Translations under genes and position numbers: made by a program | Assembly: GCA_027489095.1 (NCBI GenBank) | Contig: JAIYAL010000087.1 | Location: forward strand, 1 to 38,244 | DNA: 38,244 bases | Reading direction: 5' to 3' | DNA from: Erythrobacteraceae bacterium | GTDB taxonomy: Bacteria > Pseudomonadota > Alphaproteobacteria > Sphingomonadales > Sphingomonadaceae | Shown here: piece after piece, positions 1 to 38,244 of the stretch | Numbering within the stretch: position 1 is the first letter of the stretch | How the letters are laid out: each line of letters opens with the position of its first letter | Notes under the pieces: generated by a model | Told to the model about the DNA's origin: nothing | The model's database searches: none | The model's input: only the letters and a program-made list of their open reading frames with translations

Positions 1-1
1 C

Positions 2-694
2 CTCAACGACAACTCGGGCACCGACGCGATGTTCAAGGCCTTGAAGCGGGTTGGGGTGCGCCTTGCGCTCGACGACTTCGGCACGGGCTATTCCTCGCTC
101 GGCTACCTGAAGAAGGCGCCGTTCGACAAGATCAAGATCGACCGCAGCTTCGTGCAGGGCGCGACCGAGGAAGGCAGCCGCAACGGCGCGATCATCGCCT
201 CGATCACCAGCCTCGCCGAGGCGCTGCACATGGACACCACCGCGGAAGGCGTGGAGACCCTTGACGAGCTTGAACTGGTGCGTTTGCTCGGTTGCAGCCA
301 CATTCAGGGCTATATCTACTACAAGCCGATGAATGCCTCGGACGCGACCGCGCTGGTCTCGGGTGATCTTGTCGCCGAGGCCGACGGCCCGCAGTCCGCC
401 CGCGCGCCGCGCCAGAACCTGCTGCGCCGTGTGACCGTGGTCCACAACGGCAATCGTCTCAACGCAACGCTGCGCAACATCTCCGAAAGCGGGGCGATGA
501 TCGAAGGCCTGTGGAATATGCCGGCCGGAAGCTCCGTGAGGATCGAATTTGCGGCCGACAAGTCTATCACCGCGCAGGTGCGCTGGTCGCGCGAGAACCG
601 GGTGGGGATCGAGTTCCACGCCCCGCTCAAGCGCCGCGTCGACGGTTCCTTCGGGGTGCTCAAGGGCCAGCCCGCGGCAGCAGGGGCCAGGTAG
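2..694 (+). CDS. EAL-PilZ cyclic di-GMP protein, C-terminal part (5' end outside window)
   Basis: The frame is open from the window edge, so the gene starts upstream; the ATG at 29 is internal. The visible part begins inside an EAL phosphodiesterase domain: it carries the canonical metal-binding loop LDDFGTGYSSL, the KIDRSF lysine strand and the AEGVE glutamate loop. A PilZ domain follows (about the last 90 residues) with the NISESG form of the D/NxSxxG cyclic di-GMP-binding motif and an arginine-rich stretch before it. The family hydrolyses cyclic di-GMP and PilZ senses it. The next gene has the same EAL-PilZ ending, so the two are probably tandem paralogues and this one may also carry PAS and GGDEF domains upstream (inference). 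The EAL residues visible here are intact, unlike in the neighbour. Confidence 0.9.
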   Translation, partial: LNDNSGTDAMFKALKRVGVRLALDDFGTGYSSLGYLKKAPFDKIKIDRSFVQGATEEGSRNGAIIASITSLAEALHMDTTAEGVETLDELELVRLLGCSHIQGYIYYKPMNASDATALVSGDLVAEADGPQSARAPRQNLLRRVTVVHNGNRLNATLRNISESGAMIEGLWNMPAGSSVRIEFAADKSITAQVRWSRENRVGIEFHAPLKRRVDGSFGVLKGQPAAAGAR

Positions 695-862
695 GCGCTG
701 GTCTGCCCCGGCTGGTCTGTGAGCGACCATCTTGCGCCTCGCCGCAATCTTTGTGGGGCGCTTTAGCGGAAAAATAACCATCGGCCTTTACTCCTTGCGA
801 ACAAGGCCGGGACAGGTGTGCTGCACACCGTCCGAGCCGAGGTCAGGAGGTCGTTTCACGAG

Positions 863-3067
863 ATGTCCCTGAAGGGTCTCTTGTCTTCCCGCAACGGTAG
901 CGCCTCGCGCGGGGCGCCGGCTGCCGTCGCGCCGCGTCCTGCGGCCCCTCCGGCCACTTCCGCTCTTACCGATGGCGAGCGTCTGGCGATGCTCGACGAG
1001 CTTGAGCAGTCGGGGCTGGGGTGGTTCTGGGCGAGCGATGCGAGCGGCCATCTCACCTATCTTTCGGGCGCGATCGCCACGCGGCTCGACCTGCCGCTCG
1101 TCGACCTGCTCGGCCAGTCCCTGCCTGCGATCTTTACCGCCGCCGACCGTGAGGGGCGCGGCAAGTCACTTCCGCTGATGCTTGGCGCGCATAAGGCCTT
1201 TGGCGGCCTCGCCGTGCGCGCCGCGCGGCGGCCCGACGGCGCTGTGCTGCGCCTCTCGGGCCAGCCGGTGACGACGCCCGACGGCACGTTCGCCGGCTTC
1301 CGCGGCACCGGGGTCGACATCACCGACGAATATACCCGCGAGGAAGAGACGGCGCGCCTCGCCCGCTACGATTCGCTCACCGGGCTCAGCAACCGCCACC
1401 GCATGGCGCACCTCATCGAATCGACGCTGACGTCCTTCAAGGCCGCGCGCCGTAACTGCGCGGTGATGATGATTGACCTCGACCGCTTCAAGCACGTCAA
1501 CGATACGCTCGGCCACGCGGCGGGCGACGAGCTGTTGAAGCAGGTCGCTGCGCGGCTCCAGCGCGCGATCGACCGCGAGTGCGAGATTGGGCGGCTGGGC
1601 GGCGACGAGTTCCAGGTGATGCTTCCCGACATCGATGACCGCGGCGTGCTCGGAGAGCTAGCGGCGAAGATCATCACGATGCTGCGCCAGCCCTACAGCC
1701 TTGAGGAAGGGCGCTGCGTGATCGGCGCCTCGGTCGGTATCGCGATTGCCCCACACGACGGAGTAAGCCGCGACGAGATCGTGCGCGCCGCCGACCTTGC
1801 GCTCTATGCCGCCAAGAATGGCGGGCGGGCGCAGTACCGTTTCTTCTCGGGCGAGCTCGAGAACGAGACGATCTTCCGCCGCCGCCTTGAACAGGACCTG
1901 GGGCAGGCACTGCGCGAGGAGCAGTTGTTCCTGCGCTTCGAGCCGATCGTGGGCGCCGAGCAGGGGACCGTCTGCGGGCTTGAGGCGCATGTGTGCTGGA
2001 ATCATGACATCCGCGGGGTGATTGACGAGCAGGAATTCGTGCAGATCGTCGAGGGCTCGGCGCTGCTCGGCGACGTCGGTCGCTGGGCGATCGGGGCCGC
2101 CTGCCAGCAGGCTGCAGAATGGCCGGAGAGCGTGCGGGTCGCGGTCAATGTGCCGGTCGCCCTTTTCCTCGCCGACGATTTCGTGGCGCTTGTGGGCGAG
2201 GCGATCGATGGCGCGGGATTGAGCCCTGCGCGCCTCGTGCTGGAGATCAGCGAGGCGGTGTTCTTCGGCGAGGCCAGCGTCGTCGACCGCACGCTCGCCG
2301 CGCTGTTCAAGCTTGGGGTGCGGCTGACCCTCGACGAATTCGGCTCGGGCTATTCCTCGCTTGCCTACCTGCGCCGCGCGCCCTTCGATGCGATCAAGAT
2401 TGACCAGAAGCTGGTTGCCGAGGCCGAGCGGCACGACAGCCGGGAGATGGGTCTGGTACGGGCGATCGTGGCGCTCGCCGGCGCGCTGCAGATGGATACC
2501 GTCGCGAGCGGAATCGAGAGCGCGAGCCTGCTTGCTTCGCTCAAGGCTTGCGGAGTGCACTTTCTCCAGGGGCCGATCTTCAGCGAGCCGGTCGATACCG
2601 ATACGCTCACGCGCGAAATGGCTGGCGGTTCGTGGCGGATCGAGCCTGGCACCAGCCGCACGCGGCGTGCGCGGCGGCGCACATTGTTGCGCAAGATCCA
2701 AGTGATCCATGACGACTACGCTTACATGGTCACGCTGCGCAATCTCTCCAAGACCGGGGCGCTGGTCCAGGGCCTTGCCGATGTGCCCAAGGGCACGCAA
2801 TTCGTGGTCGATCTCGGCGGCGGGCAGCTCGCGGTCGCGACCGTGACCCGCTCCAACGGCGATATTCAGGGTCTGGAGTTCGAGCAGTCGCTGATCGAGG
2901 ACGGGTCGGGCGGGATGTGCACCCGCAACCGTGTCTCCCCCTATGCGCTGGCCGCCGCCGGAACGCCGCTGGCCGCGCTTGCGCCCGGCAAGTTCCTGGG
3001 GGTGGACATGGGCGGGGCGATACCCAAGTTCGGTTACGCGATGCCCTCGCGTTCAGAGGCGGGCTGA
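863..3067 (+). CDS. PAS-GGDEF-EAL-PilZ diguanylate cyclase with degenerate EAL domain
   Basis: I start at the ATG at 863 because AGGAGG lies 12 bases upstream; a GTG at 818 would add 15 residues. The domain order is a PAS-like sensor (about residues 50-165, ending in a GTGVDIT-type strand), GGDEF (about 170-330), EAL (about 340-590) and PilZ (about 610-700). The GGDEF domain looks active, with DLDRFKHVND, LGHAAGD and an intact RLGGDEF loop; the inhibitory RxxD site reads RECE. The EAL domain is altered: the signature reads LEAHV rather than EAL, and the second aspartate of DDFGTG is glutamate (LDEFGSG). The Asn of VNVP, the Glu of LEISE, the KID lysine and the GIE glutamate remain. PilZ keeps NLSKTG. 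I infer a cytoplasmic cyclase whose EAL domain may be weak or regulatory. Confidence 0.9.
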   Translation: MSLKGLLSSRNGSASRGAPAAVAPRPAAPPATSALTDGERLAMLDELEQSGLGWFWASDASGHLTYLSGAIATRLDLPLVDLLGQSLPAIFTAADREGRGKSLPLMLGAHKAFGGLAVRAARRPDGAVLRLSGQPVTTPDGTFAGFRGTGVDITDEYTREEETARLARYDSLTGLSNRHRMAHLIESTLTSFKAARRNCAVMMIDLDRFKHVNDTLGHAAGDELLKQVAARLQRAIDRECEIGRLGGDEFQVMLPDIDDRGVLGELAAKIITMLRQPYSLEEGRCVIGASVGIAIAPHDGVSRDEIVRAADLALYAAKNGGRAQYRFFSGELENETIFRRRLEQDLGQALREEQLFLRFEPIVGAEQGTVCGLEAHVCWNHDIRGVIDEQEFVQIVEGSALLGDVGRWAIGAACQQAAEWPESVRVAVNVPVALFLADDFVALVGEAIDGAGLSPARLVLEISEAVFFGEASVVDRTLAALFKLGVRLTLDEFGSGYSSLAYLRRAPFDAIKIDQKLVAEAERHDSREMGLVRAIVALAGALQMDTVASGIESASLLASLKACGVHFLQGPIFSEPVDTDTLTREMAGGSWRIEPGTSRTRRARRRTLLRKIQVIHDDYAYMVTLRNLSKTGALVQGLADVPKGTQFVVDLGGGQLAVATVTRSNGDIQGLEFEQSLIEDGSGGMCTRNRVSPYALAAAGTPLAALAPGKFLGVDMGGAIPKFGYAMPSRSEAG

Positions 3068-3135
3068 GCGACTCCCGAAGTGTTGCGTTTTTGGCGCATG
3101 ACAAGGCGCGGACCGGACGCTAAGTCGCTGGCCAA

Positions 3136-4953
3136 ATGACCGACCTCTCCCACATCCGCAACTTCAGCATCATCGCCCATATCGACCATGGCAAGTCGAC
3201 CCTCGCGGACCGGCTGATCCAGTTCACCGGAGGTCTCACTGCGCGCGAGATGTCCGAGCAAGTCCTTGATAATATGGACATCGAAAAAGAGCGCGGCATC
3301 ACCATCAAGGCGCAGACCGTGCGCCTCAACTACACCGCCAAGAACGGTGAGACCTATCAGCTCAACCTGATGGACACCCCCGGCCACGTTGACTTCGCCT
3401 ATGAGGTCTCCCGCAGCCTCGCCGCGTGCGAGGGCGCGCTGCTCGTTGTCGATGCCGCACAAGGCGTCGAAGCCCAGACGCTGGCCAATGTCTATCAGTC
3501 GATCGAGCACGATCACGAGATCGTCCCCGTCATCAACAAGATCGATCTCCCCGCGGCCGAGCCCGAAAAGGTCAAGGCCGAGATCGAGGAGATCATCGGC
3601 CTCGATGCGTCCAACGCGGTCCTCACCAGCGCCAAATCGGGCATCGGGATTGAGGACGTGCTCGAAGCCGTCGTTACCCGCATCCCCCCGCCGCAGGGCA
3701 AGATAGACGCGTCGCTGACCGCCAGCCTCGTCGATTCGTGGTATGACCCCTACCTTGGCGTCGTCATCCTTGTCCGCGTGATCGATGGCAAGCTCACCAA
3801 GGGGCTCAACATCCGCTTCATGCAGGGCGGCACGCAGCACCTCGTCGACCGCGTCGGCTGCTTCACCCCCAAGCGCACCGATCTCAATGAACTCGGCCCG
3901 GGCGAGATCGGCTTCATCACCGCCCAGATCAAGGAAGTGGAACAGGCCCGCGTCGGTGACACCATCACCACGGTCAAGGGCGGATCGGACGTGGCGCTGC
4001 CGGGCTACAAGGAAGTCCAGCCGGTGGTGTTCTGCGGGCTCTTCCCGGTGGACGCTGCCGACTTTGAAAAGCTGCGCGAAAGCATCGCCAAGCTGCGCCT
4101 CAACGATGCCAGCTTCAGCTTCGAGATGGAAAGCTCCGCCGCGCTGGGCTTCGGCTTCCGCTGCGGGTTCCTTGGCCTCTTGCACCTTGAGATCATTCAG
4201 GAACGCCTGACCCGCGAATATGATCTCGATCTCATCACCACCGCGCCTTCGGTGGTCTACCGCATCCATCTTGGCCACACCAAGAACGAGGACGCCAAGA
4301 CCATCGACATTCACAACCCCGCCGATTGGCCGGATGTGAACCGCATCGACACGATCGAGGAACCGTGGATCAAGGCGGTGATCTACACGCCTGACGAATA
4401 TCTCGGCGCGATCCTCAAGCTGTGCCAGGACCGCCGCGGCATCCAGACCGAGCTCACCTATGTGGGCGGCCGCGCGCAGGTGACCTATGAGCTGCCTTTG
4501 AACGAGGTCGTTTTCGACTTCTACGACAGGCTCAAGTCGATCTCTCGCGGCTACGCCAGCTTCGATTACGAGCAGATCGGCACGCGCGAGGGCGACCTTG
4601 TGAAGATGAACATCCTCGTCAACGCCGAACCCGTCGACGCGCTCAGCCTGATCGTCCACCGCCACGTCGCCGAAGAACGCGGCCGCGGCATGTGCGAGCG
4701 CCTTAAGGACTTGATTCCGCGACATCTTTTCAAGATTCCGATCCAGGCGGCCATCGGCGGCAAGGTGATCGCCCGCGAGACGATTGCGGCGATGCGCAAG
4801 GACGTGACCGCCAAGTGTTATGGCGGCGACATTAGCCGTAAGAAGAAGCTGCTGGACAAGCAGAAGAAGGGCAAGGCCCGGATGCGCGAGTATGGGAATG
4901 TGAGCATTCCGCAGGAGGCGTTTATCGCTGCCTTGCGGATGGGGGAGGAATAA
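3136..4953 (+). CDS. lepA: Elongation factor 4 (LepA), translational GTPase
   Basis: The 605-residue product has the normal length and domain layout of LepA/EF4, a GTPase that acts on stalled or mistranslocated ribosomes. The P-loop AHIDHGKST is at about residues 14-22, the switch I region ERGITIK at 52-58, DTPGH at 80-84 and NKID near 135. The LepA-specific C-terminal domain follows, with the lysine-rich end [16 protein letters not shown] near residues 575-590. The start is the ATG at 3136, which gives the canonical N-terminus [10 protein letters not shown]; no strong ribosome binding site is visible. It is followed by a repeat-rich gap rather than by a co-oriented operon partner. Confidence 0.98.
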
Positions 4954-4963
4954 CTTCACCCTC

Positions 4964-5057
4964 CGTTCGCCCTGAGCTTGTCGAAGGGCCGTTCTTCCTT
5001 TCAGCCTTCACGCGCAACCAAAGACAATACAGTCCTTCGACAAGCTCAGGACGAATG
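4964..5057. repeat. Sphingomonad-type REP inverted repeat pair
   Basis: The left arm at 4964-4987 (CGTTCGCCCTGAGCTTGTCGAAGG read in full) pairs with a right arm at 5034-5057 with only two mismatches in 24 positions, leaving a 46-base spacer. The core TGAGCTTGTCGAAGG is a repeat I associate with Sphingomonadales genomes. It sits 10 bases after the lepA stop codon and could fold in the mRNA as a 3' end structure. Confidence 0.75.
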
Positions 5058-5191
5058 GGTTTTGCGCAAGAGGCCGCATTCCGGCCGGCGGGTGCGCGCA
5101 GCGCCGCCCGTTCGGAAGCGAAGCTGGGCGAAGCCCACCCGACGGAGGCGGCTTTGCCGTGGCTAACCTTCTTCGATTGTGTGTTCCTAAA

Positions 5192-5230
5192 GCCCCCTCC
5201 TCTTGAGAGGAGGGGGTTGGGGGTGGTGCC
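5192..5230. repeat. CCCCCTCCTCTT palindromic repeat module, copy 1
   Basis: An 11-base perfect stem (5193-5203 with 5206-5216) is followed by TTGGGGGTGGTGCC. The reverse complement closely matches 16395-16434 after recN, including the GGCACCACCCCC flank, so it is a dispersed element with at least two copies in this window, in opposite orientations. Confidence 0.8.
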
Positions 5231-5249
5231 TTCCTTAAGCCGAGACGCG

Positions 5250-5330
5250 GCGATGCCGCGCAACCACCCCTCGCTCCCGGATGCCTGTCCCGGCGAAGGC
5301 CGGGATTGAAAAGGAGGGGGACCCGCCGGC
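5250..5330. repeat. GC-rich REP module with CCCGGCGAAGGCCGGG stem
   Basis: A stem-loop at 5288-5305 (TCCCGGC, loop GAAG, GCCGGGA) lies in a stretch whose reverse complement is alignable by eye with 16456-16515, sharing the CGGCCT-CGCCGGG stem, the GGCATC segment and the GGGGTGGT segment. The two modules therefore occur together in both gaps. Confidence 0.55.
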
Positions 5331-5345
5331 CGGCGTTCCGCCTCT

Positions 5346-5393
5346 CATGCCCAAGCCAAAAGTCTTGGGCATGGCCAAAAGTCTTGGGCATGG
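5346..5393. repeat. 19-bp tandem duplication forming alternative hairpins
   Basis: CATGCCCAAG at 5346-5355 is followed by two identical 19-base units, CCAAAAGTCTTGGGCATGG, at 5356-5374 and 5375-5393. Each unit ends in CTTGGGCATG, the reverse complement of the leading arm, so the first arm can pair with either unit. It lies about 50 bases upstream of bamD. Confidence 0.85.
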
Positions 5394-5445
5394 GGCGTCA
5401 CGCTTCACTTGGCGTTCAGCGCTCCCCTCGCTATAGCCCGCGGTC

Positions 5446-6240
5446 ATGCAAACCAAGCTCAGCACCCGTATCGCGCGCGCCGCGCTTGCCGCCGCCACCC
5501 TTGCCATGCTCAGCGCCTGTGGTGGGGGCGGTGGGGGCAAGGATCTCGCCTATGTCGCGCGCGACGTCGAAACCCTCTATGCCGAGGCGCAGCGGCGGCT
5601 TGACCGGGGCAACACGCTGCAGGCGGCCGCGCTGTTTGACGAGGTGGAGCGCCAGCACCCCTATTCGCCCTGGGCCCGCCGTGCGCAGCTGATGAGCGCC
5701 TTCAGCTATTACGTCGCGCGTGATTACAACAAGGCGATCCAGAACGCGCAGCGGTTCCTGTCGATCCACCCGGGCAACAAGGACGCCCCTTATGCCTATT
5801 ACCTGATCGCGCTGAGCTATTACGAGCAGATCAGCGACGTGAACCGCGACCAGAAGATCACCGAACAGGCGCAGACCGCGCTGCGCGAGGTCAACCGCCG
5901 CTTCCCGCAGAGCGAATATGCCGCCGATGCGCGGCTGAAGCTTGATCTTGTCTCCGATCACCTTGCGGGCAAGGAGATGGAGATCGGCCGCCATTACGAG
6001 CGGATGGGCCTGTGGCTCGCGGCCGACATGCGCTTCCGCAACGTGGTCGAGAAGTTCGACACCACCAGCCACACCCCCGAGGCGCTCTACCGCCTGTGCG
6101 AAAGCAGCCTCGCGCTCGGCCTGCCGCAGGAGGCGGTGAAATATGCCGCAGTGCTCGGCGCGAACTATCCGGGCACGGAATGGTACGAGAAGGCCTTCAA
6201 GCTGGTGAACAAGAACGCCGAGGGCGTGGTTGCTTCCTGA
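5446..6240 (+). CDS. bamD: Outer membrane protein assembly factor BamD (lipoprotein)
   Basis: The 264-residue product has a lipoprotein signal peptide with lipobox LSAC at about residues 22-25, then a short glycine run. Tetratricopeptide-type helical repeats fill the rest, for example LYAEAQRRLDRGN and the A-x-x-x-F-DEVERQHPYSPWA segment, which is typical of BamD/ComL. BamD is the essential lipoprotein partner of BamA in inserting beta-barrel proteins into the outer membrane from the periplasmic side. Length and repeat layout are normal. In many alphaproteobacteria bamD is directly followed by recN; here recN is about 8.5 kb away. Confidence 0.95.
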   Translation: MQTKLSTRIARAALAAATLAMLSACGGGGGGKDLAYVARDVETLYAEAQRRLDRGNTLQAAALFDEVERQHPYSPWARRAQLMSAFSYYVARDYNKAIQNAQRFLSIHPGNKDAPYAYYLIALSYYEQISDVNRDQKITEQAQTALREVNRRFPQSEYAADARLKLDLVSDHLAGKEMEIGRHYERMGLWLAADMRFRNVVEKFDTTSHTPEALYRLCESSLALGLPQEAVKYAAVLGANYPGTEWYEKAFKLVNKNAEGVVAS

Positions 6241-6244
6241 ATTT

Positions 6245-6266
6245 CGCACCCGCCTCCGCGGGTGCG
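6245..6266 (+). terminator. Hairpin after bamD, possible bidirectional terminator
   Basis: A perfect 9-base stem, CGCACCCGC with GCGGGTGCG and a CTCC loop, begins 4 bases after the bamD stop codon and lies between two convergent genes. There is no T-run, so intrinsic termination is only plausible. The bases from 6267 to 6382 are GC-rich repeat-like DNA without a gene. Confidence 0.45.
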
Positions 6267-6382
6267 TCCTCGGTGCTGTTCCCTTCGCTTCGCTTCGGGG
6301 CACCTGCGGCTCGGCCGCGTGGCCTCGCGGCTGCGGTGCAGCCGGATCAGCGCGTGATTATCATTCCGGCAAGAAACCCAAT

Positions 6383-7759
6383 TCATGGAGCATCGGACGC
6401 AGCGCCGCTGTCGGCTCCCGCTGGAGACACCAGCCGGTATCCTAGCGCCGGTTCATTGACGATCAGCACCGGTGCTGCGGGATCATCCTCCAGCTTTTGC
6501 CGCAGCGCGCGGATCGCGACGCGCAGGTAATCGACATGATCCTCGTGCGCGGGGCCCCATACCGCGCGCAGCAGCTGGCGGTGGGTCAGCACCCGCCCCG
6601 CATGGCGCGCGAGTTCGGCAAGCACCGCGAATTCCTTGGGCGTCAGATGCACCGCCTCGTCCGCGCGGCTCACCTGATGGCGGAACAGATCGATCAGGAG
6701 CGGCCCGCACATAATCGGTTCCTGATCCTCCCCCGGGCCCAGATCGACCAGATTGTCGACATAGCGCTGAAGCATCGCCGCCTCCGCCGCCACGGCGCCC
6801 GCCGCTGCCGTATCTCCCGGATTGCGCCTGAGGCTCCTTGCCCCCGTCTGGATCGCGTGGAGACGCGGCTTCACGTCTTCCCCGATCGAGGCGAGCAGCA
6901 CCGCGCGCATCCGGTCACGCTCGCGCGCCGCGATCCCCGCCGCAGCCTCCGCCTCGAGCCGCGCGCGCTCCAGCGCCAGCGCTGCCTGATCGAGCAGGTT
7001 GGCGAGCAGCTCGCGCGTCGCCTCGGTCACGGGCGAGCGGCCATCGGGGCGCGCAAGACCAACCGCGGCGTGGACCTTGCCTTGCCCGACCACGGGGTGG
7101 AACTGCCAGTCGGTCGGGCTCACATGCAGCATCCCGCGCCCGGTCACCCGCCCCTGTTCGAGCGCGCCGGCCAGCGAAGCGTGATCATTGGGGGCAAGCA
7201 CAGGGACGGGGGGCAGGGCGGCGAGGATTGCGGGAGGTTCCTCGTTCGCGGCAAAGACCACATGGCAATCGAACAGCCGCGCAAGATCCTCGGTCACGAC
7301 CTGCGCCACTGCCGCGCGATCGGTGCAGGGGATAAGGCGGCGCGCAAGACCGGCGATGGTTGCATTGCGCGCGGCGCTGGCGGCGGCCAGCTGCGTCTGG
7401 ACGCGCATCGCACTGGCGAGCTGGCTGGTGACCACCGCCACCAGAAACAGCGCAGCCACCGTCAAGAGGTCCGCCGGGCTGCTGATCTGCAGCGTGCGGA
7501 AGGGATGGGTGAAGAAGAAGTTGAACGCCAGCGTCGCCAGCACCGAAACGCCAAGCGAGGGCCATAGCCCGGCATAGCGCGCCGTTACCAGCACGGGCGG
7601 GAGATAGAGAAGCACGATCGCCCCCGATCCCCAGCCGGGGGCGAGCAGCAATCCGGTGAGTGTTGCGGCCAGCGTAAGCAGCAGGCCAAGCGCAAGGCCG
7701 ATGGCGCGCGAACCCGTGCTGGGTGCAGCCGCGAGGGTGGGGGAAGGAAGGTCTGTCAT
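6383..7759 (-). CDS. KdpD/KdpE hybrid: membrane GAF sensor fused to winged-helix DNA-binding domain
   Basis: The 458-residue product begins with four membrane segments (about 19-40, 46-64, 66-83, 97-115) of the DUF4118 type found in KdpD, including a NFFFTHPFRTLQIS stretch. A GAF-like region follows (about 130-280), then a helical stretch resembling the KdpD dimerisation domain: LLASIGEDVKPRL stands where kinases have LLASVSHDLRTPL, so the phosphorylated His is Glu. No N, G1 or G2 box of a kinase ATPase follows. Instead residues about 349-443 are a PhoB/KdpE-type winged helix (HLTPKEF, VLTHRQLLRAVWG, LRQKLEDDP, GYRLV). The KdpD N-terminal Usp region and the KdpE receiver are absent. The gene is divergent from kup. 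I infer a membrane-tethered one-component regulator. The ORF is open far upstream (1146 codons), but that part is antisense to kup; ATG 7759 is my choice and ATG 7828 is an alternative. Confidence 0.9.
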   Translation of the reverse strand: MTDLPSPTLAAAPSTGSRAIGLALGLLLTLAATLTGLLLAPGWGSGAIVLLYLPPVLVTARYAGLWPSLGVSVLATLAFNFFFTHPFRTLQISSPADLLTVAALFLVAVVTSQLASAMRVQTQLAAASAARNATIAGLARRLIPCTDRAAVAQVVTEDLARLFDCHVVFAANEEPPAILAALPPVPVLAPNDHASLAGALEQGRVTGRGMLHVSPTDWQFHPVVGQGKVHAAVGLARPDGRSPVTEATRELLANLLDQAALALERARLEAEAAAGIAARERDRMRAVLLASIGEDVKPRLHAIQTGARSLRRNPGDTAAAGAVAAEAAMLQRYVDNLVDLGPGEDQEPIMCGPLLIDLFRHQVSRADEAVHLTPKEFAVLAELARHAGRVLTHRQLLRAVWGPAHEDHVDYLRVAIRALRQKLEDDPAAPVLIVNEPALGYRLVSPAGADSGAASDAP

Positions 7760-7864
7760 GCCCCGGAAGATGCGCTCCAATGCCCCGCGCGCCAAGCCTC
7801 GCGATGCCTCCCATGCTGCAATCCACATGGAAACTTTATGCCCATCAGGCGCACATGAAGCGTC
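7760..7864. promoter_or_regulatory. Divergent regulatory region between the hybrid regulator and kup
   Basis: These 105 bases must hold both promoters if each gene is transcribed on its own. A short inverted repeat, CCATG at 7811-7815 and CATGG at 7826-7830, is the only dyad I can point to, and I see no convincing sigma-70 boxes. It is the natural place to look for the binding site of the hybrid regulator's winged helix. Confidence 0.4.
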
Positions 7865-9787
7865 ATGGACACGACCAAGCCCGGCGCATCTGCCGCCACT
7901 ATCGCCGACGCTTCCCATACTGGCCCCCGCGATCCGCTGCCCGTGCTGATGCTTGGCGCGATCGGCGTCGTCTATGGTGATATCGGCACCTCGCCGCTCT
8001 ATGCGCTCAAGGAAAGCTTTGTCGGGCCGCACCCCCTTACGGTTGATCGGCTCCATGTGTTCGGCGTGCTCAGCCTCATCTTCTGGTCGCTGATGCTGAT
8101 CGTGACGCTGAAATATGTGCTGGTGGCGATGCGCGCCGATAATCGCGGCGAGGGCGGTTCCTTTGCCCTGCTCGCGCTGATTTCGCGTCATGTCGAAGGT
8201 CGGCGGCTGAGCGCCATTCTGGTGGTTCTGGGCGTGCTTGCCGCATCGCTGTTCTATGGCGATGCGATGCTCACCCCGGCGATCTCGGTGCTTTCGGCGG
8301 TCGAGGGGCTGACGATCGTCAACCCCGCGCTGGAAGCGCTGGTGCTGCCGATTGCGGTCGTCATCCTGATCGGCCTGTTCCTGATCCAGAGCCGGGGGAC
8401 GGCCAAGGTCGGCGCGCTGTTCGGCCCGATCGTGCTGGTCTATTTCGCGACGCTCGCCGGTCTCGGCATCGTCAACATTGCCGAGAAACCTGAAATCCTC
8501 GGCATCCTCAACCCCGTCCATGCGGCCGCCTTCTTCGCCTATGATCCGCACCTGGCCTTTCTTGCGATGGGATCGGTGTTTCTTGCGGTGACCGGGGCCG
8601 AGACGCTTTATGCCGATATGGGCCACTTTGGCCGCCGCGCGGTGGCCTTCAGTTGGCTGGGGCTCGCCTACCCCTGCCTGATGCTCAATTACATGGGGCA
8701 GGGCGCGCTGCTGCTTGCCCATCCCGAGGCGGCCGAGAACCCCTTTTACCTGATGGCGCCTGAATGGGCGCGGCTGCCGCTGGTGCTGATTGCCACGGCG
8801 GCGACGATCATCGCCAGTCAGGCGGTGATATCGGGCGCTTTCTCGGTCACGCATCAGGCGGTGCAGCTGGGCTTCCTGCCGCGTTTCCGCACGCTCCAGA
8901 CCAGTGCCAAGGCGGCAGGCCAGATCTATATCCCGGCGATCAACTGGGGCCTCTTGGTGATGGTGCTGGTGCTGGTGCTGGGCTTCCAGCAATCGACCCG
9001 CCTTGCTTCGGCCTATGGCATTTCGGTGATCGGGACGATGCTGATCACCACGCTGATGCTCGCCTTCCTCGTCTTCAAGGTGTGGCGCTGGAACATCCTG
9101 GTGGCGGGGGCGACGATCGCGCTGTTTGGGGTGGTCGACGGCATCTATTTTGCCTCGAACATCGCCAAGATCCCCGATGGCGGCTGGTTCCCGCTGGCGG
9201 TGGCGGGGGTATTGTTCACGTTGCTCACCACCTGGTCCACCGGGCGGCGGATCATGCGCGAACGCATGGAAGAGGGCGATCTGACCCTTGCGCAGTTCAT
9301 CGCGTCGGTCGCGGGATCGGTGCACCGGGTCAAGAACACCGCAGTCTACATGGCCGCGGCAACCAGCGGCGTGCCATCGGCATTGCTCCATAACCTCAAG
9401 CACAATCAGGTGCTCCACGCGCGGGTGCTGATCGTGACGGTCGAGGTGGCAGAAGTGCCGCAGGTTGATCCGGCCCACCGCACTGAAGTGCACGACGAGG
9501 GTGAGGGCTTCTACCGCGTCATCATCCGCTATGGCTTCATGGAGGATGTCGACGTGCCGCGCGAGCTTGGCGCGCTCGATTGCATCGGGGGGACGGTGTT
9601 CGATCCGATGACCACAAGCTACTTCCTCGGCCGCCAGAAGCTGATCCCTTCGGAAGAACACCCCGGCATGGCGCGCTGGCGCGAGGGGCTGTTTGCGTGG
9701 ATGTCGAAGAGCTCCGAAAGCGCGATGGAAAGCTTCAAGCTGCCCACCAACCGGGTGGTCGAACTGGGGAGCCAGTTGCAGATCTGA
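7865..9787 (+). CDS. kup: Potassium uptake protein Kup (KUP/HAK/KT family)
   Basis: The 640-residue product matches the KUP family in length and layout. After a short cytoplasmic tail comes the hallmark first helix with GVVYGDIGTSPLYALKE (about residues 38-54), then about eleven more hydrophobic segments to about residue 460, and a C-terminal cytoplasmic domain of about 170 residues ending in EYFLGR-like TSYFLGRQKLIPS. It catalyses proton-coupled potassium import across the inner membrane. The start gives a family-like N-terminus. The divergent neighbour is a KdpD/KdpE-related regulator, which suggests potassium- or turgor-dependent control, although Kup of Escherichia coli is regarded as constitutive. 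Confidence 0.96.
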   Translation: MDTTKPGASAATIADASHTGPRDPLPVLMLGAIGVVYGDIGTSPLYALKESFVGPHPLTVDRLHVFGVLSLIFWSLMLIVTLKYVLVAMRADNRGEGGSFALLALISRHVEGRRLSAILVVLGVLAASLFYGDAMLTPAISVLSAVEGLTIVNPALEALVLPIAVVILIGLFLIQSRGTAKVGALFGPIVLVYFATLAGLGIVNIAEKPEILGILNPVHAAAFFAYDPHLAFLAMGSVFLAVTGAETLYADMGHFGRRAVAFSWLGLAYPCLMLNYMGQGALLLAHPEAAENPFYLMAPEWARLPLVLIATAATIIASQAVISGAFSVTHQAVQLGFLPRFRTLQTSAKAAGQIYIPAINWGLLVMVLVLVLGFQQSTRLASAYGISVIGTMLITTLMLAFLVFKVWRWNILVAGATIALFGVVDGIYFASNIAKIPDGGWFPLAVAGVLFTLLTTWSTGRRIMRERMEEGDLTLAQFIASVAGSVHRVKNTAVYMAAATSGVPSALLHNLKHNQVLHARVLIVTVEVAEVPQVDPAHRTEVHDEGEGFYRVIIRYGFMEDVDVPRELGALDCIGGTVFDPMTTSYFLGRQKLIPSEEHPGMARWREGLFAWMSKSSESAMESFKLPTNRVVELGSQLQI

Positions 9788-9803
9788 GCCCGCGCGCGGG
9801 GCT
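9787..9803 (+). terminator. Short GC hairpin after kup
   Basis: AGCCC and GGGCT enclose a GCGCGC-rich loop directly at the kup stop codon. It lacks a T-run, so a terminator role is only a guess. Confidence 0.25.
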
Positions 9804-9840
9804 GGGGGATTCGCGGGCCTCACCGCAGGTGACCCGCCCC

Positions 9841-9945
9841 CGCTACGCTACTTGAGGCGTGTCTTGGTCGCCTACCGCTACGCTACTTGAGGCGTGGCCT
9901 GATCGCCTACCGCTACGCTACTTGAGGCGTGTCCTGATCGCCGAC
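9841..9945. repeat. Three tandem copies of a 35-bp repeat
   Basis: CGCTACGCTACTTGAGGCGT starts at 9841, 9876 and 9911, giving an exact 35-base period. The copies differ at only a few positions, mostly in the GTCTTGGTCGCC part, and the third decays at its end. The repeat lies in the 315-base gap between kup and the porin gene. The rest of that gap (9946-10102) has a small GGCAC/GTGCC hairpin near 10040-10060 and no gene that I can support. Confidence 0.9.
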
Positions 9946-10102
9946 CGCGTCGCTGCACTCCCCACCCCCGGATGGGTTCCCCGGATACGCAGCGTTCCCG
10001 AGGGCCGGGGCCAGACCGTCTTCAACTCCGCATGAGACACCGGCACTATCGGAGGGTGCCGCGTCGTGCGTTGCCCCCACTTCCCCTTGATTGGCGGGGT
10101 AC

Positions 10103-11362
10103 ATGGCTTTGCAACGGACCGCTAGAACAGTGCCTGCCATCACCATGCGCAGTTCCGCCTGCGCTGCTGCCTTGCTCGCCGCCGCGCTGCTGGGTGCCAG
10201 CCCTGCCAAGGCCGATGACACGCAGGAGGCTGCGCCCCCCACCGATGGTCCGGTCATCACGCTCACCGGAGAATACATCCTCGACGCGGTTGCTGTCGTC
10301 CGGGGCGCCGCCACGGGGGGCCGCTATGTCGACCTTGCCTCGCTTACCGCGGAAATCGATCTTGATGCCGCCGCCGGATGGCATGGCGCACAGTTCGTCG
10401 CGCAGGGCATCGCGGGCACCGGGCAGCGTCCCAATGATCTTGCCGGGACGATGCAGGGTATCAATAACAGCGAAGTGCCGCGCAACCGGGTCAAGCTGTA
10501 CCAGCTTTACCTTGCGCAGAAGCTCGCCGATTGGCCGGTGACCCTGCGCGCCGGGTTCATCGACCTCAACGCAGAATTCTACAGCAATGATGCCGCCGGC
10601 TTGCTGATCGCGCCCGCCTTCGGGATCGGCTCGGAGCTCGCGGCGACCGGCCCCAACGGCCCGGCCATCTTTCCCTCGACCGCGCTCACCGCCTCGGTCC
10701 GGATCGAGCCATCGGCCGACACCTATGCCGCCTTTGCCGTGGTCAATGCCGAAGCGGGCGTGCTCGGAGATGTCGGCGGGATGGCGCCGCTGCTTGCCGA
10801 AGGCGCGCTGCTGATCGGCGAAGCGGGATGGATGGGATCGGGCAAGGTCGCGCTGGGCGCATGGTCCTATACCCGCAGGCAGGACGATATCCGCCTGTTT
10901 GATGCCGCGGGCGATCCGCTGCGCCAGCGGGCGCGGGGCGCTTATGTCCTGCTTGAATGGCCCCTCGGCGCCGCCGTGGGCCCCGATCCCGATGCCCCCG
11001 GCAAGGCCGCGCTGTTCCTGCGCGCCGGGATCTCTGATGGTGACACCACGCCCTATCGCGGCGGGTGGCAGGCCGGCGTCCTGATCAACCGCGTGTTCGC
11101 CGCTCGTCCCGACAGCCAGCTTTCGATCGGCGCCAATCAGGCCTTCTTGTCGGACAAGTTCCGGCGCAACCAGACCGACAACGGCAATCCGATGCGCAGC
11201 GCCGAGACCGGGGTCGAAATCACCCTTGCCGACCGGGTCGCGCCGTGGCTGACGATGCAGGCCGACGCCCAATATGTCCGCACCCCCAGCCGCGAGGCGC
11301 AGGCGCGCGATGCGGTGATCCTGGGGGTGCGCTTCATCTTCGCCTTTTCGCGGGAGTTGTGA
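10103..11362 (+). CDS. OprB-like outer membrane porin
   Basis: I start at ATG 10103, which has GGCGGGG just upstream. ATG 10145 would give a tighter signal peptide beginning MRSSACAAALL, and the ORF track's TTG at 10091 is less likely. The signal peptide ends near ASPAKA-DD. The mature part alternates short beta strands and turns, and has features of the carbohydrate-selective porin (OprB) family: GEYILDAVAVVRG near the start, KLYQLYLAQKL, LRAGFIDLNAEFYSND, and a C-terminal strand ending in aromatic-rich VRFIFAFSREL. Such porins admit sugars or other small solutes through the outer membrane. The family call is good, the substrate unknown. A chemoreceptor gene starts 30 bases downstream on the same strand, so co-transcription is likely. 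Confidence 0.8.
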   Translation: MALQRTARTVPAITMRSSACAAALLAAALLGASPAKADDTQEAAPPTDGPVITLTGEYILDAVAVVRGAATGGRYVDLASLTAEIDLDAAAGWHGAQFVAQGIAGTGQRPNDLAGTMQGINNSEVPRNRVKLYQLYLAQKLADWPVTLRAGFIDLNAEFYSNDAAGLLIAPAFGIGSELAATGPNGPAIFPSTALTASVRIEPSADTYAAFAVVNAEAGVLGDVGGMAPLLAEGALLIGEAGWMGSGKVALGAWSYTRRQDDIRLFDAAGDPLRQRARGAYVLLEWPLGAAVGPDPDAPGKAALFLRAGISDGDTTPYRGGWQAGVLINRVFAARPDSQLSIGANQAFLSDKFRRNQTDNGNPMRSAETGVEITLADRVAPWLTMQADAQYVRTPSREAQARDAVILGVRFIFAFSREL

Positions 11363-11392
11363 GCGCCAGCTCGCCGTAAGGACTGCCAGATC

Positions 11393-13165
11393 ATGACCAT
11401 CAAACGCCGTGTTATCCTGATCGGATCGATCTTCATCGGTCTCATGCTGTTGCAGACGCTCTCGGCCGCGTGGAGCGACTACCAGCGCGCCAGAACCGAC
11501 GCCGAGGGCGAGGCGATCGTCGGCATGCTGCGCAACCACATGGTGGGCGACATGATGCACGATGCGGCCCGCGGCGCGGTCTTCGCGGCGCTCTATGGCG
11601 CGGCGATCGAGAACCCCGCCGTCGTGCAGAAGGCGAGCGATGACCTTGCCGAATACGCCAAGAATTACCGCGAGATCATGGCGGCGAATCGCAAGCTGGC
11701 GACCGATCCGGACCTGAAGGCGCAGCTCGAAGCGACCGATCGCGACGTCGAAGTCTATCTTACCACGGCCAGCACAATGGTCGGCGCTGCTGCAAGCGGC
11801 CGGGCCAATGCCGAAGGCCAGTTTCCCAAATTCAACGCCAGCTTCGACCGGCTTGAGGCATCGATGGAGAAAATCGGGCTCAGGTTCGAGGAACTGCTCG
11901 GCGCGCGCAACGCGGCCACCCGGGCTGGCAGCCTGTGGCTCCTGATCGCGCTGACGCTCGTCTCATTCGGGGTGCTGGCCGCAACCATGCGCCAGATCCA
12001 GAAGACCGTGGTGTTGCGGCTCTATGCGCTGGCCGAAAGGTTCAAGACGATGGCGCAGGGCGATTACACCAGCCCGGTCGAGGGCGCAGATGCCAGCGAC
12101 GAGATCGGCGAGATCGCCGATGCTGCCGAGAAGTTCCGCAAGGTCGCGCTGGCCAAGCAGGCTGCCGAGCAGGAACAGCAGATCGTCGTTGCCATGCTGG
12201 CCGGGGGCCTGCAGGGCCTCGCCGGCCGCGATCTCACCCAGCGCATCGACACCCGCTGGTCGCCCGAATACGAGACCCTGCGCGAGAACTTCAACCGCAC
12301 CGCGCATGAGCTTGGCGCGGTGATGCTGCAGGTTGCGGTTGCCGCCGAAGGCGTCTCGACCGGCGCGGAAGAAATCCACAGCGCCTCAAGCGACCTGGCA
12401 AAGCGCAACGAGCTGCAGGCGGCGCGGGTCGACCAGACCAGCAGCACGCTTGGCGAAGTTGCCGCCAATGTGAAGAGCACGGCGGCCAACGCACAGGAAG
12501 TCCAGCGCGTGATCGCCGCGGCCCGCAAGGAAGTGGTCGAGGGCGATGAGATCGTCCGCGAGGCGGTGACCACCATGGCGTCGGTCGAACAGTCCTCGCA
12601 GGAGGTCGGCAACATCATCGCCCTGATCGAAGGCATCGCTTTCCAGACCAACCTGCTGGCGCTCAACGCCGGGGTTGAGGCCGCGCGCGCGGGGGAAGCC
12701 GGCAAGGGCTTTGCTGTGGTCGCCAACGAAGTGCGCGCGCTCGCCCAGCGCAGCGCCGAGGCAGCCAACGAGATCGCGGCGCTGATCAAGGCCAGTGCCG
12801 ATCAGGTCGGCCGGGGTGTCGCACTGGTGGGCAAGACCGGCGAGGCCTTCACCGCCATCACCAGCAGCTTCAGCAACATTGACACCTTTATCCGCACCAT
12901 CGCCGAGGCTTCGCAAGGGCAGGCGGACAATCTCCAGCAGGTGAGCGCAGCGGCGAGCGATATGGGGCGCTCAACCCAACAGAACGCAGCCATGGTCGAA
13001 CAGGCGACCGCTGCTGCGAGCAGCCTTGCACGCCAATCGAGCGATCTGCGCTCGCTGGTGGCCGCGTTCCGGCTCGATAGCGCGCCCGGCGCTGTGCATT
13101 TCGTCGGCGATGCCGGCGGGATGAGCTTCGGCGGCGGGGGCCAGGCCGATCAATGGGCGGCCTGA
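11393..13165 (+). CDS. Methyl-accepting chemotaxis protein
   Basis: The 590-residue product has a first membrane helix at about residues 7-25, a mostly helical periplasmic region of about 155 residues, a second membrane helix at about 180-200, a HAMP linker (about 200-260) and probably a second HAMP-like unit. The signalling domain carries the highly conserved hairpin tip [21 protein letters not shown] followed by [19 protein letters not shown]. It senses a ligand or stress in the periplasm and controls CheA. There is no CheB/CheR-binding pentapeptide at the C-terminus. No che genes are in the window. The porin gene is 30 bases upstream, hinting that both respond to the same solute (inference). 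Confidence 0.95.
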
Positions 13166-13364
13166 AACGGCGCGGGCATGACGCGGCGCCGCAGGGGTGC
13201 GGCGGATTTACGGGCCTTGCCGCGCCCGGCAGCGGCCAGCATCGCGGCCATCATCGCCGCGCCGCATAAATTGAGCCCACTGGCGGCGAAGGGTAACCCC
13301 AAGCTGCTGCGTTAACCCGGACACGGAAAAGCCGAGGCGCGGCGGTGCGAGGGGATGATCGAGG

Positions 13365-14645
13365 ATGAAGTTCAACACCGCAGTTGCGATCCTCCCGCTT
13401 CTGGCCATGGCGCAAGTGCTGACGGGTTGCGGGGGCGGCTCGTCCTCGGCGCCCACCCCGACGCCGACGCCGACCCCAACCCCAACGCCCACGCCCACGC
13501 CCACATCTTCTGTCGCGCTCACCGTGGTCAATGGCGTCGGCCCGGCAACAGCGGCGGCGGGCAGCCAGGTCGAGCTGTGGTCGACGATCCTGCCGCAATC
13601 GCAAGTCGTGATGAACTGGTCGGGCGGCAGCTTCACGCCGGATGATGAGGAATGGCACACCACGCTGACCGTGCCGTCGTCCAACGCGACGCTGACCGCC
13701 AACGTGCAGACGCTCAATATCACCTTCACCACGCGCAGTTACACCGCGCCGACCACCGCCGCCAAGACCGCGCGCTTCTGGGTGCCCGCCAGCCCGCGCG
13801 GGTTGATCCTGTTGCTGCACGGCACCGGCGGATCGAGCAATTTCATCGAGACGGTCGAGGGCCGCGCTTTCGCGCTCAAGGCGATCTCCAAGGGTTATGC
13901 CGTGCTCTCGCCCGAGGCCGAGGAAGTGGCGGCGGGCGACCTTGACGCAGATGACAAGATCCGGTGGGACATCGCCCTCAATCCCGCCAATACCGATTTC
14001 CGCGCGCTCGACACGCTGCTCGGCTCGCTGGTGTCGACGTCCGTGATCCCGGCGGGCCTGCCCACCTATGCTGTTGGCATGTCGAACGGCGGTGCGATGG
14101 CGATCTCGCTCGGGTCGATCGCGGCGACCAGCGCGGCTGCGAGCTTCCCGAACCTCAGGTTCAAGGCCGTGATCAGCTATTGCGCGCAAGGAAGCCCGGC
14201 CGCGGTCAGCATCACCACCACGCCGAGCGCGTTTTATCTTTGCGCCAATGACGAAAACGAGAATGTCAGCAACACGCAGGCCCTCGCCAACAGCCAGACT
14301 TTGGTGGGGCGCGGGGTGCCCACAGTCGGCATCCTGCACCCGGCCACGCCGCTGTATAATCAGCGGTTCATCCGGGTCTCCGGGGTGAGCGCAGCGCAAT
14401 CACTGGGAATCGCCAATGAGCTGCGCGCGGGCGGCTTTGTCGATGCGAACGGGTTCTTCACGGCCTCGACCACGACGATGAGCAACGCGATCACCGCATC
14501 GCCCGCCAGCTTCCCGACGATTTCAGGGTTCACCCTGGGCCAGCGGCTCGCGCTGCTCGGCCAGATCGCCGTGATGCGCGCCGAGCATCAGTTCTTCTCC
14601 GACTGGACGTCGCGTTCGTTGCGGTGGTTTGCAACCTACCCCTGA
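13365..14645 (+). CDS. Alpha/beta-hydrolase-fold lipoprotein with (PT)n linker
   Basis: The 426-residue product has a lipoprotein signal ending in LTGC (about residues 19-22), then a Gly/Ser stretch and a run of about nine Pro-Thr pairs, a flexible tether. After a beta-rich segment comes an alpha/beta-hydrolase core: an LILLLHGTGG oxyanion-type loop near residue 147 and a nucleophile elbow GMSNGGAM near 240, with a histidine in AEHQFF near 409 as a possible catalytic base. The GxSxG and HGTGG pattern resembles poly(3-hydroxybutyrate) depolymerase and feruloyl-esterase-like enzymes, but the substrate cannot be read from sequence. It is probably attached to the outer membrane. The Pro-Thr run is encoded by imperfect 6-base repeats, which can change linker length without shifting frame. 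Confidence 0.75.
   Translation: MKFNTAVAILPLLAMAQVLTGCGGGSSSAPTPTPTPTPTPTPTPTPTSSVALTVVNGVGPATAAAGSQVELWSTILPQSQVVMNWSGGSFTPDDEEWHTTLTVPSSNATLTANVQTLNITFTTRSYTAPTTAAKTARFWVPASPRGLILLLHGTGGSSNFIETVEGRAFALKAISKGYAVLSPEAEEVAAGDLDADDKIRWDIALNPANTDFRALDTLLGSLVSTSVIPAGLPTYAVGMSNGGAMAISLGSIAATSAAASFPNLRFKAVISYCAQGSPAAVSITTTPSAFYLCANDENENVSNTQALANSQTLVGRGVPTVGILHPATPLYNQRFIRVSGVSAAQSLGIANELRAGGFVDANGFFTASTTTMSNAITASPASFPTISGFTLGQRLALLGQIAVMRAEHQFFSDWTSRSLRWFATYP
13452..13507 (+). repeat. In-frame hexanucleotide repeat encoding (PT)n
   Basis: Imperfect repeats of the form ccNacS encode the Pro-Thr tether of the hydrolase lipoprotein. The unit is six bases, so gain or loss of a unit keeps the frame. 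Confidence 0.7.
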
Positions 14646-14717
14646 AGCGGTTCTGGGGGATTGCTCCGTGCTTGCGGCGTGACGGCGCCGCTTGGCTCGG
14701 CTAAACCGCTCCCGCCC

Positions 14718-16385
14718 ATGCTGACGCGCCTGTCCATCCGCAACATCGTCCTTATCGAAGCGCTCGATCTCGATTTCGCGCGCGGGCTGGGTGTGCTGAC
14801 GGGGGAGACGGGGGCGGGCAAGTCGATCCTGCTCGACGCGCTGGGCCTCGTGCTGGGTGACCGGGCAGAGACATCGCTGGTGCGCGCCGGGGAAGACAAG
14901 GCGAGCGTCACCGCCAGCTTCGAATTCGCCGCGCTCCCCGCCGCCGTGGCCGCTGCGCTGGATGAGGCCGAGATCGCCATCGAACCGGGCGAGCCGCTGA
15001 TGATCCGGCGGCAGGTCAAGGCTGACGGCGGCTCGAAGGCCTTTATCAACGATCAGCCCGCCAGCGTCGCCCTGCTGCGCGAACTCGCGCCCGCGCTGGT
15101 CGAACTCCACGGCCAGCACGATGATCGCGGGCTGGTGAACCCGCGCGGGCACCGCATGCTGCTTGATCGTTATGCCGGGACGGATGTGGCGGGGCTTGAG
15201 CGCGCCTATGCCGCATGGGCGCGGGCCGAAGCGCAGCTGGCCGAAGCGCGCGGCGCGGTCGATCAGGCCAAGGCCGATCAGGACTTGCTGATCGCGCACC
15301 TTGCAGAACTCGCCGCGCTTGAGCCGGTCGCGGGCGAGGAAGCGCGGCTCGCGGGCGCGCGCTCGGACATGCAGAAGGGCGAGAAGCTGTCGGGCGATCT
15401 GGAGGATTTGCGGCACCTGTGGGAAGGCTCGGATTCGCCGCTCGCGGCCTTGCGGGTTGCCGCAAGACGCCTTGATCGGATCGCCGAACAGCATCCGATG
15501 CTGGCAGACGCGCTCGCCGCCCTCGACCGCGCGGTGATCGAGGCGAGCGAGGCCGAGGACAAGCTGCGGCTCGCCGCCGAGGCGCTGGTGCACGATCCGA
15601 TGGCGCTGGAGCGCGCCGAGACCCGCCTGTTCGAACTGCGCGCCGCCGCGCGCAAGCACCGCTGCGAAGTCGATGAGCTGCCCGAATTGATGCGCACCAT
15701 GCGCGCGCGATTGGACGCGATCGAGGGCGGGGAGGCGCAGCTGGATGCGCTCGAAGCCGCCGCCAAGGAAGCCCGCGCGGCCTATGTCGCAGCGGCCGAA
15801 AAAGCTCACGCCGCACGCCTCGCCGGGGCCGAGCGGCTCGATGCGGCGGTGGCGGCGGAATTGGCACCGCTAAAGCTCGATGCCGCCCGGTTCCGCACCT
15901 CTGTTACGCCGCTGCCCGAGGAACGCTGGGCGGCCTCGGGCATGGACGCGGTCGAATTCCTGATCTCGACCAACCCCGGCGCGGATTTTGCGCCCTTGAA
16001 CAAGATTGCTTCGGGGGGCGAGCTGTCGCGCTTCATCCTCGCGCTGAAGGTCGCGCTGGCCGAAAAGGGCGGGGCGGCGACGATCATCTTCGACGAAATC
16101 GACCGCGGCGTGGGCGGGGCGGTGGCCTCTGCCATCGGCGAACGTCTGGCGCGGCTGGCGTCGCGGGAGGGCCAGTTGCTGGCAGTCACCCACTCGCCGC
16201 AGGTCGCCGCGCGCGGGGCGCAGCATTACTTCATCGCCAAGGCTTCCAGCGGCACGGTGACGCGAACGAGCGTGGTGTTGCTCGACCACCCTGGGCGGCA
16301 AGAGGAGATCGCCCGGATGCTCTCCGGCGCCGAAGTGACGCCCGAGGCAAGGGCGCAGGCGGATCGGTTGCTGGAGGGGGTGTGA
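14718..16385 (+). CDS. recN: DNA repair protein RecN
   Basis: I use ATG 14718, giving 555 residues and the canonical start MLTRLSIRNIVLIE; the ORF track's TTG at 14661 would add 19 residues not found in the family. Walker A TGETGAGKSILLDAL is at about residues 30-44, the ABC signature ASGGELSRFILAL near 435-447 and Walker B TIIFDEIDRGVGG near 455-467, with a long coiled coil between the two halves. RecN is an SMC-like ATPase acting in double-strand break repair. The stop codon overlaps the possible GTG start of the next ORF. Confidence 0.97.
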   Translation: MLTRLSIRNIVLIEALDLDFARGLGVLTGETGAGKSILLDALGLVLGDRAETSLVRAGEDKASVTASFEFAALPAAVAAALDEAEIAIEPGEPLMIRRQVKADGGSKAFINDQPASVALLRELAPALVELHGQHDDRGLVNPRGHRMLLDRYAGTDVAGLERAYAAWARAEAQLAEARGAVDQAKADQDLLIAHLAELAALEPVAGEEARLAGARSDMQKGEKLSGDLEDLRHLWEGSDSPLAALRVAARRLDRIAEQHPMLADALAALDRAVIEASEAEDKLRLAAEALVHDPMALERAETRLFELRAAARKHRCEVDELPELMRTMRARLDAIEGGEAQLDALEAAAKEARAAYVAAAEKAHAARLAGAERLDAAVAAELAPLKLDAARFRTSVTPLPEERWAASGMDAVEFLISTNPGADFAPLNKIASGGELSRFILALKVALAEKGGAATIIFDEIDRGVGGAVASAIGERLARLASREGQLLAVTHSPQVAARGAQHYFIAKASSGTVTRTSVVLLDHPGRQEEIARMLSGAEVTPEARAQADRLLEGV

Positions 16386-16394
16386 TCTTGGGAA

Positions 16395-16515
16395 GGCACC
16401 ACCCCCCGACCCCCTCCTTGCAAGAGGAGGGGGCAATGATGTTCGGCCCTGATAGCCCCCTGCTCTTTAGCACCGGCCTGCGCCGGGGCGGGCATCGGGG
16501 TTGGGGGTGGTGGAG
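16395..16515. repeat. Composite REP element, copy 2 (hairpin and GC modules)
   Basis: GGCACCACC at 16396-16404 opens the inverse of the module at 5192-5230, with a CCCCCTCC/GGAGGGGG stem at 16410-16417 and 16426-16433. A second module with CCGGCCTGCGCCGGGG and GGGCATCGGGGTTGGGGGTGGTGG fills 16456-16513 and matches the reverse of 5250-5330. The element begins about ten bases after the recN stop and overlaps the 5' end of the next coding region. Confidence 0.8.
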
Positions 16516-17404
16516 TCCCCTCCTCATCCTCGCCGCAGCCTGCACCCCTGCCACGCCCGCGCCCGAGGAGGCCCCCGCCGCCGTGCAGCCCAACAACGCC
16601 ATGTACGGCACCGACGCCGCCCTCGCGCCGTCCACCCCCGATGCTACCTTACGCTATGCCGACCACCCGCGCGGGTTTGCCGAGCTGCGTCTGCCGGAGG
16701 GCAAGGGCCCGTTCCCGCTGGCGGTGATCTATCACGGCGGGTGCTGGAAGACCGGGATCGCATCGCAGGCCTATATGGCCCCGCTCGCCACCCGCTGGCA
16801 GAGCCTCGGCATCGCGACGCTCAATGTCGATTACCGCGAGGTCGGGGACGGGGGCGGCTGGCCGGGCTCGTTCACCGACTGGGCAGCATCCGCGAAGCTG
16901 ATCGAGGAGGCCGCCGCGCGCTATCCCATCGACCGCGAGGGTGTCACGCTGGTCGGCCATTCGGCGGGCGCGCTTCCGGCGCTGTGGCTGGCATCTGCGC
17001 AAGGGCAGGGCGGCCCGGTGGGCAAGCGCAAACCGCACAAGGCGCGCGCGGCGATCGTGCTCGACGGCCCCGGCGATGTCGGCGTGGAGCAGCCTGCTTT
17101 CGATGCGCTGTGCCAGTTCTCGGCGGTCGCCCCGTTTATGGGCGATAGCCCCGCCGCGAACCCTGCACGCTATGCTGCGATCGCTCCCGCCGCCGCCGCG
17201 CCGCAGCTGGCCGCGCTCTTGTTCGTGCAGGCGAAGCTTCCCGCGCCGTCTGTCGCCACGCAAGCCGCGCTGGCAGCGGGCGGGGCCAAGGTCACGGTGC
17301 GCGAGAATGCGGGCGCGAGCCACTTTGCGATCATCACGCCCGGCAACCCCGTCTACACCGCCAACGAGGCGGCAATGCTCGCGGTCTTGAAGGCCGAGCG
17401 CTGA
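16436..17404 (+). CDS. Alpha/beta-hydrolase lipoprotein, N-terminus built on repeat DNA
   Basis: The conserved part starts near residue 50 and carries an oxyanion-type loop, LAVIYHGGCW, then YREVGDGGGWPGSFTDW, a nucleophile elbow VGHSAGALPALW and a late histidine in GASHFAII. This is the esterase/BD-FAE-like alpha/beta-hydrolase pattern. A hydrophobic stretch, SPLLILAAAC, resembles a lipoprotein signal, but the preceding residues are translated from a dispersed repeat. I choose ATG 16436 (or 16439), because the repeat itself provides AGGAGGGGG in front of it; GTG 16382, overlapping the recN stop, is the longest alternative. The next gene is a clear paralogue with a cleaner lipoprotein signal. 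Substrate unknown. Confidence 0.75.
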   Translation: MMFGPDSPLLFSTGLRRGGHRGWGWWSPLLILAAACTPATPAPEEAPAAVQPNNAMYGTDAALAPSTPDATLRYADHPRGFAELRLPEGKGPFPLAVIYHGGCWKTGIASQAYMAPLATRWQSLGIATLNVDYREVGDGGGWPGSFTDWAASAKLIEEAAARYPIDREGVTLVGHSAGALPALWLASAQGQGGPVGKRKPHKARAAIVLDGPGDVGVEQPAFDALCQFSAVAPFMGDSPAANPARYAAIAPAAAAPQLAALLFVQAKLPAPSVATQAALAAGGAKVTVRENAGASHFAIITPGNPVYTANEAAMLAVLKAER

Positions 17405-17466
17405 AGCCGTTGCCCCGGGCCGCTCTGCCGCGCTATGCTTGGCCGAAACGTGGGGGGATATCGACA

Positions 17467-18369
17467 ATGAAACACGCCGCTGCTGCACTTGCGCTCTGTG
17501 CCGCGCTTGCCGCCTGCGTGCCGGCGTCCACGCCGCCCGCGACTTTCGCGGTCACCGATACGCGCGACTATGATCCCATGTCGGTCAACTCTGCCCCTTC
17601 CGATCCGCCCACCGCGCGCATCGCCTATGGCAGTGCTTCGGCGCGGCAATATGGCGAGCTGCGCATCCCGAAAGGGAAGGGCCCGTTCCCGCTCGCGGTG
17701 CTTTATCACGGCGGGTGCTGGGCGGGGATGGGGGGCACCTCCAACCTCGCCGCGCTCGCCAGCTTCCTCACCCAGAACGGCATCGCCACCTGGACCCCGT
17801 CGTACCGCGAGCTTGGATCAGACGGGGGCTGGCCCAACACCTTCGCTGACTGGGCGCAGGGGCTCGCCTATGTGAAGACCCTTGCGAAGTCCTATCCGCT
17901 CGATTTGTCGCGCCTGACCTTGATGGGCCACTCGGCAGGCACGACGCCTGCGGTCTGGCTTGGGTCGGGGAACCATGGCGATGCGGTGATTGATCGCGAT
18001 CTGCCCAAGGCCCGCGCGGCGGTGATGATCGACGGCCCGCTGCGCACCGCGCCGTTTGTCGGGGTTGACGCGATGATCTGCGGCCGGCCGGTGATCGCGC
18101 CGCTGATGGGCGGACGCCCCGATGAGGTTCCGGCGCGCTACGCGATGCTCGATCCGCTGGTGAACAAACCGCTGGTCAAGCGGATGCTGGTGGTCGACGG
18201 CGCGCTGCCCGATCCCGAGCCGGAGGTGATCGCAGGATTGCGGGCGCAGGGCATCGCGGTCGAGGTGATCCGCGTCAGCCAAGAACAGCATTTCAACATG
18301 CTGGTGCCCGGCACCCAGGATTTTGCCGCCATCGGCCCGGCGCTGCTGGACATCGCCAAGGAGCGGTGA
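17467..18369 (+). CDS. Alpha/beta-hydrolase lipoprotein, tandem paralogue
   Basis: ATG 17467 gives 300 residues with a textbook lipoprotein signal, MKHAAAALALCAALAAC (lipobox LAAC). GGGGGA lies about ten bases upstream. The enzyme core mirrors the preceding gene: GKGPFPLAVLYHGGCW, YRELGSDGGWPNTFADW, the nucleophile elbow MGHSAGTTPAVW and QEQHFNML for the catalytic histidine. The pair therefore arose by tandem duplication. Both are predicted periplasm-facing or outer-membrane-anchored serine esterases or lipases; no substrate can be assigned. The gene ends 13 bases before ligA and may be co-transcribed with it. Confidence 0.85.
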   Translation: MKHAAAALALCAALAACVPASTPPATFAVTDTRDYDPMSVNSAPSDPPTARIAYGSASARQYGELRIPKGKGPFPLAVLYHGGCWAGMGGTSNLAALASFLTQNGIATWTPSYRELGSDGGWPNTFADWAQGLAYVKTLAKSYPLDLSRLTLMGHSAGTTPAVWLGSGNHGDAVIDRDLPKARAAVMIDGPLRTAPFVGVDAMICGRPVIAPLMGGRPDEVPARYAMLDPLVNKPLVKRMLVVDGALPDPEPEVIAGLRAQGIAVEVIRVSQEQHFNMLVPGTQDFAAIGPALLDIAKER

Positions 18370-18379
18370 AAAAGCTTAA

Positions 18380-20524
<2,145 letters not shown>

Positions 20525-20541
20525 AGCAGCGAAAGGGCAAG

Positions 20542-21726
20542 ATGCGCAAGACAGGAACAAGGCTCGCACTTGTGGCCGCGCTTGCCGCGCTCGCCACGCT
20601 GTTGGCCTGGGCGACATCGCCCGATCCCAAAGGCAATCCGGCGAGTTTTGAAGAAGCCGCGCTTGATCCGGGCCTTGCCCCGATGGCGCAAGCGCTGACG
20701 CTGGCGCGGTTTGCAGGCGGTGATGGAAAGCCGGTCACGCTTTTGGTCACCGGGTTTGACCAGGCGGGCGTGACTGGCATCGCCCTCACCAATCTGGGGG
20801 CAGCGCAAACCGGCGATCCCTTGCGCGATCTGGCCTCGCTCGAACGCCTGCCAACCGCGCTTCCCGCCGGGCCGCGGGTGACCGTGCCGATCCAGAGCCT
20901 GCTGCCGTCCGGCCCCGATGGCGCGGTGCATATCGGCACAGGCACCAATTTCCCCGAACACGCCGCAGAAGCCAGCAGCAAGGCGGTGTTCCAGTTCCCC
21001 AAGTTCGGCACTGCCACCCCGGCCCGCACGACGATCCGCGCGCGCCCCGGTATCCTCCTCGATTACGAGGTCGAATTGTGCATGCGGTTTGACCGCGACA
21101 TCGCAAGCCTCGCGGATTTCGATGCGGCGGTGAAGGGCGTTTTCCTGTGCGGCGATTTCACCAACCGCAATGCGCTGGTGGCCATGGCCGATCCCGACAA
21201 TCTTGATTCCGGCTTCGGTTTTTCCGATTCCAAAAGCGGGCCGGGACACTTTCCCACCGGCCCGTTCATCGTTGTGCCGCGCGACTGGAAGGCTTTTTCC
21301 GGGCAATTGCGCATGACCACCAGCGTCAATGACGAACCCCGGCAGGATGCGCGCGGCAGGGAAATGACGCTCGATTTCCGGCAATTGGCCGAACACGCGC
21401 TGGCGGACATGGACCGCGCGCGCTTCCAGTATCGCGGCGCCTTCTACCCGCTTGCGCCTGATCGCAGGATCGGATCGGGAATGACGCTGATGTCGGGCAC
21501 ATCGGAAGGGACAATCTTCACGCCCCCGGCGCGGGCCGATTATATCGAGGGGGTGATGGCCTATCTCTTGGCGGGCGGGCCGTTTTCGGCGACCGGGCTG
21601 GTTGATCACGTCAAACAGAAGTTCATCGCCAATGAGCTCAAAAGCGGTCACTTCCTGAAACCCGGAGACCGCGTCCGGCACGGATCGAACATGCTGGGCG
21701 ATATCGTGGTGGAGGTGATCGAATAG
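20542..21726 (+). CDS. Membrane-anchored fumarylacetoacetate hydrolase (FAH) family protein
   Basis: A hydrophobic segment at about residues 7-24 with a basic start (MRKTGTR) predicts an uncleaved anchor or a signal peptide. The second half is an FAH-family fold: TGTNFPEHAAEA near residue 133, ARPGILLDYEVELC near 171-184 (the usual metal-binding glutamates), FTNRN, and C-terminal GSGMTLMSGTSEGTIF followed by FLKPGDRV. FAH relatives hydrolyse or decarboxylate beta-diketone-like acids with a divalent metal and are normally cytoplasmic, so the N-terminal membrane segment is unusual. AAAGGG sits before the start. It abuts the downstream CinA-like gene with no gap, implying translational coupling. 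Confidence 0.8.
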   Translation: MRKTGTRLALVAALAALATLLAWATSPDPKGNPASFEEAALDPGLAPMAQALTLARFAGGDGKPVTLLVTGFDQAGVTGIALTNLGAAQTGDPLRDLASLERLPTALPAGPRVTVPIQSLLPSGPDGAVHIGTGTNFPEHAAEASSKAVFQFPKFGTATPARTTIRARPGILLDYEVELCMRFDRDIASLADFDAAVKGVFLCGDFTNRNALVAMADPDNLDSGFGFSDSKSGPGHFPTGPFIVVPRDWKAFSGQLRMTTSVNDEPRQDARGREMTLDFRQLAEHALADMDRARFQYRGAFYPLAPDRRIGSGMTLMSGTSEGTIFTPPARADYIEGVMAYLLAGGPFSATGLVDHVKQKFIANELKSGHFLKPGDRVRHGSNMLGDIVVEVIE

Positions 21727-22230
21727 ATGGATCAGGCCGATCTCTTGCGCGAACTCGCGCCCCAAGCCCTGCGCATCGCTGCGCTGCTGCGCGCCCGCAG
21801 CGAAAAGGTCGCGGTGGCGGATGGCGCGACCGGGGGCCTGATCGCCGCCAGCCTGCTCACCGTTCCCGGCGCGCTCGATTTCTTCGTCGGCGGGGGCGTG
21901 GTCTATTCGCTGCGCGCGCGCGATGTACTGTTCGCTCTCCCGCGTGAGGCTTACAAGGGGATGCGCGGCGCGACAGAGGATTACGCGCTGCTCCAGGCGC
22001 GCGCGATCCGCGATAACTTCGGCGCGGAATGGGGGCTGGCCGAGAGCGGCTCGGTTGGCGGATCGACACATCCCAGCGGCGCGCCCGCCGGGCGCAGCGT
22101 GGCGGCGCTGGCGGGGCCGGGCGGCGCGCACACCCGCGTGATCGAGACCGCCAGCGACGACCGCATCGCCAACATGGCCGCCTTTACCCGCAACGCGCTC
22201 GCATTGCTCGAAAGCGCGCTTGGCGAATAG
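21727..22230 (+). CDS. CinA C-terminal-like protein, motif-degenerate
   Basis: The 167-residue product resembles the CinA C-terminal domain, the PncC nicotinamide mononucleotide deamidase fold: VAVADGATGGLIAASLLTVPGALDFFVGGGVVYS corresponds to the family's AESCTGG, PGSS and GG-x-x-Y regions. The family motif ESCTGG reads DGATGG, so Glu, Ser and Cys are all changed while TGG is kept. Deamidase activity is therefore doubtful. The ATG follows the stop codon of the FAH-family gene immediately (TAGATG), so the pair is probably translated together. The close pairing suggests a joint role, which I cannot name. Confidence 0.75.
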   Translation: MDQADLLRELAPQALRIAALLRARSEKVAVADGATGGLIAASLLTVPGALDFFVGGGVVYSLRARDVLFALPREAYKGMRGATEDYALLQARAIRDNFGAEWGLAESGSVGGSTHPSGAPAGRSVAALAGPGGAHTRVIETASDDRIANMAAFTRNALALLESALGE

Positions 22231-22333
22231 GTTTCGCGCGATAAATTTCTGGGCCCCTGTCGAATCCCGCTTGGCATCCGCGTCTCCCTGTCAGAGCCTC
22301 GCCATTCCGGTGCGGCCCAAACGGAGACGTGAC

Positions 22334-22687
22334 ATGCAATTCGTGCTGATGATCAACGAGGACGAAAGCGCCTATGCCGGCCCCGATGGCGGCGCGCTGC
22401 TGGAGGCGACAATCGCCGGGCACATGAAGCTCGCCGAGGATCTGGTCGCCGCCGGCGTGCCCTTTTCGGGCGAGCGGCTGAAGCCCGCCTCAACCGCCAC
22501 CACGGTCCGCTCGGACAACGGCACCGTCACGATCCATGACGGGCCCTTCGCCGAAACCCACGAGGAGTTGGGCGGTTTCTACGTCATCGATGTCGCCACC
22601 CTCGACGAGGCGCTTGCCTGGGCCAGGCGCATCCCGGTGCCCAAGGGCGGGATCGAAGTGCGCCCGGTCTGGCAGATGGGAAGCTGA
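22334..22687 (+). CDS. YCII/DGPF-domain protein linked to ECF42 sigma factor
   Basis: I start at ATG 22334 with GGAG seven bases upstream, giving 117 residues and the family-typical start MQFVLMINEDE; the ORF track's upstream extension to 22220 overlaps the previous gene. The signature DGPFAETHEELGGFYVID is the DGPF motif of the YCII-related family, a ferredoxin-like alpha+beta fold. Genes of this type regularly lie next to ECF42 sigma factors, as here. The molecular role is not established; these proteins are thought to be targets or partners of the sigma factor. It ends about 30 bases before the sigma gene. Confidence 0.9.
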   Translation: MQFVLMINEDESAYAGPDGGALLEATIAGHMKLAEDLVAAGVPFSGERLKPASTATTVRSDNGTVTIHDGPFAETHEELGGFYVIDVATLDEALAWARRIPVPKGGIEVRPVWQMGS

Positions 22688-22716
22688 ACCTGGACGCGGC
22701 GCTTGCGCCTGCGATC

Positions 22717-23904
22717 ATGGCGGCGCGGCCCCGGGTGGTGGCCGCGCTTGCCGCGCAATTGCGCGATCTGGACGCGGCCGAGGAGGCCTTCGCCGAAGTC
22801 GCCGCGCGCTGCCTTGCTCTGCCCGCCCCCCCGCGTGACATCGCCGCATGGCTGTTCGTGGCGGGCAAGCGCCGCGCGATTGATGCGATCCGCAGGGCCC
22901 GCGCCGAAACGCGCACCGCAGATGCTCTTGCGGAGGTTTCCGATATGGCCGCGATCCTGACCCTGCCCGAGCCAATCCCGGATGAACGCCTGCGCCTCTT
23001 GTTCATCTGCTGCCACCCGGCGCTGGGTGCCGAGGTGCGCGCCGCGCTCGCGCTGAAGGTGATCTGCGGCCTGCCGGTCGGGAGCATCGCGCGCCTGTTC
23101 GTGGTCAGCGAACAGGCCATGTTCCAGCGCATCACCCGCGCCAAGGCCAAGGTGCGCGAGGCCGGGATCGCCTTCGAACTGCCGCCGCGCCGCGACTGGC
23201 CCGAGCGGCTGGGCGCGGTGCTGCTCGCGCTCGAACTCGCCTTTACCGCCGCCTATGCCGATGCGGGCGGCGAGCTTTCGGCCGATGTGGGCGAGGATCT
23301 GGGCGCGGAGGTCGAGCGGCTCGCGCTGCTGGTCGCCGAACTTCTGCCGGGGGAGCCCGAGGCGCTGGGGCTGGCCGCGCTGGTGCTGCTGGCGCGCTCG
23401 CGGACAGGCGCGCGGCTGGACGCGGGCGGCGCGATGGTGCCGCTCTCGCAGCAGGACACCCGCCTGTGGGACTATGCGCGGATCGAGCGGGCGAGGGGCC
23501 TGATGGACCGCGCGGGCCTGCTCGCACGTTCGGGCCCCTGTCAGGTGATGGCGGCGATCCAGCTCACCCATGCGCGCCGCGCCTTCGATGGCGTGACCGA
23601 TTGGGGCGCGGTGCTGCGGCTTTATGATGTGCTGCTGACGCTGCGGCCCGGCCCGATGGTGGCGCTGCCGCGCGCGCTGGCGCTGGCGCAGGTCGAGGGA
23701 GCCGAGGCCGGGCTGGCGGCGCTTGAAGCGCTTCCTGCGGAGCGGCTTGCGCTGGCCCGGCCGTGGCACGCCGTGCGTGCTGATTTGCTGGCGCGGGCCG
23801 GGCGGGCAGGGGAGGCGGCCGCCGCGCTTGACGCTGCGCTCGCACTCGGCCCGCCGCGCGCCGAACGCCTGTGGCTCGAAGCGCGGCGGGCGGGGCTGGG
23901 GTGA
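22717..23904 (+). CDS. ECF42-type RNA polymerase sigma factor with C-terminal extension
   Basis: The 395-residue product starts directly in sigma region 2 (VVAALAAQLRDLDAAEEAFAEV, then AAWLFVAGKRRAIDAIRR), continues with LRLLFICCHPAL, and has region 4 helices LPVGSIARLFVVSEQAMFQRITRAKAKVRE. A C-terminal extension of about 200 residues follows, as in ECF42 factors, with LYDVLLTLRPGPMVALPRALALAQVEG. That extension is used instead of an anti-sigma factor. The DGPF partner gene is immediately upstream. ATG 22717 leaves a very short N-terminus; the codons before it (from 22684) continue the family-like pattern DAALAPAI, so translation might start at a CTG near 22684-22690, or the N-terminus may simply be short. 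Confidence 0.88.
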   Translation: MAARPRVVAALAAQLRDLDAAEEAFAEVAARCLALPAPPRDIAAWLFVAGKRRAIDAIRRARAETRTADALAEVSDMAAILTLPEPIPDERLRLLFICCHPALGAEVRAALALKVICGLPVGSIARLFVVSEQAMFQRITRAKAKVREAGIAFELPPRRDWPERLGAVLLALELAFTAAYADAGGELSADVGEDLGAEVERLALLVAELLPGEPEALGLAALVLLARSRTGARLDAGGAMVPLSQQDTRLWDYARIERARGLMDRAGLLARSGPCQVMAAIQLTHARRAFDGVTDWGAVLRLYDVLLTLRPGPMVALPRALALAQVEGAEAGLAALEALPAERLALARPWHAVRADLLARAGRAGEAAAALDAALALGPPRAERLWLEARRAGLG

Positions 23905-23907
23905 GGC

Positions 23908-24744
23908 TTATTCGGCGGGCTCGAGGGCAGGCTCAGGCTCGCGCTGGCGGGTCGTGACAGCCCGAAAGGCCTCACGGTAGCGGGGGTGCTCGGTGCCCAT
24001 CCAGCGGTCCCACCAGGTGAAGTAGAAGCCGAAATTGTGGCCCGAGGAATGGTGCAGATCATGGTGCGTGGTCGTCGCGATCCAGTCGGTCCACGGATTG
24101 TCCACCCACCCGGCCGGGAACAGCTCGCTGCCCGCATGCGCCATCACATTGCGGATCATCTGGTGCCAGATGAAGTACAGGATCGCGAAGCCCGCATAGG
24201 CGATGCCGAGCTGGCTGGTGATGAGCAGAAAAAGCGGCACAAAGGCGACCTCGATCACCGCCTCGGTCATGGTGAAGCTGTAGGCGGTCCACGGCGTCGG
24301 GGTGCGCGATTTGTGATGGTGGAGGTGGGTGGCCCGGAACAGCCGCTTGCTGTGCATCGCCCGGTGCGCCCAATAGAACCAAGCATCATGCGCGAGCACG
24401 ATCAGCACGAATTGCCAGGCGATGGTCCACAGCGACGCCTGCTGGAGCTTCATCAGGATCACCCCGGTCTCGCGCCCGACCAGGATCGCCAGCGTGACAA
24501 AGGCATAGACGACCACTGTCCGCATCGAGGACAAGAGCTCTCGCGTGTAATCGGCGCGCGATGCGCGGCGGCCCTGCTGGATCCGGCGGGTTTCGGCAAA
24601 GCCGCGGAAGATCAGCAGCAAGGCCGTCAGCGCGCCCGCCGCGATCAGATACCGGCTGAGATCGAAATAGATGCCGAACATGAAATGGTCCGCAACGCGG
24701 GCCATGGCGTAGTCGAGCGTGGATGGATCGGCGGGAATGAGCAT
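23908..24744 (-). CDS. Fatty acid hydroxylase / sterol desaturase family membrane protein
   Basis: I use ATG 24744 (278 residues); the ORF track's TTG at 24750 adds two. Several hydrophobic segments surround the three histidine clusters of the membrane di-iron hydroxylase family: HDAWFYWAHRAMH, HLHHHKS and THHDLHHSSGH. Such enzymes hydroxylate or desaturate lipid substrates at a non-haem di-iron site in the inner membrane. Candidates in sphingomonads include carotenoid or sphingolipid modification, but this sequence alone does not decide it. A membrane AraC-type regulator is encoded just upstream on the same strand, and a palindrome lies between the two. Confidence 0.9.
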   Translation of the reverse strand: MLIPADPSTLDYAMARVADHFMFGIYFDLSRYLIAAGALTALLLIFRGFAETRRIQQGRRASRADYTRELLSSMRTVVVYAFVTLAILVGRETGVILMKLQQASLWTIAWQFVLIVLAHDAWFYWAHRAMHSKRLFRATHLHHHKSRTPTPWTAYSFTMTEAVIEVAFVPLFLLITSQLGIAYAGFAILYFIWHQMIRNVMAHAGSELFPAGWVDNPWTDWIATTTHHDLHHSSGHNFGFYFTWWDRWMGTEHPRYREAFRAVTTRQREPEPALEPAE

Positions 24745-24752
24745 GTGCAAAA

Positions 24753-24803
24753 AGCCTTTGTCAGCGATGGCTTATGTCATGACATCGACGCCCCGCAAAG
24801 GCT
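24753..24803 (-). promoter_or_regulatory. Nested dyads upstream of the fatty acid hydroxylase gene
   Basis: A perfect 12-base palindrome, ATGTCATGACAT (24774-24785), is nested inside an 8-base inverted repeat, AGCCTTTG (24753-24760) and CAAAGGCT (24796-24803), with almost the same centre. This lies just upstream of the start codon, in the 107-base gap downstream of the AraC-type gene, and is a good candidate operator. Confidence 0.55.
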
Positions 24804-24851
24804 CGTCGCTTGCGGAAAAAGCTGAAGGATTCCGAAAATGAGCGCGTTTTT

Positions 24852-25907
24852 TCAGTTCTGACCGGCGGTTTCGCCAAAACATTGCCGACGATAATCGCTC
24901 GGCGTGGTGCCCGTCTCGGCGCGAAACGCGCGGTTGAACGGGGGCAGCGAATTGTAGCCGAGGTCCATGGCGAGGGTCAGCACCGGCAGATCGACCCGCG
25001 CCCGGTCGGCGAGGGCCGCCTTGGCTTCGGCGATGCGATAGCGGTTGAGGAAGGCGGAGAAATTGCGGTGCCCGAGCCGCTGGTTGATCAACGCGCGCAA
25101 GCGGTGTTCAGGCGTGCCGAGATGGTCGGCGAGCCCGGCGATGGAGAGGCCGGGGGTGCGGTAGAGACCCTCATTCATGGCCGCCTCGAGCTTGTCCCGC
25201 AGCACCAGCTCGCTGGGCGAGAGTTGCAGCGCGGGCGGATCGGTCGGAGGGGCGGCCGGGTTCTCGCTGCGCAGTAGCAGCTCCGGCTCGGTCCGCAGCA
25301 AGGCCTTGCCCGCGAACAGCGTCAGCGCGAGGATCAGCAGGGCATTTGCAAGCTGAATGCCGGGATCGGCGCCCGCGCTCCCTTCGCCGGTGACAAGTTC
25401 ATAGGCCAGAATGCCGCCGGCCTGCGCCGCCACCAGCACCGGCAGCCACAGCCGGAAGGCGCGGCGCTGTTCGACCAGATCGTCCGCGCGGCCTGCAATC
25501 GCGGTGCGGAACAGGTCGGCGACGAGCGCAAGCCCGGTCAGGTGGATGGCATAGAACCCGATAAGCAAGTGCGGCAGTGCGAAATGGCCGATCATCCACG
25601 CGGCCGCCAGGACAATCGCCGCGCCCCACGCCGCCACCCAATGCGGTTCGCGTTCGAACACCCGCAGCGCGAACAGCCATGTGAAATAGGGCGTGAAGAT
25701 TGAGGCGAGATCGGCCCAGGGTTGCGCCGGGGTGTCGTTGAACAACTGTGAGGAGGAATTCAGCAGGTAGCCGATCGACCCCACCAGCAGCCCCGCCAGC
25801 GGCAGTTTGAGCCCGCGCCGAACTTCGCCTGAAAGCAGCAGCACCAGCAGCAGCAGGCTTGCCCCGCAGGTCACGAGCCGCACGACAATGTCGATCCGCT
25901 CGATCAT
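24852..25907 (-). CDS. AraC-family regulator with membrane-embedded sensor domain
   Basis: The 351-residue product has about six to seven hydrophobic segments in residues 8-220, for example LVTCGASLLLLVLLL, AIVLAAAWMIGHFAL and LLILALTLFAGKALL. A C-terminal AraC/XylS DNA-binding domain follows (about 240-345): LSIAGLADHLGTPEHRLRALI is the first helix-turn-helix and LAMDLGYNSLPPFNRAFRAETGTTPSDYRR the second, which is the strongly conserved part. Similar membrane AraC proteins sense a membrane or periplasmic signal. It starts 4 bases after the prmA stop codon and precedes the fatty acid hydroxylase gene, which is its most likely target (inference). Confidence 0.9.
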   Translation of the reverse strand: MIERIDIVVRLVTCGASLLLLVLLLSGEVRRGLKLPLAGLLVGSIGYLLNSSSQLFNDTPAQPWADLASIFTPYFTWLFALRVFEREPHWVAAWGAAIVLAAAWMIGHFALPHLLIGFYAIHLTGLALVADLFRTAIAGRADDLVEQRRAFRLWLPVLVAAQAGGILAYELVTGEGSAGADPGIQLANALLILALTLFAGKALLRTEPELLLRSENPAAPPTDPPALQLSPSELVLRDKLEAAMNEGLYRTPGLSIAGLADHLGTPEHRLRALINQRLGHRNFSAFLNRYRIAEAKAALADRARVDLPVLTLAMDLGYNSLPPFNRAFRAETGTTPSDYRRQCFGETAGQN

Positions 25908-25911
25908 CGCA

Positions 25912-26820
25912 TCAGCGCCCCCGCCGTCTCCGCAGCCACAGGATCGCCCAGTCGCCGCGCTGGAGCCTTGCCGCCATGCGGAATCCGGCGCGTTGCATCG
26001 CGCGCTTGACCGCCGCTTCCTGTTCGCCTGCGAGCAACCCGGCGAGCAGCAGGCTGCCGCCCGGCGGCACGGCCTTGGCGAAATCGGGGGCGAGGCTGAC
26101 CAGCGGGCCGGCGAGGATGTTGGCGATCAGCAGGTCATAGGGCCCGCGCATTTGCAGCAGCGGATCGTCCATTCCGTCGGCGATGATCATCACCGCTTCG
26201 CCCGGCTTGGGGCCGAGGGTGAGGCCGTTGAGGCGGGCGTTTTCCTCGACCACGCCGGTGCAGACCGCGTCGATATCGGTGAGGGTGCACAAGGCGCGCG
26301 GCCACAGCGCGAGCGCCGCAAAGCCCAAGAGCCCGGTGCCGGTGCCGATATCGGCGACATTGCGCGCCACCACGCCGCTCGCCTTCATCGCGCCCAGCAT
26401 TTCCAGGCACCCGGCGGTGGTCTTGTGCTGGCCGGTGCCGAAGGCTTGGGAGGCGGGGATCACGAAGTCGATCGCGTCCGGGTCGGCGGGATAATCCGGG
26501 GTATGGACATGGAACCGCCCGGCGCGGATCGGGGGGGCATTGTGCTGGCTGAGGGTCACCCAATCTTGCGGAGCGAGTTCCTCGACGGTGATCTTCGGGG
26601 CCTTGCCCTCGAACAGCCCGGCGAGCGCGGCTTTCTCGGGTTTGCCGGGCTTGCGGGGATACCAGCCTTCGAGCACCCAGTCGTCGGGCCGATCCTCGGC
26701 CTCCTCGCGCCCGGCGATGACGAGTTCGTAATCCCAGTCGTCGATCAGGTCATGCGCCAGCAGCGCGGCCTGCACGACGGGTTTGGGGGCATGGGCGGTG
26801 AGTTTCCAGGTGGTGCTCAC
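25912..26820 (-). CDS. prmA: Ribosomal protein L11 methyltransferase PrmA
   Basis: I use the GTG at 26820, which overlaps the stop codon of the upstream gene as GTGA and gives 302 residues starting STTWKLTAHAP after the initiator; the ORF track's longer start (26988) would lie inside that gene. The fold is a class I SAM-dependent methyltransferase with ADIGTGTGLLGFAAL (motif I), ASQAFGTGQHKTT just before it, TDIDAVC and DLLIANILAGPL. PrmA trimethylates ribosomal protein L11. The C-terminal WLRRRRGR tail is unremarkable. Confidence 0.95.
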   Translation of the reverse strand: MSTTWKLTAHAPKPVVQAALLAHDLIDDWDYELVIAGREEAEDRPDDWVLEGWYPRKPGKPEKAALAGLFEGKAPKITVEELAPQDWVTLSQHNAPPIRAGRFHVHTPDYPADPDAIDFVIPASQAFGTGQHKTTAGCLEMLGAMKASGVVARNVADIGTGTGLLGFAALALWPRALCTLTDIDAVCTGVVEENARLNGLTLGPKPGEAVMIIADGMDDPLLQMRGPYDLLIANILAGPLVSLAPDFAKAVPPGGSLLLAGLLAGEQEAAVKRAMQRAGFRMAARLQRGDWAILWLRRRRGR

Positions 26821-27755
26821 TTGGCCGCGAATTCCTTGGAAAGTCGCATCGTCAGCGCCTGTTTCTGTTTGCTGGCATAGCCTGCGCAGGCGAAGTTCGG
26901 CAGGCCATCGCGCGAACGCCGTTCGAGCAGCGACAAGGTCAGCGGCAGATTGCCTGCAGTGGGATGGGGCGTGAGAAGCACGTCGCACCGCGTCGCCGCG
27001 ATTCGTTCGAATGATACGAAGAATTCCGCCACGTAACGCGTGTGATCGCTGAAGCGGTAATCGTCGCGGCTGACGGCGGAAAGGCTGTCAGCATAAAGGA
27101 TGTTCAGGCAATCTTCGCCCTCGCAGGCCCGCCACGTCCAGCTCATCGCGCCGGGGGTGTGGCCGGGCGTGCGGATCGGAGAGATTCCGAAGCCTTGCAG
27201 AAGTGCCGGTGCGTCGCCTTCGCCATAGGCGAGCCCGCGGGTAATCCGCGCCATCGGCTCATGCATGCCAAACTGGGGGTCGTCGGGGTGCGCCTTGCCC
27301 GTCAACATCGTTTCGACTGCGATGCCGGAGGACACGAAGGGTGCCCCGGTCGCTTCCTGCAGCTTGGCCATCCCCCCGACATGGTCGAAATGCTCATGGC
27401 TACCCAGCAGCAGCTTGATGTCCTTGGGGTCGAAGCCGAGCTTGCGGATATTGGCGAGCACGATGTCCGCCCCCGCTGCGGTGCCGGAATCGATCAGCGC
27501 GTGACCATCCTTGCCGGTGATCAGAATCGCGGAAATGCCGCAGGTGCCGACATAATACGTGTTGCCGTAGAGCTTGATCGGCGGGCCCGGCTTGTCCCAC
27601 TCGTCCCATTCCTGGCAGGCCTGCACCCACGGGTGCACTGGCCCCGGCACCGCGTCGGTTGCGACCACGGTGACCGTTTCTTGGGGCGCTGCGCCCAGCA
27701 GCGGGAGCGCGAGTACAAGCGCGCGCAATGCCTTACCTAACAAAGCTCGCTCCAT
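26817..27755 (-). CDS. Class B3-like metallo-beta-lactamase fold hydrolase, exported
   Basis: The 312-residue product has a signal peptide, ALRALVLALPLLGAAPQ. The zinc ligands of class B3 enzymes appear in order: HEHFDH at residues 120-125, the histidine of RTPGHTPGAMSWTW near residue 201 and that of TPHPTAG near residue 267. Other B3-like stretches are YYVGTCGISAILIT, DSLSAVSRDDYRFSD and SSGIAVETMLTG. Class B3 enzymes hydrolyse beta-lactams, including carbapenems, in the periplasm; enzymes of this class are known from environmental sphingomonads. Whether this one hydrolyses beta-lactams or another substrate cannot be read from sequence. It overlaps the SDR gene by 23 bases at its start and prmA by 4 bases at its end, with no mobile element in sight. 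Confidence 0.88.
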   Translation of the reverse strand: MERALLGKALRALVLALPLLGAAPQETVTVVATDAVPGPVHPWVQACQEWDEWDKPGPPIKLYGNTYYVGTCGISAILITGKDGHALIDSGTAAGADIVLANIRKLGFDPKDIKLLLGSHEHFDHVGGMAKLQEATGAPFVSSGIAVETMLTGKAHPDDPQFGMHEPMARITRGLAYGEGDAPALLQGFGISPIRTPGHTPGAMSWTWRACEGEDCLNILYADSLSAVSRDDYRFSDHTRYVAEFFVSFERIAATRCDVLLTPHPTAGNLPLTLSLLERRSRDGLPNFACAGYASKQKQALTMRLSKEFAAK

Positions 27756-28458
27756 TGGCGTCGATCACCGCGCCCGTCATGCTCGCCGGAGCATCCAGCG
27801 CGCAGAAGGCGATGATGGCCGCGATTTCCTCCGGAGTCGCCACCCGGCCCAGCGGAATATCGGCCAGCAGCCCCGGCCCGCCGCGGCTGGCGAGGTAATC
27901 GTCCGCCATCGAGGTGTCGGTAAAGCCGGGGGTGACGGCAAAGCTCAGGATCCCGTCCTTGGCATAGGCGCGCGCAATGGTCTTGTGCATCCCCACCATC
28001 CCGCTTTTGGCCGCCGCGTAATGCCAATGCGCCGGGCTGTCCCCGCGATAGGCGGCGCGGCTCGCCACGTGGACCAGCCGCCCGGCGAAGCCGCGCTCCT
28101 GCCAGTGCAGCACCGCAAAGCGCGAAAGCTGGGCGGCGCTGGTGAGGTTGACCCGCAAGGTGTCCTCCCACGCATCGAGCCATTCGATGTCCGAACGCTC
28201 CAGCCGGTTCGCCTCGAAGCGCCCGGCATTGTTGACCACCACGTCGATCTCGCCATGCGCGATGTCGAGCGCCTGATCCCACAGCGATTGCACCGAGAGC
28301 GGATCGCCGAAATCGGCCGCGATGATCGGCACGCCGTCTGATGAAGGCGCAATGGCCCTTGAGCCGTGGCCGATGACCTGCGCGCCGCGTGAGGCCAGCG
28401 CGTCCAGCGCCGCCCTGCCGATTCCGCGGCTTGATCCGGTTACCAGAATGTATCCCAT
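27733..28458 (-). CDS. Short-chain dehydrogenase/reductase (SDR)
   Basis: ATG 28458 gives 241 residues starting MGYILVTGSSRGIGRAAL; the ORF track's start at 28515 lies 57 bases further out in the gap. The classical SDR motifs are TGSSRGIG for the cofactor, VVNNAG, a serine in VASRAA, and YAAAKSG for the catalytic tyrosine and lysine. Substrate and cofactor preference are not decidable. It is the first gene of the tight minus-strand run with the lactamase-like gene and prmA, and is divergent from sdhC. Confidence 0.9.
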   Translation of the reverse strand: MGYILVTGSSRGIGRAALDALASRGAQVIGHGSRAIAPSSDGVPIIAADFGDPLSVQSLWDQALDIAHGEIDVVVNNAGRFEANRLERSDIEWLDAWEDTLRVNLTSAAQLSRFAVLHWQERGFAGRLVHVASRAAYRGDSPAHWHYAAAKSGMVGMHKTIARAYAKDGILSFAVTPGFTDTSMADDYLASRGGPGLLADIPLGRVATPEEIAAIIAFCALDAPASMTGAVIDANGASFVR

Positions 28459-28568
28459 GCATGTCCCTATCCGAAACTTTGCAAGCCATGTCCACCATGT
28501 CGCGGCTTGCCTCATGCGTCAGCCGCGCTAAGTGGGATGGCCTTGAATAGGGACCAAACGGGATCATC
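28459..28568. promoter_or_regulatory. Divergent promoter region between the SDR gene and sdhC
   Basis: These 110 bases separate two divergent operons and must hold both promoters. I see no clear consensus boxes or operator dyads; AACGGGA precedes the sdhC start by a few bases. Confidence 0.35.
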
Positions 28569-28949
28569 ATGAACGAAAGACCGCTCTCTCCCCACCTCGC
28601 AATCTGGCGCTGGGGGCCGCATATGCTGGTGTCGATTCTCCACCGCGCGACCGGCGATGGCATGGCACTGATCGGCCTGCCGCTGCTCGCCTGGTGGCTG
28701 GGCGCGCTCGCCAGCGGGCCGGAAGCCTATGCCAGTTTTCAGGACGTGATGGGCTCATGGCCCGGCATGGTGGTGCTGGTCGGCGTGTCGTGGGCGTTCT
28801 TCACCCACATGACGAGCGGCCTGCGCCACTTCGTGCTCGATATCGGCGCAGGTTACGAACTTGACACCAACCGCATGTGGTCAGTCGCCTCGCCGATCAT
28901 CGGCATCCTCCTCACCGCCGCCTTCTGGGCGGCCGTCCTGCTGAAGTAA
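28569..28949 (+). CDS. sdhC: Succinate dehydrogenase cytochrome b556 subunit
   Basis: The 126-residue product has the SdhC hallmark RPLSPHLAIW near the N-terminus, then SILHRATG (ubiquinone-site Ser and His/Arg region), three membrane helices, and THMTSGLRHFVLDIG, which carries the haem-ligating histidine. Length is normal. It anchors the catalytic subunits in the inner membrane and helps pass electrons to ubiquinone. It is first of the sdhCDA cluster and 13 bases before sdhD. Confidence 0.95.
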   Translation: MNERPLSPHLAIWRWGPHMLVSILHRATGDGMALIGLPLLAWWLGALASGPEAYASFQDVMGSWPGMVVLVGVSWAFFTHMTSGLRHFVLDIGAGYELDTNRMWSVASPIIGILLTAAFWAAVLLK

Positions 28950-28962
28950 GGGATCACTCAAC

Positions 28963-29349
28963 ATGGGCAACGGCACCCCCATCGGCCGCGTCCGCGGTCT
29001 GGGCACCGCGCATGAAGGCGCGCATCACTGGCTGCTGCAACGCTTCACCGCGATCGGCAACCTTGTGCTGATGAGCTACCTTGTCGTCAGCTTCGCGCTG
29101 CTCGGCGACTATGGCTATGCGACCTGCGTCAAATGGCTGCAACAGCCGGTCGCGGCGACGGCGGTCATCCTGCTCGTCATCTCGGTGTTCTGGCACGCGC
29201 GCCTCGGCTTGCAGGTGCTGATCGAGGACTACATCCACGAGCCCGGCTCGAAGTTCGCAAGCATCGCGGCGCTCAATCTGGCAATCATCGGCGGCGGCGC
29301 GTTTGCGATCTTCAGCGTCGCCGCACTCGCATTCGGAGGTAAGGCCTGA
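28963..29349 (+). CDS. sdhD: Succinate dehydrogenase hydrophobic membrane anchor subunit
   Basis: The 128-residue product has three membrane helices and the conserved SdhD segment [19 protein letters not shown], with [15 protein letters not shown] near the start. It pairs with SdhC to hold haem b and ubiquinone. Its stop codon overlaps the start of sdhA by one base (TGATG), consistent with translational coupling. Confidence 0.95.
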
Positions 29350-31217
29350 TGGCAACGTCGGCAGCAAAGGGAACCGCGAACGACGTTGGAGGCGCGCACC
29401 TGACGGGCGCCTATACGATCGTCGATCACACCTATGACGTGGTCGTGGTGGGCGCGGGCGGATCGGGCCTGCGCGCGACGATGGGCGCCGCGGAAGCGGG
29501 GCTGAGGACGGCGAACATCTCCAAGGTGTTCCCGACCCGCAGCCACACGGTCGCCGCGCAGGGCGGGATCGCCGCCAGCCTCGGCAACAATTCGCCCGAT
29601 CACTGGACCTGGCACATGTACGACACCGTCAAGGGATCGGACTGGCTGGGCGATCAGGACGCGATCGAATATCTCGCGCGTGAGGCGCCGGCGGCGGTCT
29701 ATGAACTCGAACACGCAGGCGTGCCCTTCAGCCGCAATGATGACGGGACGATCTACCAGCGGCCCTTTGGTGGCCACATGCAGAACATGGGCGCCGGCCC
29801 GCCGGTGCAGCGCACCTGCGCTGCGGCTGACCGCACCGGCCACGCGATGCTCCACGCGCTGTATCAGCAGAGCCTCAAGTATGATGCGGATTTCTTCATC
29901 GAATACTTCGCGCTCGACCTCATCATGAGCGATGTGGGCGGCGAGAAGAAGTGCGTCGGCGTGATGGCGATGTGCCTTGATGACGGGAAGATCCACCGCT
30001 TCCGCGCGCAGTCGGTCGTGCTGGCAACCGGCGGCTACGGCCGCTGCTACTATACCGCAACCAGCGCCCACACCTGCACCGGCGACGGCGGCGGGATGGT
30101 GCTGCGCGCAGGCCTGCCGCTGCAGGACATGGAGTTCGTCCAGTTCCACCCCACCGGCATCTACGGCGCGGGCGTGCTGATCACCGAAGGCGCGCGCGGG
30201 GAGGGGGGCTACCTGACCAATTCCGAAGGCGAGCGCTTCATGGAGCGTTACGCGCCTTCCGCCAAGGATCTCGCCTCGCGCGATGTCGTATCGCGCTCGA
30301 TGGCGCTGGAAATGCGTGAGGGGCGCGGTGTGGGGCCGGATGGCGACCACATCTTCCTCCACCTCGATCACATTCCAGCCGACGTGCTGGCACAGCGCCT
30401 GCCGGGGATCACCGAGAGCGGCAAGATCTTCGCCGGGGTCGATCTCACCCGTCAGCCGCTGCCCGTCACCCCGACGGTGCATTACAACATGGGCGGCATC
30501 CCGTGTAACTACCACGGGCAGGTCGTCACGCTGGGGCCGGACGGCAATCCCGATACCGTGATCCCCGGGCTCTATGCCGTGGGCGAGGCGGCCTGCGTTT
30601 CGGTGCATGGGGCCAACCGCTTGGGCTCGAACTCGCTGATCGATCTCGTGGTGTTCGGCCGTGCGACCGGCCATCACTTGCGCGACAATATCAAGGGCGG
30701 GGCGAGCCAGCCCGAACTGCCCGCCGACAGCGCCGATTTCGCGCTGACCCGGCTCGATCACTTCCGCTACGCCAGCGGCGGCTCACCCACCGCGCAGATC
30801 CGGGCCGAAATGCAAAAGGCGATGCAGAAGCACTGCGCCGTGTTCCGCGATCAGAAGCTGATGGACGAAGGCGTCGCCAAGCTGGCCGAGCAGAACAAGC
30901 GGATGGAGGACATCCACGTCACCGATAAATCGCTGATCTGGAACTCTGACCTGATCGAGACGCTGGAGCTCGACAACCTCATGGCGCAGGCGAATGTGAC
31001 GATGGCGTCCGCTGCCAACCGCAAGGAAAGCCGCGGCGCCCACGCCCACGAGGACTTCCCCGATCGCAACGATGCCGAATGGATGAAGCACACCATCGCC
31101 TGGTTCGATGGCTGGGGCGGCAAGGGCGGCACGATGAAAATCGATTACCGCCCGGTGCACGAGTATACGCTGACGGATGATATCAAGTATATCGAGCCCA
31201 AGGCGCGCGTGTATTGA
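29349..31217 (+). CDS. sdhA: Succinate dehydrogenase flavoprotein subunit
   Basis: The 622-residue product has the FAD-binding [17 protein letters not shown] near residue 33, SHTVAAQGG carrying the histidine that binds FAD covalently, [21 protein letters not shown] (substrate region), HYNMGGIP and [20 protein letters not shown]. Length is normal for the family. It oxidises succinate to fumarate in the TCA cycle on the cytoplasmic side of the membrane. The iron-sulphur subunit gene sdhB, commonly next in the cluster, is not here: an HNH nuclease gene starts 11 bases downstream and no sdhB is found in the rest of the window. Confidence 0.98.
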
Positions 31218-31228
31218 GGCCATAGTCA

Positions 31229-31954
31229 GTGCCGAGAAACCAGATCGGGCAAGCGGAATTTGAGGCGTCTTACGCGCTTGCCCGAGACTGGCTGTCTGGA
31301 AAGTTGTCGAGGTCGGAAGCTGTCTCGCGGCTTCACCTCGACTTCGGTGTCAATCGAGTTTCGGCTGGTGATTTGCTGCAAGCCATTTCGGCGATCCTGA
31401 AGGGCGAGGGTTTCACACGCTCGATCAGCGCCGCCGCAGCGGAGTTCTACGTCAAGCAAATCGCTCACGACGATGGTCTCGAGGCGGCGAAACTAGCTGT
31501 CGCTTCGATAGAAAAACACGTCGAGTATTATGAAGGTGTTCAGCCCAGCAAAATGCACAAAATGCGGGCTACGCTTGCGAGCCTGGGTGCATCACTTGCG
31601 CAATCCGAGCAGTCTGATCGTCGGCTTGAATTTGATGCAGAGATTTCCCGTTTCCTGATGATGTCGCCTGAGCAGCGATTTAAGGCTCTGCCGCCGGAGG
31701 GTCACAAGCCTGACGTGACCTTCGTATTGACCAAGACTTACAAGCGAAGTGCTGCCGTGGTCGCGCATGTGCTGTCACGTGCAAACGGGATTTGCGAAAC
31801 CTGTCGGACACCCGCTCCGTTTAACCGTTCATCGGATGGAGCGCCGTTTCTGGAGGTTCATCACCGGATTCAACTCGCCGCCGGCGGTGACGACACCGCC
31901 GAGAACGCAATCGCTGTTTGTCCTAACTGCCACCGCAAGCACCACTTCGGTTAA
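31229..31954 (+). CDS. HNH endonuclease domain protein
   Basis: The 241-residue product ends in a clear HNH nuclease domain of about 60 residues: NGICETCRTPAPF with the first zinc-binding Cys pair, then LEVHHRIQLAAGGDDTAENAIAVCPNCHRKHHFG with the catalytic histidine and the second Cys pair. The N-terminal 170 residues are unfamiliar and mostly helical, with YALARDWLSGKLSRSEAV near the start. The gene is visibly less GC-rich than its neighbours (one 60-base row near 31501 is about 43 percent), which suggests acquisition. The start is GTG 31229, 11 bases after the sdhA stop codon. Its target DNA and any link to defence are unknown; there is no methylase or other defence gene adjacent. Confidence 0.85.
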   Translation: MPRNQIGQAEFEASYALARDWLSGKLSRSEAVSRLHLDFGVNRVSAGDLLQAISAILKGEGFTRSISAAAAEFYVKQIAHDDGLEAAKLAVASIEKHVEYYEGVQPSKMHKMRATLASLGASLAQSEQSDRRLEFDAEISRFLMMSPEQRFKALPPEGHKPDVTFVLTKTYKRSAAVVAHVLSRANGICETCRTPAPFNRSSDGAPFLEVHHRIQLAAGGDDTAENAIAVCPNCHRKHHFG

Positions 31955-32099
31955 TCGCGCATTGGGCGCAGATCCTAAGCCCACCGCCCCAGACTATTTG
32001 CCCCGTGTGCGGCGTGTCTCGGCGGCAATTCGCCAAGCCCCTGATGGCCCTTGACCTGCCTGGAACACGCGGGCAGCCTCTGCGCCAAAGGGGGCGGCG

Positions 32100-32627
32100 A
32101 TGTTAGCAGGTGGTCGGGTCGCCGAGCGGCTGACGTGGTATTGGCAGGCCGAAGTTGCCAATGCCGTATTTGTCCCAGCCTCTTTCATCGCTCTGGCCTA
32201 CCTTTCCGGCGGGTCGTTAGGCTGGCCCACCTATACAGCGCTTGTCCCGGTCTGCGGATTGCTGGTCGTTGGCGGGCTGTATTGGCGCGGCAAGCTGCAC
32301 GCCTTGAAGGGCGACCGGGCCGCGCTTGATACCGCGCTGGCGCTTGCCGATCGCGGCGATCGGCCGCTGCTGGCGGTGACGCTGGCTGCGCTGGGAGTAG
32401 CCTTTGCGGGTTTCATCATGGTCTTGCCGGGCAGCACTGACGCCGACCGGTGGGGGGCACTCGCTGCGGCACTGCTCGCTGCGGCGGAATATGCGAATTA
32501 CTACTGGCGCCAGCTCCAGCATTTCGACAATCGCGCGGATTTCGTGCGGCTGGTGCGGGGCGAGGGGTTTCGGCCTGCCAAGCTCGCGCTGGATCTGCGC
32601 GCATGGCGCGCGGCGAGGCGGACGTGA
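32100..32627 (+). CDS. Small integral membrane protein, function unknown
   Basis: The 175-residue product has about four hydrophobic segments, for example VFVPASFIALAYLSGG, TALVPVCGLLVVGGLYW, LLAVTLAALGVAFAGFIMVL and WGALAAALLAAAEYANYYW, and a basic C-terminal tail. I do not recognise a family. GC content returns to the window norm here, so it belongs to the resident chromosome rather than the HNH gene's block. It is followed 64 bases later by the C13 peptidase gene, on the same strand. Confidence 0.7.
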   Translation: MLAGGRVAERLTWYWQAEVANAVFVPASFIALAYLSGGSLGWPTYTALVPVCGLLVVGGLYWRGKLHALKGDRAALDTALALADRGDRPLLAVTLAALGVAFAGFIMVLPGSTDADRWGALAAALLAAAEYANYYWRQLQHFDNRADFVRLVRGEGFRPAKLALDLRAWRAARRT

Positions 32628-32691
32628 TCGTCCGCTTGACGGCTCGCCTGCGCGCAGGCAGCTTGGCCAAGCAATGAGCAGGGGCGCAATC

Positions 32692-33672
32692 ATGGGGAAG
32701 CTTTGGGCAGGCGCGCTGGTGGCGCTCGCCGCTGTGCCCGCGCTCTCGCAATCCTCCGCGCCCGCCAACCCCGCCCAACCCCCGGAGCACACGCTGCCCT
32801 GGCCCGATCTTGCCACCGGCACCAGTGAGGGTGAGCGGCGCAAGAGCTACGAGCTTGGCCCCGAGCTTCGCCGCGGGGTTTCGGCTGCCGCGATGCGGCT
32901 CCAGCAGCGCCGGCTCGATGCCGCGCTGGCCGCGCTGGCGCCGCAACAGCCCGGCACGGCGGAGGCCTATGTGCTTTCCATCGCGCTCGACAGCGATCCG
33001 GTGTTTGCCCGCGAGGCGCGTGAGGCGGGGCGGGTGCTGGCGGCGCGCTACGGCGCCACGGCGCGCAGTTTGACGCTGGCGGGGCCGGACGGCGTCTCGG
33101 ACGATCTGCCCCAAGGCTCGATCTCTGCGCTGTTGCAGGCGATCAGCCACCTCGGCACGGTGATGGACACCAAGGAGGACGTGCTGGTGCTCTACACCAC
33201 CAGCCACGGCGCCGATATCGGCCTTGCCTACCACTATGGCGATGTCGGTTATGGCATCCTCTCCCCCCAGCGCTTGAAGGCGGCGCTGGCGGAGGCGGGG
33301 ATCGCGCGGCGGGTGCTGATCCTTTCGGCCTGCTACTCCGGCGTGTTCGTGCCGGTGCTGGCGAGCCCCGACACCGCGATCCTCACCGCTGCGGCCAGCA
33401 CCCGCTCCTCGTTCGGCTGCGTGGCGGAGAACGACTGGACCTATTATGGCGACGCGCTGATCAACCGCGCGCTGCGCCAGCCGGTCGGGCTGGAGGAGGC
33501 GGCGCGCACGGCGGGACGCTCTGTCGCGGAATGGGAGGCGAAAGCGAAATACCTCGCCTCGCTGCCGCAGGTGAGCATCGGGGCAGGGGCCAGGACATGG
33601 CTGCCAGCGATCGAGGCGGCCATGCCGCAGCAGGCCAGCAAGCCCGTGGGCCGCCCGGCGGCTGCCCAATAG
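32692..33672 (+). CDS. Exported C13 (legumain-like) cysteine peptidase
   Basis: ATG 32692 gives 326 residues with a signal peptide, MGKLWAGALVALAAVPALSQ, and AGGGG(C) a few bases upstream; the ORF track's start at 32404 overlaps the previous gene. The catalytic pair of the C13/caspase-like fold is evident: LVLYTTSHGADIG for the histidine and LILSACYSGVF for the cysteine, each at the end of a hydrophobic strand as in legumains and caspases. A DDLPQGSISALLQAISHLGTVM segment precedes it, as in bacterial C13 family proteins. It probably acts in the periplasm as a cysteine endopeptidase or transpeptidase; substrates unknown. Confidence 0.85.
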   Translation: MGKLWAGALVALAAVPALSQSSAPANPAQPPEHTLPWPDLATGTSEGERRKSYELGPELRRGVSAAAMRLQQRRLDAALAALAPQQPGTAEAYVLSIALDSDPVFAREAREAGRVLAARYGATARSLTLAGPDGVSDDLPQGSISALLQAISHLGTVMDTKEDVLVLYTTSHGADIGLAYHYGDVGYGILSPQRLKAALAEAGIARRVLILSACYSGVFVPVLASPDTAILTAAASTRSSFGCVAENDWTYYGDALINRALRQPVGLEEAARTAGRSVAEWEAKAKYLASLPQVSIGAGARTWLPAIEAAMPQQASKPVGRPAAAQ

Positions 33673-33787
33673 GGCGAGCCCACCGGCCAGGGCCAGCGCA
33701 AGCCGCCTCGCCATGCCGTTCGTCCGCCTCGTACGGCGGTATATCGAATGACACAGGGGGGCAGGGTTCGTTCACCCGCGCGCAAGG

Positions 33788-33822
33788 TTTACATCTGTAA
33801 TCGATATGACTACAGGTGTAAT
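33788..33822 (+). promoter_or_regulatory. Pair of TACAnnTGTA operators over the blaI-like promoter
   Basis: TACATCTGTA (33790-33799) and TACAGGTGTA (33811-33820) are two perfect TACAnnTGTA boxes spaced 21 bases apart, two helical turns, so they lie on the same face of DNA. This is the operator form bound by BlaI/MecI/CopY repressors. A TTTACA -35-like element at 33788-33793 overlaps the first box, and TACAGG sits 17 bases downstream as a weak -10. The arrangement suggests autorepression of the following pair. Confidence 0.85.
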
Positions 33823-33846
33823 CAAGTGCAAGCGGAGGTGCATCCC

Positions 33847-34236
33847 GTGAACCCGTCCGACGAAAATTCAGGCGAACGCATCACCGATGCCGAGCACGCG
33901 GTGATGGAAGTGCTGTGGGATCGCCCGCGCCAGACCGCCGCCGAAGTGTGCGAGGAGGTCTGCGGGAAGCGCGGCTGGAGCCTCGCCACGGTCAAGACGC
34001 TGCTCTCACGGCTCGTCCAGAAGGGCGCGATTGCCGCCGAGCCTGATGGGCGGCGCTTCCTCTACACACCGCTGATCGCGCGCGACGCCTATGTCGGGGG
34101 CGAGAGCCGCCGATTGGTCGAGCGCCTGTTCGGCGGCCGCGCCGCATCGCTGGTCGCGCACCTCGCTGAGACCGAGGCGCTGTCCGAGGCCGATCTCGAC
34201 GCGATCGAGGCGCTGCTGAAGGAGCTGCGGCCATGA
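33847..34236 (+). CDS. BlaI/MecI/CopY-family transcriptional repressor
   Basis: GTG 33847 gives 129 residues with GGAGGTG six bases upstream; the ORF track's start at 33748 runs back through the operators. A winged helix fills the N-terminal part: ITDAEHAVMEVLWDRPRQTAAEVCEEV, then WSLATVKTLLSRLVQKGAI and a YTPLI strand. The C-terminal helices (VERLFGGRAASLVAHL) provide the dimer interface. Family members are cleaved by an M56 peptidase partner to release repression; the M56 gene follows with a 4-base ATGA overlap. Two matching operator boxes precede the gene. Confidence 0.94.
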   Translation: MNPSDENSGERITDAEHAVMEVLWDRPRQTAAEVCEEVCGKRGWSLATVKTLLSRLVQKGAIAAEPDGRRFLYTPLIARDAYVGGESRRLVERLFGGRAASLVAHLAETEALSEADLDAIEALLKELRP

Positions 34237-35960
34237 CCGACATGCTGCTGCATACGCTGGTCTGGACTGGCGTGTTGATCGCGCTGGTGCTGGTGCTGCG
34301 CCGTCCGGTGTCGCGCCATTTCGGGCCCGAGGCGGCCTATGCGCTATGGGCGCTGCCGCTTTTCCGCCTGATCCTGCCGCCGCTGACCCTGCCCGCATGG
34401 ATGTCGCCCGAAGCGGCCGCGCCCGCTACCGCTCCGGCTCCGACCGATGTGCTCGCTGCCGCGTCGCCGCCATCCGATGCGGTGATCTGGCAGGCCGCAA
34501 CACAGGCCCCTTCCGGGGCTGTGCCCCCGCCTTTGGCCGTGCCGATGGAAGCGGCGACGCCTGCCGGGTTCGACCTTCTGGCGATGCTCGCCGCTGTGCC
34601 GTGGCTGGAACTGGTGCTGTTCGTCTGGCTGGCGGGGGCGGCTGTCACCGTGTGGCTGCGCTTTGCCGCCTATTTCGCCCTGCGCGATGAATTGCTGGCC
34701 GATGGGCGCGAGGTTGGTCGGGCCAGAGGCAGGCTCGGCAAGGTGCGCCTTGTTGAGACCCCGGCGACCCATGCCCCGCTGGCGATGGGCGTGCTCGATC
34801 CCGTCATCGCCCTGCCGCCCGGTTTCATGGCGCTGCCCGATCGGCCGGCGCGCGATCTGGCGCTGGCGCATGAACTTGCCCATCACCGCGGCGGCGACCT
34901 GCTGGTCAACATCCTCGTCCAGCCGCTGTTCGCGCTGCACTGGTGGAACCCGCTGGGTCGCTATGGCTGGCTGGCGCTGCGCCGCGATCAGGAGGCGGCC
35001 TGCGACGCGCGGGTCATGGCCTGCCGCCAGCCGCACGAGCGCGCCGCCTATGCCGCGCTGATTGCCCGCTTTGCCGCCACACCCGGCGGCGCTGTCACCA
35101 ATGCCGCCCTGACCGCGCCGATGGCCTGTCCGGTGCTCGGCGAGAAATCGATCATCCACCGTTTGAGGAGTCTTGCCATGTCCGATCTTTCCCCCCGCCG
35201 CCGCATGGCCGGCCGCGTGCTGCTTGGCGCGGGTCTGCTGGCGCTGCCGCTGACCGCTTCGATCAGCTTTGCCGCGAGCGATGCCGTGCTCGAAGCGCCC
35301 GAGCCGCCCGAGCCCCCGGCGCCGCCCGAAGCGCCCGAAGCGCCCGAAGCCCCTGATGCACCCGACGCCCCCGATGCGCCCAAAGTCATGATCATCGACA
35401 CCCGCACCGGCGAAGTGATGAGCGACGGCGACAGCGCGGTCACCGAACGGGTGTGGCGCGATGCCGATGGCAAGGAACGGCGCGTCAAGATCGTGATGCG
35501 TGAACGCCCGGACGCGGAGTCGCTCGCCAAGCATCTCGAAGGTCTCGAAGAGCTCGAAGATCTCGAAGGCCTCAAGGGTTTGGCCGCAGCCGATCGCAAG
35601 GCGATGCTCGTTGAACTGCGCGCTGGGCTTGCCGAAGCCGACGCGGCGCTCGCCGATCTGCCGCGGGTGATTGCCCTGGCGCATGCCGATGCCGCCACGG
35701 CCCGCGCCTCGGCGCCGCGCGTCATGACCATTCAGGGTTGCCGCCCGGGCTCCTCGGAAGCGGTCGAGACCACCGAGGGCAAGGACGGCAAAATCAAGGT
35801 CATGATCTGCCAGTCGCGCGTGATGGCCTCGGCGCGTCAGGGCCTCGAGGAAGCCCGCGCCGAGATCGCCAAGGACAAGGAGATCCCCGAGGAGACCCGC
35901 AAGACGGTGCTCCAGACCCTCGATGCGCAGATTGCGCGCTGGAAGGACAAGGAAGGCTGA
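34233..35960 (+). CDS. M56 (BlaR1-like) membrane metallopeptidase with non-penicillin-binding C-terminus
   Basis: The 575-residue product has N-terminal membrane helices (LLHTLVWTGVLIALVLVL, ALWALPLFRLILPPLTL, LELVLFVWLAGAAVTVWL), then the M56 zinc peptidase core with LALAHELAHHRGGD (HExxH) and EAACDARV. A further helix, VLLGAGLLALPLTASISFA, leads to a periplasmic region of about 220 residues. This begins with Pro-rich (PEA/PDA)n repeats, and has a leucine/glutamate-rich LEGLEELEDLEGL helix and two cysteines (IQGCRPG and VMICQSR). It has no serine-active penicillin-binding motifs (SxxK, SxN, KTG), so beta-lactam binding is unlikely. The repressor gene is upstream and overlaps by 4 bases. I infer signal-dependent cleavage of the repressor in response to an unknown stimulus. 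Confidence 0.9.
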   Translation: MTDMLLHTLVWTGVLIALVLVLRRPVSRHFGPEAAYALWALPLFRLILPPLTLPAWMSPEAAAPATAPAPTDVLAAASPPSDAVIWQAATQAPSGAVPPPLAVPMEAATPAGFDLLAMLAAVPWLELVLFVWLAGAAVTVWLRFAAYFALRDELLADGREVGRARGRLGKVRLVETPATHAPLAMGVLDPVIALPPGFMALPDRPARDLALAHELAHHRGGDLLVNILVQPLFALHWWNPLGRYGWLALRRDQEAACDARVMACRQPHERAAYAALIARFAATPGGAVTNAALTAPMACPVLGEKSIIHRLRSLAMSDLSPRRRMAGRVLLGAGLLALPLTASISFAASDAVLEAPEPPEPPAPPEAPEAPEAPDAPDAPDAPKVMIIDTRTGEVMSDGDSAVTERVWRDADGKERRVKIVMRERPDAESLAKHLEGLEELEDLEGLKGLAAADRKAMLVELRAGLAEADAALADLPRVIALAHADAATARASAPRVMTIQGCRPGSSEAVETTEGKDGKIKVMICQSRVMASARQGLEEARAEIAKDKEIPEETRKTVLQTLDAQIARWKDKEG

Positions 35961-35990
35961 TCGGGAGCCTCGCGGCGGGGACGGGGAGGG

Positions 35991-36485
35991 CTACTTCCCG
36001 CCCGCTGTCGGCCGGGGCCGCGCAGGATAGGCGCAGCCCCGGCCTTGCCCCCAGCCCTTGAGATAGGCGCGGCGCGCCATCCCGGCGGTATAGGCGGCGC
36101 GCAAGTTCCGGTCCGCCTCGGCCGCGCCCGTCACTTCGCGCAGGATGCCGCGAAACGGGATTACCGATCCGACCACGCTCTGCCCGATTCGTCCCTCGCT
36201 GATGCGGTCGCGATTATCGCCTTGGGCGATGTCATAATCCGCCCCCAGCACGCCATCGAGCGCGGCGATTGCGCTGACCAGCGCGTTGCACTTGCCCATG
36301 CCCTTGGTCGCATAGGGATCACGCGCCGCAGCTTGCAGAACCTCGGGAATGTCGCGCGCGTCGATGTTGAAATCGCGCAAGGGAGTCTTGCCGACCTCCG
36401 TTACATCGGGCTCGGGCATCACTTGCGCCCCTGCGGGATGCGCCAAGGCGAGCGCCAGGGCGGCAAGCGATGCGGGACGGATCAT
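35991..36485 (-). CDS. Exported protein of unknown function
   Basis: ATG 36485 gives 164 residues with a signal peptide, MIRPASLAALALALAHPAGAQ; the ORF track's start at 36617 overlaps the upstream peptidase gene. The mature part is not a family I recognise: DIPEVLQAAARDPYATKGMGKCNAL, then LDGVLGADYDIA, and a Gly/Arg-rich C-terminal region with a second cysteine (GRGCAYP). The two cysteines could form a disulphide in the periplasm. It begins five bases after the YpfJ-like peptidase stop codon and probably shares its transcript. Confidence 0.75.
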   Translation of the reverse strand: MIRPASLAALALALAHPAGAQVMPEPDVTEVGKTPLRDFNIDARDIPEVLQAAARDPYATKGMGKCNALVSAIAALDGVLGADYDIAQGDNRDRISEGRIGQSVVGSVIPFRGILREVTGAAEADRNLRAAYTAGMARRAYLKGWGQGRGCAYPARPRPTAGGK

Positions 36486-36489
36486 CGGT

Positions 36490-37371
36490 TCAGGTTCCTT
36501 CGAAGAAGACGTTGCAGGCGGCGTCGTTGGTGCTGTCCAACCCGAGCTTGAGCGCCGCCATGCGCTGGCGGCTGGTGCCGTGGGTGAAGCCTTCGGGACG
36601 GACTTCCTGCCCGGCATTGCGCATCAGCGTATCGTCGCCGATCGAACTTGCTGCCTGCATACCTTCCTCAAGATCACCCGGTTCCACCTTGTCGCGGTTT
36701 TTTCCCGCCCACATCCCGGCATAGCAATCGGCCTGCAGTTCCATCGCCACCTGCAAGCGGTTGGCGGCGGCCGGGTTGCGCTGCTGTTCCTGCCGCACCT
36801 GCGCGGCAAGGCCGGTGATGTTCTGGATGTGGTGGCCATATTCATGCGCGATCACATAGAGCCGCGCGAAATCGCCCCCGGTGCCCGACATTTGTGCGAG
36901 CTGGTCGTAGAAAGTGGTGTCGATGTAGATGCCCTTGTCGGCCGGGCAGTAGAACGGCCCCGCTGCCGAGGTCGCGCTGCCGCAGCCATCGGTGGTGACC
37001 TTGCCATTGCGGAACAGGTCGAGGAAGGGCTGCTCGAACGCCATCCCGCTCCGCGCAAAACTCGCCTTCCACGTCGCATTGAGGCTGGCAAGCGCCGCGC
37101 AGGCCTCGGTTGCATAGGCGCTGGTGGCGCAGACCTGTTCTTCGCTCATGTCATTGCTGCCCGAGCCGCTGCCCGCGGCTGGCGCGGTCTGCTGCTGGAC
37201 GCTTTCGACCATGCCGATCGTCTGGCGCGGGTCGATCCCGAACACCACCGCGCCGATCAGCGCGATCACCAGCGTGCCGCAGCCCAGCCCGCCTGCGCGG
37301 CCCATGCCGCCGCCGCCGCCGTCGCTTGAGCGGACATTGATCTGGGAGGTGTCGAATGGGCCCAAACGCAT
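36490..37371 (-). CDS. Neutral zinc metallopeptidase, YpfJ family
   Basis: ATG 37371 gives 293 residues with AGGGG nine bases upstream; the ORF track's start at 37617 lies inside the next divergent gene. After a glycine-rich N-terminus and a membrane helix (LGCGTLVIALIGAVVFGI) comes the YpfJ-type peptidase domain: a long loop with GKVTTDGCGSATSAAGPFYCPADKGIYID, then VIAHEYGHHIQNITG (HExxH zinc motif) and LQADCYAGMWAG carrying the third ligand. The active domain is predicted in the periplasm. The natural substrate is unknown. It is divergent from the SDR gene that follows. Confidence 0.93.
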   Translation of the reverse strand: MRLGPFDTSQINVRSSDGGGGGMGRAGGLGCGTLVIALIGAVVFGIDPRQTIGMVESVQQQTAPAAGSGSGSNDMSEEQVCATSAYATEACAALASLNATWKASFARSGMAFEQPFLDLFRNGKVTTDGCGSATSAAGPFYCPADKGIYIDTTFYDQLAQMSGTGGDFARLYVIAHEYGHHIQNITGLAAQVRQEQQRNPAAANRLQVAMELQADCYAGMWAGKNRDKVEPGDLEEGMQAASSIGDDTLMRNAGQEVRPEGFTHGTSRQRMAALKLGLDSTNDAACNVFFEGT

Positions 37372-37477
37372 CAGTGTTTCCCCTTTGAATTGGCCCGCAA
37401 AGCAATTTGCTGGACAGGCGCGATAGGCGCGGCAAAAGCGATTGCCGAATAGGTCGATCGTGCAGGAGTTGCGGCGA

Positions 37478-38230
37478 ATGCTCAAGGACAGGCGCGCTCT
37501 CGTCACCGGCTCGACGTCGGGGATCGGCCTCGCGATTGCGCGGGCGCTGGCAGCCGAGGGCGCCGAAGTGATTCTCAACGGGCTGGGCGACGCGGACGCC
37601 ATTGCGCTATTGTGCAAGGAACTGGGCGCGGCCTACAACGGCGCGAACCTGATGGATGCGGGCGCCATCGCCGCGATGATGGCGGAGATCGGCCCCATCG
37701 ACATCCTCGTCAACAATGCCGGGATGCAGCACGTTGCCCCGATCGAGGATTTCCCGCCGGAGAAGTGGGACGCGATTATCGCGCTCAACCTTTCGGCCGC
37801 GTTCCACACCACGCGCCTCGCGGTGCCGGGGATGAAGGCGAAGGGCTGGGGGCGCATCATCAACACCGCCAGCGCGCATTCGCTCGTCGCCTCGCCGTTC
37901 AAGAGCGCCTATGTCGCGGCCAAGCATGGCCTCGCCGGCTTCACCAAGACCATCGCGCTGGAGCTGGCGACGCATGGCATCACCGCCAATTGCATTTCGC
38001 CCGGCTATGTCTGGACGCCGCTGGTGGAAAACCAGATCCCCGATACGATGGCCGCGCGCGGGATGACCCGCGAACAGGTGATGAACGACGTGCTGCTCGC
38101 CAAGCAGCCGACCAAGAGCTTCGTTCTGCCCGAGGATGTGGCGGCCATGGCGGTGTTCCTGTGCAGCGATGCGGCGCGCAACATCACCGGCGCGAATTAT
38201 TCGATCGACGGGGGCTGGACCGCGGAATGA
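37478..38230 (+). CDS. 3-hydroxybutyrate dehydrogenase-like SDR
   Basis: ATG 37478 gives 250 residues with AGGAG about ten bases upstream; the ORF track's start at 37442 is less supported. Motifs are TGSTSGIG for NAD binding, LVNNAGMQHVAPIEDFP, and YVAAKHGLAGFTKT for the catalytic tyrosine and lysine. The NNAGMQHV, SAHSLVASPFKSAYVAAKHG and SPGYVWTPLVENQIPD stretches match the D-3-hydroxybutyrate dehydrogenase subgroup, which interconverts 3-hydroxybutyrate and acetoacetate with NAD in the cytoplasm. It fits with polyhydroxybutyrate or ketone-body use, but no other genes of that pathway are in the window. It ends 14 bases before the window edge. Confidence 0.9.
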   Translation: MLKDRRALVTGSTSGIGLAIARALAAEGAEVILNGLGDADAIALLCKELGAAYNGANLMDAGAIAAMMAEIGPIDILVNNAGMQHVAPIEDFPPEKWDAIIALNLSAAFHTTRLAVPGMKAKGWGRIINTASAHSLVASPFKSAYVAAKHGLAGFTKTIALELATHGITANCISPGYVWTPLVENQIPDTMAARGMTREQVMNDVLLAKQPTKSFVLPEDVAAMAVFLCSDAARNITGANYSIDGGWTAE

Positions 38231-38244
38231 GGCTTTCCTCGCGC

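Follow-up and report, generated by a model that had tools for sequence, protein, structure and literature searches.

The window analysed here, i.e. the whole 38,244-nucleotide stretch of DNA from an Erythrobacteraceae bacterium, carries a blaI-type repressor gene and the gene of an M56 (BlaR1-like) membrane metallopeptidase, preceded by two TACA/TGTA inverted repeats (Table 1). It is quite probable that these elements form an autoregulated BlaI-M56 operon, which follows the logic of BlaI, MecI and CopY and guards secreted enzymes related to the cell wall or to beta-lactams. In this it resembles the classic penicillin-response switch, of which it would be a Gram-negative form so far uncharacterised. 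Most knowledge of BlaI-type switches comes from Gram-positive bacteria and mycobacteria, and no report of BlaI in Erythrobacter was found in the literature searched. Neither the class of operator nor the family of the repressor is new, and the layout with two operators has been described as well (PMC7253601, PMC8457756); as far as the literature searched goes, the novelty lies in the genus-wide operator, in its link, among Erythrobacter relatives, to genes of the beta-lactamase family, and in the unusual tail of the sensor.

Table 1. Features of the blaI-M56 region and their positions in the window
Feature	Position	Strand	Basis
Degenerate direct repeat TTCA-N7-GCAA, possible response-regulator site	33771-33785	+	Conservation; putative function
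TTTACA, -35-like element overlapping box 1	33788-33793	+	Sequence reading; putative
Operator box 1, TACATCTGTA	33790-33799	+	Pattern match; conserved in all genus loci read
Operator box 2, TACAGGTGTA	33811-33820	+	Pattern match; conserved in all genus loci read
blaI-type repressor, 129 aa, GTG start	33847-34236	+	PF03965; MecI matches in PDB
M56 (BlaR1-like) membrane metallopeptidase	34233-35960	+	PF05569 (4e-39); HELAH at residues 213-217

The initial annotation had described two perfect TACAnnTGTA boxes 21 bases apart, and coordinates, spacing and shuffles all bear this out. The start-to-start distance is 21 bp and, when extended to 16-mers, the boxes span 33787-33802 and 33808-33823. Against the two perfect copies observed in the window, none appeared in 100 dinucleotide-preserving shuffles. 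The whole assembly (3.32 Mb) contains three copies in total, the twin boxes included, where about eight would be expected from base composition alone; with only one further copy in the assembly, the occurrence of a pair within 21 bp is therefore not due to chance.

Conservation was evaluated in 114 Erythrobacter/Porphyrobacter genomes, a group to which the organism of the window also belongs. Every one of the 27 genus loci that were read has two boxes 21 bp apart, and the footprint is clear in that the boxes are conserved while the flanks drift. These loci yielded a looser and longer box, GAYTACRNNYGTARTC, with the core TACRnnYGTA, the seventh box base being C rather than T in many relatives. 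The suggestion that TACAnnTGTA could serve as a specific search motif is thus wrong in its strict form, because many relatives carry TACAnnCGTA, and a strict search would miss many real sites. When the tandem was defined as two boxes with an 11-bp gap and at most one mismatch, it was present in each of the 99 genomes possessing a blaI orthologue and absent from all 15 that lack one, so that relatives with the gene but without the boxes, a finding that would have spoken against the operators, were not encountered. The PF03965 domain was found in 100 of the 114 genomes, and the 14 others are all devoid of the tandem; the sole genome with PF03965 and no tandem (G066) carries only a distant paralogue (1e-17).

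As for the phasing of the operators, among the named loci of the wider group the 21-bp spacing is mostly kept in the Erythrobacteraceae. The exact phasing is, however, lineage-specific and no fixed requirement, since the Novosphingobium version of this operon carries its two boxes at a distance of 16 bp (with the second standing just before the ribosome site) and Tsuneonella and some others have one recognisable box. In its exact 21-bp form, the phasing is a feature of the Erythrobacteraceae.

The TTTACA element was seen to overlap box 1, as had been proposed, and it is followed, after a spacer of 17 bp, by TACAGG (33811-33816), with which box 2 begins. Box 1 would accordingly sit on the -35 element, and the first six bases of box 2 at the -10 position. 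All 27 of 27 loci have TTTAC in box 1, where box 2 has GAYTAC; this invariant stretch breaks the palindromic symmetry of box 1 and would help the -35 assignment. It should be noted that the -35/-10 placement is proposed with caution, because the -10 sequence TACAGG is poor and a consensus promoter scan called no promoter. Both boxes overlie TTTACA-N17-TACAGG, and the layout is therefore the one expected of operators placed to block a promoter, repression itself being the presumed consequence.

A further element lies upstream of box 1. Relatives show a TTCA-N7-TTCA repeat at a fixed distance from it, the second half of which is degenerate (GCAA) in the window. Of the 80 named loci, 42 have the full TCA-N8-TCA at the fixed offset (-18 or -17 relative to box 1), and 70 have the first half-site TCA there. 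The motif of CenR in Rhodobacter is TGA-N8-TGA (PMC9275681), whose reverse complement equals this repeat; the position upstream of the -35 is also that of CenR-activated promoters. Through this repeat, an activator responding to envelope stress may act on the promoter as well, which we offer only as a lead. On the far side of this region, a C13 (legumain-type) peptidase gene (32404-33672; PF01650, 1.3e-16) precedes blaI. It was considered as a third member of the operon and rejected, a relative of it being near blaI in only 22 of the 80 named loci.

The identification of the repressor as BlaI-type is well founded. Its PF03965 winged-helix domain scores 113 bits (1.2e-32) against a curated cut-off of 22.6, and a phmmer search of the PDB gave six matches, including MecI (6e-14) and BlaI. 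The gene most likely starts at the GTG at 33847, with GGAGG just upstream, rather than at the mechanical ORF start 33748. As in the BlaI/MecI family, inverted-repeat operators of the TACA/TGTA type stand at the repressor's own promoter, where BlaI would bind as a putative dimer and repress. By alignment, the presumed cleavage dipeptide is H105-L106, its counterpart in Staphylococcus aureus being N101-F102; at the aligned position the 80 named relatives have H/Q-L, and N-F is absent both from them and from the BlaI of the window.

The stop codon of blaI overlaps the start of the M56 gene by 4 bp (ATGA), as it also does in all 77 relatives with a readable gene. An HExxH-bearing M56 protease gene thus adjoins blaI, as in BlaI-BlaR1 systems, and the transmembrane and protease part of the protein matches the BlaR1 fold (8exr). 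No penicillin-binding sensor domain was detected by Pfam, which returned PF05569 only, and the generic BlaR1 model scored 64 bits, far under its cut-off of 400. The M56 partner in Mycobacterium tuberculosis is likewise not known to have a penicillin-sensor domain. After the protease part come the last transmembrane helix, a Pro-rich linker and a C-terminal domain (about residues 394-575) with no Pfam or PDB match, in which C503 and C526 are (nearly) invariant. The protease part is well conserved across relatives, the tail much less. One locus (L094, G017:C1:1483500-1488500) holds an additional, divergent BlaI gene and, after it, the gene of an M56-type-looking membrane protein; such a divergent BlaI occurs in six more genus genomes (E about 1e-16 to 1e-18).

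A genome-wide search for TACAnnTGTA had been recommended as a way to find the rest of the regulon. In the genome from which the window comes (completeness 91%, 223 contigs; covered by pattern searches), it gave one extra site only, a poor match to the refined 16-mer, and no other site within one mismatch of the 16-mer was present; only the blaI operon itself is therefore marked. The extra site (G000:C216:15000; L004 position 1501) scores -2.6 with the 16-mer, the two true operator boxes reaching 23.1 and 27.6, and was treated as a chance occurrence. It is flanked by the gene of a Rieske-type oxygenase and that of a TonB-receptor-like protein, and lies upstream of the latter. The eight PF00144 genes of this genome were rejected as targets, none of them having a box.

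In the relatives, the refined form of the motif did lead to further targets. Most genus genomes have the blaI site only, but the 99 genomes with the orthologue contain perfect 16-mers at 24 further loci; as controls, the reversed pattern gave 4 sites, and genomes without the orthologue gave none (a small set, n = 15). Genes of the beta-lactamase family PF00144 stand beside 10 of the 24 loci and occur in several relatives, beta-lactamase activity of their products being putative. This association is far beyond chance, the binomial probability being about 2e-14 even at a base rate of 1%, with the reservation that the family drew attention only once the boxes had been searched for. A homology search for one of these hydrolases (the L191 type) found it in 4 of the 114 genomes, all four with an upstream box and the same four that the box search had picked. 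Other hydrolases are found beside seven loci: S41 peptidase genes at two; one M1-like, one amidase and one aspartyl protease at single loci; and HELGH proteins at two (L194, without a Pfam match, and its 66%-identical relative L195). At the latter two, which belong to two species, double perfect boxes 18-19 bp apart (~3060-3094 and ~3006-3039, respectively) precede the secreted, zinc-protease-like HELGH protein. Many of the extra boxes lie some 20-60 bp ahead of coding sequences whose products have a signal-peptide-like N-terminus, and several targets recur across different species. Two loci have no clear target, and a further five, which fall within or close to conserved coding sequence, were judged incidental: L187, L198 (GlnD-like), L190, L192 (prenyl-synthase-like) and L188.

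From these sequence-based observations (the boxes, their conservation, the strict gene co-occurrence, the target association in relatives and the domain make-up), we infer a working model of binding, promoter position, repression, cleavage and signal. Dimers of BlaI would bind both boxes, at the -35 and -10 regions, and shut off the blaI-M56 promoter. Upon activation, the zinc-protease site of the M56 protein would inactivate BlaI by cutting it close to the MecI/BlaI site (His105-Leu106 in this protein), and the loss of BlaI would induce the operon together with any other promoter in which the GAYTACRNNYGTARTC box is present; secreted PF00144 hydrolases and other peptidases or amidases would be driven by such promoters in several related species. 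Beta-lactams or a disturbance of the cell wall are the most likely stimuli of the system, because the boxed promoters of relatives precede PF00144, peptidase and amidase genes. More specifically, targets from the beta-lactamase family favour either beta-lactams or fragments of the cell wall as the signal; a peptidoglycan dipeptide has been reported to release BlaI in Bacillus licheniformis (PMC3305447).

The poor -10, the missing penicillin-sensor domain, the lack of any other target in the genome of the window and the H/Q-L dipeptide all speak against this reading. It is possible, if the less favoured view, that the operon is a purely autoregulatory envelope-stress switch, in which the Cys-paired domain of the M56 protein senses the envelope and BlaI has no target here besides the operon that encodes it, the beta-lactamase-family targets of relatives being later recruits. 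This would narrow the main reading and is compatible with its core of BlaI and operator. The restriction of the boxes to the blaI operon, here as in most genus genomes, agrees with it, as do the missing sensor domain and the conservation of the CenR-like repeat, CenR being an envelope regulator. A switch of itself alone would, however, have no output unless the M56 protein cleaves other substrates, and the recurrence of PF00144 targets suggests a common theme.

It is very improbable that these are cop boxes under the control of a metal sensor of the CopY type. The published CopY operator TACANNTGTA and its refined form RNYKACANNYGTMRNY are indeed close to the boxes (PMC7253601), and the CopY_TcrY model TIGR02698 gives 91.5 bits, though under its cut-off of 122; but the C-terminal CxC metal motif is absent from the repressor, which ends in ...LLKELRP, its partner is an M56 protease and no copper exporter, and the targets in relatives are hydrolases. 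A chance pair of boxes, or boxes of another regulator, can practically be dismissed: TACA/TGTA palindromes are short, yet the shuffles produced none, and the co-occurrence with the repressor gene is perfect over 114 genomes. Beyond the proposed guarding of secreted enzymes by an autoregulated BlaI-M56 operon, one may speculate, as a rather doubtful extension, that the Erythrobacteraceae have rebuilt the system with a fast-evolving, Cys-paired periplasmic sensor of wall or envelope state in place of beta-lactam binding, a CenR-like input and a changing set of secreted beta-lactamase-fold hydrolases. In any case, these results provide a genus-wide, testable operator for a Gram-negative BlaI switch, whose boxes mark beta-lactamase-family enzymes in relatives, and single out a putative sensor domain.

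Among known systems, BlaI-BlaR1 and MecI-MecR1 of Staphylococcus and B. licheniformis share with the present one the fold and length of the repressor, the TTACATATGTAAT-type operator (OP1, PMC3305447) and an M56 protease partner with the BlaR1 transmembrane/protease fold; they differ in that here the partner has no penicillin-binding sensor domain, the operon no beta-lactamase gene, the cleavage dipeptide is H-L instead of N-F and the host is Gram-negative. BlaI and CopY bind the same operator class, and two operators over the -35 and the RNA-polymerase site, as presumed here, have been proposed for both (PMC7253601); unlike the cop systems of CopY/CopR in Firmicutes, the present one has neither a metal-binding CxC tail nor copper export genes. 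In Clostridium thermocellum, BlaI_0696 and BlaI_1845 also have paired inverted-repeat operators at their own operons, with GACTAT/GTCTAT half-sites, and their regulons are autoregulatory and very small, comprising one to three operons (PMC8457756); host and operon content are different, and the evidence for the operator is here a genus-wide sequence footprint. Finally, M. tuberculosis BlaI (Rv1846c), accompanied by an M56 protein, is likewise a BlaI outside the Firmicutes, and its reported targets include the ATP-synthase-linked Rv1303 and the cell-division-linked Rv2151c (PMC12565901).
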